The notes beneath the pieces are model-generated. The model did not search any database. It saw only the letters and a program-made list of their open reading frames with translations, and was not told where the DNA came from. Below, piece by piece: positions 1 through 51,599 of a DNA stretch of 51,599 nt. The stretch lies in NCBI GenBank assembly GCA_018970725.1, contig JAGWVU010000033.1, forward strand, positions 1 through 51,599, in the 5' to 3' direction. Within the stretch, counting starts at the first letter, position 1. Each line of letters opens with the position of its first letter. Source of the DNA: Verrucomicrobiota bacterium (lineage in GTDB: Bacteria; Verrucomicrobiota; Verrucomicrobiia; Verrucomicrobiales; DEV007). Position numbers and translations under genes: made by a program.

Positions 1-118
1 CATCCGGGAGACTCCCCTGCCGTTCTCGCTAATGCCGGAACAACTGCTCCATGGCCTCGCCCCGCAGGAAGTCGCGGACCTGCTGGCCTTCCTCAGCTCT
101 CTCCGCAACGCTCCCTAA
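1..118 (+). CDS. C-terminal end of a PVC-type haem-domain protein (partial)
   Basis: Only the last 38 codons are in the window; the reading frame begins at base 2 and the stop is TAA at 116-118. The visible tail contains FSLMPEQLLHGLAPQEVADL followed by LAFLSSL. This matches the end of the haem-binding domain in the complete gene at 31010-34426, which has SLMPAGLTASLREDEFVDL then VRFLSEL at the same place. It is therefore probably the end of a large secreted protein of the same Planctomycetes/Verrucomicrobia family, in which a CxxCH haem site would lie upstream, outside the window. It is convergent with queA (60 bp between the stops), and no clear terminator hairpin is visible in that gap. 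The identification rests on the tail alone. Confidence 0.6.
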   Translation, partial: IRETPLPFSLMPEQLLHGLAPQEVADLLAFLSSLRNAP

Positions 119-178
119 GAGAACCGCTGGCCACGCCTCGCGACGCGATCTTTGAGAAAGGCGGGTTAAAGGATCAGG

Positions 179-1150
179 CTAAAGAATCAACATGCAGTCT
201 CCGTAACTGTAAAACCGATACTCTTCCCGGATCGCCTCATGGTAAGCCTCGAGAATGAGGTCCCGACCGGCCAAGGCGCTGACCAGCATCAGGAGGGTCG
301 ATTTGGGCAGGTGGAAATTCGTCAACAACCCATTCACCCGGCGGAAGGCGTAGGGGGGATAAATGAAAATCGAGGTCTCCCCGGCCCCGCCCCGGATTCC
401 TCCGCCCGCGGCCAAATGCTCCAACACCCGAACCACCGTGGTTCCCACCGCGATGACCCGTTCCGCCCCCGCGATCGCGCTGGCGTCGGCATTGGAAACC
501 TCGAAGCGCTCGACGTGCATCTTGTGCTCGCTGACCTCCGTCGCCTTGACGGGGAGAAACGTTCCCGCCCCCACGTGCAGGGTGACAAACCGATGGTTCA
601 CCCGCTCCAGAATCTCCGGAGTGAAGTGCAGTCCCGCCGTCGGAGCGGCGATCGCTCCTTCCCGGCTCGCGTAAACCGTCTGGTAACGTTCGCGGTCCAC
701 GGTGTCCTCCCCCCGTTTCATGTAGGGCGGCAAGGCCAAATGCCCGTCCCGGCCGGGATCGAGCGGAGGCTCAAAACGCAGCCACCGGGTCCCGTCCGCA
801 CAAACCTCGCAGACCGTGGCCGTTGATCCTCCGATGCTGACCCGGTCCCCCTGACGGAACCGTTTCCCGGGCTTGACCATGCAGCGCCACGTCTCGTCCG
901 GTCCGGGCTCGAGACGCAAAATCTCCAGTCGGCCATCTGGAGAAAAAAACCGGGCGGGCACCACCCGGGTGTTGTTCAGAACCACCAAGTCCGCGCCAGA
1001 GAAAAAGGTGGGAAAATCCCGGAAATTCCGGTGCTCCAGCTTCCCGGTCGCCCGGTGGACCACCAACATCCGGGAGGCGTCGCGCCGCTCCGCCGGATGG
1101 CTCGCGATGAGCCGGTCCGGCAAGGTGTAATCAAAATCGTCCGTTTTCAC
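179..1150 (-). CDS. queA: S-adenosylmethionine:tRNA ribosyltransferase-isomerase QueA
   Basis: QueA transfers and isomerises the ribose of SAM onto preQ1 at the tRNA wobble position, giving epoxyqueuosine in the cytoplasm. The 323-residue product starts KTDDFDYTLPDRLIASHPA after the initiator and carries the hallmark APTAGLHFT segment, the VTLHVGAGTF segment and NFHLPKSTLLMLVSALAG near the C-terminus. I chose the GTG at 1150 because the QueA N-terminus begins exactly there. The frame stays open upstream, but that extension is low-complexity translation of the neighbouring gene. The GTG overlaps the TGA stop of the upstream adenosyltransferase gene (GTGA), so the two are probably translationally coupled. 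At 323 residues it is slightly shorter than common QueA proteins (about 340-355), without an obvious missing core motif. Confidence 0.95.
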   Translation of the reverse strand: MKTDDFDYTLPDRLIASHPAERRDASRMLVVHRATGKLEHRNFRDFPTFFSGADLVVLNNTRVVPARFFSPDGRLEILRLEPGPDETWRCMVKPGKRFRQGDRVSIGGSTATVCEVCADGTRWLRFEPPLDPGRDGHLALPPYMKRGEDTVDRERYQTVYASREGAIAAPTAGLHFTPEILERVNHRFVTLHVGAGTFLPVKATEVSEHKMHVERFEVSNADASAIAGAERVIAVGTTVVRVLEHLAAGGGIRGGAGETSIFIYPPYAFRRVNGLLTNFHLPKSTLLMLVSALAGRDLILEAYHEAIREEYRFYSYGDCMLIL

Positions 1151-1701
1151 CGAGCCTCGGAATCCCCTTCCTCGAGCCGGGCCAACAGCCAGAAGAGATC
1201 GGAGAGCCGGTTGACCCAACGCAAAAGCAACGGATTGGGCAATTTGCCCGACTCCGAAAGAGCGACAATGGCACGTTCCCCATGGCGAACCACGGTCCGG
1301 GCCATATCCAAGGCCGCCCCCGCCCGGTTGCCCGCCGCCCCTGGCACCGCCCACCGGGCAAAACTGATGCCGCGCTCTTCTTCCAGCAGGCGAACCAGCT
1401 CATCCAGCTCCCCAAGCATGGATTCCCCCACCACGCCCCCTCCCTTCCCGCGATAGGTCGCCCAATCATCCTCGTGGGTGGCCAATTCGCCCATCACGAG
1501 CACCAGATCCGTTTGGATCTTGGCGATGCTGGACCGCACCAACGGCTCCCCTGCATCGACCCGGGCCAAGCCCAGGATCGAGTTGACCTCGTCGAGAATC
1601 CCATAGGTGTTGACCCGGGGATCAGACTTGGAGACCCGCCGACCGAACATCAGATCGGTCTGGCCTTCATCCCCTTTCCGGGTGCTGATTGACATCGCCA
1701 T
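1147..1701 (-). CDS. PduO-type cob(I)alamin adenosyltransferase
   Basis: The 184-residue protein is a PduO/MMAB-type ATP:cob(I)alamin adenosyltransferase, which makes adenosylcobalamin from reduced corrinoid and ATP. The N-terminal ATP-binding motif is STRKGDEGQTDLMFGRR. The C-terminal half holds the family arginine/glutamate segment RTVVRHGERAIVAL and the closing NRLSDLFWLLAR. Length is normal for the family. It lies 79 bp downstream of rpoC on the same strand and overlaps queA by 4 bp, so it probably shares a transcript with queA and possibly with rpoBC. A second ATG two codons downstream is an alternative start. The name pduO or cobO would depend on pathway context that is not visible here, so no symbol is given. 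Confidence 0.9.
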   Translation of the reverse strand: MAMSISTRKGDEGQTDLMFGRRVSKSDPRVNTYGILDEVNSILGLARVDAGEPLVRSSIAKIQTDLVLVMGELATHEDDWATYRGKGGGVVGESMLGELDELVRLLEEERGISFARWAVPGAAGNRAGAALDMARTVVRHGERAIVALSESGKLPNPLLLRWVNRLSDLFWLLARLEEGDSEAR

Positions 1702-1719
1702 GACGCTTGAAAGTGGGAA

Positions 1720-1747
1720 CCACAGGGGCGGCGAACCACCCCCGTGG
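1720..1747 (-). other. GC-rich hairpin between rpoC and the adenosyltransferase gene
   Basis: On the minus-strand transcript, CCACGGGGG pairs with CCCCTGTGG (arms at plus positions 1739-1747 and 1720-1728). This gives nine base pairs with one G-U wobble and a 10-nt loop. No U-tract follows, so it does not look like a complete intrinsic terminator. It could be an RNA processing or stabilising element separating the rpoBC message from the adenosyltransferase-queA pair. The pairing is seen; the role is inferred. Confidence 0.4.
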
Positions 1748-1780
1748 CCTCAAAGGCAGGGAATCCCGGAAAACCGGATC

Positions 1781-4700
1781 TCACTCGGCATCCGCGTATT
1801 GATCCTCCTCCACGGTCTCCTCCGGCATTTCCATCGGAATGGCCTCGGCAGTCGGTTGGATGCGGATATCGCGGGCGGTCTTGAACCCGGTCCCGGCCGG
1901 AATGAGATGCCCCATGATGACGTTCTCCTTGAACCCGCGGAGTTGATCGACCTTGCCGAGGGTGGCGGCATCGGTCAGCACACGGGTCGTGTCTTGGAAC
2001 GAGGCGGCGGAGATGAAGCTATCGGTTTCCAAGGACGCCTTGGTGATGCCGAGCAACACCGGTTCCCCTTCCGCAGGCTTGCCCCCTTGCTCCTCGATCT
2101 GGCGGTTGACCTGATCGAACTCCACCCGCTCCACCTGATCTCCCCAGAGGAAGCTGGTATCGCCCGGATCAATCACCTTCACCTTCCGCAGCATCTGCCG
2201 GATGATGATTTCGATGTGCTTGTCGTTGATCTCAACCCCTTGGAGACGGTAGACCTCCTGGACCTCGTTGACGAGGTGCTCCTGAAGTTTCTGCGGTCCG
2301 CAAATCTCCAGAATCTCATGGGGCACCACCGGTCCCTCGGTGAGCTGCTGGCCTTTTTCGACCGTGTCCCCCTTGATCACGATGATGTGCTTGTTGAGCG
2401 GAATGAGGTGCTCCTCTTCCTCGCCGGATTCGGGATCGGTGATCACCAGTTTGCGCTTGCCGCGCACGATACCGGCGATGTCCACGAGTCCATCAATCTT
2501 GGCGATCTCGGCGGAATCCTTCGGCTTGCGGGCTTCGAAAAGCTCCGCCACCCGGGGCAGACCGCCGGTGATATCCTTGGTTTTCGCCTGCTTCCGGGGC
2601 GTCTTGGCCACCATGGTTCCCGCGGTGATCTTCTTGCCCTCCTGCACGCTGAGGAAGGCTCCTGCCGGCACCGAGTAGGTGGCGATCACGTCCTTGGTCT
2701 TGGGATCGGTGATCACGATCTGCGGGTGCAGATCCTCCTTGTGCTCCACCACCACCAGGCTCGAACCACCCGACGCCTCGTCCTTCTTCTTGGCGATAGT
2801 GATGCCCAGGATCATGTCGCGGAATCCAATCACCCCGGCCCGTTCCGAAATGATCGGGATGTTGTGTTGGTCCCACTTCACGATGATCTCGCCCGCTTCC
2901 ACCACCGCGTTGTCCGGCTTGAAGATTTCCGCCCCGAGGACCAGGCTATGGCTCTCGAGTTCACGACCATCCGCGTCGTGCACGCTGATCGTGCCACTCT
3001 TGCTCAAGACCACCCAACGACCCTCGGAGGTTTCCACCGTCCGCACCGAGTTGTAGTGGATCCGCCCCGCGTTCTTCACCTTGATGACCGGCTGCTTGGC
3101 CGAGGTCGAAGCCACCCCACCGACGTGGAACGTCCGCATGGTGAGCTGCGTTCCGGGTTCACCGATCGATTGCGCCGCCACGATTCCGACGGCATCGCCC
3201 TCGCGCGCCATTTTCTGCGTGGCGAGGCTCATCCCGTAACAACGAGCGCAACAGCCGCGCTCGGATTCACAGGTCAAAACCGAACGGATCTTGAGCTGCT
3301 CCCGGCCCAAACGACCGAGCGCGTCCGCCTGCGATTCCTCGATCAGATCGTTGATCTCGATCACCACCTTGCTGGTCACCGGATCGGTCACCCGCTCGGC
3401 GCTGACCCGGCCGTAAACCCGGGTCTTGAGATCAACCACCTCCTCGTCGCCTTCGTAAATCGGAGACACGGTGATCCCGTTGACGGTGCCGCAATCCAGT
3501 TGCGTGATGATCACGTCCTGGGCCACGTCCACCAGCTTCCGGGTCAAATACCCGGAGTCCGCCGTCTTCAGGGCGGTATCTGCGAGCCCCTTCCGCGCAC
3601 CGTGCGTCGAAATGAAGTATTCCAACACTGACAACCCCTCGCGGAAGTTGGAGATGATGGGACGCTCGATGATTTCACCCGAGGGCTTGGCCATCAATCC
3701 ACGCATCCCGGAGAGCTGCTTGATCTGGGCCCGGTTCCCCCGCGCGCCCGAGTCCACCATCATGAAGAGCGGGTTCGGGAAGCTCCGCCCGTCGTTGTGC
3801 TCGATGGAACGGAAGAGGGCCTTCTGGATCCGGTCGGAAGCCTCCGTCCAGATGTCGATCACCTTGTTGTAACGCTCCCCGTTGGTGATGACCCCGCGGG
3901 TGTAGTGGGCCGTGACCTCGCGGAGTTTCTCGTAGGCTTCGTCGATCACGTTGATCTTCTCGTCCGGAATCACCATGTCGCTGATCCCGATCGACGCCCC
4001 GGAGCGCGTGGCTTCGCGGAACCCGAGGTCCTTGAGACGATCCAGAGCTTCCACCGTTTGCGACTGGCCGGACACCTGGTAACAGCGCCAGATGATGTCA
4101 CCGAGCACCTTTTTGTTGACCAGCGTGTTGATGAAACCGAGCCGCTCGGGCCAAATCTCGTTGAAACGAACCCGGCCCGGCGTCGTCACGATCACCCGGC
4201 TCTCCTTGTCGCCGTAAACCGTGTCCTTCCCGAAGTCGGGGTTCCGCAGCCTGATCGCGTCGTGGATGTGGACCTTGTGCGCCGCCAGAGCGAACTCCAC
4301 CTCCCCCATGTCGGCGAAGAGCGACAGGGTCGGCACCTTCTCCTTGTCCCGGATCGGCAATTGCTTCGACCAAGTCAAATGGTAACAACCCAAGGTGATG
4401 TCCTGGGAAGGGGTCGTGACCGGACGACCCGAGGACGGCGAGAAGATGTTGTTCGGCGCCAGCATCAACATGCGGGCTTCCATCTGCGCTTCCACCGAAA
4501 GCGGCACGTGAACCGCCATCTGGTCTCCGTCGAAGTCGGCGTTGTAGGCCCCGCACGTCAGCGGATGGAGACGGATCGCGGACCCCTCGATCAACACCGG
4601 TTCAAAGGCTTGAATCGAAAGCCGGTGCAACGTCGGCGCCCGGTTCAGCAAGACCGGGTGGCCCTTGGTCACCTCCTCGAGAATGTCCCAGACCTCCGTG

Positions 4701-5932
4701 GTGCGCCGCTCGATCATCTTCTTCGCGCTGCGCACCGTGTGCACATAGCCCAGCTCCTTGAGCCGGCGGATGATGAAGGGTTCGAACAGGACCAAAGCCA
4801 TCTTCTTGGGAAGACCGCACTGTCCAAGTTTCAACTCGGGTCCGATCACGATGACCGAACGGCCGGAGTAATCGACCCGCTTCCCGAGAAGGTTCTGCCG
4901 GAAACGACCGCTCTTGCCCTTGAGCATGTCGGACAAAGACTTGAGCGCCCGGTTCCCGGCTCCGGTCACGGCCCGCCCGTGGCGACCGTTGTCGAAGAGA
5001 GCGTCCACCGCCTCCTGCAGCATCCGCTTTTCGTTGCGGATGATGACGTCCGGCGTCTTCAACTGGAGCAGATTTTTCAATCGGTTGTTCCGGTTGATCA
5101 CGCGCCGGTAAAGGTCGTTCAGGTCCGATGTGGCAAAGCGCCCACCCTCCAACGGCACCAGCGGCCGCAAATCCGGAGGAATCACCGGCAACACATCCAA
5201 CACCATCCACTCCGGACGGGTGCGCGACGAAAGAAAGCCCTGCGCCAGCTTGAGCCGTTTGGCCAGTTTCTTGCGCACCTGCTTGGACCGGGTCTTGCCC
5301 ATGGCCTCTTCGAGATCGATGACCGTCTGCGGGAGGTTGAGATTGGCGAGCAGCTCCTTCACCGCCTCCGCCCCCATGCCAACCCGGAAACTGCGCTCTC
5401 CGTATTCCTCCTCCGCCTCGCGCCACTCCACTTCGGTCAGTAGTTGCCCCGCCTCGAGAGGAGTGTTTCCCGGATCGATGACAATGCAGTCCTCATAGTA
5501 AATGACACGCTCCAACTGCCGGGCGCTCATGTCCAGCATGAGGCCGATCCGCGAAGGCATGCACTTGTAAAACCAGATGTGGCTCACCGGAACGGCCAAC
5601 TCGATGTGGCCCATCCGCTCCCGCCGCACCCGGCTCAACGTCACCTCCACACCGCACCGGTCACAGACCACGCCCTTGTGCTTGATCCGCTTGTATTTTC
5701 CGCAGGCGCACTCCCAATCCTTCGTCGGTCCGAAAATGCGCTCGCAGAAAAGGCCGCCCTTCTCGGGTTTGAAGGTCCGGTAGTTGATCGTCTCCGGATT
5801 CTTCACTTCCCCCTGGCTCCACGAACGAATGACGTCAGGAGAGGCCACGGTGATGTTGACTTGGTCAAAGCCCTTCCCCTTGGATTCACCGCCCCAGAGT
5901 TCCTTCAAATGGCTCTCAACGCTGTTTTCCAT
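1781..5932 (-). CDS. rpoC: DNA-directed RNA polymerase subunit beta'
   Basis: This 1383-residue protein is the catalytic beta' subunit of RNA polymerase. The N-terminal zinc ribbon is visible as C75, C77, C90 and C93 ([19 protein letters not shown]). The Mg-binding active-site loop [15 protein letters not shown] lies near residue 460. The second zinc site [13 protein letters not shown] is near residue 890. The C-terminus is acidic (EEDQYADAE). The length matches bacterial RpoC without large lineage inserts. It starts 40 bp downstream of rpoB on the same strand, the standard rpoBC arrangement. Confidence 0.98.
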
Positions 5933-5972
5933 AATGTTGCTACGGTTGATGTTGCTGCTCTGCGGTTCTGGT

Positions 5973-8900
5973 TCAGGCGGTCATGCTCTCAAGGACATCG
6001 GCATCGGTCTGATCCCGCGGTCCGACCTTCACGTTCAATCCCAAGCTCTGCATTTCCTTGATCAAGACGTTGAATGACTCCGGCGTCCCGGCTTCGAGGT
6101 TGTTGTCGCCCTTGACGATCGCCTCGTAGATCCGGGTCCGGCCCTGCACGTCGTCCGACTTCACCGTCAGCAACTCCTGCAGGGTGTAAGCCGCGCCATA
6201 GGCTTCGAGCGCCCAGACTTCCATCTCCCCGAAACGCTGCCCGCCATACTGGGCCTTGCCCCCGAGGGGTTGCTGCGTGACCAGGGAGTAGGGGCCAACG
6301 GCCCGCGCATGGATCTTGTCTTCCACGAGGTGGCCCAGCTTCAACATGTAGATGATGCCCACCACCACCTGCTGGTGAAAAGCGTCCCCGGTCCGTCCGT
6401 CGTAAAGCGTCGACTTCCCGTTTTCGCCCACCCAGGAGAATCCATCCGCCTCGCGGGCCTGTTTCAGGAAGTTCATCACCTCCTTCTCCGAAATCCCGTC
6501 GAACACCGGGGTCGCCACCTTGAATCCCAGCGCCTTGGCCGCAATCCCCAGGTGGGTCTCCAAAACCTGACCCACGTTCATCCGGCTCGGCACCCCGAGC
6601 GGATTCAGGCAGATGTCGACCGGCGTGCCATCCGAAAGGAAGGGCATGTCCTGCTCGGGAACGATGTTCGCCACCACCCCCTTGTTCCCGTGACGACCGG
6701 CCATTTTGTCCCCGACCGAAAGCTTCCGCTTCTTCGCGACGTAGACCTTGACCTGCTTAATGATCCCGGGATCAACTTCATCCCCCGCCTCCAAGGCGTC
6801 CAAACGGCCTTCCCGTTCTTCGTTGACGTCGGAAAACTTCTGTTCGAACTGCCCGACGATCTCCACGATCTTGACCCGGATCGGGCTGTGCTCGATCTCG
6901 ATCGATTCGTAGGACTCAGCCAGCTTCCGCAGCAACGTCTTGGTGATCTTTTTGTTGGCAGGGATCAGGATCTCCCCGGTGCTTCCGTCGACCACATCGA
7001 GCGGAATCTTCTCCCCGAGCAGGACGTCGGACAACTTCTCGGTCAACTGATCGGTCAACTCCTCGATCTTGCGTTTCCACTCGTCGTCGATCTCGGCCGA
7101 TTGCTTGTCTTTCTCCGCCTTCGAGAGCTTCTGGCGGACCGGGGTGTTGCGCGACGAGACCCGGACGTCCATCACGATCCCTCGGCAACCCGAAGGAACC
7201 CGCAGTGAGGTATCCTTCACGTCCGCCGCCTTCTCCCCGAAAATGGCGCGCAACAAACGCTCCTCGGGAGCCAGTTCGGTTTCGCTCTTCGGCGTGATCT
7301 TCCCGACCAGGATATCCCCGGGCTTCACCTCCGCCCCGATCCGGATGACCCCGTCCGGCCCGAGATGTTTCAGCGCCTCATCGCCCACATTCGGAATGTC
7401 CCGGGTGATTTCCTCCGGCCCCAGCTTGGTGTCCCGGGCCCCGATCTCGAACTCGTCGATGTGGATCGAGGTGTAGATGTCCTCCTTCACCACCCGCTCG
7501 TTGATGGTGATCGCATCCTCGAAATTGTAGCCATTCCAAGGCATGAACGCCACCAGCACGTTCCGTCCCAGCGCAAGCTCCCCGTTCTCGGTATTCGGTC
7601 CGTCCGCGAGGATATCCCCCTCCTTGACGGCATCCCCCCGACGGACGATCGGCCTCTGGTTCAAGCAGGTGCCGGCGTTCGAGCGCATGAACTTCCGCAG
7701 GGGATACACATGAATCCCCTTGTTCGCGTTGGGCTTGACGCATTCGACGTTCGCGAGAAACTCACGGTCCGAGACCGGCAGCTTCCCGTCCTTCGTCACC
7801 ACGATCATTTCCGCGGTAGCCGCCGCCACGATGCCATCCCCTTCGGATACCACCACGGCACGGGAATCCCGGGCCACTTTTTCTTCCATCCCGGTGCCGA
7901 TGTAAGGCGAATCCGAAACCAGAAGCGGCACCCCTTGCCGCTGCATGTTGGAGCCCATCAACGCGCGGTTGGCGTCGTCGTGCTCAAGGAAGGGAATCAA
8001 ACTCGCGGCCACCGAGACCAACTGCTTCGGACTCACGTCCATGTAGTCGGCCGTTTTCGGATCCACGTCCTTGAAATCCCCCTTGTCCCGCACCGTGATC
8101 TTCGGAGCGAGGAAGTTCCCTTTCGCGTCGATCTCGTTGTTCGCCTGCGCGATCATGTGCCGCTCCTCCTCGTCCGCCGTAAGGTAAACGATCTCGGCCT
8201 GAACCACTCCGTTGACGATCCGCCGGTAAGGCGTCTCGATAAATCCGAACTCGTTGATTCCCGCGAAGGTCGACATCGAGTTGATGAGACCAATGTTCGG
8301 ACCTTCCGGCGTCTCGATCGGACAGATCCGGCCGTAGTGCGACGGGTGAACGTCGCGGACTTCGAAACCAGCGCGATCCCGGTTGAGCCCGCCAGGCCCG
8401 AGAGCCGACAGACGCCGCTTGTGCGTCAACTCGGAAAGCGGATTCGTCTGGTCCATGAACTGACTCAGCTGGGAACGCCCGAAGAAATCCCGGACCACCG
8501 CGGACAAAGCTTTCGGATTGATCAGCTTGCCCGGCGTCATCGCCTCGATGTTCACATCGTAGAGCGTCATGCGCTCCTTCACGAGCCGCTCCGTCCGCGC
8601 CAACCCCACCCGGCACTGGTTGCCCAGAAGCTCCCCGACGGCCCGCACCCGGCGGCTGCCCAAGTGATCGATGTCGTCCAGAACGCCTTGGTTGCGCTTC
8701 AGCTTGAGAAGATACTTCAGGGAGGCCACGAAGTCTTCCTTCGTCATGACCCGAACGTCCGTGTCGGTCTTCAGCCCCAGCTTCTGATTGATCTTGTAAC
8801 GACCCACCCGGGTCAGGTCATACTTTTTAGGATCAAAAAAGAGCCGCTTCAACAGTGCCTTGGCGTTCGGGATCGTCGGAGGATCCCCGGGACGGAGGCG

Positions 8901-9806
8901 ACGATAAATATCCTTGAGCGCCTCCTCCTCATCGTGCGCCGGATCCTTTTTCAACGACTTGATGAGGATGTCGTCCTGGGCGGTATCCACCACCGGAACC
9001 GTCTTGTGCCCCAACGCCAGCAACTGCTTCACCACGCCGATGGTCATCGGTTCGTAGGCCTTGCAAAGCACCACGTCCCCGTCCATCAAGTCGGTAAAGG
9101 GAATCCGGGAGCTCAACTCCTCCTCGTCGATGTCCGCCCGCAACTCGAGGTTCTCCACGTCGTAAAACTCGCGGATGATCTGCTCGTCGGTGCCGTATCC
9201 AATCGCCCGCAGGAACGTCGAAGCAAGGAACTTCCGGCGGCGGCGGCGACGATCGAGATAGACGTAAAGCAGATCGTTGGTGTCGAACTGAACCTCCAGC
9301 CAGGAACCGCGGTCCGGAATGATCCGGAACCCGTGCAATTCCTTGCCGTTGAGGTGATAACTCCGCTCAAAACAGACGCCCGGGGAACGGTGCAGCTGGC
9401 TCACCACCACCCGCTCGGCCCCATTGATGACGAAGGTACCCCGACGCGTCATCAATGGCAATTCCCCCATGTAAACCTTCTCTTCCTTCGTGCCGCTCTC
9501 GTCCTTCAACGAAAACGTGACATAGAGCGGGGCGCTGAAGGATTCCCCCTCGCGCAGCGCCTGCAAGGCCGACAGCTTCGGATCACCAACGTCGTAGGAA
9601 ACAAAGTCCAGCGTGAACTTTTCGTCGTAGCTGTCGATCGGGAAGACTTCACGGAAAACCGCTTGCAGCCCCGTGACCTTCCTCTTAGAAGGGGGAATAT
9701 CCTTTTGCAGGAAATCCTCGTAGGATTCAAGCTGCACCTCGATGAGGTTGGGAGGGGTGATGGGCTCCTTGATCTTGCCGAAGTAGCGTCTTTCCAGTTT
9801 TTCCAT
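5973..9806 (-). CDS. rpoB: DNA-directed RNA polymerase subunit beta
   Basis: This 1277-residue protein is the beta subunit of RNA polymerase. The rifampicin-pocket segment [20 protein letters not shown] is followed by [10 protein letters not shown] (roughly residues 443-475). It keeps the aspartate, histidine and serine commonly altered in resistant mutants, so the sequence looks like a rifampicin-sensitive type. Other landmarks are the fork region [16 protein letters not shown] and the C-terminal [20 protein letters not shown]. It is followed by rpoC after 40 bp. Upstream is a 661 bp gap to rplL holding a terminator-like hairpin, so rpoB expression probably depends on read-through, on its own promoter, or on both. 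Confidence 0.98.
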
Positions 9807-10376
9807 AGCGGGTGATCGGAGGGTAGTCAGGCTTTCGTCAGACGATGATTGAACCCAACGCCGTCAGTGGTTTTCCGCTCCGCGTGTCCGACACTTTCGT
9901 GTTCCCGGATACACCGCAGGGAAGAACCAACGTCAGCATTGGGTGATTTCCTTGAATGTGGTTTTCGGAAGGCAGGTTTCACCCTCCCTTCCGTTTCAGT
10001 TCCGCAGCCTCAGTATCGAGCGCTCCGGTCGGGGCCGCCCGGCACAATCAACCGCCGGGCGTATGTAAACAGACAAATGCAGGCGCTCTACGAGATCCGG
10101 ACGGCTCTTGGATGCTGCCGGACATCGCAAACAACGGGCAGGGTGGCGTTCCCTCTGCGCGAACGGGGAACGAATCCAACAAACAGGCCCCCAAACCCAC
10201 CCACCAACGAAGCGATCGCGGCGGTGCGAACGCTTGACAGACTCGGCTTTTCGAACATCAGATTCTGCAAGGAACACTCTTGGTTGAACCTGATCCGGGT
10301 CGGGTGAATCATGAGGCGACGCGTGGGAGCAAGCGAACGGTGAGGCCTTCCATCGGGCGCGACCAAACCGGCCCGC

Positions 10377-10405
10377 AACAAAGACCGCAACGTCGGCAAT
10401 GTCAA
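10377..10405 (-). promoter_or_regulatory. Candidate promoter for rpoB
   Basis: On the minus strand a perfect TTGACA (plus 10400-10405) is followed after 17 bases by TTTGTT (plus 10377-10382), a weak -10 match. It directly follows the U-tract of the rplL terminator. Initiation here would give a leader of roughly 560 bases before rpoB. The -35 box is seen; promoter activity is inferred and the -10 is poor. Confidence 0.3.
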
Positions 10406-10406
10406 C

Positions 10407-10438
10407 AAAAAAACCATCGCCCGAAATACGAGCGATGG
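10407..10438 (-). terminator. Intrinsic terminator or attenuator after rplL
   Basis: On the minus-strand transcript, CCATCGC (10432-10438) pairs with GCGATGG (10414-10420) around an 11-nt loop. Seven T residues follow (the A-run at 10407-10413 on the plus strand). It sits 30-60 bases downstream of the rplL stop. The seven-base-pair stem suggests partial termination, consistent with an attenuator that lowers rpoBC transcription relative to the ribosomal protein genes. Confidence 0.75.
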
Positions 10439-10467
10439 CATTTTCGAAAACAATCGGAAAATTCCGG

Positions 10468-10854
10468 TTACTTGAGGGTGACTTTCGCCCCCGCGGCTTC
10501 CAGCTTCTTCTTGATTTCCTCGGCCTCGGCCTTCGGCACGCCTTCGCGGACCACGGATGGAGCGCTCTCCACCAGCGTCTTGGCTTCCCCGAGTCCGAGC
10601 CCGGGGACTACGCCGCGGACTTCCTTGATGACGGCGATCTTATTGTCACCGAACGAGGTCAGCTCCACGGTGAACTCGGTCTTCTCTTCCACCGGTTCCG
10701 CCGCGGCACCGCCACCGCCGGGCATCGCCATAGCCACGCCAACCGGCGCAGCGGCGCTGACGCCCCACTCTTCTTCAAGCGCTTTTACCAACTCAGCAAC
10801 CTCAAGAATAGTGAGCTTGTTGAGTTCCTCTTTGATTTTGTTTAGGTCTGCCAT
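10468..10854 (-). CDS. rplL: 50S ribosomal protein L7/L12
   Basis: This 128-residue stalk protein recruits translation factors to the 50S subunit. It has the helical N-terminal dimerisation domain ([17 protein letters not shown]), an Ala/Gly/Pro-rich hinge (about residues 34-54) and the C-terminal factor-binding domain with [19 protein letters not shown] and an [16 protein letters not shown] ending. It is 176 bp downstream of rplJ, longer than is common for this pair, with no gene in between. A terminator-like hairpin follows. Confidence 0.97.
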
Positions 10855-11030
10855 GTTCGTTGTGGTATTGCCGTGACGGGAAGCGACCCGCCGTTTCAGG
10901 ACCGCCGCCGCGGACCCGACAAGGAACCAGTTGTCTGTTTTTCTTCAGTCAGCCACCAAGGCTGTCATCCATTCAAATTCGTTTGGTCTTTCCGCATGGG
11001 AATTCTCCCCGGGCGGGGGAATCCGCCAAA

Positions 11031-11549
11031 TCAGGCGGCCTCCTTCTCCGCCTTCGCCTTCAGCACCCGCGCCAGCGCGGTTCCGGGTTCGTTGATGGTC
11101 CGGACCAACTTCGAACCAGGCGCCTGAAGCACCCCCAAGAACTGGGCAAGCAACACAGGGCGCGGCGGGAGGTCCGCCAGCCCGCGAACCTCGTCCGCAC
11201 TCAGGAAGACACCATCAAGCAAACCAGAGCGCACGGCGCCCTTGGAAAACTCCTTGGCGAAGTCGCGCAACACCTTGGCTGCCGCGCAGATGTCACTGTC
11301 TCCAGTGACAATCGCGTTCTGTCCCTTGAGCGTCGCATCGATCTCCGATGGAGCGTTCACGGCATGTAGCGCCCGCTTCACGAAGCTGTTCTTCGCCACC
11401 TCGCAACGGGCCCCGGTATCCCCGAGACGCCTGCGCAATTCCGAAAACTGCTTCACGGTGATCCCCGCATACTCCGTCACAATCACGAAAGGAGAGGCGT
11501 TCAGCCGCTCGAGAATCCCATCAATGATCAATTGTTTGTCAGCGTTCAT
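11031..11549 (-). CDS. rplJ: 50S ribosomal protein L10
   Basis: This 172-residue protein is the base of the L7/L12 stalk. The N-terminal part FVIVTEYAGITVKQFSELRR is the rRNA-binding L10 domain. The Ala/Lys-rich C-terminal helix (ALARVLKAKAEKEAA) is the L7/L12-binding tail. It lies 23 bp downstream of rplA, too short to hold the L10 autoregulatory leader known in some bacteria. If such control exists it must act elsewhere. Confidence 0.96.
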   Translation of the reverse strand: MNADKQLIIDGILERLNASPFVIVTEYAGITVKQFSELRRRLGDTGARCEVAKNSFVKRALHAVNAPSEIDATLKGQNAIVTGDSDICAAAKVLRDFAKEFSKGAVRSGLLDGVFLSADEVRGLADLPPRPVLLAQFLGVLQAPGSKLVRTINEPGTALARVLKAKAEKEAA

Positions 11550-11572
11550 CGTTTCTTGATCGTTCGTTTTTC

Positions 11573-12283
11573 TCAGCCCACCGTCCGCATCAAAGGAGCG
11601 GCATCGACACTCACTCCGGGACTCATCGTCCCCGCGATGGTGATCGACCGGATGTAAACACCACGGGCCGAGGCCGGCTTCGCTCCTTGAACCGCGTCCA
11701 CCGCGGCACGGGTGTTTTCCGCCAACTGCTCGGGTGTGAAGGAAGCCTTGCCGACCGTCATCGAAACGTTCGCGTTCTTGTCAAGCTTGAAGTCAACCCG
11801 GCCCGCCTTGACCTCGAGCACCGCCCGGGCCGTGTCATCCGTCACCGTCCCGGTCTTCGGATTCGGCATGAGCCCGCGGGGACCCAGCACCCGGCCAAGT
11901 TTGCGCAGCTCGGTCATCGCAGCCGGTGTGGCCACGGCCACATCGAAATCAAGGAAGTTTTCGTCTCGGACACGCTTGATGAGATCATCCATCCCGACAA
12001 ACTCGGCCCCCGCCTTGCGCGCGGCTTCGGCCGCCTCCCCCTCAGCGAAGACCGCGACCCGGACATCCTTGCCGCTCCCGTGCGGGAGCGAACAGGTACC
12101 CCGGACCATCTGGTCGGATTGCTTGGGATCCACCCCCAACCGGACGGAAACGGTCACCGTCTGGTCAAACTTCGGCGAAGGAAACTTCTTCACCACTTTC
12201 ACGGCCTCATCCAACGGATAGGCCTTGGTGGAATCCACCAGCTTGGCGGCTTCCATGTATCGCTTGCTACGCTTCTTTGCCAT
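11573..12283 (-). CDS. rplA: 50S ribosomal protein L1
   Basis: This 236-residue L1 protein binds 23S rRNA at the mobile L1 stalk and represses its own operon in many bacteria. The start was placed at the ATG of MAKKRSKRYMEAAKLVD. An in-frame ATG six codons upstream lacks family similarity. Recognisable segments are RLGVDPKQSDQMVRGTCSLP and GRVLGPRGLMPNPKTGTVT, the classic L1 signature. Usual length, with 61 bp separating it from rplK. Confidence 0.96.
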   Translation of the reverse strand: MAKKRSKRYMEAAKLVDSTKAYPLDEAVKVVKKFPSPKFDQTVTVSVRLGVDPKQSDQMVRGTCSLPHGSGKDVRVAVFAEGEAAEAARKAGAEFVGMDDLIKRVRDENFLDFDVAVATPAAMTELRKLGRVLGPRGLMPNPKTGTVTDDTARAVLEVKAGRVDFKLDKNANVSMTVGKASFTPEQLAENTRAAVDAVQGAKPASARGVYIRSITIAGTMSPGVSVDAAPLMRTVG

Positions 12284-12344
12284 GTTCGGATTGCAGTGCA
12301 AACGAGCCGTGGGCTCTCCTGCGGTTTGTTCTTAAAAAATCAGA

Positions 12345-12776
12345 TCAGCTGTTCCAATCAATCTCGATGCCCATCTGACGGGCGGTTCCTGCCAACGTCC
12401 TCGCCGCAGCCTCCTCGTCCGTGGTGTTCATGTCGCGCATCTTGATTTTCACGACGTCCATCAACTGCGCCTTGGTCAACTTGCCCACCTTCTTCTTGTG
12501 CGGCTCGTTGGACCCGGAGGCAATGTTGGCCGCCTTCTTCAAAAGGTTCCCGGCAGGAGGCTGCTTGGTGACGAACGTGAAGCTCTTGTCCTTGTAGACG
12601 GTGATCACCACCGGCAGCACATCCCCGGCCTGAGCTTGGGTCTGGGCGTTGAATTCCTTGCAGAACATCATGATGTTGACGCCAGCCTGACCGAGCGCCG
12701 GCCCAACTGGAGGCGAGGGGTTTGCCGCACCCGCCTTAATCTGCAATTTGATGAGTTTAATAATCTCCTTGGCCAT
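12345..12776 (-). CDS. rplK: 50S ribosomal protein L11
   Basis: This 143-residue protein binds the GTPase-associated region of 23S rRNA. Diagnostic stretches are [38 protein letters not shown] and the C-terminal [16 protein letters not shown]. Usual length. It lies 27 bp after nusG and 61 bp before rplA, in the conserved secE-nusG-rplKAJL order. Confidence 0.97.
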
Positions 12777-12803
12777 CTTCTCTACTCGCTACATTTACTA
12801 GGT

Positions 12804-13373
12804 TTACGCCCGCTCAACTTGCCAGAACTCCAAATCAACGGGAGTCGGCCTTCCAAACATGTTCACGGTCACCCGCAACTTCCCTTTCGCCAGATCTACC
12901 TCCTCGACCACCCCGTTCTGACTTTCAAACGGACCGTCCGCCACCTTGATGGTCTCACCCACCTCGAACTGGACAGCGTAGTTCGTCCCTTCCTGCCCCT
13001 GCTTGATCTGCGCCAGCAAACTCTGGATTTCCGAGGGCTTCATCGGCATCGGCTTGGTCTTGGAACCGGCGAAATTGATCACGCCAGGCGTCTCTTGAAT
13101 GAAATACCAAGCCCGGTCCACCAAACTGCCGTCGTCATTCATGAGGTGCATGTTGACGATCACATACCCGGGAAAGAACTTCCGTTTCGTCTCCCGCTTC
13201 TCCCCACGCTTCACCTCGGAAACATTCTCCATCGGAAGCAGAACCTCAAAAATTACATCGGAAACTTCTTCAGTCTCGATCCGGCGAAGCATGTTGTCGT
13301 GAACCTTCTGCTCCTGTCCGGAGAGAACTTGGACCACAAACCACTGGTCGCGCGGTGACGGTACGATGGGCAT
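12804..13373 (-). CDS. nusG: Transcription termination/antitermination factor NusG
   Basis: This 189-residue protein couples RNA polymerase to Rho or the ribosome. The N-terminal NGN domain has DQWFVVQVLSGQEQKVHDNM and KRKFFPGYVIVNMHL. The C-terminal KOW domain has VGETIKVADGPFESQNGVVE and ends DLEFWQVERA. The ATG at 13373 was chosen because it gives the family N-terminus; an upstream in-frame ATG would add 24 unrelated residues overlapping secE. It begins 23 bp after the secE stop, so the two are almost certainly co-transcribed. Confidence 0.96.
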   Translation of the reverse strand: MPIVPSPRDQWFVVQVLSGQEQKVHDNMLRRIETEEVSDVIFEVLLPMENVSEVKRGEKRETKRKFFPGYVIVNMHLMNDDGSLVDRAWYFIQETPGVINFAGSKTKPMPMKPSEIQSLLAQIKQGQEGTNYAVQFEVGETIKVADGPFESQNGVVEEVDLAKGKLRVTVNMFGRPTPVDLEFWQVERA

Positions 13374-13396
13374 CGGGTTACGTGGTGAATGGTTTC

Positions 13397-13612
13397 TCAG
13401 AGCCCGTTGATCAGATCCATGAGATTCATGAAGACCAGATCCCAAACTGCCACAAAGCCCCCCAAAAGGATCATGGCAATGAGCACGACGATAGTTGAAT
13501 CAATCAATTCCTTGTAACGCTTCACCCCCTTTTCACGAGGATCCCACGGCCAAGTCGCCTTGTGCAACTCGGTCTTCACCTCTTGAGCGAACTTTCCAGG
13601 ATGAAATGCCAT
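13397..13612 (-). CDS. secE: Preprotein translocase subunit SecE
   Basis: This is a small (71-residue) single-span SecE, the clamp subunit of the SecYEG channel in the inner membrane. The cytoplasmic amphipathic region contains FAQEVKTELHKATWPWD, the conserved TWP motif of short SecE proteins. The transmembrane segment follows at about residues 38-63 (STIVVLIAMILLGGFVAVWD). The start at MAFHPGKFAQ is preferred over an ATG seven codons upstream. It sits between tRNA-Trp and nusG, the textbook position. Confidence 0.93.
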   Translation of the reverse strand: MAFHPGKFAQEVKTELHKATWPWDPREKGVKRYKELIDSTIVVLIAMILLGGFVAVWDLVFMNLMDLINGL

Positions 13613-13698
13613 GGCTGTGAAAACTTGAATCAATTACAACTTTGCCCGAACTGCAGACCGAATCCCTCGACGCAGGCCAGGACAGCTCCACCGGGTCA

Positions 13699-13771
13699 CA
13701 GGGTAGGCGGGACTCGAACCCACAACCAACGGTTTTGGAGACCGCTACTCTACCGATTGAGCTACTACCCT
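13699..13771 (-). tRNA. tRNA-Trp (anticodon CCA)
   Basis: On the minus strand a full cloverleaf folds. The acceptor stem is AGGGTAG with CTACCCT, and the D-stem is GCTC/GAGT. The anticodon stem GCGGT/ACCGT encloses the loop CTCCAAA with anticodon CCA. The T-arm is GTGGGTTCGAGTCCCGC and the discriminator base is G. The CCA tail is not encoded. It lies between tuf and secE, a widely conserved position. Confidence 0.97.
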
Positions 13772-13908
13772 AAACCCGGAGGGCAGGTATCGTAACACGA
13801 CTCCTTGAGTTGACAAATTTCTCTTTCAGGATTCTGCCGGGAATCCCGCCAGAAACCCCCAGGCCAACCCGGATTCAAAAATCTCCAGCCCGGTCCGAGG
13901 CCACCCCT

Positions 13909-13940
13909 AAAAAAAACGCGGCGGTCCGAGAACCGCCGCG
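13909..13940 (-). terminator. Intrinsic terminator after tuf
   Basis: On the minus-strand transcript, CGCGGCGGT (13932-13940) pairs perfectly with ACCGCCGCG (13917-13925). The result is a nine-base-pair GC stem with a 6-nt loop, followed by eight T residues (A-run 13909-13916). It lies 57 bp past the tuf stop. It should end most tuf transcripts, so tRNA-Trp-secE-nusG probably has additional initiation or depends on read-through. Confidence 0.92.
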
Positions 13941-13997
13941 CTGGAAACCTGATGGACGGGACGGACGGCCCTCGCGAGCCATCCGCACCCCTGAGGA

Positions 13998-15182
<1,185 letters not shown>

Positions 15183-15269
15183 TTGCCTTTGGTTCCCTGA
15201 ATGTTGTAAGTCTGTCGGTTGTTCGATTCAATGCCGTTTCCAGCAGCCTCTTCCTGAGATAACCTCCTC

Positions 15270-15283
15270 CCCGGGAAAACTTC
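15270..15283. repeat. Direct repeat copy 1 in the tRNA-Thr/tuf spacer
   Basis: The 14-mer CCCGGGAAAACTTC occurs here and again at 15350-15363, 80 bases apart, inside the 198 bp spacer between tRNA-Thr and tuf. A related GGAACTTCC lies between them (15311-15319). Its role is unknown; a protein-binding or RNA leader element for tuf is possible. Confidence 0.6.
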
Positions 15284-15349
15284 CCCGCGAGGAGAGGGAT
15301 TCACCATCCCGGAACTTCCAACCGACCACAAAAAGAGCCGGCGCGATTT

Positions 15350-15363
15350 CCCGGGAAAACTTC
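15350..15363. repeat. Direct repeat copy 2 in the tRNA-Thr/tuf spacer
   Basis: Second perfect copy of the 14-mer CCCGGGAAAACTTC, 18 bases from the 3' end of tRNA-Thr. The repeat is seen directly; its function is not known. Confidence 0.6.
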
Positions 15364-15380
15364 TCCCACTGCTAATTCAA

Positions 15381-15452
<72 letters not shown>

Positions 15453-15648
15453 CTTGTTCTGATCAGAGGCCACGTTTGGCGCCACCCCTGCGACTTCCCG
15501 GATCCGTCATGGTTGACGAGCTTGGTAAACTTTGGCGACCCTCTTGACGAAGCCCAACCAAAACACCTCGGCAAACCACCGTCGACCCGGGAGCGTCGGA
15601 GATTGTAGCCAGTTGCTCACCGCTGTCAAAAACAAAGGTGATCTTTCG

Positions 15649-16449
15649 TCAAGGCGCCGCGTCCAAGGCCACGCGTTCCACCACCCGTTCCACGTGGATC
15701 GCCCGCCCCGTCCCCTCCTCAACGTCCACCAAAACCCCGCGCAACTCCACCTCTCCCTTGGCCAGATAAAAACGGGTCGGCATGGCCCGGGTGTATTTTT
15801 CCAGAACCGCCGCAATGTCCGAGCCAATCACGGACTCTTTCACCCCGCACATCCCCGCATCGCACAAAAAGGCGGTGCCCCCAGGCAGAATGCATTCGTC
15901 CGCGGTTTGGACATGGGTGTGCGTTCCCACCACCAGCGAAACCTGGCCATCGAGCAAGCGACCAATCGCCTGTTTCTCGCTCGTCGCCTCCGCATGAAAG
16001 TCGACCACAATGACCGGGGTCTCCTGCCGGAGACGCGCCACTTCCGCCTTGAGCGCCAGAAACGGGTTCTCCAATTCCTGCTTCATGAAGGTCCGCCCCT
16101 GGGCATTGACCACCGCCACCGGCCCTTTTGCGGTCTCGAGCACGACGCTTCCCGCTCCCGGCACCCCCTCCGGATAGTTCAAGGGGCGCAAAAGACGAGG
16201 CTCGGTCGGCAAGAAGGGAATGATGTCCGGCTGATCCCAGATATGGTCGCCCGAAGTCACGACCGCCGCGCCGGATCTCAGGAGATCGATGGTGATTTTC
16301 GGGGTGATGCCACGACCTCCGGCGGAATTCTCCCCGTTGACGATCGCAAAATCAATTTCCCGCTCCTTCTTCAATCCAGGCAAACGCGCCATCACCGCCT
16401 TGCGGCCGGGCTCGCCCACCACATCACCCAAAAAAAGAATTCTCAACAT
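15649..16449 (-). CDS. YmdB-family metallophosphoesterase
   Basis: This 266-residue protein is a cytoplasmic calcineurin-like phosphoesterase of the YmdB family. Known members have metal-dependent phosphodiesterase activity on 2',3'-cAMP, and the Bacillus protein affects biofilm and motility choice. Metal-site motifs are LFLGDVVGEPGRKAV (D9), IVNGENSAGGRGIT (residues 37-49), SGDHIWDQ, VDFHAEATSEKQA and VGTHTHVQTADE. The start was set at the ATG of MLRILFLGDVVG; an in-frame upstream ATG would add 48 non-homologous residues and run into the divergent amidase gene. It lies 196 bp upstream of tRNA-Thr on the same strand, and I see nothing definite in that gap. Confidence 0.92.
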   Translation of the reverse strand: MLRILFLGDVVGEPGRKAVMARLPGLKKEREIDFAIVNGENSAGGRGITPKITIDLLRSGAAVVTSGDHIWDQPDIIPFLPTEPRLLRPLNYPEGVPGAGSVVLETAKGPVAVVNAQGRTFMKQELENPFLALKAEVARLRQETPVIVVDFHAEATSEKQAIGRLLDGQVSLVVGTHTHVQTADECILPGGTAFLCDAGMCGVKESVIGSDIAAVLEKYTRAMPTRFYLAKGEVELRGVLVDVEEGTGRAIHVERVVERVALDAAP

Positions 16450-16510
16450 GACGCCTGATTCCACCTCATTGTGGAGACGTTCCCTTCGCCGACAAACCCG
16501 GCTTTTCAAC

Positions 16511-17842
16511 ATGAAGCGACTTCTGATCCCCGCGGTTCTTGCCGCCCCGCTGGTGGCGCCGACCGCGGCCGGCGACACCACCACGGGTTCCATCGCCCAC
16601 CTCTCTCCCCTTGGCGAGACGCCGGACTGGTCCCGTCTTGATCCCTACCAACGCGGGATCACAAAGCCCGACTTTCTCCACCAGTGGCAGTCGAACTACG
16701 ACGGCAGTCAGGGAACGCCCCCTTCACCGCTGGTCACCATCCTCGAAGACAGGGTCCGCATCGTGAAATGCTTCAAGCGACCCGACGATGTCTACGAACT
16801 ATTCTTCGCCACCTCCCCCGGCTCAGCCCGTCCCTCCCGTTTCTGGCGCAGTGTCCAGGAACTTCCCCCCGCCAGATCCCCGGACCAGCCGCTCGACGGT
16901 CTGCGGATCGCCATCGACCCCGGTCATATCGGCGGCGACTGGGCGAAAATGGAGCACCGCTGGTTCCATATCCTGTCCGGAGTCACCGGGGATCCCAAGG
17001 AACCCGCGCCCGCCACCCTGCCGGTCAAAGAGGGCGACGTCGTGCTCCAGGTGGCGAGGCGGCTGGAGGCGAAACTTGTGCGCTTGGGCGCCAAGGTGGT
17101 TCTGGTGCGATCGCAGGCCACGCCGGTGACCTCGAAGCGCCCTCCGGATTTCCTCGAGACGGCCCGGATCGCGGGCAACTTTCCGTCCGACGCCACCTTC
17201 GAAAACAGCCCGGCTCTGGCGAGCACTGCGGAACGACTTTTTTACCTGAGCGAGGAGATCCGGGCGCGCTCACGGAAAATCAATCAAACCCTGAGACCGG
17301 ATCTGGTGCTCTGCCTGCACGTGAACGCGGAGCCTTGGGGGGATCCCGAGCATGCGGCCTTTGTCCCTTCCAACCATTTCCATCTACTGATCAACGGGAA
17401 CTACAGCGCCGGGGAGATCGCCTTCGACGACCAACGACTCGAGCTTTTGCTCCGGCTTTTGCAGGGGATCCACCCGGAGGAGCTGGCCATGTCCGCCACC
17501 GTGGCGGGGGTCATGGCGGAATCGATCGCGCTTCCTCCCTACACCTACACGACCCCCAATGCCCGACGCACGCCCTTGAGCGAATATGTCTGGTCCCGCA
17601 ATCTGCTGGCCACCCGTCTCTACGCCTGCCCCGTCCTTTTTTTCGAGCCTTACGTGATGAACCATGAACTGACCTACACCCGGGTCCAGGCCGGCGCCTA
17701 CGAGGGGAAACGGGAGATTCTCGGCGAAGCCCGCGTCAATCTTTTCGAGGAATACGCGAACGCCGTCGCGGAGGGACTGGAAGCGTATTTCCGCAACCAC
17801 CGGAGACAGTTTTCCGGCGGCCCCCCGGGCTCCCAACCGTAA
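16511..17842 (+). CDS. Exported N-acetylmuramoyl-L-alanine amidase (Amidase_3-like)
   Basis: This 443-residue secreted protein is predicted to cleave the amide bond between muramic acid and the stem peptide of peptidoglycan. A Sec signal (MKRLLIPAVLAAPLVAPTAAG) is followed by an unassigned N-terminal region to about residue 128. The catalytic domain then starts at LRIAIDPGHIGGDWAKMEH, with zinc-ligand candidates H139 and E148. A second conserved histidine is in LVLCLHVNAEP. The family motif is usually IDPGHGG, so the inserted Ile is a small variation. The ATG at 16511 is chosen because it gives the signal peptide. The ymdB-type gene is divergent (61 bp). The following epimerase gene starts 9 bp after the stop, suggesting an operon. 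Confidence 0.82.
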   Translation: MKRLLIPAVLAAPLVAPTAAGDTTTGSIAHLSPLGETPDWSRLDPYQRGITKPDFLHQWQSNYDGSQGTPPSPLVTILEDRVRIVKCFKRPDDVYELFFATSPGSARPSRFWRSVQELPPARSPDQPLDGLRIAIDPGHIGGDWAKMEHRWFHILSGVTGDPKEPAPATLPVKEGDVVLQVARRLEAKLVRLGAKVVLVRSQATPVTSKRPPDFLETARIAGNFPSDATFENSPALASTAERLFYLSEEIRARSRKINQTLRPDLVLCLHVNAEPWGDPEHAAFVPSNHFHLLINGNYSAGEIAFDDQRLELLLRLLQGIHPEELAMSATVAGVMAESIALPPYTYTTPNARRTPLSEYVWSRNLLATRLYACPVLFFEPYVMNHELTYTRVQAGAYEGKREILGEARVNLFEEYANAVAEGLEAYFRNHRRQFSGGPPGSQP

Positions 17843-17851
17843 CCTTGAGGT

Positions 17852-18760
17852 ATGCAAAGCCCCCTGCTTCCCTCCCCGGTTTGGATCGCCGGCTGCGGCT
17901 TCATCGGCCGGCATCTCGCCGCCTCCCTCCACGCCGATGGGGTCCGGGTGCTTGGACTCACCCACTCGACCTCCTCCGCGGAAGTTCTTGCCGCCGAGGT
18001 CCCGTTCGAAGTCCGCGCCTGCGATCTCAGCTCTGCCGAAGCGGTGGCCGCCCTTGCTGCCGTGGTCCCGCCGCCGGAGGCGGTCGTCCACTGCGCCAGT
18101 TCAGGGCGCGGGGGGGCCGACGCCTACGAGGCGGTTTATCGCCACGGATGCCTCAATCTGCTCGAATCGGCCCCGGGCGCCACCCTGCTCTTCACCTCGA
18201 GCACCAGCGTCTACCCGCAAACCGACGGCGAGGCGGTCGATGAAACTTCCCCGGCCGAGCCGGATCGGGACACGGGCCGGATCTTGCGACTGACGGAAGA
18301 TCTGGTGATCCGGAGGCACGGCATCGTGGCCCGGCTCGCAGGTCTCTACGGTCCCGGTCGGTCGGTCCTCCTGCAGCGGTTTCTCGCTGGCACCGCACTG
18401 ATCGAGGAAGGTGAAAGCCGTTTCCTCAACCAAGTGCACCGGGACGACGCCGTCTCCGCGTTGCGAACCCTCCTGCGCCATCGCGCTCAGGCTGGCGGCC
18501 AGATCTACAACGTCGCGGACGGAGAGGCCCTGACCCAGCGACAATGCTACGAACAGCTCGCCGCGCATTTCGGGACCCCCGTTCCTCCCGAGGGCCCCCG
18601 GGATCTGAACCGCAAGCGCGGCTGGACCCACAAACGGATCGTCACGGACAAACTCAAGGCGCTCGGCTGGCAGCCATGTTACCCCGGCTTCCTCGAGGCC
18701 GTGCGGCACGATCCGGAATTGATCGCTTCAGTCCAGGCGGAACGCCCCGCCCTCCCCTGA
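17852..18760 (+). CDS. NAD(P)-dependent epimerase/dehydratase (extended SDR)
   Basis: This 302-residue Rossmann-fold protein has the nucleotide-binding motif VWIAGCGFIGRHLA near the N-terminus, the VVHCASSG strand and the catalytic-region TSSTSVYPQTDGE. In the last segment the usual Tyr-x-x-x-Lys appears not as YxxxK but as a lone Tyr in SVYP, as in YeeZ-like atypical members. A later segment LAGLYGPGRS is typical of sugar epimerase/dehydratase-like proteins. The substrate cannot be read from sequence. It starts 9 bp after the amidase and is probably co-transcribed. The downstream gene is convergent with only 4 bp between the stops. Confidence 0.8.
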   Translation: MQSPLLPSPVWIAGCGFIGRHLAASLHADGVRVLGLTHSTSSAEVLAAEVPFEVRACDLSSAEAVAALAAVVPPPEAVVHCASSGRGGADAYEAVYRHGCLNLLESAPGATLLFTSSTSVYPQTDGEAVDETSPAEPDRDTGRILRLTEDLVIRRHGIVARLAGLYGPGRSVLLQRFLAGTALIEEGESRFLNQVHRDDAVSALRTLLRHRAQAGGQIYNVADGEALTQRQCYEQLAAHFGTPVPPEGPRDLNRKRGWTHKRIVTDKLKALGWQPCYPGFLEAVRHDPELIASVQAERPALP

Positions 18761-18764
18761 TCAA

Positions 18765-21035
18765 CTAGCGCCGGTTTTCATACCACACCACGTTCCGACT
18801 CAGTTGGCCGGCCACCAACAGATCGGCATCGCCATCCCCGTCCATATCTGGTGAGCGGATGTCGTAAGCTGCCTGGGCGGGGTCGATGTCGTGGACCTTG
18901 AACGCTCCCTTCCCGTCGTTCTCATACCAGACTGCAAGGAAGTCGTCTTTGCCAACCGTCGCCGCATCGAGATCATGATCCCGGTCGAAGTCCGCCAAGG
19001 TGAGGCAATGAGGCCCCGAGAGCAAGGGATCCATCTCGTGCGGAACGAAAAGCCCCGCGCCCCGGTTTTCAAACCAGAGAACCCCGGTGCCGTGGCCGCA
19101 GGAGGCGATGAGGTCCAGGTCCTTGTCACCATCAAGATCTCCCGGCAAGATGCAGGTGGCCCCGACCCGCCCCTCAGCGATCACGTGTTTTTTCCATGGG
19201 TGGGATCCCACGTTTTCCCACCAGGCAAACCAATTTCCTCCAGAGAACGGTTTGCCTTTGGCCCCGCAGGCGAGGTCGTTGTCCCCATCTCCGTCGAGAT
19301 CGCCCAGTCCCATGTAATGATTCCCGCCTCTGGCGTCTCCGGCGGCAATGACGTGGCGTTCCCATGGCTTGCCGCCCCTTCCCGGCGCTTTGAACCAAAG
19401 CAGGGAATCGGCAAGAGGGCCGGACGGATTGAACTCGTTCGTGATCAAATCCGCGGTGCCATCCGCATCTACATCCCCGCGGAGAACACAATGAACGCCC
19501 GTGATCCGGTCCTCCACCAAGTGAAACGGCCATTTTCCCCGGGCCAACGCCTCCACCCCGGGATTCTCCAGCCAATAGACCAGCCGGGCGCCGCCAATGA
19601 AATCGAGATCGCCGTCGGCATCCACGTCCATCACTTCACTGTGAATGCAGCCCCGGGTCCGGTCTTTTCCCTCGTGGAGTTCGATCAGCTGCCAGTCCGG
19701 AGCCAGCGCCAACCAATCCTTCCCGCCGGCACTGAAAAAGACATCCGGTCGGCGGTCCCCGTTCGCGTCCGCCGCCACCGCGGTGGCACACGCCTCCCCT
19801 CTCCAGATCTCGTGCTTTTTCCAGCCCCGGTCGAAGGCCCTCGCCACCGGGGCCCCGGACCGGTTCCAATAAATCTTCACATTCTTCGTCGCCCGTCCGG
19901 CCGCGATGATGTCCGGTTTGCCATCCCCGTTGAGATCGGAGACTTTCAAATCCTCGGCCGCCATGCCGTTGTCATCCACCGTGTGGGTCGCCCATTTGCC
20001 GGTCGCTTCCTCCCAAACATAAAGTCGAACGCCCACTTTCCCGGCGGCGTCGGGTTTTCTCCAGCCCGCCACAATTTGTTCCCGGCCCGTCCCGAGCAAA
20101 TCCCCGCACGCCAGCGCGTGCCCCTCGGCCAAGGTATCGTCGATCAACTCACGCTGCCAGACGGGCCGATGGTCCTCCGGCGTTTCGGAGGATACGGAAT
20201 AGACCACAAGCTCGTTTCCGTGCATCGGTTCAATGGCGGTGAAGTGCGCCACTGACCGCCCCCGGTCGATCCGGCTCGGCCCGCGCCGGACTTCCCCGAT
20301 CCCGGTCTTCCCGGCAAAGGTGGGGATCGTCAGCTCCGCCTTGCCATCCGCCCCGATGCTGACCATGCCCTCCGCCCCGCCAATGAACAGCGGTTCAGGG
20401 CCGGACCCGGCGCGGGTGGTATCGAAGTTATGGGCGAGGTGGAGACTCGCGTCGAGCACGCGGGTTTTCCAGTTCTCCGCCTTGGAAGGATCCGCCGGGA
20501 ACTCATAACCGATGACACGAACCGGCTCCCCTTTTCCTTGCACGTTGCCTTTCCCGTGAAGCGGCAACATGACCAGTTCCCATTTTCCCTTCTCCTGACG
20601 GCGCCAGTGCATCCGGTGAACCGTCGGCTCGTGAGGCAGGGTGACCGCCGTCCAAAGTTGCGTGCGATCCGCCGGAGCCACGAGGTAATGGACCGACCCC
20701 GAGGCCGCTTCGTCCTTGGTTTCCCCGGGATTCCAATTGGCCCCGACCGCCACCTCGCATTTTCCATCTCCGTTCAAATCGCGGGCCGCGAGGCACACGT
20801 GGTCGCGCAAGGTGAGATTGCGGGCGATGACGTGCTTCTCCCACCCGGGGTTTCCATACCAGACGATCTCCCGTTTGTCCGCGAGGAGGACATCCTCCCT
20901 GCCGTCTCCGTCGACATCGGCCACCGCGAGGCCATAGCCGATTTCGATCGCGGGATCGATGGTCTGTTCCTCAAAGCGCGGCGTGGCGGCGACCGACACG
21001 GAAACAAGAAACAAGAGCAGGATGACGGGGTTCAT
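18765..21035 (-). CDS. Secreted FG-GAP/VCBS-repeat protein
   Basis: This 756-residue exported protein has a short hydrophobic signal (MNPVILLLFLVSVSVAATPR). It carries about ten Asp-rich calcium-binding-type loops, for example DVDGDGREDVLLA, DLNGDGKPDIIAAG, DVDADGDLDFIGG, DLDGDGDNDLACG and DMDGDGDADLLVA. These are spread over the length with intervening Trp-rich strands (IVWYGNPGWEKHVI, VVWYENRR). That pattern is the FG-GAP/VCBS beta-propeller family, secreted proteins common in marine and soil PVC bacteria. No catalytic domain is recognised, so it may be a binding or structural protein. It is divergent from the terC-like gene (112 bp) and convergent with the epimerase gene. Confidence 0.85.
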   Translation of the reverse strand: MNPVILLLFLVSVSVAATPRFEEQTIDPAIEIGYGLAVADVDGDGREDVLLADKREIVWYGNPGWEKHVIARNLTLRDHVCLAARDLNGDGKCEVAVGANWNPGETKDEAASGSVHYLVAPADRTQLWTAVTLPHEPTVHRMHWRRQEKGKWELVMLPLHGKGNVQGKGEPVRVIGYEFPADPSKAENWKTRVLDASLHLAHNFDTTRAGSGPEPLFIGGAEGMVSIGADGKAELTIPTFAGKTGIGEVRRGPSRIDRGRSVAHFTAIEPMHGNELVVYSVSSETPEDHRPVWQRELIDDTLAEGHALACGDLLGTGREQIVAGWRKPDAAGKVGVRLYVWEEATGKWATHTVDDNGMAAEDLKVSDLNGDGKPDIIAAGRATKNVKIYWNRSGAPVARAFDRGWKKHEIWRGEACATAVAADANGDRRPDVFFSAGGKDWLALAPDWQLIELHEGKDRTRGCIHSEVMDVDADGDLDFIGGARLVYWLENPGVEALARGKWPFHLVEDRITGVHCVLRGDVDADGTADLITNEFNPSGPLADSLLWFKAPGRGGKPWERHVIAAGDARGGNHYMGLGDLDGDGDNDLACGAKGKPFSGGNWFAWWENVGSHPWKKHVIAEGRVGATCILPGDLDGDKDLDLIASCGHGTGVLWFENRGAGLFVPHEMDPLLSGPHCLTLADFDRDHDLDAATVGKDDFLAVWYENDGKGAFKVHDIDPAQAAYDIRSPDMDGDGDADLLVAGQLSRNVVWYENRR

Positions 21036-21147
21036 GCCGACAACCTAGCGGCAGACCGGACGGAACCGCAAGCAGTCACCGTCGGGCGCCAAACTTTCCG
21101 CTTCCCAAGGCTGCCGATCGGGTCGAGGATCAATTTCGCCAAATTCC

Positions 21148-22014
21148 ATGCTCACGCCTTCAGATATTGTCACGGCGATCCCCGTCATCATTTCCCTGGT
21201 GATCATTGAGGGCCTTCTTTCGGTGGACAACGCCCTTGCCATCGCGGCCATGGCCAATCACCTGCCCGGCCGCCAAAAGGTCCTCGCCCTCCGCCTCGGG
21301 ATCGTCGGGGCCTACCTGTTCCGAGGCATCGCCCTCGCCGTGGTGACTTGGATCGCCGCGAACCAATGGCTCAACATCCTCGGCGCCGCCTACCTCATCT
21401 ACCTGATGTGCTCCCACCTCACCCAGCCCGAAGAGGATGGGGAGGGCGGTTCCCTTCGCAAGAAACCGGGCCTCCTCATGACGATCGTCCAGATCGAGAT
21501 CATGGACCTCAGCCTCTCCTTGGACAATGTCGTCGCCGCCGTGGCCCTCGCCCCGAAGGATCCGGTGAGCGGTGACCGCGAAATGTGGGTGGTCTACGCC
21601 GGTGTTTTCATCGGAATTCTCGCCCTCCGCTTTCTGGCGGGCTACTGCATCACGCTGCTGCAGAAGTTCCCCATCCTCGCCAAAGCCGCGTTTTTGCTCG
21701 TGGGCTACGTCGGTTTTCTCCTCCTGGCGGAACTCCTTTTCCACATGGAGGTCCATCCCTGGCAGAAGTTCATCGGCATCGCCGCGATCGCCGCGCTCTC
21801 CATCCTTTACGAGAAGGGTGGTCACACCCGCCGGTTTCTCTTCCCGCTCATCCAACTGGTGGTCCCGGTCATGCGGGGTTTCGCGGCGCTCCTTGATGGC
21901 GTCTTCTGGCCTCTGCGCAAACTTCACGAAGCAGTGACCCGGATGTTGCGACGCCAGGAACCGACCGAGCCGGGCGATGGTTCTCCCCCGTCGGAAGCCC
22001 CCGGCATCGGGTGA
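21148..22014 (+). CDS. TerC-family integral membrane protein
   Basis: This 288-residue polytopic membrane protein belongs to the TerC/Alx family, linked to metal-ion handling (often manganese) and, historically, tellurite resistance. The two hallmark acidic repeats are present: EGLLSVDNALAIAAMA near the N-terminus and EIMDLSLSLDNVVAAVALA mid-protein. Roughly seven hydrophobic spans are visible, and the C-terminus after about residue 270 is soluble and proline-rich. The start at MLTPSDIV places the first span correctly. It is monocistronic by layout: divergent from the FG-GAP gene and convergent with the MBL hydrolase gene (13 bp between the stops). Confidence 0.88.
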   Translation: MLTPSDIVTAIPVIISLVIIEGLLSVDNALAIAAMANHLPGRQKVLALRLGIVGAYLFRGIALAVVTWIAANQWLNILGAAYLIYLMCSHLTQPEEDGEGGSLRKKPGLLMTIVQIEIMDLSLSLDNVVAAVALAPKDPVSGDREMWVVYAGVFIGILALRFLAGYCITLLQKFPILAKAAFLLVGYVGFLLLAELLFHMEVHPWQKFIGIAAIAALSILYEKGGHTRRFLFPLIQLVVPVMRGFAALLDGVFWPLRKLHEAVTRMLRRQEPTEPGDGSPPSEAPGIG

Positions 22015-22027
22015 AGACAGGGCAGGA

Positions 22028-22984
22028 TTACTTCGCGGGGAGTTCCGGCTTCGGCCAAGGCTTGCCACCTTGTTCGATCCAGGCTTTCTCGACCTGGGCG
22101 GGAAGAAAGTTCCCCGCGTAATGCGCGATCTGGCGGTTCTTCTTCAGCGAAGCCATGATCGCGGGGACAGCCGCTTGGATTTCCTCAACGGATTTTCCGG
22201 CGAACAGGAGGACCTCGGCCTGCAACGCCTTGAAATAGGCCTGCTGGTTTTCAAGTAACTCCGGTCCTCCGCGCGGTCCATGACCGGGGCAGATGATGCG
22301 GGCCCCCAGTTTCTTGACGGCTTCGAGCGTCTTGATCCACTCGCTGATATCTCCATCGCCGGTGAAGTTGTAGGGACCGTTGACACAGGCGTCCCCGGTA
22401 AAGAGGATTTTCTCCTGAGGCAACCATGCCCATCCGTCTCCGTGGGTGTGGGCCGTGCCGAAGTGAAGCAACTCCACGCGATGCTTCCCGTCATCGAAAA
22501 TCAGTTCATGGCGGTAAAGCAACGTGGGCGCCTTGAGTTTGCTGCCCTGAAGATCCTTGCGGGTCTTGGCCGCATCTTCCCAGCGCCCCGGCGCGCCTCC
22601 TGACAAACCGGTCTCCACCCTCTTCATCTCCGCAAGGGCTCCCTCGTGTGCCACCGGAGTGGCTCCCTTCTCCAGCCAGACCTGATTGCCGTAGGCGTGA
22701 TCACCATGGTGATGGGTATCAAAGGCAAAACGCACCGGCTTGTCCGTCAGGGCTTCGATCTTCGGCATGATCACCCGGGCGCCGGAGGGAAAGTTCGCGT
22801 CGATCACGAGAACGTAGTCCTCGAACACGATCCACCCATTGTTGCAATGCCCCGAGGGACGGACTTCACCTTCGTGGAAATAGACGTCATCGGCCAACGT
22901 TTCCACCACGTTGACTTCCGCGTGGCAGGCCAAGGACGTCAAACCGAGGACGGCGATCCGGAGAAACAGGGAAGCAGATTTCAT
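22028..22984 (-). CDS. Exported MBL-fold metallohydrolase
   Basis: This 318-residue protein has a signal peptide (MKSASLFLRIAVLGLTSLACHA) and a metallo-beta-lactamase fold with the dinuclear zinc motif HHHGDH at residues 91-96. Further ligands lie in HFGTAHTHGDGWAW, in LFTGDACVNGPYNF and in the ICPGHGP segment. It probably hydrolyses an ester, thioester or lactam in the periplasm; the substrate is unknown. The sequence style resembles broad periplasmic MBL hydrolases more than true beta-lactamases. The start was moved to the ATG at 22984; an earlier in-frame ATG would overlap the FHA gene and bury the signal peptide. It follows the FHA gene by 74 bp on the same strand. Confidence 0.85.
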   Translation of the reverse strand: MKSASLFLRIAVLGLTSLACHAEVNVVETLADDVYFHEGEVRPSGHCNNGWIVFEDYVLVIDANFPSGARVIMPKIEALTDKPVRFAFDTHHHGDHAYGNQVWLEKGATPVAHEGALAEMKRVETGLSGGAPGRWEDAAKTRKDLQGSKLKAPTLLYRHELIFDDGKHRVELLHFGTAHTHGDGWAWLPQEKILFTGDACVNGPYNFTGDGDISEWIKTLEAVKKLGARIICPGHGPRGGPELLENQQAYFKALQAEVLLFAGKSVEEIQAAVPAIMASLKKNRQIAHYAGNFLPAQVEKAWIEQGGKPWPKPELPAK

Positions 22985-23058
22985 TCGGGGGATACTGGGG
23001 AAAAAAGTCTCTCCAGGCAAGCCCGATTGCGGGCCTTCGCTCCGCCCCTCCTCTCGCC

Positions 23059-24024
23059 TCACATCCTCGAGGTCTCCGCCGGGGCTTGAACCACCTCGGT
23101 CAATCTGGCCAGCTGCAACATGGCCTGCTCCGCCCTGAGACTGTCTTCCCGGGCCCGCTCACGGAATTGCTCGACCAACCGGCTGTGATGTTTCTTGTCG
23201 CGCGCATAGCAGCGTTTTACCGACTCCAGCAACGTCTCGGCGGCTTCCTTGCCCTGGCGCAGCTTCATGATTTCGTAGCGCGCCTCGCGCAGGTCGTTCT
23301 CCTGCTTGGCGGATTGGCGGCGGAAGGCGGAAATCGTCTCGTGCCCGCGCTGGACGCGCTTGCGGGCGCTTTCGTCGAGCTCGGCAAGCCTCCGCTCCGT
23401 ATCTTCGAGGCGCGCCTGCAAATCTGCCGCACCGGCGGCAAGAGTTTCCCGCTGGCTATGAGCCTCCTTCAGTTCCGAGTTCAGCCCGTTGCAGTGGTTC
23501 CGCCAGTTCGTCTCCGTCTGGGCATGATCCTGCTGCGACTGCGCCAGAGCCACGCGGGTCTGCTGCAGATCGGTCTGAAGCTGGGCGATCTCCCCGTTGC
23601 GAAGCGCCAGCTCCCGGGAAACATCGCCGAGGTGGTTCTCCCGCGACTTGAGCTGTGCCTCCAGTTCCGCGATGCGCACGATGGCTTTCTGGACCGCGTC
23701 CCGCTCTTCCGCCACGGGAGCCATCGGAGAGGGCTCATCGGTCAGAACGGCATCAACCGATCCGAACCGGATCCGGTCGCCCGGCTCGAGGATGGCGGAG
23801 CGGATCCGCTGCCCGTTCACAAAGGTCCCCAAAATGGACTCCAAGGCCTCGATCCGATAGGCGTCCCCAGTCTCCGTAAGGGTGAGACGCGCATGGTTGG
23901 GAGCCACTCCCATGGATTCGATGACCACATCGTTCACCGTCGTCCGTCCCACGGTGATCATGGGACGCGTGAGCCAATACTCGGTTCCTTCGGACTCGGA
24001 ACGATGGACCGTGAGATGCAACAT
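23059..24024 (-). CDS. FHA-domain protein with long coiled coil
   Basis: This 321-residue protein has an N-terminal forkhead-associated domain (about residues 20-90). Its core motifs are ITVGRTTVNDVVI, HARLTLTETGDAYRIEAL, GTFVNGQRI and LEPGDRIRFG, with the phosphothreonine-contact GR, SxxH-like and N residues in place. From about residue 105 to 300 the protein is a continuous Glu/Gln/Arg/Leu-rich coiled coil with no enzymatic motif. It therefore looks like an adaptor that reads Ser/Thr phosphorylation and multimerises. No kinase is in the window. It lies 94 bp downstream of dapL and 74 bp upstream of the MBL hydrolase gene. Confidence 0.88.
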   Translation of the reverse strand: MLHLTVHRSESEGTEYWLTRPMITVGRTTVNDVVIESMGVAPNHARLTLTETGDAYRIEALESILGTFVNGQRIRSAILEPGDRIRFGSVDAVLTDEPSPMAPVAEERDAVQKAIVRIAELEAQLKSRENHLGDVSRELALRNGEIAQLQTDLQQTRVALAQSQQDHAQTETNWRNHCNGLNSELKEAHSQRETLAAGAADLQARLEDTERRLAELDESARKRVQRGHETISAFRRQSAKQENDLREARYEIMKLRQGKEAAETLLESVKRCYARDKKHHSRLVEQFRERAREDSLRAEQAMLQLARLTEVVQAPAETSRM

Positions 24025-24118
24025 TTGAAAATGTTTAGGACATCAAACCTTTATCCGCAACGGGAATCCAAAAAGTTCCCGGCGTTTTCCGAAGGGAATT
24101 TGAGCGGAAGACTTCGCC

Positions 24119-25360
24119 TCAGAGCCGCAACTCTTCCTCGATCCGGCGGCAGACTTCCCGGGCATTCTCCCGGCTGTTGAATGCGGAAATCCGGAAGTAG
24201 CCTTCGCCCGCCGCGCCAAACCCCGCGCCGGGAGTAATGACGACGTTGATCTCCTGCAACATCCGGTCGAAAAATTCCCAACTGCCCACCCCCGACGGAC
24301 AAGCGACCCAGATGTAAGGGGCATTGACCCCACCGTAAACGGAGAGGCCCCGCTTCTGGCAGGCTTCGCGGAGCAACTTCGCGTTGCCGAGGTAGTGCTC
24401 GACCAAGGCCGCGACCTGGTTGCGTCCGGATTCGCTGAAAACCGCCTCCGCGCCCTTCTGGACAATGTAACTGACCCCGTTGAACTTCGTCGTCTGGCGT
24501 CGGGCCCAGAGGGGGTGGATCAACTGTTCCGCCCCGGACGCGGTCCGCCCTTTGAGCCCCCTCGGGACGACCGTATAGGCACAACGAACGCCGGTGAATC
24601 CCGCCGTTTTGGAGAAGCTCCGGAACTCGATGGCGCATTCCCTCGCCCCATCGACTTCAAAGATCGATCGGGGCACTTCAGGATCGACGATGTAGGCGTC
24701 ATAGGCAGCATCATAGAGAATGATGGCGTCGTTGGCCCGGGCGTAGGCTACCCAATCCTTCAGTTGCTCCAAGGTCGCCGTCGCGCCAGTCGGATTGTTC
24801 GGGTAACACAGGTAGATCAGGTCGGCCTTTTCCGACGGGATGGCGGGCACGAAACCGTTTTGCGGCGTGCAGGGCATGTAAATGAGGCCCGCATAGGCTC
24901 CGGAATCACCGGCGTCCCCGGTGTTGCCGATCATCACATTGGTATCCACGTAAACCGGGTAGACCGGATCGGTGATTGCAATCCGGTTGCCTGGGCCGAA
25001 GATGTCGAGAATGTTCCCGGTGTCGCACTTCGATCCATCGGAGACGAAGATCTCATCCGCCCCGATATCGATGCCACGGTCGGTATAATCGTGCTTGGCA
25101 ACCGCCTCGCGCAGAAAGGCATAGCCCTGCTCCGGACCATACCCCTTGAACGTGGACCGGTCCCCGAGCTCGTCGACCGCGCGATGCATCGCATCCCGGC
25201 AGGCTTCGGGCAGCGCCTCGGTGACATCGCCGATCCCGCACCGGATGAGCCGCCGGGCGCCCTCGGGGTTGGCTTGATTGAACGAGGCCACCCGTCGGCC
25301 AATCTCGGGGAAAAGGTAACCTGCCTTGAGCTTCAGATAATTGTCGTTGATGCGAGCCAT
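24119..25360 (-). CDS. dapL: LL-diaminopimelate aminotransferase
   Basis: This 413-residue PLP enzyme converts tetrahydrodipicolinate directly to LL-diaminopimelate, the one-step branch of lysine and peptidoglycan precursor synthesis found in plants, Chlamydiae and other PVC bacteria. The N-terminus [19 protein letters not shown] is diagnostic for DapL among class I aminotransferases. The PLP lysine is K251 in [12 protein letters not shown]. Cofactor-pocket segments [10 protein letters not shown] and [10 protein letters not shown] are present. Full length. The sulfatase gene ends 42 bp upstream on the same strand. The presence of dapL supports the PVC assignment. Confidence 0.95.
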
Positions 25361-25402
25361 GGTGAATCAATCGTGTCGGACCGGACCGATGCGGCAGTTC
25401 CA

Positions 25403-27016
25403 TCACTTCGCCAGCACAAAAGGCGGAATCTTCGCGAAGTAATCGACCGGACGGTCATTCTCCAACCAATCTCCGGGCGTGGTCCGCCCCGAGGCAATCA
25501 GGGTGTCGATCTGCTCGAGCAACGCGGAAACGTCTTCGGGCTGCGCTGGCGCGAGGTTGTCCTTCTCGGCCGGGTCACGGGTCAGGTTGTAGAGTTGCAC
25601 GAACTGCGGCAGCCCCAGTTCCGACAACGTGGGCGGACGGCCGAAGGCGGTCACGGCAGCCTGCCAGGCGGTCTGGTCCGCGGGCTCGTTCCCCCACTGT
25701 CCGCCGCAACCCGCCCCCGGGCTGAGGATCAACTTGAGCGGCCCCCGGCGGATGGAAAACGCGGTGTCTGACGTCATGACCAGCGTGCGGCGGGGCCCCT
25801 CGGCCGTCGGATTTTCCAACAACGGCAGGAAACTGACGGAGTCCGCCCCCTCCCCATCCATCATCCGGGCCTTGGCCGCCCCGGCGAATGTGGCCATGAG
25901 GTCGACCAACCCGACTAGGCGGGGACAGACTTTCCCGGCCGCGGCTTTTCCCGGCCATCGGACCAAGAAGGGAACCCGGTGAGCCCCCTCGTAGATATCG
26001 AACTTGAACCCCCGGAAGCGCCCACTGGAAAAGTGCCCCGCCGCTTGCAGGACCTTGAATTGGCCCGCGGTCTCCGGTCCGTTCCCGGCATAGGGGGCCG
26101 CCCCATGGTCCGAGGTGGCCACGACGAGGGTCTTGCCGGCCACACCTGCGCGGTCAAGCGCATCCAGAATCCGGCCCAGGCAGGCGTCCGTCTCCATCAC
26201 CAGATCGCCATAAGGACCGAGCGCGCTTTTGCCACGGAAGGCCTGGCCCGGACTGATCGGAGAATGGGGCGCGGTCAGACCGACACAGAGAAAAAACGGG
26301 ACTCCCTGGTCCGCCGCCGCCCCGGCGATGAAGGACTCCGCCTCCTTCCCCAGGAGGTCGAGCACGAGGTCATCGCGAAACCCGGAAGCAGCAGGCCCGG
26401 AACGTTGAAAGCCGCTGAATGCCTTGGTGGTATCGACCGGTCCCTCCCAGACTCCATCGCGCAAAAACGCGTAGGGAAACATATCGAGGGAGCCGGGCAG
26501 GATGAAACTGGTGGCAAACCCATACTCCGCGGGGCCGACCCGGAGGGGGGTGGAGTAATCGACATTGCGCGGACCCTGCGGCTTGGAATCCCGAGTGCTC
26601 ATCAAGGTCCCGAGGTGCCACTTGCCGAGATACCCGCTCCGATAGCCCGCGCGCTGGAGGACGGTCGCCAGAGTCGGCGTTCCCGGTTCCAGCCGGGGCA
26701 CCAGATAGCCCCATGGCCCGTCGAGCGCCGGGTCCGGTTCAGCAAAGCGCCAGGCGTAGCGACCGGTCATCATGGCCATGCGCGAAGGCACACAGGTGGA
26801 GGCCGTGGCATGCGCGTCCGTAAACCGAACCCCCTCTCGAGCCAAACGGTCGAAGTTCGGTGTCTCGACCCGGCAGGTCTCCCCTCCATAAACCTTGACG
26901 TCGCCAATCCCCAGATCATCCGCCACCACCAGGACGATGTTGGGACGATCCTGGGCGGGCAGGGAGGGGCAGCAAAGCAGGACAACTCCCAAAACAAAAG
27001 GGGCTCGGGCGCTCAT
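25403..27016 (-). CDS. Secreted arylsulfatase-type sulfatase (Cys-type)
   Basis: This 537-residue sulfatase has a Sec signal (MSARAPFVLGVVLLCCPSLP). The metal-binding start is RPNIVLVVADDLGIGDVKVY (D33, D34). The formylglycine motif STCVPSRMAMMTGR makes C75 the residue that a maturase must oxidise. Other family landmarks are KWHLGT and SDHGAAPY. It probably removes sulfate esters from polysaccharides outside the cytoplasm; the exact substrate is not readable. The ATG at 27016 gives a clean signal peptide, whereas an in-frame ATG 16 codons upstream would not. It is divergent from the secreted-protein pair starting at 27215 and followed by dapL after 42 bp. Confidence 0.92.
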   Translation of the reverse strand: MSARAPFVLGVVLLCCPSLPAQDRPNIVLVVADDLGIGDVKVYGGETCRVETPNFDRLAREGVRFTDAHATASTCVPSRMAMMTGRYAWRFAEPDPALDGPWGYLVPRLEPGTPTLATVLQRAGYRSGYLGKWHLGTLMSTRDSKPQGPRNVDYSTPLRVGPAEYGFATSFILPGSLDMFPYAFLRDGVWEGPVDTTKAFSGFQRSGPAASGFRDDLVLDLLGKEAESFIAGAAADQGVPFFLCVGLTAPHSPISPGQAFRGKSALGPYGDLVMETDACLGRILDALDRAGVAGKTLVVATSDHGAAPYAGNGPETAGQFKVLQAAGHFSSGRFRGFKFDIYEGAHRVPFLVRWPGKAAAGKVCPRLVGLVDLMATFAGAAKARMMDGEGADSVSFLPLLENPTAEGPRRTLVMTSDTAFSIRRGPLKLILSPGAGCGGQWGNEPADQTAWQAAVTAFGRPPTLSELGLPQFVQLYNLTRDPAEKDNLAPAQPEDVSALLEQIDTLIASGRTTPGDWLENDRPVDYFAKIPPFVLAK

Positions 27017-27214
27017 GGCAGGGTGTTCAGACCTCTCCTTCGACGCAACAGACAGCGCCGCCAAGGAAAAACCGAGACGGGCGGCAAGTTCCCTCCGCCC
27101 TGACCGGTGTCAGATGGCGGACAGACGTCCACCAAGTTCCAAAATCCTGCATTCGATACTCGACCTTCCGCCGGATTTGCGGTTGATTGAAGCGTTGTCG
27201 CAACCACCCGCGTT

Positions 27215-28351
27215 ATGAAAAACTCTTTTGCCTCCGTTCTTCGTGCCATCGCGGCCCCGCTAGTCCTTTTCGGTCCGGGCACCCTCCCGGCTGCCAGCCC
27301 GCTGCTCGATTCCCCCCGGACCGGAGGGTTGAGCCTCAAGTCCATCAGCTCCCTTTCCTTCGCCAAGGATGGCGTTCTTCTGGTCGCCGATCCCTCCTCC
27401 CAGAGCGTCATCGCCATCGATACCAAAGACACCGGGCCGCTCACCCTGCCGCCCAAGGTAGCCGATGTGACCGGGACGATCGCCCCGGGTCTCGGCACCA
27501 CGGCCGAGAATCTTCTGGTCCGGGACATGGCGGTGAATCCGGCCAGCGGCAAGGTCTACCTCGCGGTGCAACGTCGCCCGGACAACGCGACCCTAATCCT
27601 CACGGTGAATGGTTCGGGAAAAATCGAACCGTTTATGACGGACACCGTGGCCTGGGCTTCCGTCACCCTTCCGGGCGGCACCGCCAGCAAAGTCACGAAC
27701 ATCACGGATGTCGCCTTCGACGGGGACAAAATCTATGCGACCGGCACCTGCAACGAGGAGTTCGCGAGCCGGATCTTCATCGTCCCGCTTCCCCTGAAAC
27801 ATGGTTCCACCGCCAATGTGGTCAGCGCGGAAACCTTCCACGTGGCTCATGGCAAATGGGAGACCAAGGCGCCGATCCAAGGCTTCATCCCCTATCATGC
27901 GGCCGACGGCGCCAAATACATCGTCGGGGCCTTCGCCTGCACGCCGGTCGCCAAATTCCGGGTCGATGACATCTCCAACGGGGCCCAGGTGAAGGGCGTG
28001 AGCATGGTGGAATTGGGAAGTGGAAACCGTCCCCTCGATCTCTTGGATTACACGGATAAAGCCGGCAAGCGCTGGCTGGTTGTCCACACCAACCGTTTCC
28101 ACCCCAATCTTTTCGGCCCGAGCAAGTTCTGGGGGGTCCGCATCAACGCCGCCCTGCTTGACGCCCCGCTGGAAAAGGCCAACGAAAAGGCGGTCCGCCG
28201 GGACGTGAAGGCCAAGGCCGACCCGCAGGGAATCGAAATTGTCGACGCCTTGTTCGGGGCCGAGCAGCTTGACAAACTCGACAACGGACGTGCCGTGGTC
28301 CTGCGGGGCGACTCCGGCAAGCTGTCGATGGAAGTGATTTCCCTGCCGTGA
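27215..28351 (+). CDS. Secreted protein of unknown function, beta-propeller-like
   Basis: I do not recognise a named family for this 378-residue protein. An N-terminal Sec signal (MKNSFASVLRAIAAPLVLFG, then GTLPAAS) is followed by strand-rich repeats with the look of a beta-propeller: ISSLSFAKDGVLLVADPSSQ, VRDMAVNPASGKVYLAVQR and NITDVAFDGDKIYATG. These resemble NHL or YncE-like blades. No CxxCH haem site and no catalytic motif are visible. Its stop overlaps the GTG start of the next gene (GTGA), so the two products are likely made together. It is divergent from the sulfatase gene (198 bp); I see no convincing promoter there. Confidence 0.7.
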   Translation: MKNSFASVLRAIAAPLVLFGPGTLPAASPLLDSPRTGGLSLKSISSLSFAKDGVLLVADPSSQSVIAIDTKDTGPLTLPPKVADVTGTIAPGLGTTAENLLVRDMAVNPASGKVYLAVQRRPDNATLILTVNGSGKIEPFMTDTVAWASVTLPGGTASKVTNITDVAFDGDKIYATGTCNEEFASRIFIVPLPLKHGSTANVVSAETFHVAHGKWETKAPIQGFIPYHAADGAKYIVGAFACTPVAKFRVDDISNGAQVKGVSMVELGSGNRPLDLLDYTDKAGKRWLVVHTNRFHPNLFGPSKFWGVRINAALLDAPLEKANEKAVRRDVKAKADPQGIEIVDALFGAEQLDKLDNGRAVVLRGDSGKLSMEVISLP

Positions 28352-29391
28352 ACCCGCTCGTCTGGGTGATCGCCGCGGGGCTCGGCGGTTCGGTTTCCTC
28401 CTTGGACCCGACCCGTCTCGTGGTTCCGGCGGACGGCTCGCAGGTCCATCTGCTCGGGATCACCCACCCCTCGGCCGGTCTGATCGTTCGCCCGGTCCGC
28501 GGGCCGGAATTACTCGGCAAAGTCGAGGTTCTCCGGGACCGGATGGTCTTCCGCCCCCTGCTGCCCTTCCTGCCCGGCCAACGATACCGGGCGGAGTGGC
28601 GGGCCCCCGACGGCAGCCGTTGCCTCGCCGAGTTCGAGAGCCCGGCGCGGAACCGGGAACGCCCCACGGTGCGATTGACTCCCCAAAGCCCGCTCCCGGC
28701 CAACGCGATCAAGGTTTACCTGCACTTCTCCAAGCCGATGGAGCAGGGAGTCTTTCTGCATTGCCTGCGGCTCCTCGACGCCTCGGGCAACGAAATTGCC
28801 GGTCCCTTCCGGGAAACGGAACTCTGGTCTCCGGATGGCAAGCGCCTCACGGTCTGGTTTCATCCGGGACGCCAGAAGACCGGGGTGAATTTGAACTTGG
28901 AGGAGGGTCCGGTGCTTCGTCCGGGACAACGGCATACCCTGATCCTCGCCAAGGATTGGCGCGACACCAACGGGATTGCCCTGGGCGAAGAGATTCGACT
29001 GCCTTTCACCGTGGGTCCGGAGGATCACCAGTCACCGGACATGGGCACCTGGAAGCTGACCCCACCCCGCGTCGGCTCCCTCCATCCATTGGTCGTGCGT
29101 TTCCCCGAACCGCTTGATCCGGCCATGCTCGCCCATTCGCTCTCCGTGATCTCCGGGACCGGCGCCAGCCTCCCTCTGGCCGTGGAAACGGAGCCCGATG
29201 GGAAAACTTGGAAGGCCTTTTCCCCGGAGCCTTGGAAAACGGGAGCCTACAAGCTCCTTGCCGATCCCCTGTTGGAGGACCTCGCTGGCAACAGTTTGGA
29301 CCGCCCGTTTACCATCAACCTGAGGACGAGGAGTGACGAGATTCCCGGCGCCAAGCCGGTTTTGGCGCTTGACTGGCAAATTGAGCCCTGA
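28348..29391 (+). CDS. Protein with Ig-like (SbsA-type) domains, unknown function
   Basis: This 347-residue product is translated from a GTG overlapping the previous stop. A weak hydrophobic N-terminus (MNPLVWVIAAGLGGSVSSLD) may be a signal peptide. It is followed by two or three Ig-like modules of the kind seen in bacterial surface proteins. One is around PANAIKVYLHFSKPMEQGVF with LTVWFHPGRQKTG; another is around HPLVVRFPEPLDPAMLAHSL with the ending FTINLRTRS. No enzyme motif is seen. It is probably a structural or binding partner of the upstream secreted protein. The family is inferred from the sequence pattern alone. Confidence 0.65.
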   Translation: MNPLVWVIAAGLGGSVSSLDPTRLVVPADGSQVHLLGITHPSAGLIVRPVRGPELLGKVEVLRDRMVFRPLLPFLPGQRYRAEWRAPDGSRCLAEFESPARNRERPTVRLTPQSPLPANAIKVYLHFSKPMEQGVFLHCLRLLDASGNEIAGPFRETELWSPDGKRLTVWFHPGRQKTGVNLNLEEGPVLRPGQRHTLILAKDWRDTNGIALGEEIRLPFTVGPEDHQSPDMGTWKLTPPRVGSLHPLVVRFPEPLDPAMLAHSLSVISGTGASLPLAVETEPDGKTWKAFSPEPWKTGAYKLLADPLLEDLAGNSLDRPFTINLRTRSDEIPGAKPVLALDWQIEP

Positions 29392-29432
29392 GCAAGGCCA
29401 CGGCGCTCCGGATCATCAGCGATTCGGACATG

Positions 29433-30821
29433 TCACTTTCCGAACAAACCCTTGAGCAGCTTGTCGGCCTGCTGGCTGAGGTCTTCGAGGGTCTTGTCCG
29501 GGACTTTGAGCAGGCTGCCGACATCACCAAACGGAGTCAGCGCCGCCACCTCGGGATTGCCCAGGTCTCCCTTGGAACTGAAACGCAAAACGAGGAAATC
29601 GTCCTGTTTGACCGACCGGAAGAGGGCCGTCTTGATGGGCCCGACTGGAATACTGTTGCCGACCTGAGCCGCGAGAAATTTCTCCACCTCAGTCTCGGCC
29701 CGGCGCGTCAACCGCTCGGAAGCGATGAACGTGACGAAGAATTCATGATCGTTCTTTCCCGCGTTCAGCCAACTGCCCTCTTGGAGGACGATGAAATTCT
29801 CATCCACCGGAATCATGAAATCGGACGTCATTTTGAGAAAACGCCGCCCCGCGTTGAAACTTGCCGTAGTATCCTCGGAGAAATCCCCGCGAAGCCGGAC
29901 GGAGTCGAGATTCACGCCGAAGTTCTCAAGTTGCTTGATGAGCTCCTCCATGTCATCCAACAACGGGAGGGTATCGATCCAAGAATCCTTGCGCACCGTC
30001 ACTTGGGCGGAGAGGCTGGGATCGAGTTCCCCGGTCTCCATGTTGAACGGTTGGATGGCACCGGATCCATCCATCGAGAGATCGAGGTAACGGGTGTTCT
30101 TTTCCACGCTATCCACGCCGATCCAAGCGGACATCTCGAGGTTGGCCGAGTTGTGGTCCATCAAGGCTTTGGGATCAATGTCCACATCCGTGAGGTGGAC
30201 AATGCAGCGGCTGATCTGCACCGTGGTATTGGACTTGGCCACCTTGGTGACAATGTTCGCATCTTCGACCGACAAAGTCCCAAGGATGGTCGGCAAGGGA
30301 AGCTCGCCTGCCTTGACCACGCCGAGGGCGCCCTCGCCATCAGCCTTTTCCTCCTTCTTCGTGCCGGACGGCGGCCGGGATTTCGATGCGGGAGCGGGCT
30401 TGATCAACTCGTCAAAGGTGGTGGTGCCATCCGCGAACACCTCCATTTCGATGGAAGGCCGCTCGATGGAAATGTTCTCGATGACAAACTTTCTCGCCAG
30501 CAACGGGAAGGTCCGCAGATCGATGGCAATGAAGTCGAATGAGGCGACCGACTGCATCGGCGGGCGGTCCGACGGGGCGATCCCCTGGTCCACGGATTCA
30601 TCCCGCGGCGCGAGTGTCAGCCCGGAGATCTCCAGTCGGGTGGGGAAGCCGAGCGAGACGTGGGACTCCGTGACTTCAGCACGAAGGTTGAACTGATCCT
30701 CAAGCTGCCGAACCAGATTGTCCGCGTTGGCCAGCCGCTGCAACGCGAAGAAGCCGAGAACCACCCCCACGAGAGGAAGGACGAGGACAGCGGCCGCTGC
30801 GGTGAGCACTACGCGCTTCAT
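29433..30821 (-). CDS. AsmA-like membrane-anchored protein
   Basis: This 462-residue protein has one N-terminal membrane anchor (about residues 4-28). The periplasmic region then has the AsmA/TamB-like pattern: the opening ADNLVRQLEDQFNLRAEVTE, then RLEISGLTLAPRD and IENISIERPSIEMEVFADGT. Strand-rich repeats follow and a short linker of charged and proline residues lies near residue 145-165. AsmA-like proteins are thought to help move phospholipids or to affect outer-membrane assembly. The length is modest for the family. It stands alone, with 188 bp upstream in which I found no strong promoter. Confidence 0.65.
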   Translation of the reverse strand: MKRVVLTAAAAVLVLPLVGVVLGFFALQRLANADNLVRQLEDQFNLRAEVTESHVSLGFPTRLEISGLTLAPRDESVDQGIAPSDRPPMQSVASFDFIAIDLRTFPLLARKFVIENISIERPSIEMEVFADGTTTFDELIKPAPASKSRPPSGTKKEEKADGEGALGVVKAGELPLPTILGTLSVEDANIVTKVAKSNTTVQISRCIVHLTDVDIDPKALMDHNSANLEMSAWIGVDSVEKNTRYLDLSMDGSGAIQPFNMETGELDPSLSAQVTVRKDSWIDTLPLLDDMEELIKQLENFGVNLDSVRLRGDFSEDTTASFNAGRRFLKMTSDFMIPVDENFIVLQEGSWLNAGKNDHEFFVTFIASERLTRRAETEVEKFLAAQVGNSIPVGPIKTALFRSVKQDDFLVLRFSSKGDLGNPEVAALTPFGDVGSLLKVPDKTLEDLSQQADKLLKGLFGK

Positions 30822-31009
30822 TGTTTATCTCAATACCCTGTTAGGCGGCGATGCAAGACCATTTCCGGTCCAATTCCGAGTCAAAATCGTTCCGGCCCAC
30901 CCCTGATTCACACGATGGGGCGCGAAAACCCATCAAACACACTGCATTCCCCGCAAAAGTCCAGCGGAATGATGGAAAGCCGGGAGGTACCGGCGCGAGG
31001 GAGGTTCCG

Positions 31010-34000
31010 TCAGGGTTTCGCCTCACCGCCTTCCGCCTTCCCGGACCCCGCAACCAGCCGAATCTCGAGGGGCGCGGTGCGCGCGGTCACATTGACCACC
31101 AAGGTAAAAGGCGACGAAGCTGCCGGGCCATCCTTGAGCGGAACCGTGACCGATCCCGATGCTGGCAACGCAACCGGCTCGCTCCCGGCGAACAGGGTGA
31201 CTTGGGAAGCGTCGTTCAGCCGCAAACCCCGGCCCGTTCCCGTCGGAACCTCAAACCGCAAGACCCCCAGCCGATCCCTCCCGCGGCCGATTTGTTGGGG
31301 CAACTCGGTCACCGGAATCAAGCCGCTGACCTGGCTGTAGAATGGGAGCCATTGGTAATCTGAAACCGGCTCCGTGAAGATGGCCGGTCCGTAGTGCCCG
31401 ATCTCGTCCCGGACCCTCTGGTGCGGAAGGAGCACGCTGAACGAACGCAAGTGATCGCTCGGCTGGGTCTTGTAGGGCCCTTCCTTGCCCAGCTCGGAAA
31501 GAAAACGGACAAGGTCCACGAACTCATCCTCCCGCAAACTGGCCGTCAACCCGGCCGGCATCAGCGAAATCGGGCTGATCTGCCGAGACGCGATTTCCAC
31601 CTTGGGAACCCGGTGCAAAGCGCCCAGCGCGTCCCGCATGACCAGCACATCGCCCGTTTCGGAATCGACCCCCCCCGTGAAAGAAGCGCCGGACTTGGTA
31701 GTCACAAAGGTCGTGTGATACCCCTCTTTGATCTTCGCGGTCGGGTTGAGCAACGATTCGATGAGGTAGTCCACCGGTGCGCTGGCCCCGATGCTGATGA
31801 GATCTGGACCGATCTTTCCGCCCTGGGCTCCGATGGCGTGACAGACGGCGCACTGGAGTTCCGTGCGCCGGTAGATTGATTCCCCGTTGGCCGCATTTCC
31901 CTTGACCGCCACCCGCTCCACCAACGCCCCCATTTGCTCGGCGGTCAACGCCTGGGTCATCGGCTTCAACTGCCCCGCGGCTTGCAGAGCCTTGATCAGC
32001 CCCTGCGGTGCATTGCCCGACGTGCTCGCCCGCTGCACGCCGGTCACCGCGATCCCCTGGGGCAGGGATTTACCGGCCAGCGCCTTTTCCAGGGCCGCCG
32101 GTCCGCCCGGTTGCCGGAGGAAGGTTTCAAAGATCCCCATCGGATCAGTTCCATCCTCGCGCTGTTGCAACAAAGTCACAGCCACCGCCGCGGCTTCCGC
32201 GGGCGAAATTCTCATCAACTCGCCGACCGCGATCGACCGATGCTCCGCCGTGGAACCGGAGGCCGCGATCTCGCGGAGGATGGCCAAACTCCCGGCACCG
32301 CCCAACATCCGCAAAGCCTCGGCCGCGGCGCGCCAATCCCCGGCCGGGGTCAGCCCGCCTCTGAAGCGACTTTCCAGCGTTTGGCGGGCCATCGCGACTT
32401 TCCACAGCCCGCACAACTGCGCCGCGGGAGCGAAGACCCCCGGCACCGGGGAAGTCAGCATCGCGTTCAGGGCCTTCACGTCCGCCGGCGGAGTCAACTT
32501 GCGGATTCTAACCGCTTCCGAGAGCGCGCTGAGCACCGGGATGGCCAGTTTCTCCCGGTTCCCGAGAGCCAACAGACCGGCAACCTGCTCCGTCCCACCG
32601 GTCTGGGCGACCAACTGGACCGCCTCACCCACAAGCCCCTCCGGCAGCGTGCCCTCCGCGAGGCCCTTGAGAAACCGGTCCACACCGAGGCCACGCCCGA
32701 GGGCGCGGGCCGCAAAAAGGATCCGCTCCGGATTCCGGTCGAGGTTCATCTCCCCCTTCTCAAAAGCGGGCAGCCATTGTGCCTGACGATCACGAACGAG
32801 CGTCCACAAGGCAAAATCGATGTTCGCCTCCATCGGATGATCCAACACCTCCAGGGCCAGGCCGACCGAGCGCACCGAGGCGAGTTGGGCGAGTCCGCTG
32901 ACCGCCCAGAGCCGGACCAGCGGATCCGGATCGTGAACCCCGTTCCCCAGCAGCGCCTCGGCATCGGAAAACGCCCCGGGGCTCTGGTAAATCACACGAA
33001 GCCCCGCCGCCCGGGCCATTGGATCCGGGGAAGTGAGCAGCACCCGCACCGCATCGCCCGGCACGTGATTGAGCGCCTGGGCGGCCCAAATCCCTTCCAA
33101 CCGGGTCCGGTCGTCCTTGGCTCCGTCCGCCCACGCGATCACCTCCTTTCCCACCTTGGCCAACCCACGCCGGCGCAACTCCTGCCGGGCAAAGTCGCGG
33201 GCCCAGGGCTCGTGCCCTGAAAGCAGGGCGAACAACTCCGGCCCGGTGCAGGCCGCCAAATCAGGGCGCGCGGGAACGGGACGGTTCTCGAAGGAAATCC
33301 GCCAGATCCGGCCATGGACATGATCCCGGCGCGGATCACGGAAATCGACCTCCCCGTGCTGGATGATCGGGTTATACCAATCCGCAATGTAGACCGCTCC
33401 ATCCGGCCCAACGCTCAAATCGATCGGCCGGAAAGCCCGGTGCGTGGAACTGACCAGATCGGGCTGTTGGATCGACTTGTAGGTGCTGCCGTTCCGTTCC
33501 AGCCTGAAGATATTGACCCGGGAGCCCCGGAAATCCGCGGTGGCGAGGCACCCGCGCAAGGCATCCGGCAAATGCTTCCCGTCGAGCCGCACCAACCCGC
33601 AATGTTTCGGAGAACCGGGATTCAGCCCGCTGATGACGCGGGAGGCTCCGGGGGAGGACACGAACACGGCGCCCGGGAAGACGAAATTGATTCCTTCCCC
33701 ACCGGCCCCGTCCGTCGCGAAACTCTGCCCCCATTCGTCGAAAATCAGCCCCCAGGGGTTGACCAATCCCTTGGCATAGACCTCGAGCCTCCGGGTTTCC
33801 GGACGGAATTGCCAGACGCCGCCCCCCAACAGCCTGCGGACTCCCCACGGGGTTTCCACGTGGCTGTGGATGTAGATCGACTGGTTGAAGTAGAGCATCC
33901 CCTCCGGTCCGTGCCGCAAGGTGTGAATCAGGTGATGGGTGTCCTCCGTCCCGAATCCACTGAGCATCACATCGCGGCGGTCCGCCCGCAGATCCCCGTC

Positions 34001-34426
34001 CGCATCCGGCAGGAAGAGCAACTCCTCCGAGTTCGCCACATAGGCCCCGCCGTCGCCGGGGATCACCGCGGTCGGGATATGCAAGCCCTCGGCGTAGGTC
34101 GATACCTTGTCCGCCGCCCCGTCCCGGTCGAGATCCTCCAGAACCAAGACCCGGTCCTGCTCCTCCTGGAACGGTTCGATGTGCGGATACAACCCGCTGC
34201 TCACCAGCCATAAACGACCGCGGGAATCCCAATTCATCTGGACCGGCTTCGAGATCATCGGGTCCGAAGCGAAGAGGTTGATCCTGGCCCCGGCCGGCAA
34301 TTTGAAACCCGCGGCCTGAACCTTCGGATCGGGACTGGGAATGTCCCGCATCGCCTTCTGCGCCCGGACCAGTCCGGGAACGCCGACGAGACAGAGAAGC
34401 AGAGGAACGGAAAAAAAGGATTTCAT
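31010..34426 (-). CDS. PVC-type dehydrogenase/HEAT/haem-domain protein
   Basis: This 1138-residue exported protein has a signal (MKSFFSVPLLLCLVGVPGLV, then RA). It matches the composite architecture restricted largely to Planctomycetes and Verrucomicrobia. An N-terminal propeller (about 30-385) includes INLFASDPMISKPVQMNWD, LVNPWGLIFDEWGQ and PDGAVYIADWYNPIIQHGE. A HEAT-like helical middle (about 400-830) follows. A haem domain carries the covalent haem site CAVCHAIGAQGGKIGPDL near residue 857 and ends SLMPAGLTASLREDEFVDL. About 160 further residues follow the haem domain (from about 978), with no domain recognised. It is likely a periplasmic redox protein involved in sugar oxidation. Its ATG overlaps the upstream SGNH gene stop (ATGA). 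Confidence 0.88.
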   Translation of the reverse strand: MKSFFSVPLLLCLVGVPGLVRAQKAMRDIPSPDPKVQAAGFKLPAGARINLFASDPMISKPVQMNWDSRGRLWLVSSGLYPHIEPFQEEQDRVLVLEDLDRDGAADKVSTYAEGLHIPTAVIPGDGGAYVANSEELLFLPDADGDLRADRRDVMLSGFGTEDTHHLIHTLRHGPEGMLYFNQSIYIHSHVETPWGVRRLLGGGVWQFRPETRRLEVYAKGLVNPWGLIFDEWGQSFATDGAGGEGINFVFPGAVFVSSPGASRVISGLNPGSPKHCGLVRLDGKHLPDALRGCLATADFRGSRVNIFRLERNGSTYKSIQQPDLVSSTHRAFRPIDLSVGPDGAVYIADWYNPIIQHGEVDFRDPRRDHVHGRIWRISFENRPVPARPDLAACTGPELFALLSGHEPWARDFARQELRRRGLAKVGKEVIAWADGAKDDRTRLEGIWAAQALNHVPGDAVRVLLTSPDPMARAAGLRVIYQSPGAFSDAEALLGNGVHDPDPLVRLWAVSGLAQLASVRSVGLALEVLDHPMEANIDFALWTLVRDRQAQWLPAFEKGEMNLDRNPERILFAARALGRGLGVDRFLKGLAEGTLPEGLVGEAVQLVAQTGGTEQVAGLLALGNREKLAIPVLSALSEAVRIRKLTPPADVKALNAMLTSPVPGVFAPAAQLCGLWKVAMARQTLESRFRGGLTPAGDWRAAAEALRMLGGAGSLAILREIAASGSTAEHRSIAVGELMRISPAEAAAVAVTLLQQREDGTDPMGIFETFLRQPGGPAALEKALAGKSLPQGIAVTGVQRASTSGNAPQGLIKALQAAGQLKPMTQALTAEQMGALVERVAVKGNAANGESIYRRTELQCAVCHAIGAQGGKIGPDLISIGASAPVDYLIESLLNPTAKIKEGYHTTFVTTKSGASFTGGVDSETGDVLVMRDALGALHRVPKVEIASRQISPISLMPAGLTASLREDEFVDLVRFLSELGKEGPYKTQPSDHLRSFSVLLPHQRVRDEIGHYGPAIFTEPVSDYQWLPFYSQVSGLIPVTELPQQIGRGRDRLGVLRFEVPTGTGRGLRLNDASQVTLFAGSEPVALPASGSVTVPLKDGPAASSPFTLVVNVTARTAPLEIRLVAGSGKAEGGEAKP

Positions 34427-35361
34427 TGGGCGATTTGCTTGGGCTGGGCGACTTGGCGAAGGACTTCGATTTCCATCTCCTTCGCTTTCACAAGCGGTTC
34501 GAAGAGGGGCAACTCGGCGGCATTGTTCCCCTGTTCATGCTTGCGAAACAGGTGGAGGTAGGTCTCGTTGGCCGGACGCCACTGGTGAAAGTAGAGCCGG
34601 TTCTTCGCATTGATGGTCTCCCTGAGCCGGTCTCCGTGCATCGGCCGCGGCTCCACCGCCGCCAAGCCGAGGCCGCCCACGATTTTGGACGCCATCAGGG
34701 CATAGCCGTCCGGGGTGTAATGAATCCCGTTGTCCGTCAACGGACGGTCCCGCTTCTCACCGGCCCCGAGCGCGGCGAAGAGATCGAGAAACCGCGCCTT
34801 CCTCGCCGCCGCCAAATCGCGAATCACGTCCCGGTAAAGTGCCAGGTTCCGGTTGTGCGCGGTCAGATCCGGAAGAGGAGCTCCCGGATTTTCCGCCGGG
34901 GGCGGGCTGATGAGCACGATCTCCCGGGGCGAGGCGGCGGTGCCAATCCGGTCGAGCAAACGCTCATACCCCTGCCGGAATGCTGGAATCCCCTCCGGCC
35001 CGCCGAAAGCCGCCGACCCGCCGTAGCCGAGAAAAACCACTGAAGGCTGTAACTCGGAAAGCGCGGCGGTCAATCGTTCGAAACCCTCTTTGGCCCCGTT
35101 GAAATAGCCGCGCGCCTCGCACTCCACGGTATCCCCGCTCCAGCCCAGATTGCGGAACCGGAGATTGGCGATGCCGCCCGACATCAAGAGAGCGGTTTCA
35201 ATGTGACCATCGCGTTGCTCCCGCTCCACCCAGGTATCACCCAGGAAGAGGACCAGGTCATTCTCTTGAAAACGAAACGCCTCAGCTGCGGGCAGGAGGG
35301 CGGTGCCGAGACTCCAGCACGCCAGAAGGGAAAGAATTTTCAACATACAGGATCGACTCAT
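34423..35361 (-). CDS. SGNH-like protein with altered catalytic residues
   Basis: This 312-residue exported protein has the SGNH/GDSL hydrolase layout: VLFLGDTWVEREQ for block I, NLGWSGDTV for block II, VVFLGYGGSAAFGG for block III and TDNGIHYTPDGY for block V. The block I nucleophile position holds threonine (G41-D42-T43) where serine is usual. Block III lacks the usual Gly-x-Asn. The residue three before His214 is Asn211 instead of Asp. It may therefore use other chemistry or be non-catalytic. The signal peptide probably begins at Met6 (MLKILSLLACWSLG), but the ATG at 35361 overlaps the upstream stop (ATGA), favouring coupled translation from there. Confidence 0.75.
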   Translation of the reverse strand: MSRSCMLKILSLLACWSLGTALLPAAEAFRFQENDLVLFLGDTWVEREQRDGHIETALLMSGGIANLRFRNLGWSGDTVECEARGYFNGAKEGFERLTAALSELQPSVVFLGYGGSAAFGGPEGIPAFRQGYERLLDRIGTAASPREIVLISPPPAENPGAPLPDLTAHNRNLALYRDVIRDLAAARKARFLDLFAALGAGEKRDRPLTDNGIHYTPDGYALMASKIVGGLGLAAVEPRPMHGDRLRETINAKNRLYFHQWRPANETYLHLFRKHEQGNNAAELPLFEPLVKAKEMEIEVLRQVAQPKQIAQ

Positions 35362-36533
35362 CGGTTTACGGCGAATTGAAGGATTGGGATGCGGTGCCCT
35401 TGGCTGGCGGTGTTGGCGGTCTCGGAAACCCGGAGAACGAGCGTATGCGGTCCATCGCTCAATCCCTGATGCAGCATCACGGTGCGCGGGTAATTCAAAC
35501 CGGCACTGTGACGATGGAAGAGATCATGGTTCACGAAAGCCCCCTCATCAAGACTGCTCTCGATGATTCCCGCGTCCGGGCCCGCGAGGACAAAAACTCC
35601 ACACGCGGTCCCGGAAAACTGAAACGTCAGGGCGGCTCCGGGCTCGGAAGCCACGGTCAGGGGTTGATCCCGGAACGTCCCGCGAATGGCCCCGACCGGC
35701 AGCAACCCGGGCCCGCACGGACCCGATGACCATCCTCCCATCCACGAAGCCGAGTCCGGATTCACCAGGGTCCCATCGGCAAACGAATGCGGGTCGAGCG
35801 CGGGGGGCATCTCATGCTCCCCTCCCTTCCCCGGTTCCTCCCACGCCCGCGACAGCATCCCGATGAGGAGATCGGAAACAAAGCGATACCCCGCCGGATT
35901 GGGATGCGTGCCCCCGTAATCACGTTCCCAAGTCTTCCGGCCCGCAGCGATTTCCAAAGCCAGCGCCAGCCCCACGTTCACCGACGGAACCGCATAATGC
36001 TCCGCGACCGCCTCATGAGCCGCGACACTCACCGGAACTTCCCCCTTTTGAAACACCGCCAGCATCTCCGGATTCACGAAGTCGATCATTACGATATCTG
36101 TGTTCGGACTGGAGCGGCGGACATGCCGGACAATCCCCTCCATCCCCCGGATCGCCTGCTGCCGGTCATAGGCGGCGTCCTGATCGTCATTCACCGCGAA
36201 CTCGATGAAAAGAAGATCGACCGGTCCGTCGGCAAGAACGTCCCGCTCCAAACGGAACGCTCCGGTGTGGGAACAAGTCGACGAAATGCCCGCGTTCACG
36301 ACCGAAAAATCCGTCGTGGGGAACTGTTCGCGCAACCAAGCCGGGATCATCGCGCAATGCCCGCCCTTGTTCTCCGTGATCGAACCTCCAAGAAACACCA
36401 CCCTGCCCTTCCCGGTGGTCTCGAAAGCGTTCCGGGAATTCGTCAGATGGCCGCGGGGGACCACGGGCTTCAGGTCGGACGCCGACAAGGACGTGACCAG
36501 CAAAAGAAGCGCGAAGGGAAAGGGCGAGCTCAC
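35358..36533 (-). CDS. Secreted SGNH/GDSL-type hydrolase with C-terminal beta domain
   Basis: This protein has the SGNH block I as VVFLGGSITENKGGH with a normal serine nucleophile, a block III-like FAVNDDQDA and a block V GGTHPNPAGY containing the catalytic histidine. The catalytic domain covers roughly the first 245 residues. About 140 residues of a strand-rich jelly-roll-like region follow (LTFQFSGTACGVFVLAGPD to PHTLVLRVSETAN). It is probably a secreted carbohydrate esterase. I placed the start at the GTG at 36533, which directly precedes the hydrophobic signal SSPFPFALLLLVTSLSASD (391 residues). The frame stays open to an ATG at 36656, which would add 41 basic residues, so the start is uncertain. 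It is the first gene of the ATGA-coupled three-gene unit. Confidence 0.78.
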   Translation of the reverse strand: MSSPFPFALLLLVTSLSASDLKPVVPRGHLTNSRNAFETTGKGRVVFLGGSITENKGGHCAMIPAWLREQFPTTDFSVVNAGISSTCSHTGAFRLERDVLADGPVDLLFIEFAVNDDQDAAYDRQQAIRGMEGIVRHVRRSSPNTDIVMIDFVNPEMLAVFQKGEVPVSVAAHEAVAEHYAVPSVNVGLALALEIAAGRKTWERDYGGTHPNPAGYRFVSDLLIGMLSRAWEEPGKGGEHEMPPALDPHSFADGTLVNPDSASWMGGWSSGPCGPGLLPVGAIRGTFRDQPLTVASEPGAALTFQFSGTACGVFVLAGPDAGIIESSLDEGAFVNHDLFHRHSAGLNYPRTVMLHQGLSDGPHTLVLRVSETANTASQGHRIPILQFAVNR

Positions 36534-36802
36534 CCGCGAATCACGTTGCCGGGAGCTTCTTCTTTCAATCTTTCCCGGGCCAAGGCTGTCCCGCCGGGAA
36601 AATTTCGCGACTCCCAGAGAAACAACCACCCGCCGTAGTCTTGATATAACCACCATAACTCAAAGCCAATTTTCACCTCGAAAGCATTTTGTTTATCGTT
36701 TTATAAATAAATCTTCGAAATGAAGGCTTTTTTTCCCTTACTTGACGTTTTAGTAAAGTTAAGTTGGCACTTTATTATGGTAGTGTTAAGAATGAACCGG
36801 GG
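36534..36802. other. AT-rich divergent promoter region
   Basis: Between the SGNH hydrolase gene and the secretin gene, the stretch from about 36650 to 36800 is strikingly AT-rich compared with its GC-rich surroundings. It includes TTTTATAAATAAATCTTCG and TTGACGTTTTAGTAAAG. It probably carries promoters for both directions. A minus-strand TATATC (36643-36648) could be a -10 for the hydrolase unit; if so, the later GTG start is favoured. The composition is seen; the promoter roles are inferred. Confidence 0.5.
36750..36778 (+). promoter_or_regulatory. Candidate promoter for the secretin gene
   Basis: A good -10 candidate TATTAT lies at 36773-36778, 25 bases before the chosen ATG, with a weak TTAGTA at the -35 position (17-bp spacing). 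A TTGACG at 36742-36747 is too far away for standard spacing. Confidence is low. Confidence 0.28.
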
Positions 36803-38734
36803 ATGAATACTACCGCACTGCCACACATGCTATGGGCCCTCCTGATTTTGACCTTGTCAGGAGTTCACGGTCAGGTCGCCGACTACGCAATGCTCCCGAA
36901 CTCACCGGCCTACGAAGCGGCGGCGGACCGGCTCCGGCAGGCCCCTTCGGGTGAGTACAAGTTCTCCGAAGCGCGTCTCGGTGATGTCCTGCAACTTCTG
37001 GCGGACGAGGCAGGTCTTTCCTTTTTCTCTCTGCCGAGCGACTCCGAGGTCGCCCAGCGGATGGTGACCTTCACAATCCACTCCAGCCCGTTCCTTGCCT
37101 TGGAGACCCTCGCCAAGGCGAACGGTATCGCGCTGATTCTCGAGAATAGCATCTGGTATCTGCGTCCGGAGAACGACACCAACCTGATCGGGCGGGTCTA
37201 CCAGATCCAATACAATTCTAGGGAGGAGATCAAAACCAACTCAACCGGTGGGAACACTGGTACGGTAGCTTCGAACTCGACGGGAACGTCGACGACGTCC
37301 TCCTCGAGCATTGATCTCCAGGGGGCCACGGCCTCGTTCGAGGTGGAACCGAGCCGCCTTCTTGAGGACGTCAAGGAGCTCCTCGGGATCAAGGCTTCCG
37401 TAACCCCGATCCTTGCCGGATCCACCAGCGTGGATGCCTTGGCGGGCGGGTCGACCTCGGCGAGCAACATGCTCCTGCCCCAATCCATCACCAACCCGCT
37501 CGCTCCCGGACTGAAACAGGAGGTGGACGACGCGCGGGAATCCGCCAAGGTCATCTGGAATTCGGACTCGAACAGCCTCTACGTGGTCGCCACCCGGCAG
37601 CAGCACTCTTGGATCGAGGGATATCTGGCGTCGTCTGACAAGGCTCAGGATCAGATTGCCATTGAGGTGAAGTTCATTGAGATGAACCGCGATCCGCAGA
37701 TCGAGTTCGGGCTCGATTGGTCCGGCACCCTCAGTAACGGCTATGACGTGAACACCCGGGTGGATCCGGTCACCTTCGATCCGTCAAATCCCTCGGGATT
37801 CCAGCTACCGAGCACGGCCATCGTTTCCTTCGAGAGCCTCAACCTGAAGTTGCGGGCCCTGGCCCAAGATAAGAACACCAAGAGCCTCTCCTACCCCAGG
37901 ATGGTCACCACCAACAATCGTGAGGTCATCCTCCGCAGCGTCGTGAACCAGCCCGTTTTGGCCGGCACGGCAAGCACATCGGTCGGCGGGGGGGCCACCG
38001 CCACTCAGGCGATCAGCTATTTGCCTATCGGCACCGTGCTCAACATCCTCCCGAAGCGTTTGGGGGATGGCAAGATCCAGTTGAACATCGCTTTGACTGT
38101 TTCCCGGGTGATCGGCCAGGAGGTCATCACGGGGAACCCGTATCCGATCGCTTCCTCCCGGGTCTACAGGGCTCCAGTCGAGGTCGATGACGGCTACACC
38201 GTGGCGATCGGGGGCTTGGATGAAGCCAACTGGTCCCAAGGCGAGGAGGGGGTCCCCGTCTTGCGCAAGGTTCCCGTCATTGGCTACGCATTCAAGTCCC
38301 GTTCCGCCCGGCGCACCCGGCAGAGCCTCATGATCATGATCACGCCACGGGTCATCAACACGCAAAACGGCGGTCTCCCGGACCGGCCGGAATCGCTGGT
38401 CCGCCTCAAGCCCGGTGATCCTCCCCCTCCGGCCATTTTGCCCGATGGCACCTTGGTCCAGCAACTTGACGGGATGGATGAGACGCTAACGCGCCTCAGC
38501 CACGAAGTCGTCCGCCTTGAAGCGGCAGTCGACACCATGAGTGTCGAGCGGGAGGAGAAGGAGCAATTATTCGCCCTCTTCACCAGTGTCCGCTCCACCC
38601 GGGCGAAGCTCAAGGAATGGACCAAGAGCTACCCCGGGATGGCCGAACAGATCGGCCCCCGCGACCATGAGTTCGCCCTGCTTGAACAGCGTCTCGAACA
38701 GGTGCAGCGGAGGGCGAGATGGATGCTTTATTGA
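36803..38734 (+). CDS. Secretin-family outer-membrane protein (GspD/PilQ-like), orphan
   Basis: This 643-residue exported protein has a signal MNTTALPHMLWALLILTLSG. A short N-domain at about residues 37-115 (FSEARLGDVLQLLADEAGLS) resembles the N0/STN domain. A Ser/Thr/Asn-rich linker spans about 139-170. A secretin core extends to about 520 with IAIEVKFIEMNRDPQIEFGL, SYPRMVTTNNREVILRSV and the classic closing motif VPVLRKVPVIGYAFKS then LMIMITPRVI. About 120 residues follow, including a probable coiled coil (555-640), unusual after the secretin core. No type II secretion or type IV pilus gene is adjacent. I chose the ATG at 36803 because it begins the signal peptide; the open frame extends upstream to a TTG. 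Confidence 0.87.
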   Translation: MNTTALPHMLWALLILTLSGVHGQVADYAMLPNSPAYEAAADRLRQAPSGEYKFSEARLGDVLQLLADEAGLSFFSLPSDSEVAQRMVTFTIHSSPFLALETLAKANGIALILENSIWYLRPENDTNLIGRVYQIQYNSREEIKTNSTGGNTGTVASNSTGTSTTSSSSIDLQGATASFEVEPSRLLEDVKELLGIKASVTPILAGSTSVDALAGGSTSASNMLLPQSITNPLAPGLKQEVDDARESAKVIWNSDSNSLYVVATRQQHSWIEGYLASSDKAQDQIAIEVKFIEMNRDPQIEFGLDWSGTLSNGYDVNTRVDPVTFDPSNPSGFQLPSTAIVSFESLNLKLRALAQDKNTKSLSYPRMVTTNNREVILRSVVNQPVLAGTASTSVGGGATATQAISYLPIGTVLNILPKRLGDGKIQLNIALTVSRVIGQEVITGNPYPIASSRVYRAPVEVDDGYTVAIGGLDEANWSQGEEGVPVLRKVPVIGYAFKSRSARRTRQSLMIMITPRVINTQNGGLPDRPESLVRLKPGDPPPPAILPDGTLVQQLDGMDETLTRLSHEVVRLEAAVDTMSVEREEKEQLFALFTSVRSTRAKLKEWTKSYPGMAEQIGPRDHEFALLEQRLEQVQRRARWMLY

Positions 38735-39861
38735 GCCGCCACCCCGAACTGGTAGACCGTGGTCTGGCGATAGGTTTCACCGGGGTTGAGCCGGGCCGAA
38801 GTATACCCGGGAATTTTCCCATGCAGATTGGGTGAGTCTGGGAACACCTGAGCCTCGAGGCAAAGTCCCGAACGATGGTTGTAAGGCTTCCCGCTTTTCC
38901 CTTTGACCGTTCCGTCCAAGTAGTTGCCGATGTAAAACTGCACCCCCTGTTCCGTGGTGAGCACTTTGAGCGTGCGACCCGACTTCGGCTCCAAAACCTC
39001 CGCCACCAGTTTCGGTTCGGTGCCACGGGAATCCGCGACGACAAAGGTATGGTCGTAACCCTTGCCCGCCGTCAGCTGTTCGTGAGATTGACCGAGGCGC
39101 TCACCGATCGCGGTCGGCTTGCGAAAGTCCAGCGGAGTGCCCTCCACCGGAGCCAGGGCAGTGGGAATGCCGCCCGCGTCGGTCGGGCAGTAGCGTTCGG
39201 CATCGATCCGGATCACATGATCCAAAATGGTTTCGCTCCCCTCGCCAGCCAGATTGAAGTAAGCATGGTTCGTCAGGTTCAGAACCGTCGGCTGGTCGGT
39301 GGTCGCCTCGTAACGCATTTCGATCCCGTTATCGGCTGTCAGGGTGTAAGTGACGGTCATCGCCAGATTCCCCGGGTAGCCCTCGGTTCCGTCCGGACTG
39401 GTGTGCCGGAGCACCAGGCTGGGACCGGAAGGCGTCGTTTTGGCCTCGGCCTTCCAGATTTGCTTGTCAAGCCCCTTTAGCCCGCCATGGAGGTGGTTGG
39501 TCTCATTGTTTTTGGCCAGCGTGTAGCTCTTCCCGTCCAACTGAAAGGAACCCCCGGCAATCCGGTTCGCGTAACGGCCGGTGATCGCCCCGAAATAAGG
39601 ATGCCCCGCCGCGTAATCTTCGGCTTTGGTGAAGCCCAGGGTGACATCGGCCATCTTCCCCGCGCGGTCGGGCACGATGATTTCCGTGATGATGCCCCCG
39701 TAATTGGTGATCGACACGCGCATCCCGTGATCATTGGTCAGTGTGTAGACCTGCACGGTTTGCCCATCGACTTGGCCAAAATCCTTGGAGGTGATGGTGG
39801 CTCCGGAGGCGGATGACAAAATCATGAGGAATGGAAGATAAATGGCGGATATTGGTTTCAT
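38728..39861 (-). CDS. galM: Exported aldose 1-epimerase (galactose mutarotase)
   Basis: This 377-residue mutarotase interconverts alpha and beta anomers of aldoses. A signal peptide (MKPISAIYLPFLMILSSASG) puts it in the periplasm, as for other secreted GalM proteins of polysaccharide degraders. Core motifs are ITGRYANRIAGGSF, NETNHLHGGLKGLDK and the catalytic-histidine segment LNLTNHAYFNLAG. The catalytic glutamate segment SGLCLEAQVFPDSPN is also present. Usual length. Its stop overlaps the end of the convergent secretin gene by 7 bp. It lies 59 bp downstream of the SDR gene on the same strand and may share its transcript. Confidence 0.93.
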   Translation of the reverse strand: MKPISAIYLPFLMILSSASGATITSKDFGQVDGQTVQVYTLTNDHGMRVSITNYGGIITEIIVPDRAGKMADVTLGFTKAEDYAAGHPYFGAITGRYANRIAGGSFQLDGKSYTLAKNNETNHLHGGLKGLDKQIWKAEAKTTPSGPSLVLRHTSPDGTEGYPGNLAMTVTYTLTADNGIEMRYEATTDQPTVLNLTNHAYFNLAGEGSETILDHVIRIDAERYCPTDAGGIPTALAPVEGTPLDFRKPTAIGERLGQSHEQLTAGKGYDHTFVVADSRGTEPKLVAEVLEPKSGRTLKVLTTEQGVQFYIGNYLDGTVKGKSGKPYNHRSGLCLEAQVFPDSPNLHGKIPGYTSARLNPGETYRQTTVYQFGVAAQ

Positions 39862-39920
39862 GTGCGGCGACCCTACACATCCGGGCCACCGCTTCGCAAG
39901 ATTCTTTCAAGCCACGGCCT

Positions 39921-40664
39921 TCACGCCCTCCCGGTGGAACCACCGTCCACCACGAGAGTTTGACCGGTGATCATCGCCGCCGGGACCGAGCAAAGAAAGA
40001 CGACCGCCGCCGCCACCTCAGCCGGGGAGGCAAGCCGGCCGGCCGGAATTTTCGCGATGACCGTCTCCAGCGCCCCGGGGTCCGGATAGAGTTCCCGGAG
40101 CCGCTCTGTGTCGGTTGCACCCGGGGCCACATTGTTGACCGTGATCCCATCCGCGGCCACCTCGGCACCCAGCGTTTTGGAAAAGGCGGTCACTGCCGGA
40201 CGCAAGGCATTGGAGAGCACCAGGTTCGGAATCGGCACGAGAACCGAGGTGCTCGTCACGTTCACGATGCGCCCCCACTTCCTCTCGCGCATCGCCGGGA
40301 TGCAGGCCCGGGCCAAACGGATCGCGCTCATCAGGGTCAATTGCGCTGCCGCTTCCCAAGCGGAATCATCGGGAGCCAGCGCCGCTCCGGGCGATGGTCC
40401 CCCGGCATTGACGATCACGATGTCCGGCCAGCCGACCCGGACGGTGGTTTCCCGAAGGAGGCTTTCAATCTCTTCCGCCCGGCTCAAGTCCGCGGGAATG
40501 GCCACGGCCTGCAGTTTGGTCGCTTCTTCCCGGAGCCGGGCCTCCCCCCGCGCGGCCATCACCAGCCGGACGCCCTCGGCGGCCAATCCCTTGGCAATGG
40601 CCAGCCCGATTCCCTTCGACGATCCCGTCACCAATGCGATTTTTCCAGATAATCCGGTCTCCAT
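39921..40664 (-). CDS. SDR-family protein lacking the catalytic Tyr/Lys
   Basis: This 247-residue Rossmann-fold protein has a canonical cofactor motif VTGSSKGIGLAIAKGLA (TGSSKGIG, residues 13-20), the NAG strand IVIVNAGGPSPG and the TITGQTLVVDGG-type ending (MITGQTLVVDGGSTGRA). The active-site region reads STSVLVPIPNLVLSNALRPA. The position expected for the catalytic Tyr is Leu150 and the Lys four residues on is also Leu. This resembles the beta-ketoacyl-ACP-reductase-like subgroup known to lack the catalytic tetrad. It may bind NAD(P) without ordinary SDR catalysis. The ATG at 40664 (METGLSGKIALVTG) is chosen over an upstream in-frame ATG adding 13 residues. Confidence 0.85.
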   Translation of the reverse strand: METGLSGKIALVTGSSKGIGLAIAKGLAAEGVRLVMAARGEARLREEATKLQAVAIPADLSRAEEIESLLRETTVRVGWPDIVIVNAGGPSPGAALAPDDSAWEAAAQLTLMSAIRLARACIPAMRERKWGRIVNVTSTSVLVPIPNLVLSNALRPAVTAFSKTLGAEVAADGITVNNVAPGATDTERLRELYPDPGALETVIAKIPAGRLASPAEVAAAVVFLCSVPAAMITGQTLVVDGGSTGRA

Positions 40665-40845
40665 GAGGTCGGTTTGAATTGAGCAAGCTACTTCCGTTCC
40701 CACCCGGCTCCATCGGGCTTAGAGCCATCGGTGCGTGATCATCGGCGCGATGTCGAGTCCAATTCCCCACTCCTCCGACGAATTCCGGCCCGGCCCTCGA
40801 GCCGTGATGCGGGCCGACGTTTCACGAGTGCTTTGATGCGATGGG

Positions 40846-40873
40846 TTGTCAGTTGGCAAATCTGCGCTAGGAT
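40846..40873 (+). promoter_or_regulatory. Candidate sigma-70 promoter for yebC and downstream genes
   Basis: TTGTCA (40846-40851) and TAGGAT (40868-40873) are separated by 16 bases and end 32 bases upstream of the yebC ATG. It lies in the 241 bp divergent gap with the SDR gene. Boxes match the consensus at five and four positions respectively. This promoter could drive the whole run down to the binding-protein gene at 45909. Confidence 0.45.
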
Positions 40874-40905
40874 GACGGTCCACCGACCCCGAATCCAAGC
40901 TTTTT

Positions 40906-41616
40906 ATGGGAAGAGCCTTCGAATACCGCCGTGCCGCCAAGGAAAAACGCTGGGACAAAATGTCCAAGGTGTTTCCGAAACTGATCCGTTCCATCACCCT
41001 CGCCGTGCGCGAGGCCGGACCTGACCCGGCGACCAATGCGAAACTCCGCATCGCCATTCTCAACGCGAAGGCGGAGAACATGCCCAAGGACAACATCGAC
41101 GGCGCGATCAAGCGAGCCAGCGCCAAGGATGCCGAGGACATCAGTGAAGTCAGCTACGAGGGCAAGGGCCCGCACGGCGTCCTGTTGTTTGTCGACTGCA
41201 CCACGAACAACACGAACCGGACCGTTGCCAACCTGAAAACGATTTTCTCAAAGGGCGGAGGAAGGCTCGTGGAGAGCGGTTCCCTTGAGTTTATGTTCCA
41301 GAGGAAATCCCTCATCGAGTTCGAGGTGCCCTCCGGCCGGAACGTCGATGAGATTGAGCTCGACCTCATCGATCACGGTTTGGAGGAATTGGAGGTGAAC
41401 GAGGGCCGCGCCTACGCCTACGCGGCCTTCGCCGATTACGGAAAGCTCAGCCATGGCATCGAGTCTCTCGGGATCGAGGCCGCCAAATCGAGCATCGTCC
41501 GGGTCCCCACCTCCCCGGTCGAGTTCACGGAAGCCGAACAAGAGGACATCGAGAAACTCATCGATCGCATCGAGGACGACGATGATGTCCAAGCCGTGTT
41601 CACTAACATCGCCTGA
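40906..41616 (+). CDS. YebC/PmpR/TACO1-family protein
   Basis: This 236-residue cytoplasmic protein belongs to the YebC family, proposed as transcriptional regulators (PmpR) and shown in some bacteria and mitochondria (TACO1) to assist translation of difficult stretches. Diagnostic segments are RRAAKEKRWDKMSKVFPKLI, NAKAENMPKDNIDGAIKRAS and the acidic patch SYEGKGPHGVLLFVDCTT. The first residues (MGRAFEYRRA) differ from the common MAGHSKW start, as in a second YebC type. The next gene starts 9 bp after the stop, so yebC and the sigma-regulatory genes are probably co-transcribed. Confidence 0.92.
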   Translation: MGRAFEYRRAAKEKRWDKMSKVFPKLIRSITLAVREAGPDPATNAKLRIAILNAKAENMPKDNIDGAIKRASAKDAEDISEVSYEGKGPHGVLLFVDCTTNNTNRTVANLKTIFSKGGGRLVESGSLEFMFQRKSLIEFEVPSGRNVDEIELDLIDHGLEELEVNEGRAYAYAAFADYGKLSHGIESLGIEAAKSSIVRVPTSPVEFTEAEQEDIEKLIDRIEDDDDVQAVFTNIA

Positions 41617-41625
41617 CCGCCGGCC

Positions 41626-41901
41626 ATGAATCCCGAGGAACTGGACCTTTTGCTTCGCCAGACCGCCCCGGCTTCTTCGTCTCGGCCGGGCCCGGCTGTG
41701 GATTTGGTTTCCTCCGTGATGCGACGCCTCGGGCGCCGGGAACGCTGGCAGGATGTCTGCCTTGTGCTCGGAGGAGCCACCGTGGTCGCCTTCACCCTCG
41801 CCCTCGCGATCGCCTGCCTCGGCAGCCCGGCCAGCGGGTCGCGCCCCGCCCTCCGCCTCTTCCAAGAGCAACCGGCCTCGCACCCCTTCGCCGTTCCGTG
41901 A
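41626..41901 (+). CDS. Small membrane protein, putative CnrY-type anti-sigma factor
   Basis: This 91-residue protein has a cytoplasmic N-terminal arm of about 42 residues (MNPEELDLLLRQTAPASSS and VDLVSSVMRRLGRRERWQD). One transmembrane helix spans about 43-65 (VCLVLGGATVVAFTLALAIA) and a short periplasmic tail follows. Size and topology match CnrY-type anti-sigma factors, which hold an ECF sigma at the membrane through a short N-terminal peptide. Direct sequence similarity is too short to judge. The assignment rests on the next two genes, a CnrX-like sensor and an ECF sigma, in the same order as cnrY-cnrX-cnrH. Its TGA overlaps the GTG start of the sensor gene. Confidence 0.6.
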   Translation: MNPEELDLLLRQTAPASSSRPGPAVDLVSSVMRRLGRRERWQDVCLVLGGATVVAFTLALAIACLGSPASGSRPALRLFQEQPASHPFAVP

Positions 41902-42338
41902 ATGTGGCCCCGCGAACTCTCATTTGGAGTGCGGTCACCATCCTCGTTGCGGTGGCCGCTTCTTGGCGTGTGGTCCGGCAGAGCGGTCCCCTGCCGTCCG
42001 AGTCCAGTTTTCACGACTGGTTGCACGCCAATCTGGCGATGAGCCCTTCCCAGCATCTCGCCCTCAAACCCTATGAGACCAGTTATGAGGCCGAGCGTTC
42101 GCGGCTCCGCCATGAGATCCACGAGGCGGCCGCCCTCCTTGCGAATTCCATCGGTAAGGAGGAGGCGGGGGTCGAGTCCGTTGAGCTGGCCTTGCGGCGG
42201 CTTCAGGAGGCCCAGGGGGAGTTACAACGGGCCACTCTCCGGCATTTCTTCCTGATGAGGGATCATCTCGATCCCACCCAAGCCCAGAAACTGGTCCGGT
42301 GGACCCATGACAGCTTGCTCGATGGATCTTCCAATTGA
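41898..42338 (+). CDS. CnrX-like periplasmic metal sensor
   Basis: This 146-residue membrane-anchored protein has a hydrophobic N-terminus (LIWSAVTILVAVAASW) and an all-helical periplasmic domain. In Cupriavidus CnrX, metal is bound by H42, H46, E63, H119 and M123. Here H39, H43, E60, H116 and M120 occur with identical spacing, in FHDWLH, the KPYETSYEAE segment and LQRATLRHFFLMRD. It should therefore sense nickel, cobalt or a similar divalent metal and relieve the anti-sigma. The start is a GTG overlapping the previous stop (GTGA), and the gene overlaps the sigma gene by 32 bp. Spy/CpxP-type periplasmic proteins are a related alternative, but the exact ligand spacing favours CnrX. Confidence 0.78.
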   Translation: MNVAPRTLIWSAVTILVAVAASWRVVRQSGPLPSESSFHDWLHANLAMSPSQHLALKPYETSYEAERSRLRHEIHEAAALLANSIGKEEAGVESVELALRRLQEAQGELQRATLRHFFLMRDHLDPTQAQKLVRWTHDSLLDGSSN

Positions 42339-42954
42339 CCTTCACACGGCCCATCTCTCCGCTTTTGCGAGGGATGCCGAAATTCCAGCGGCGGAAGTTT
42401 CCTCCTCTACCGGGGAAGACCTCATCCGCTCCGCCCAGGCCGGAAATCCCGAAGCGTTCCGGACCTTGGTCGAATGGCATCAGGGGCTGATTCTTCGTTT
42501 TTGCCTCCACTGGCTGCATGATTCCGAGGACGCCCGGGAAGCGGTCCAGGATACCTTCATCCGAGCTTGGCAAGCCTTGGACCGTTACGAGCATCGGGGA
42601 CTCTTCACCCACTGGCTCTACCGGATCGCCCTCAATGTTTGCCGGGATCGCCAGAAATCCAAGGCCTCCAGGCAGCGCCGCGCCACGAGCCCGCTCGGTC
42701 AGGGGGAATCCCCGTTCGCCTGTCAGCGGCCCACCCCGGATGAAACCTTGGCCCGGTCCGGTGACTTGGAAAAATTACAGCGCGGCATGGATCTCCTCCC
42801 GGAACGTCTCCGCGTCGTCCTCATCCTCTGCGGTCGGGAAGGATTGTCCCAGGAAGAAGCCGGGGCGATCCTGAATTGCTCGGCGCGGGCCGTCGAGGGA
42901 CGTCTCTACCGCGCCCGGAAGGAATTGCTCGCCTGGTGGAACCGCATCGGCTGA
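42307..42954 (+). CDS. ECF RNA polymerase sigma factor
   Basis: This 215-residue sigma factor has region 2 at about residues 38-118 (AGNPEAFRTLVEWHQGLILR, HDSEDAREAVQDTFIRAWQA, HWLYRIALNVCRD). A short variable linker follows, then region 4 at about 155-209 (LLPERLRVVLILCGREGLSQ, EEAGAILNCSARAVEGRLYR). Regions 1.1 and 3 are absent, as in ECF sigmas. It is the CnrH counterpart in the three-gene regulator set. The ATG at 42307, preceded by GGTGG, lies inside the sensor gene; an ATG at 42322 is an alternative. Next in line is the TonB receptor gene after 49 bp, its likely target. Confidence 0.92.
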   Translation: MTACSMDLPIDLHTAHLSAFARDAEIPAAEVSSSTGEDLIRSAQAGNPEAFRTLVEWHQGLILRFCLHWLHDSEDAREAVQDTFIRAWQALDRYEHRGLFTHWLYRIALNVCRDRQKSKASRQRRATSPLGQGESPFACQRPTPDETLARSGDLEKLQRGMDLLPERLRVVLILCGREGLSQEEAGAILNCSARAVEGRLYRARKELLAWWNRIG

Positions 42955-43003
42955 TTTTTTAAAAACTTCATGGGTTGTCGCGGGGCGCTTCGTTAATTCC
43001 GGA

Positions 43004-45031
43004 GTGAACGCCCGATTCTTCCTCCCCCTTTGCTTTCCCCTCCTGCTCGGGGCCCAGGAGGCCTCGCAACTTGAGTCCCTCGTGGTCAAGGGCAAGGCGG
43101 AGAACCTTCTCGGCAAGGCTCAAACCTCTTCCCAAGGCCAGTCGAGCGCGAGGGAACTTCAGGAGCGTCCGTTCGTCCGACGCGGGGAACTGCTCGAAGT
43201 CGTTCCGGGACTGATCGTGACCCAGCACAGCGGAGGGGGGAAGGCGAACCAATACTTCCTCCGCGGGTTCAACCTCGATCACGGCACGGATTTCGGCATC
43301 TTCGTCGATGGCATGCCGGTGAACATGCGGTCCCATGGTCACGGACAGGGCTATGCCGATGTCAACTTCATCATTCCCGAGTTGGTGGAACAACTCGACT
43401 ACGCCAAGGGACCCTACTACGCCGAACTGGGCGATTTCACCACCGCGGGCGCTGCCCGTTTCAACCTATTCCGGGTTCTGCCGCAAGGCTTGGCCAGCCT
43501 CACCATTGGGGAGAACGATTTCTATCGATCGCTCATCGCGGACTCGATCCTCACGGATCAGGGAGCGCTCACCCTTGCCGTGGAGTATGGTTATTTTGAC
43601 GGTCCGTGGGCCCGGCCGGATCAGTTGCAGCGTTGGAACGGACTGGTCCGCTACGTCACGGGGGATGAATTTGATTTCACCTCGGTCACGTTCATGGGGT
43701 ATGACGCCAGCTGGAACGCCACCGATCAGGTTCCCCGACGAGCCATCAAGCGCGGCTTGATCGATCGCTTCGGAAATCTGGATTCCACGGTCGGCGGCAG
43801 CTCGCACCGTTACAGCCTCTCGGTTGATCACCGCAACGAAGACGCCTCCGGCGTGACCACGGCTTCGGCTTACGTCGGCACCTACCACCTCGACCTCTTC
43901 TCCAACTTCACCCTGTTTCTCGACGATCCCGTCCGCGGGGACCAGTTCAACCAATTCGACGACCGCTGGTTTTCCGGGGCCAACGTGGAGCGCAAACAAC
44001 AGGACCTGAGCCTCTTCGACCGGCCCGTGGAACTGGCCTACGGCGCCCAAACCCGTCAGGATCTCATCGACGGTCTGGCCCTGCGCAAGACCAGCCGGCG
44101 GGAGACGCTCTCCACGGTCCGCCAGGATGACGTTTTTGAATCGAGCCTCGGGGCCTACGGACAAGCCGAAATCCGCTGGACGGATTGGATGCGCACCCAG
44201 ACCGGTCTTCGGGGCGATCTTTACCATTTTGATGTGAAGAGCAGTCTTGCCGCCAACTCCGGCACGGCTTGGGACACCATCGTCAGTCCCAAGCTCGGCT
44301 TGGTTCTCGGCCCTTGGAACGAGACCGAGTTTTACCTCAACGGAGGCACCGGTTTCCACAGCAACGATGCCCGGGGCGTCACCACCACCATGGACCCCGC
44401 GAGCGGGGACCGGGTCGATCCGGTAACCCCGTTGGTGCGCACTTACGGGGCCGAAGCCGGGATCCGGTCCCAGCGGATCCAGAATCTCACGAGCACCTTT
44501 TCCCTCTGGTATCTCCAGAGCGATTCCGAACTCGTTTACGTGGGTGACGCCGGCACCAATGAACCGGGAGATGCCAGCGAGCGGTATGGCATCGAGTGGT
44601 CCAACTACTGGAGGCCGGGTGACCTCCTCGCGCTCGACACCGAGTTCTCCTTGAGCGACGCCTACTTCATTCCCACGGGGGAACTGGTCCCGAATTCCGT
44701 TCCGGTGACCTTTTCAGGCGGTGTCACGCTCGGCGGTGCCAGCGGCCCGTTCGGAACCTTGCGGGCCCGCTACTTCTCACCGAGACCTCTGACCCCGGAC
44801 GGGAACTTTGAATCCAAGGATGCCTTCCAGCTCAGCGCCCGCACCGGGTATCGCAAGGGCCAATGGGAAATGGCCCTCGAAGCCCTGAACCTCCTCGACG
44901 CCCGGGACAATGACATCGAATACTTCTACACCTCAAGATTGAACGGGGAACCCGCCGCCGGGGTGGATGATTTTCACGTGCATGCGGTTGAACCCCGCCA
45001 ATTGCGTCTAAGTTTCATCTACAAATGGTGA
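43004..45031 (+). CDS. TonB-dependent outer-membrane receptor
   Basis: This 675-residue receptor has a signal peptide (MNARFFLPLCFPLLLGAQ), a TonB-box-like LESLVVKGKA and a plug domain (about 45-170) with ELLEVVPGLIVTQHSGGGKA and FLRGFNLDHGTDFGIFVDGM. A long beta-barrel follows and ends in an aromatic residue (LSFIYKW). The plug carries a His-rich turn MRSHGHGQGYADVNF (H111, H113) plus H75 and H93, suggesting a metal or metal-chelate ligand, though this receptor family's substrate is not established. The start is GTG; the only GGAG overlaps it, so the initiation signal is weak. Its stop overlaps the next gene's ATG by 7 bp. Confidence 0.88.
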   Translation: MNARFFLPLCFPLLLGAQEASQLESLVVKGKAENLLGKAQTSSQGQSSARELQERPFVRRGELLEVVPGLIVTQHSGGGKANQYFLRGFNLDHGTDFGIFVDGMPVNMRSHGHGQGYADVNFIIPELVEQLDYAKGPYYAELGDFTTAGAARFNLFRVLPQGLASLTIGENDFYRSLIADSILTDQGALTLAVEYGYFDGPWARPDQLQRWNGLVRYVTGDEFDFTSVTFMGYDASWNATDQVPRRAIKRGLIDRFGNLDSTVGGSSHRYSLSVDHRNEDASGVTTASAYVGTYHLDLFSNFTLFLDDPVRGDQFNQFDDRWFSGANVERKQQDLSLFDRPVELAYGAQTRQDLIDGLALRKTSRRETLSTVRQDDVFESSLGAYGQAEIRWTDWMRTQTGLRGDLYHFDVKSSLAANSGTAWDTIVSPKLGLVLGPWNETEFYLNGGTGFHSNDARGVTTTMDPASGDRVDPVTPLVRTYGAEAGIRSQRIQNLTSTFSLWYLQSDSELVYVGDAGTNEPGDASERYGIEWSNYWRPGDLLALDTEFSLSDAYFIPTGELVPNSVPVTFSGGVTLGGASGPFGTLRARYFSPRPLTPDGNFESKDAFQLSARTGYRKGQWEMALEALNLLDARDNDIEYFYTSRLNGEPAAGVDDFHVHAVEPRQLRLSFIYKW

Positions 45032-45909
45032 AACAGCTCTTCCTTGCCCTTTTTCTTCTTGTCGCGGTCCGGCCGGTCTGCGCCAAGCCGGTGGTTCAGG
45101 CGTCCAACTACCCGCTCGCGTATTTTGCCCAACGCATTGCCGGAGAGCGGATCGATGTTCAATTCCTCCCACCGCCCGACGGGGACCCCGCGTTCTGGGA
45201 GCCTTCCGACGCGGACATTGGCAAGCTCCAGTCTGCGGACAGGATCCTGCTGAACGGGGCCACCTATGAGAAGTGGCTCGCCCACGTGTCGTTGCCCGAC
45301 TCGCTGCTCTGGGATACCTCGGAAGCCTTCGCCCCGCGGTTCTTCACCATCAAGGACACCACCACCCACAGCCACGGCAAGGAAGGGGCGCATTCCCATG
45401 CCGGAACCGCGTTCACCACCTGGATCGATTTCTCGCAAGCCCGTCTGCAGGCGGAAAGCGTCCTCCTCGGCCTGGTGCGCCTTCTGCCCGATGCCCGGAA
45501 AGACCTCGAAGCCCGGGCGGCCACCCTCACCACCGATCTCGATGAACTCGACCGCGAGATGCTCTCCCTGGCCAGGGCGATCGGTGACCAACCCTTGGTG
45601 GCCTCCCACCCCGTCTACCATTACCTCGCCCGGCGTTACGGATTGAAGATCGAGTCCGTCCTCTGGGAACCGGAGACCGTCCCGGATGAGGCCGCTCTGC
45701 AGACGCTCCGGGGCGTCCTCACCAAGCACCCCGCCAAATGGATGATCTGGGAGGGAACTCCAGCCCCTGAATCGGTCGCCAAGCTCCGGACGCTCGGTCT
45801 CGGCAGCCTCGTCTTCGCCCCCTGCGGCAACCGCCCGGAAACCGGAGATTGGTTGACCGTGATGCGTCAAAACCTCGGGAACCTCAGGGCCATCCCGGGG
45901 CCGCGTTAG
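45025..45909 (+). CDS. ZnuA-like (cluster A-1) metal-binding protein, degenerate ligands
   Basis: This 294-residue exported protein has a signal (MVKQLFLALFLLVAVRPVCA) and the fold pattern of zinc/manganese ABC binding proteins: VVQASNYPLAYFAQRIAGE, a His-rich loop THSHGKEGAHSH (H115, H117, H123, H125), VASHPVYHYLARRYGL (H195) and WEPETVPDEAALQTL. The usual DPHxxEP site reads DPAFWEP (residues 54-60), so its histidine is lost. The PHxW-type site near residues 128-133 reads AFTTWID. The C-terminal Asp site reads VFAPCGN. Only H195 of the four usual ligands remains. No ABC ATPase or permease gene is nearby. It is tightly coupled to the TonB receptor gene, so it may accept or buffer the imported ligand. 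Confidence 0.82.
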   Translation: MVKQLFLALFLLVAVRPVCAKPVVQASNYPLAYFAQRIAGERIDVQFLPPPDGDPAFWEPSDADIGKLQSADRILLNGATYEKWLAHVSLPDSLLWDTSEAFAPRFFTIKDTTTHSHGKEGAHSHAGTAFTTWIDFSQARLQAESVLLGLVRLLPDARKDLEARAATLTTDLDELDREMLSLARAIGDQPLVASHPVYHYLARRYGLKIESVLWEPETVPDEAALQTLRGVLTKHPAKWMIWEGTPAPESVAKLRTLGLGSLVFAPCGNRPETGDWLTVMRQNLGNLRAIPGPR

Positions 45910-45939
45910 GAGCGTTCCGGAAGCCGTTCCCGATCCCCC

Positions 45940-47364
45940 TCAAGGCTCCCAGCCCCCTCCCAACGCTTTCACCAGAATCACCACGGCAGCAAACCGCTGG
46001 CCTTGGATCCGGGTCAAATCCTGCTCGGAGCGGAGGTGCGAACGCAGCGCGTCCAGCACTTCGAAATAGGAAACCAACCCGGCATCGTATCGTTTCTGTG
46101 CGAGATCGACCGTGCGTCCCGCCGCCTCCACCGTGCGCCGGAGGGCGTCGCTTTGCCGTTCCATGACCTCCAAAGCGCTCAATGCGTCTTCCACCTCGAC
46201 CATCGCTTGCAACACCGTGGCCCGGTATTCCGCCCCGCTCGTCTCCCATCGCGCCTTGGCCGCATCAACCCCCGCCTTGATCCTGCCTCCTTGCAAAACG
46301 GCCCAATCGATGTTCGGACCAATGGCCCATACCTGACTGGCCGCGGCACCAAGAAGCGAAACCGCGCTGCTTTGTCCGCCCCCGCTGGCCCCCAGACTGA
46401 CCCGGGGAAACCACGCGGCCCGCGCCACCCCGATTTCCTGATTGGCCGCCTCCACCCGCATCGCGGCGGCCACGATGTCCGGTCGACGTTGGAGCAACTC
46501 ACCGGGGAGGCTCTCCGGGATCGCAGGCGGGGTTTCCCGCGGCTCCAGGGGCATCGGCCCCAAAACAGACTCACCGGGCCCCCTTCCCTGCAATCGCTCC
46601 AAGGCGTGCGACAACTCGGCGCGGCGCCGCTCCAGGCCGATCCTTTCGGCCTCCGTCGAGGCCAGTTCCGTTTCCGCCTGCGCCACCTCGAGCCGGGCCG
46701 CCTCCCCGCCCTTGAAACGGGCCCGGGCCAAATCGACCGCCCGTTGGCGCAGGGCCACCGTCCGGCCCAGCAAGGCGATTTCCGCGTCCTGAGCCCGCAA
46801 GGCATAATAGGAAAGAGCCAACTCACTCTGGAGGGAGAGCAAGAGCGCGAGCCGATCCCCTTCCCTCGCCCCGGCCCGCAGCCCGGTGGCTCTGGCCTGA
46901 TGACGAACCCGCCCCCAAAGATCGGCCTCGTAAGCGAAATCCAAGGTCAACCGGATCGATGTCCGCGTGCGGCCACCGGCAAAATTATTGGCCAGAGTTC
47001 CCGAGGTGCGGGTGCGGTTGACATCCCCGGTGCCGCCCAGAAAGGGAAAGAGCTGGGCTTGGTCCACGCGAGTCAAGGCCCGGGCCTCGATCACCCGTCG
47101 GTAAGCTGCTTCTAGGGTTGGATTGGACGCTTCGACGGCTTCCAGATAGCCCTCCAACCGTTCATCGGCAAAAACATGCCACCAAGCTCCCCGCCGCGCC
47201 GCATCCGCCGCTGAGAACGGTCTCCACGGTCCCTCGGTCGCGTAATGCCCGGGCAATTCGACCGCCGGGGGAGCGCCGGGCGGCACCAGGCTGCATCCCG
47301 GCGTGAACCAGGAAAGCAGCGCGCCGGCAAGGACGAGGTGAAATTTCGGGACGGCAAGATTCAT
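45940..47364 (-). CDS. Outer membrane factor lipoprotein (TolC/NodT family)
   Basis: This 474-residue outer-membrane channel of an RND pump has a signal with a possible lipid-attachment cysteine C24 (SWFTPGCSLVPPG), the usual RGAWWHVFADERLEGYLEAV opening and two TolC-type repeats. Recognisable segments are SELALSYYALRAQDAEIALL, ESLPGELLQRRPDIVAAAMR and KRYDAGLVSYFEVLDALRSH. The ATG at 47364 was chosen because the signal peptide starts there; the open frame upstream reads antisense-like sequence overlapping the permease gene. It lies 32 bp after the permease gene as the last gene of the pump operon, convergent with the binding-protein gene (30 bp). Confidence 0.92.
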   Translation of the reverse strand: MNLAVPKFHLVLAGALLSWFTPGCSLVPPGAPPAVELPGHYATEGPWRPFSAADAARRGAWWHVFADERLEGYLEAVEASNPTLEAAYRRVIEARALTRVDQAQLFPFLGGTGDVNRTRTSGTLANNFAGGRTRTSIRLTLDFAYEADLWGRVRHQARATGLRAGAREGDRLALLLSLQSELALSYYALRAQDAEIALLGRTVALRQRAVDLARARFKGGEAARLEVAQAETELASTEAERIGLERRRAELSHALERLQGRGPGESVLGPMPLEPRETPPAIPESLPGELLQRRPDIVAAAMRVEAANQEIGVARAAWFPRVSLGASGGGQSSAVSLLGAAASQVWAIGPNIDWAVLQGGRIKAGVDAAKARWETSGAEYRATVLQAMVEVEDALSALEVMERQSDALRRTVEAAGRTVDLAQKRYDAGLVSYFEVLDALRSHLRSEQDLTRIQGQRFAAVVILVKALGGGWEP

Positions 47365-47396
47365 CGGAAAGCGGACGCGTGCAGGACACCAGCGGA

Positions 47397-50300
47397 TCAT
47401 CGCCCTTCTTCCGACAAAAGAGCCTGCAACCTCCGGCCGGCCGCCTCCGGACTGGCGGTTCCCCTGGCGATCAACGCGTAAGCTGCAGGCACGAGAAAGA
47501 GAGTCACCAAGGTGGCCAGGGAGACGCCGTAGACAATCACCACCCCCACGACCATCCGGGTCTCCGCTCCGGCTCCGTGACTCAACATCAGGGGCAGGGC
47601 ACCCACCACCGTCGCCAGAGCAGTCATCACGATCGGACGCAGGCGTTGGGTCGAAGCCTCCAGAACCGCCTCGGCGAACGGAACGCCCTCGTCCCGGAGC
47701 TGGTTGATGAATTCCACGATCAGGATGCCGTTCTTGGCCGCCAACCCGATCAACATGATCAGGCCGATCTGGCTGTAGATGCTCTGGTTCAGCCCCATGA
47801 CCTGAAGACCGAGCAGCGCCCCGGCCACAGCCACCGGGACGGAAAGCATGATGGTCAGGGGATGAATGAAGCTCTCGAACTGCGCCGCCAGGACCAGAAA
47901 GGCCACCAGCAACGCCAGCCCGAAGACCAGATTCCCACTGCTCGAACTGTCCTTCAGCTTGAGCGCATTCCCCTTGTAACCAATCACCGCGCTTGGGGGC
48001 AACTCCGTCCGGATCAAGTCCTCGAGCCATTCAATCGCCTCCCCGAGGCTGTATCCCTGAGCGAGATCGCAATCGAACGTGATCGAACGCATCCGATTGT
48101 AGCGGTTCAAGGTTCCGGAATCGGCGAACTCCCTGATCGTGACCAAGTTGGCCAAGGGAACGAGTTGCCCCGTCCGCTCGCTCCTCACCTGAACGTTGTT
48201 GAGATCGAACGGACTTTGTTTGTCAGCGTAGGCCCCTTCCACCAGCACGTCGTATTCCTCTCCCTCGTGAACGAACGTGGTCACCCGGCGACTTCCCAAC
48301 AAAGTCTCCAAGGTCCGCCCGATCGCGGCACTTGAGACCCCGAGGTCGGCCGCACGATCCCGGTCGATGCTGACACTGACTTGCGGCTTGGTATCCCGGT
48401 AATCACAATCCAACCCGATGAGCTTCGGATTTGCCTTGGCCTTCTCCAGGATCACATCCCGCCACACCGCCAATTCCTCGAAAGTGGGCCCTCCCACCAC
48501 CAACTCGAGACTTTTGTTCAGTCCCCGGGTCAGGCCCTGGCGCATGATGACCGCCGTCTTCACCCCGGGCAGATCCGCCACCCGGGCACGGACTTCATCG
48601 AGAATGACGAATCCGTTGCGGCGCTTCCCAAAGTCCGCCAGAGTCACCACGCCGATCCCCTCGTTGTAAACATCCCCGCCGAAAAAGGACCGCGGCGCGC
48701 GCACGAGGACCCGGGTGGCTTCCCCCGTCTCTTCGTTGAGATACATGATCCGGTCCTCCAACTGGTCCAGCGCCCGCATTGTGTAATTGAACGTCGACCC
48801 CGGCGGACCGGTCGCCGTCACAAAAAAAGAACCGCGATCCTCACGGGGAGTGAACTCGGTGGGAACGGCACGCAAGAGCCACACACACCAGGCGATCATC
48901 CCGCCCGCCAACGGCACCGCCAGCCACGGAGCGCGCAGCAGGAGCCCCAGGAGAAACCGGTAAAAGCCGCGCAACGCTTCAAACCCCCGGTCCAGCCCCT
49001 TCGTGATCCAGGACGCCCGCCCGTGATCCGCCAAGACCTTGGAAGCCAACATCGGGGACAACGTCAGCGCGACAAAGCCCGAAAACCCCACGGAGACCGC
49101 CAGCGTGATCGCAAACTCGGTGAAGAGCCGCCCCGTCTCACCCGGCATGAACGTGATCGGCACAAAGACCGCCAGCAACACCAAGGTCGTCGCCACCACC
49201 GCGAACCCCACCTGCCGGGTGCCGAGAAAGGCCGCCACCATGGCGTTCTCACCTTTTTCGATCCGCCGGTGAATGTTCTCGAGGACGACGATCGCGTCAT
49301 CGACGACCAACCCGATGGCCAGCACCAAGGCGAGCATGGTCAACGTGTTGATGGAGAAGCCCAGGGCGTCGAGCGCCAAAAAAGTGGCCATCACCGAAAC
49401 CGGGACCGCGACCATCGGGACAAGCACGGCCCGCAGACTTCCCAGAAAGAGATAGATGATGACAATCACCAGAACCACCGCCAGCCCGAGGGTGCGCCAT
49501 ACCTCCCGGAGAGATTCCTCGATGAACACGGACAGGTCGTAACTCTGCTCCAGCTTCATGCCCGGCGGCAGCGTGAGCCGGACCCGACCGGCCTCTTCCC
49601 GGGTCGCCCGGGCGACATCGAGCGTATTCGACTGGGACTGCCGGACAATCCCGATCGAGATCATCTGCACGCGGTTGCCTCGGAAGGCATTGCGGGGCTC
49701 CGCCGCTCCCAGTTCCACCCGGGCCACCTCCCCGAGGCGCACCTGATACCCGTTGGCCCCTCGCGCCACGACCAACCTCTCGAAGTCCGCCGGGGTCCGA
49801 TACTCCCGGGTGAGCCGGACCGTGAACTGCCGGTCCAGGGATTGCACCGTGCCTGCCGGAGGATCGACGTTCTCCCGGCGCAACGCTTCCTCCACATCAG
49901 CGACCGTCAACTGCCGCGCCGCCAACGCCTCCCGGTCCACCCAAACCCGCAGCGCGTAGCGGCTCCCTCCCGATACCCGCACCCGGCCCACTCCCGGCAA
50001 TCGGGAAAAACGATCCACCAGATACCGCTCCGCGTAGTCCGTCAGGGCAATCGGATCCAACCGGTCACTTGTCAGATTGAGATACATCAGAATTTCGGCC
50101 CCGGCCTCGGTCTTGCCCACCTGGGGGGCCTCCACTTCCTCCGGCAGATTGGCGATGACCGGCGCGATCGCTTCGCGGATGTCGTTCGCCGCCGCGTCCA
50201 AATCCCGTTCCAAGGCAAATTCCACCGTGATCGTCGATTGCCCGTCGATGCTCTCCGAGGAGATGTTCTTGATCGCCTCGACCTGATTGATCCGGTCCTC

Positions 50301-50501
50301 CAACGGCTGGGTGATCCGCCTCTCCACCACCGAAGCCGAGGCCCCCCGATACTGGGTCTCCACCGTCACCACCGGCGGCTCGATGTCCGGATATTCACGG
50401 ACCTGAAGCCGCGTGAAACTGACGATCCCGAAAGCGATCAGGAGCAGATTCAACACGGTGGCAAGCACCGGACGCCGGATGGAAGTGTCGGAAAGCCACA
50501 T
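47397..50501 (-). CDS. RND efflux permease, HAE1 type
   Basis: This 1034-residue inner-membrane proton-driven transporter starts MWLSDTSIRRPVLATVLNLL. It has two periplasmic porter regions and 12 predicted membrane spans. The fourth membrane helix reads LALVLAIGLVVDDAIVVLEN with the paired aspartates of multidrug (HAE1) pumps; heavy-metal (HME) pumps usually carry a different motif there. Near the end the helix around MLIGLAAKNGILIVEFINQL has the conserved lysine/asparagine of AcrB-type pumps. It is therefore probably a drug or hydrophobic-compound exporter, despite lying beside metal-sensing genes. The adaptor gene precedes it by 12 bp and the outer membrane factor follows. Confidence 0.94.
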   Translation of the reverse strand: MWLSDTSIRRPVLATVLNLLLIAFGIVSFTRLQVREYPDIEPPVVTVETQYRGASASVVERRITQPLEDRINQVEAIKNISSESIDGQSTITVEFALERDLDAAANDIREAIAPVIANLPEEVEAPQVGKTEAGAEILMYLNLTSDRLDPIALTDYAERYLVDRFSRLPGVGRVRVSGGSRYALRVWVDREALAARQLTVADVEEALRRENVDPPAGTVQSLDRQFTVRLTREYRTPADFERLVVARGANGYQVRLGEVARVELGAAEPRNAFRGNRVQMISIGIVRQSQSNTLDVARATREEAGRVRLTLPPGMKLEQSYDLSVFIEESLREVWRTLGLAVVLVIVIIYLFLGSLRAVLVPMVAVPVSVMATFLALDALGFSINTLTMLALVLAIGLVVDDAIVVLENIHRRIEKGENAMVAAFLGTRQVGFAVVATTLVLLAVFVPITFMPGETGRLFTEFAITLAVSVGFSGFVALTLSPMLASKVLADHGRASWITKGLDRGFEALRGFYRFLLGLLLRAPWLAVPLAGGMIAWCVWLLRAVPTEFTPREDRGSFFVTATGPPGSTFNYTMRALDQLEDRIMYLNEETGEATRVLVRAPRSFFGGDVYNEGIGVVTLADFGKRRNGFVILDEVRARVADLPGVKTAVIMRQGLTRGLNKSLELVVGGPTFEELAVWRDVILEKAKANPKLIGLDCDYRDTKPQVSVSIDRDRAADLGVSSAAIGRTLETLLGSRRVTTFVHEGEEYDVLVEGAYADKQSPFDLNNVQVRSERTGQLVPLANLVTIREFADSGTLNRYNRMRSITFDCDLAQGYSLGEAIEWLEDLIRTELPPSAVIGYKGNALKLKDSSSSGNLVFGLALLVAFLVLAAQFESFIHPLTIMLSVPVAVAGALLGLQVMGLNQSIYSQIGLIMLIGLAAKNGILIVEFINQLRDEGVPFAEAVLEASTQRLRPIVMTALATVVGALPLMLSHGAGAETRMVVGVVIVYGVSLATLVTLFLVPAAYALIARGTASPEAAGRRLQALLSEEGR

Positions 50502-50513
50502 GCCGGACTAGGT

Positions 50514-51599
50514 TCAGGGCTTGGATCGCTCCGGGTTCAAGGGCGCGACCGGCCCCTCGTATTCTCCCGCGAGCCGGATGGCGGAACCGTCGAGCAACCC
50601 CACCAACCCATCCGTGACCACCCGGGTCCCCTTCCCAAGTCCCCGGAGAACCTCGACGGCCCCGGGCACGCGCCGCCCCGTCTCGATCTCGATGAGCTTG
50701 GCCACCGGCGCCGCAGGAGTCCCGTCCACGATGAACACGTGGGTCCGCGCCCCCATCGGAACCAAGGCCCGCTCGGGAATCGAGAGCGAATGCCGCGGTT
50801 CCAATTGCAACTCCACCATCGTCAGCATCCCGGGCCGCAGAACCAACTCCGGGTTCGGCACCTCCGCCCGGGCTTCCACGGAGCGCGTCACCGGATCCAG
50901 CCTCGTGTCGAGATGCTTGACCCGTCCCTTGAACTCCCGGTGCTTCAGAGATTCCGTGGTCGCGATGATCTCCGTCCCCGCGCGGACCGACCCGAGCATC
51001 GTCTCCGGAATCCCGAAATCGATCTTCACCACATCGATCTTGTCGATCGTTGTGATGACCGTCCCCGGAGAAACGAGGGCCCCGACACTGATCCGCCGCA
51101 GCCCGAGCCAACCATCAAATGGCGCCACGACCCTCCGGTCCGCCAGCTTTGCCTCGGCCTCGCGAATTTTCTGTTTCGCGATGTCCGCCAAGGTGCGCCT
51201 TTCGGCCAACCGGGCTTCCGCCGCCGCCCCCTCCGCCACCAAACCGCCGAGGCGACCGATCTCCCGTTCCTCCTCGGCCAGCACCGATTGGGCGGAAGCC
51301 AAAAGCGCCGCTTCCTCCGCATTGCCCAGTTGCGCCAGAATCTGGCCTTTCCGCACCTGCTGACCGTCCTCGAAGAAAAGACCGGTCACGGTTTCGGTCA
51401 CGTTGGAACTGATGTCACTGCTTTCGTCCGCGTTGACCGTTCCGATGACACGCAAGGGAAGGGCGAAGTCCCCGTGCCCAACCGTGGCCGTCTTCACCGG
51501 AGCGGGCGGACGCACCGTCTTCATAGGAGCGGCTTCCTCTTCCGGTCCGCACGCCGGCATCCAGGCCCCCAGCAAGGGCAGCAAAAGACGAAATCTGAA
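50514..51599 (-). CDS. RND pump membrane fusion (adaptor) protein, partial
   Basis: 361 residues are visible; the reading frame stays open to the window edge, so the true start probably lies just outside. The N-terminus reads FRFRLLLPLLGAWMPACGPE, a lipoprotein-type signal with its cysteine in MPAC. After it come a lipoyl/hairpin region (FFEDGQQVRKGQILAQLGNA, then an Ala/Glu-rich hairpin) and DRRVVAPFDGWLGLRRISVG. The beta-barrel (VKIDFGIPETMLGSVRAGTE) and membrane-proximal domains follow. This is the periplasmic adaptor linking the permease to the outer membrane channel. A TTG at 51584 could serve as a start but would cut the signal short. It is the first gene of the pump operon. Confidence 0.9.
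   Translation of the reverse strand, partial: FRFRLLLPLLGAWMPACGPEEEAAPMKTVRPPAPVKTATVGHGDFALPLRVIGTVNADESSDISSNVTETVTGLFFEDGQQVRKGQILAQLGNAEEAALLASAQSVLAEEEREIGRLGGLVAEGAAAEARLAERRTLADIAKQKIREAEAKLADRRVVAPFDGWLGLRRISVGALVSPGTVITTIDKIDVVKIDFGIPETMLGSVRAGTEIIATTESLKHREFKGRVKHLDTRLDPVTRSVEARAEVPNPELVLRPGMLTMVELQLEPRHSLSIPERALVPMGARTHVFIVDGTPAAPVAKLIEIETGRRVPGAVEVLRGLGKGTRVVTDGLVGLLDGSAIRLAGEYEGPVAPLNPERSKP

Follow-up and report, generated by a model that had tools for sequence, protein, structure and literature searches.

A CnrX-type sigma module is tied to a TonB-dependent outer-membrane receptor, and not to an efflux pump, across the order Verrucomicrobiales, and a promoter-like motif before the receptor gene follows the presence of the module across genomes. 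We consider it probable that the output of this transmembrane sigma module of the CnrYXH type has been switched, so that it controls a receptor for metal uptake in place of a pump for metal efflux.

A CnrYXH-type module next to a TonB receptor

The window, that is, the whole 51,599-nucleotide stretch of DNA that was analysed, contains six open reading frames on the plus strand. Recomputing their coordinates returned the placement given in the preliminary description, along with its spacings of 9 bp, a 4-bp overlap, a 32-bp overlap, 49 bp and a 7-bp overlap. The third gene (41898..42338, plus strand; Metal_resist PF13801, 2.4e-10) encodes a CnrX-type periplasmic metal sensor, whose best PDB matches were NccX (2.2e-10) and then CnrX. 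The fourth (42307..42954, plus strand) encodes an ECF sigma factor with Sigma70_r2 and r4_2 domains and a best PDB match to CnrH (1.1e-21). All five CnrX ligand positions are present in the window sensor, with the letters H, H, E, H and M; the CnrX ligands are H42, H46, E63, H119 and M123. The HHEHM letters are found in 25 of 27 aligned sensors, including that of the window, the two exceptions being a receptor-linked sensor with K at Met123 and a paralogue located away from the receptor. Other Metal_resist proteins near ECF genes, which have the ligand letters LxHHT/V or none, form separate groups and were excluded from the CnrX-type counts.

Upstream of the sensor, in the position of CnrY, lies a gene for a 91-aa protein (41626..41901, plus strand). 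A single hydrophobic stretch can be read from its sequence, and it showed no match to a Pfam family or, in the PDB, to CnrY, the best match there being a weak one to RsiW (E 0.01). A profile of this protein matched in 24 of the 27 loci that have a sensor-profile match, at the same place in relatives. Its position, topology and recurrence suggest a putative membrane anti-sigma factor.

To assess the conservation of the arrangement, we surveyed gene neighbourhoods in 141 genomes of the order. CnrX-type modules occurred in 49 of 75 receptor-bearing genomes versus 1 of 66 receptor-free genomes, related genomes not being independent; for five of the 49, the ligand letters confirmed the assignment at a later step. 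Two genomes (G074 and G126) were counted as receptor-negative because their receptor matches, a remnant or weak, had been dropped before the counts. The survey returned 107 Metal_resist matches, which were fetched in part, the unclassified ones sitting in genomes already scored as module-bearing. Thirty-one lay ≤3 kb from the receptor (the window's own and 30 others), 30 of them upstream on the same strand and 1 divergent, and 8 further matches were 5–12 kb upstream. With 30 further matches this close to the same receptor, the adjacency of module and receptor is not due to chance. In the tree, the 39 members of the receptor-linked clade form one branch (SH-aLRT 100), and the single module from a receptor-free genome falls outside it. 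In two loci of genus g20, the DNA between module and receptor was considered as a source of metal genes and rejected; it encodes SulP-carbonic anhydrase and histidine kinase genes in one (L069) and DabA in the other (L073).

Within the order, the stretches fetched for 25 loci that have a module near the receptor, a set that does not include the window, held no RND permease. Outside the order, RND permeases were near 10 of 17 fetched CnrX-like module loci, and near 8 of the 14 modules having the full ligand set; the four that were checked belong to the CusA/CzcA family. In the window itself, an RND operon adjoins these genes on the opposite strand and scores 373 bits, below the CusA/CzcA cut-off of 701 bits, which rules it out as a member of that type. 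The proposal that the module is linked to a receptor and not to a pump is thus borne out across the order.

A promoter-like motif follows the module

A two-block motif resembling an ECF promoter, RTGGGNTC-N12-TCGTT, precedes the receptor gene. In the window, the predicted promoter (42967..42997, plus strand; TTCATGGGTTG-N10-CTTCGTTAAT), placed by motif score, occupies the 49-bp gap between the sigma and receptor genes and is the top-scoring site over both strands of the window, which is itself among the 12 seed loci. A point against it is that the predicted −10 block stops 6 bp short of the receptor's GTG start codon, implying a nearly leaderless receptor transcript.

Where the genome has a module, the motif was found before the receptor at 44 of 51 loci, versus 1 of 26 others (p 6.6e-13), and in 32 of 39 versus 1 of 26 when the 12 seed loci were left out (p 1.2e-10), related genomes not being independent in either comparison. 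Kinship is eased only by the count within a genus, which for g20 was 23 of 23 versus 0 of 7 (p 4.9e-7). In 16 loci fetched after the motif core had been fixed, the core was present in 10 of 11 versus 0 of 5. Two genomes that scored highly within the initial no-module class (G043 and G062) were then found to have CnrX-type modules. The core was also present in 11 of 12 loci where the module lies away from the receptor, and the motif was present in L053, where the receptor is divergent from the module. A cultured strain, Haloferula sp. BvORR071 (locus L112), has both module and motif. Of the seven module-bearing-genome loci that lack the core before the receptor, three make up all of genus g21, and in another (G109) the motif stands before a ZnuA-like gene that there precedes the receptor. 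Comparative genomics thus shows that motif and receptor go with the module; that the motif is the promoter used by the module's sigma factor is what we infer from this.

Among 27 regions preceding the anti-sigma gene, 25 stayed below the 99% shuffle level; the exceptions were L053, with the divergent receptor, and the paralogue locus L096. By motif score, autoregulation of the module was rejected: in cnr a promoter precedes the module, whereas here the predicted target promoter precedes the receptor unit and none was found before the module.

A whole-genome search yielded 9 motif matches versus 2 in a reversed control. One is the receptor promoter; another lies ~160 bp before a HupE_UreJ_2 gene, and the sister genome has the same site. 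The start of a divergently oriented gene overlaps the first block of this motif, and no motif was found before relatives of the HupE_UreJ_2 gene in four other module-bearing genomes. In the order, HupE/UreJ genes lie directly behind the receptor in three loci (L081, L093 and L096), all from genomes without a CnrX-type module. A HupE/UreJ-type permease gene located away from the module may be part of this regulon in the window's genus.

The receptor is a predicted nickel/cobalt importer

The receptor gene (43004..45031, plus strand) gave only Plug PF07715 in a Pfam search, from residue 46 onwards, with no signalling domain found. Its AlphaFold model (pLDDT 80.9) was matched by Foldseek to PqqU (TM 0.78) and also to FoxA, FecA and OprC, and the modelled protein combines a plug domain with the barrel fold of TonB receptors. 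Among the best 80 loci of receptor relatives, neighbour clusters represented by NikR were found in 14, by HupE_UreJ_2 in 13 and by NicO in 4. The preliminary description did not commit itself to a metal. As relatives of the receptor elsewhere often adjoin NikR, NicO and HupE/UreJ genes, nickel/cobalt is likelier than zinc as the metal, and the sensor ligands point the same way. From this gene context, we predict that the receptor is a Ni/Co importer, and it is also the predicted target of the sigma factor.

Passages of PMC11247825 name FecA3, FrpB4, CntO, Bll6948, Daro_3944, Rgel01002199 and NikH as known nickel TonB-dependent transporters. Our receptor resembles this group in having relatives in Dechloromonas and Bradyrhizobium, with NikR-cluster genes near both Dechloromonas loci and NicO near one, and differs from it in its predicted CnrYXH-type regulation. 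NikR, which had no match in the window's genome, occurs in 43 of the 141 genomes of the order, and the idea that NikR and the module exclude each other there was rejected. Urease, present in 35 of 141 genomes and absent from that of the window, does not track the module and was rejected as the reason for the system.

yebC and the ZnuA-like gene are peripheral

The preliminary description had also counted the flanking genes as members of one unit. For the yebC/TACO1 family gene (40906..41616, plus strand; YebC PF01709/PF20772) this did not hold: of 61 loci, only that of the window and L040, both from one genus, showed the linkage. It is an upstream neighbour that, within this genus only, may be co-transcribed with the sigma module.

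The last gene (45025..45909, plus strand; ZnuA PF01297) encodes an orphan ZnuA-like periplasmic binding protein and is the predicted second gene of the receptor unit. Four of 61 loci had a ZnuA-family gene near the receptor, and in L052, which is among the four, canonical ZnuA and ABC genes lie behind the receptor; among the matches listed, the ZnuA-like gene adjoins the receptor in only three genomes (G000, G027 and G109), ruling it out as a core part. The protein has a His-rich loop and lacks the first two canonical His ligands, and two of the four canonical ZnuA ligands are replaced in 11 of 11 aligned members as well as in L040 and L047. No ABC genes adjoin it in the window; the genome's three other ZnuA matches, like its four matches to ABC-3 permeases, are on different contigs, and docking with such a distant permease is conceivable. 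Ten copies away from the receptor had no motif. The gene has thus been recruited in a few genomes and, where adjacent, falls within the predicted unit, as the motif in front of it in G109 suggests. Of the two functions first proposed, rewired uptake agrees with the receptor linkage, and periplasmic buffering is a possibility for the ZnuA-like protein only.

Discussion

In the mechanism we favour, the CnrX-like sensor would read periplasmic nickel/cobalt, as its retained ligand set suggests. By analogy with CnrYXH, metal binding would loosen the small membrane anti-sigma factor and free the CnrH-like sigma factor. Because the freed sigma would start transcription at RTGGGNTC-N12-TCGTT just upstream of the receptor gene, the receptor, and here the downstream ZnuA-like protein, would be made when metal is present. 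What we infer is which metal is read, that the promoter is used and in which direction the system responds.

The same wiring could carry the opposite sign, with the module silent when the sensor is bound by metal (or by zinc) and firing when nickel/cobalt is scarce, which would make the receptor an ordinary starvation-induced importer. Importers are usually induced by scarcity, and NikR, a metal-bound repressor, adjoins receptor relatives elsewhere. Passages of PMC7689651 describe Zn(II)-CnrX as non-functional, which would fit this sign; they also describe the CnrX methionine as needed for Co/Ni signalling, and its retention in 25 of 27 aligned sensors suggests instead that a metal-ON mode is under selection. 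We regard the reversed sign as unlikely, if the most serious of the alternatives. A unit for zinc uptake or periplasmic zinc buffering, centred on the ZnuA-like protein, is decidedly improbable. The PF01297 match, the His-rich loop, the canonical ZnuA and ABC genes of L052, a CobW gene after the receptor in L068 and the G109 motif would suit it, but two of the four canonical ligands are replaced, the gene adjoins the receptor in three genomes among the matches listed, and the genome holds other ZnuA and ABC-3 permease matches elsewhere.

Slightly less credible still is that the module controls something else, such as efflux or envelope stress, with the receptor adjacency an inherited gene order and the motif that of another regulator. 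The frequent RND neighbours of CnrX-like modules outside the order (10 of 17 loci) and the 7 of 51 loci without the motif are what this would lead one to expect; against it, the motif is kept in 11 of 12 loci with the module not beside the receptor and in the divergent L053, is absent from 25 of 26 module-free loci, and RND permeases were found in 0 of 25 loci with the module near the receptor.

The favoured metal-ON scheme shares with CnrYXH/NccYXH of Cupriavidus metallidurans and relatives the order of putative anti-sigma, sensor and sigma, the CnrX ligand set and the CnrH-like sigma. It differs in its neighbourhood, with a TonB receptor here in place of the RND pump there. It also recalls systems of the FecIRA type, in which a TonB receptor signals through an N-terminal signalling domain: an ECF sigma gene is followed by a TonB receptor probably under its control, and uptake would be substrate-induced. 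Here, however, no signalling domain was found in the receptor, the anti-sigma has no FecR-type Pfam match and a separate periplasmic sensor is present. In passages of PMC7689651 and PMC9045368, CnrYXH appears as a control of efflux. Whether one Verrucomicrobiales clade switched the target of a CnrYXH-type module from efflux pump to importer, giving feed-forward uptake in which a free-standing sensor signals and autoregulation has been lost, we judge an even call.

Our analysis supplies a specific predicted promoter, a list of targets and a within-genus pattern of presence and absence. If a CnrX-type sensor and its sigma factor do drive an importer, the ligands of a metal sensor could persist even as what its signal means physiologically is reversed, and a regulator would be named for nickel-type TonB receptors in Verrucomicrobiota.

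A CnrX-type sigma module precedes a TonB receptor

The six genes at 40906-45909 on the + strand have exactly the places, single strand and spacings reported in the preliminary description, and the families it had read from them were recovered: YebC, a Metal_resist sensor, an ECF sigma factor, a TonB plug protein and a ZnuA-like binding protein. The 91-amino-acid protein encoded between yebC and the sensor had no Pfam family match; its profile matches 24 of the 27 loci where the sensor profile matches, and we call it an anti-sigma from its position, one hydrophobic stretch and this recurrence. Among solved proteins, the sensor best matched NccX (2.2e-10) and then CnrX, and the sigma factor CnrH (1.1e-21), which identifies both, at the level of sequence, as parts of a CnrYXH-like module.

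The residues HHEHM, at positions that we take to be H42, H46, E63 and H119 of CnrX plus Met123, occur in 25 of 27 aligned sensors, including that of the window. The other two are L067, with K in place of Met123, and L096, a paralogue not adjoining the receptor. A review describes Co(II) and Ni(II) as recruiting Met123, which signalling requires, and Zn(II)-CnrX as non-functional (PMC7689651).

Convergent with the ZnuA-like gene, a multidrug-type RND efflux operon (45940-51497, - strand) encodes an outer-membrane factor, an HAE-type permease and a third ORF; the permease falls below the cut-off for the CusA/CzcA metal type.

Module and receptor co-occur across the order

We surveyed 141 genomes of the inferred order, Verrucomicrobiales, sampled from a larger group, with genes beyond the window called by a rough codon score. 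Receptor matches were found in 77, with 75 stronger than remnant or weak matches. Metal_resist proteins gave 107 matches in 62 of the 141 genomes, in a search whose first look scored up to 28 candidates per genome; 31 lay within 3 kb of a receptor, 1 of them divergent and the other 30 co-directional and upstream of it, and 8 more were 5-12 kb upstream on the same strand. The fetched sensors were divided into a CnrX type (HHEHM, once HHEHK) and other groups. A CnrX-type module was present in 49 of the 75 receptor genomes compared with 1 of the 66 receptor-less ones, counts drawn mostly from drafts, some incomplete, and from related, non-independent genomes. Five of the 49 were initially counted by position, and HHEHM was verified in all five; in G029, a genome counted as module-free, the one unclassified Metal_resist match is not CnrX-type. 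A module is present in each of the 18 receptor genomes that belong to the window's family. The link between module and receptor, for which a neighbourhood survey had been proposed, is conserved in the order.

Two loci of one genus (g20) have genes on the opposite strand between module and receptor: SulP-carbonic anhydrase and histidine kinase genes in L069, and a DabA gene in L073. The order also holds a second ECF and Metal_resist-like family that has lost most CnrX ligands and shows LxHHT at the five positions (L202, L204, L206, L207, L231, L238, L241, L244, L247-L251). In a third type the gene order is reversed: the ECF gene comes first, followed by an ORF of ~280-300 amino acids that contains a Metal_resist-like stretch but lacks every CnrX ligand (L232, L233, L239, L240, L242, L243, L246, L346).

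A putative promoter motif tracks the module

A two-block word search upstream of the receptor found one pair in 11 of 25 loci (shuffle maximum 4); the equivalent search before the anti-sigma gene gave 5 (shuffle maximum 4). The site consensus is RTGGGNTC, 12 bases, then TCGTTTCA. In the window it lies at 42967-42997, within the 49-bp gap before the receptor (43004-45031), and is the top score of the 51.6 kb on both strands, although this score is not independent, the window having been among the 12 seed loci. The receptor transcript here would be nearly leaderless.

The core, [AG]TGGG-N15/16-[TC]CGT[TC] in the 300 bp preceding the receptor, was present at 44 of 51 loci in genomes with a CnrX-type module compared with 1 of 26 in module-free genomes (p 6.6e-13), and at 32 of 39 versus 1 of 26 when the seed loci were left out (p 1.2e-10); shuffled upstream regions gave 22 in 3850. 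Among 16 loci fetched once the core was defined, it occurred in 10 of 11 with the module and none of 5 without. Two genomes with high-scoring sites in which no module was known at first, G043 and G062, later proved to carry a CnrX-type module elsewhere. Such an association could merely mirror deep ancestry, a concern lessened by the count within g20 alone, in which the core was found at 23 of 23 loci with the module and 0 of 7 without (p 4.9e-7). It was also present in 11 of 12 loci where module and receptor stand apart, so the motif follows the receptor unit, and whether a module is present, rather than gene order. The search for an ECF-dependent promoter raised in the preliminary description yielded a putative one before the receptor.

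Seven loci lacked the core. In G117 it is missing before a second copy of the receptor, and at L044 and L055 there are near-matches, with scores of 20.8 and 17.6 where the 99% shuffle level is 14.2. Another three, L064, L065 and L224, comprise every locus of a second genus, g21, where the module lies directly before the receptor; in the module tree L064 and L065 are on a very long branch, so the g21 promoter may have diverged along with the sigma factor. The seventh, L047 of G109, has the ZnuA-like gene between the sigma and receptor genes, with its best site (6417-6448, score 27.3) just before the ZnuA-like gene, as if the promoter position marked the first gene of the unit; counting this site, a post hoc step, gives 45 of 51.

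A stricter pattern, TGGGNTSN{12,13}TCGTT, had 9 matches in the window's genome compared with 2 for a reversed control. Placed by means of rough gene calls, these comprise one site ahead of the receptor, one ~160 bp before a 392-amino-acid HupE_UreJ_2 gene, one intergenic site without a gene start behind it and six within called genes. The HupE site recurs in a sister genome, is absent in four other module-bearing and nine module-free genomes, and its first block overlaps the start of a divergent gene; as a second target, the HupE_UreJ_2 gene is suggestive only.

Predicted receptor cargo and the ZnuA-like protein

Pfam recognised a plug domain in the receptor but no signalling domain, and the receptor's predicted structure (pLDDT 80.9) has the TonB-receptor fold, with a Foldseek TM of 0.78 to PqqU and FoxA, FecA and OprC close. 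Scanning named genomes with a pattern gave 574 confirmed relatives. Among the best 80 of these, mostly from other orders and phyla with some from this order, neighbour clusters named and Pfam-checked from representatives included NikR (14 loci), HupE_UreJ_2 (13) and NicO (4), and a sigma module adjoined the receptor in few (L108, L112, L117). In the order itself, the receptor is followed by HupE/UreJ genes at L081, L093 and L096, all in genomes without a CnrX-type module, by ExbB or ExbD genes at L044 and L095, by a CobW gene at L068, and by ZnuA and ABC genes at L052. Because of these neighbours, nickel or cobalt is the likelier predicted cargo over zinc. Relatives also occur in Dechloromonas and Bradyrhizobium, presumably, from the locus names, the genera of Daro_3944 and Bll6948, a likeness at genus level. 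Both proteins are among the named nickel TonB transporters in PMC11247825.

At E <= 1e-5, the window's ZnuA-like protein has ZnuA-family matches, many of them weak, in 121 of the 141 genomes; among the matches listed, G000, G027 and G109 are the only genomes where the gene adjoins the receptor. The protein belongs to a conserved subfamily with altered ligands, widespread in the order (window 45025-45909; L263-L272), with the signatures DPAFW, an HSHG-HSH loop, SHPVY and DPCGN; in the 11 aligned members plus L040 and L047, the first two canonical His ligands are replaced and the loop is kept. No ABC genes were seen among the few neighbours of this subfamily checked, in short stretches, and the motif preceded none of ten copies away from the receptor, eight of them from module-bearing genomes. 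At other places the window's genome encodes three further ZnuA-family proteins and has four matches to ABC-3 permeases. The ZnuA-like protein may pass metal on or buffer it.

Origin and proposed mechanism

When sensor and sigma sequences were joined for a tree, 39 of the order's modules formed one branch (SH-aLRT 100, the only support measure, with no bootstrap), 26 near the receptor and 13 elsewhere. Fourteen modules from the phylum's other orders fall outside it, as do L200 and L211 of this order. The sensor profile matched in 22 of 337 genomes of a phylum sample. All 17 out-of-order places were fetched: HHEHM is present in 14 and absent in three, and an RND permease lies in the fetched stretch at 10 of the 17, or 8 of the 14 with HHEHM. 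The four of these permeases checked belong to the CusA/CzcA family above the curated cut-off, as does that of L200. No RND permease was found at the 25 loci of the order, the window not among them, where module and receptor lie close by. L211, the sole CnrX-type module in a receptor-less genome, has a CopB gene nearby. L200 is a deeper-branching second CnrX-type module of G095, near CusA/CzcA RND permease, NicO and multicopper oxidase genes, so that this genome carries both a receptor-linked and an RND-adjacent module.

Sequence comparison establishes what the sensor and sigma factor are, the fold of the receptor, the motif and its association with the module. By analogy with CnrYXH, metal binding by the sensor would loosen the anti-sigma and free the sigma factor. 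The module itself may be expressed from a transcript that also covers yebC. Upstream of yebC there is a sigma-70-like site, and the sigma gene has a terminator-like hairpin at its end; neither exceeds chance counts. The freed sigma factor would then read the motif and switch the receptor on when metal is present. Known cnr and ncc modules control a heavy-metal efflux pump; the module tree and the neighbouring genes fit a single shift, in which the receptor replaced efflux as the target.
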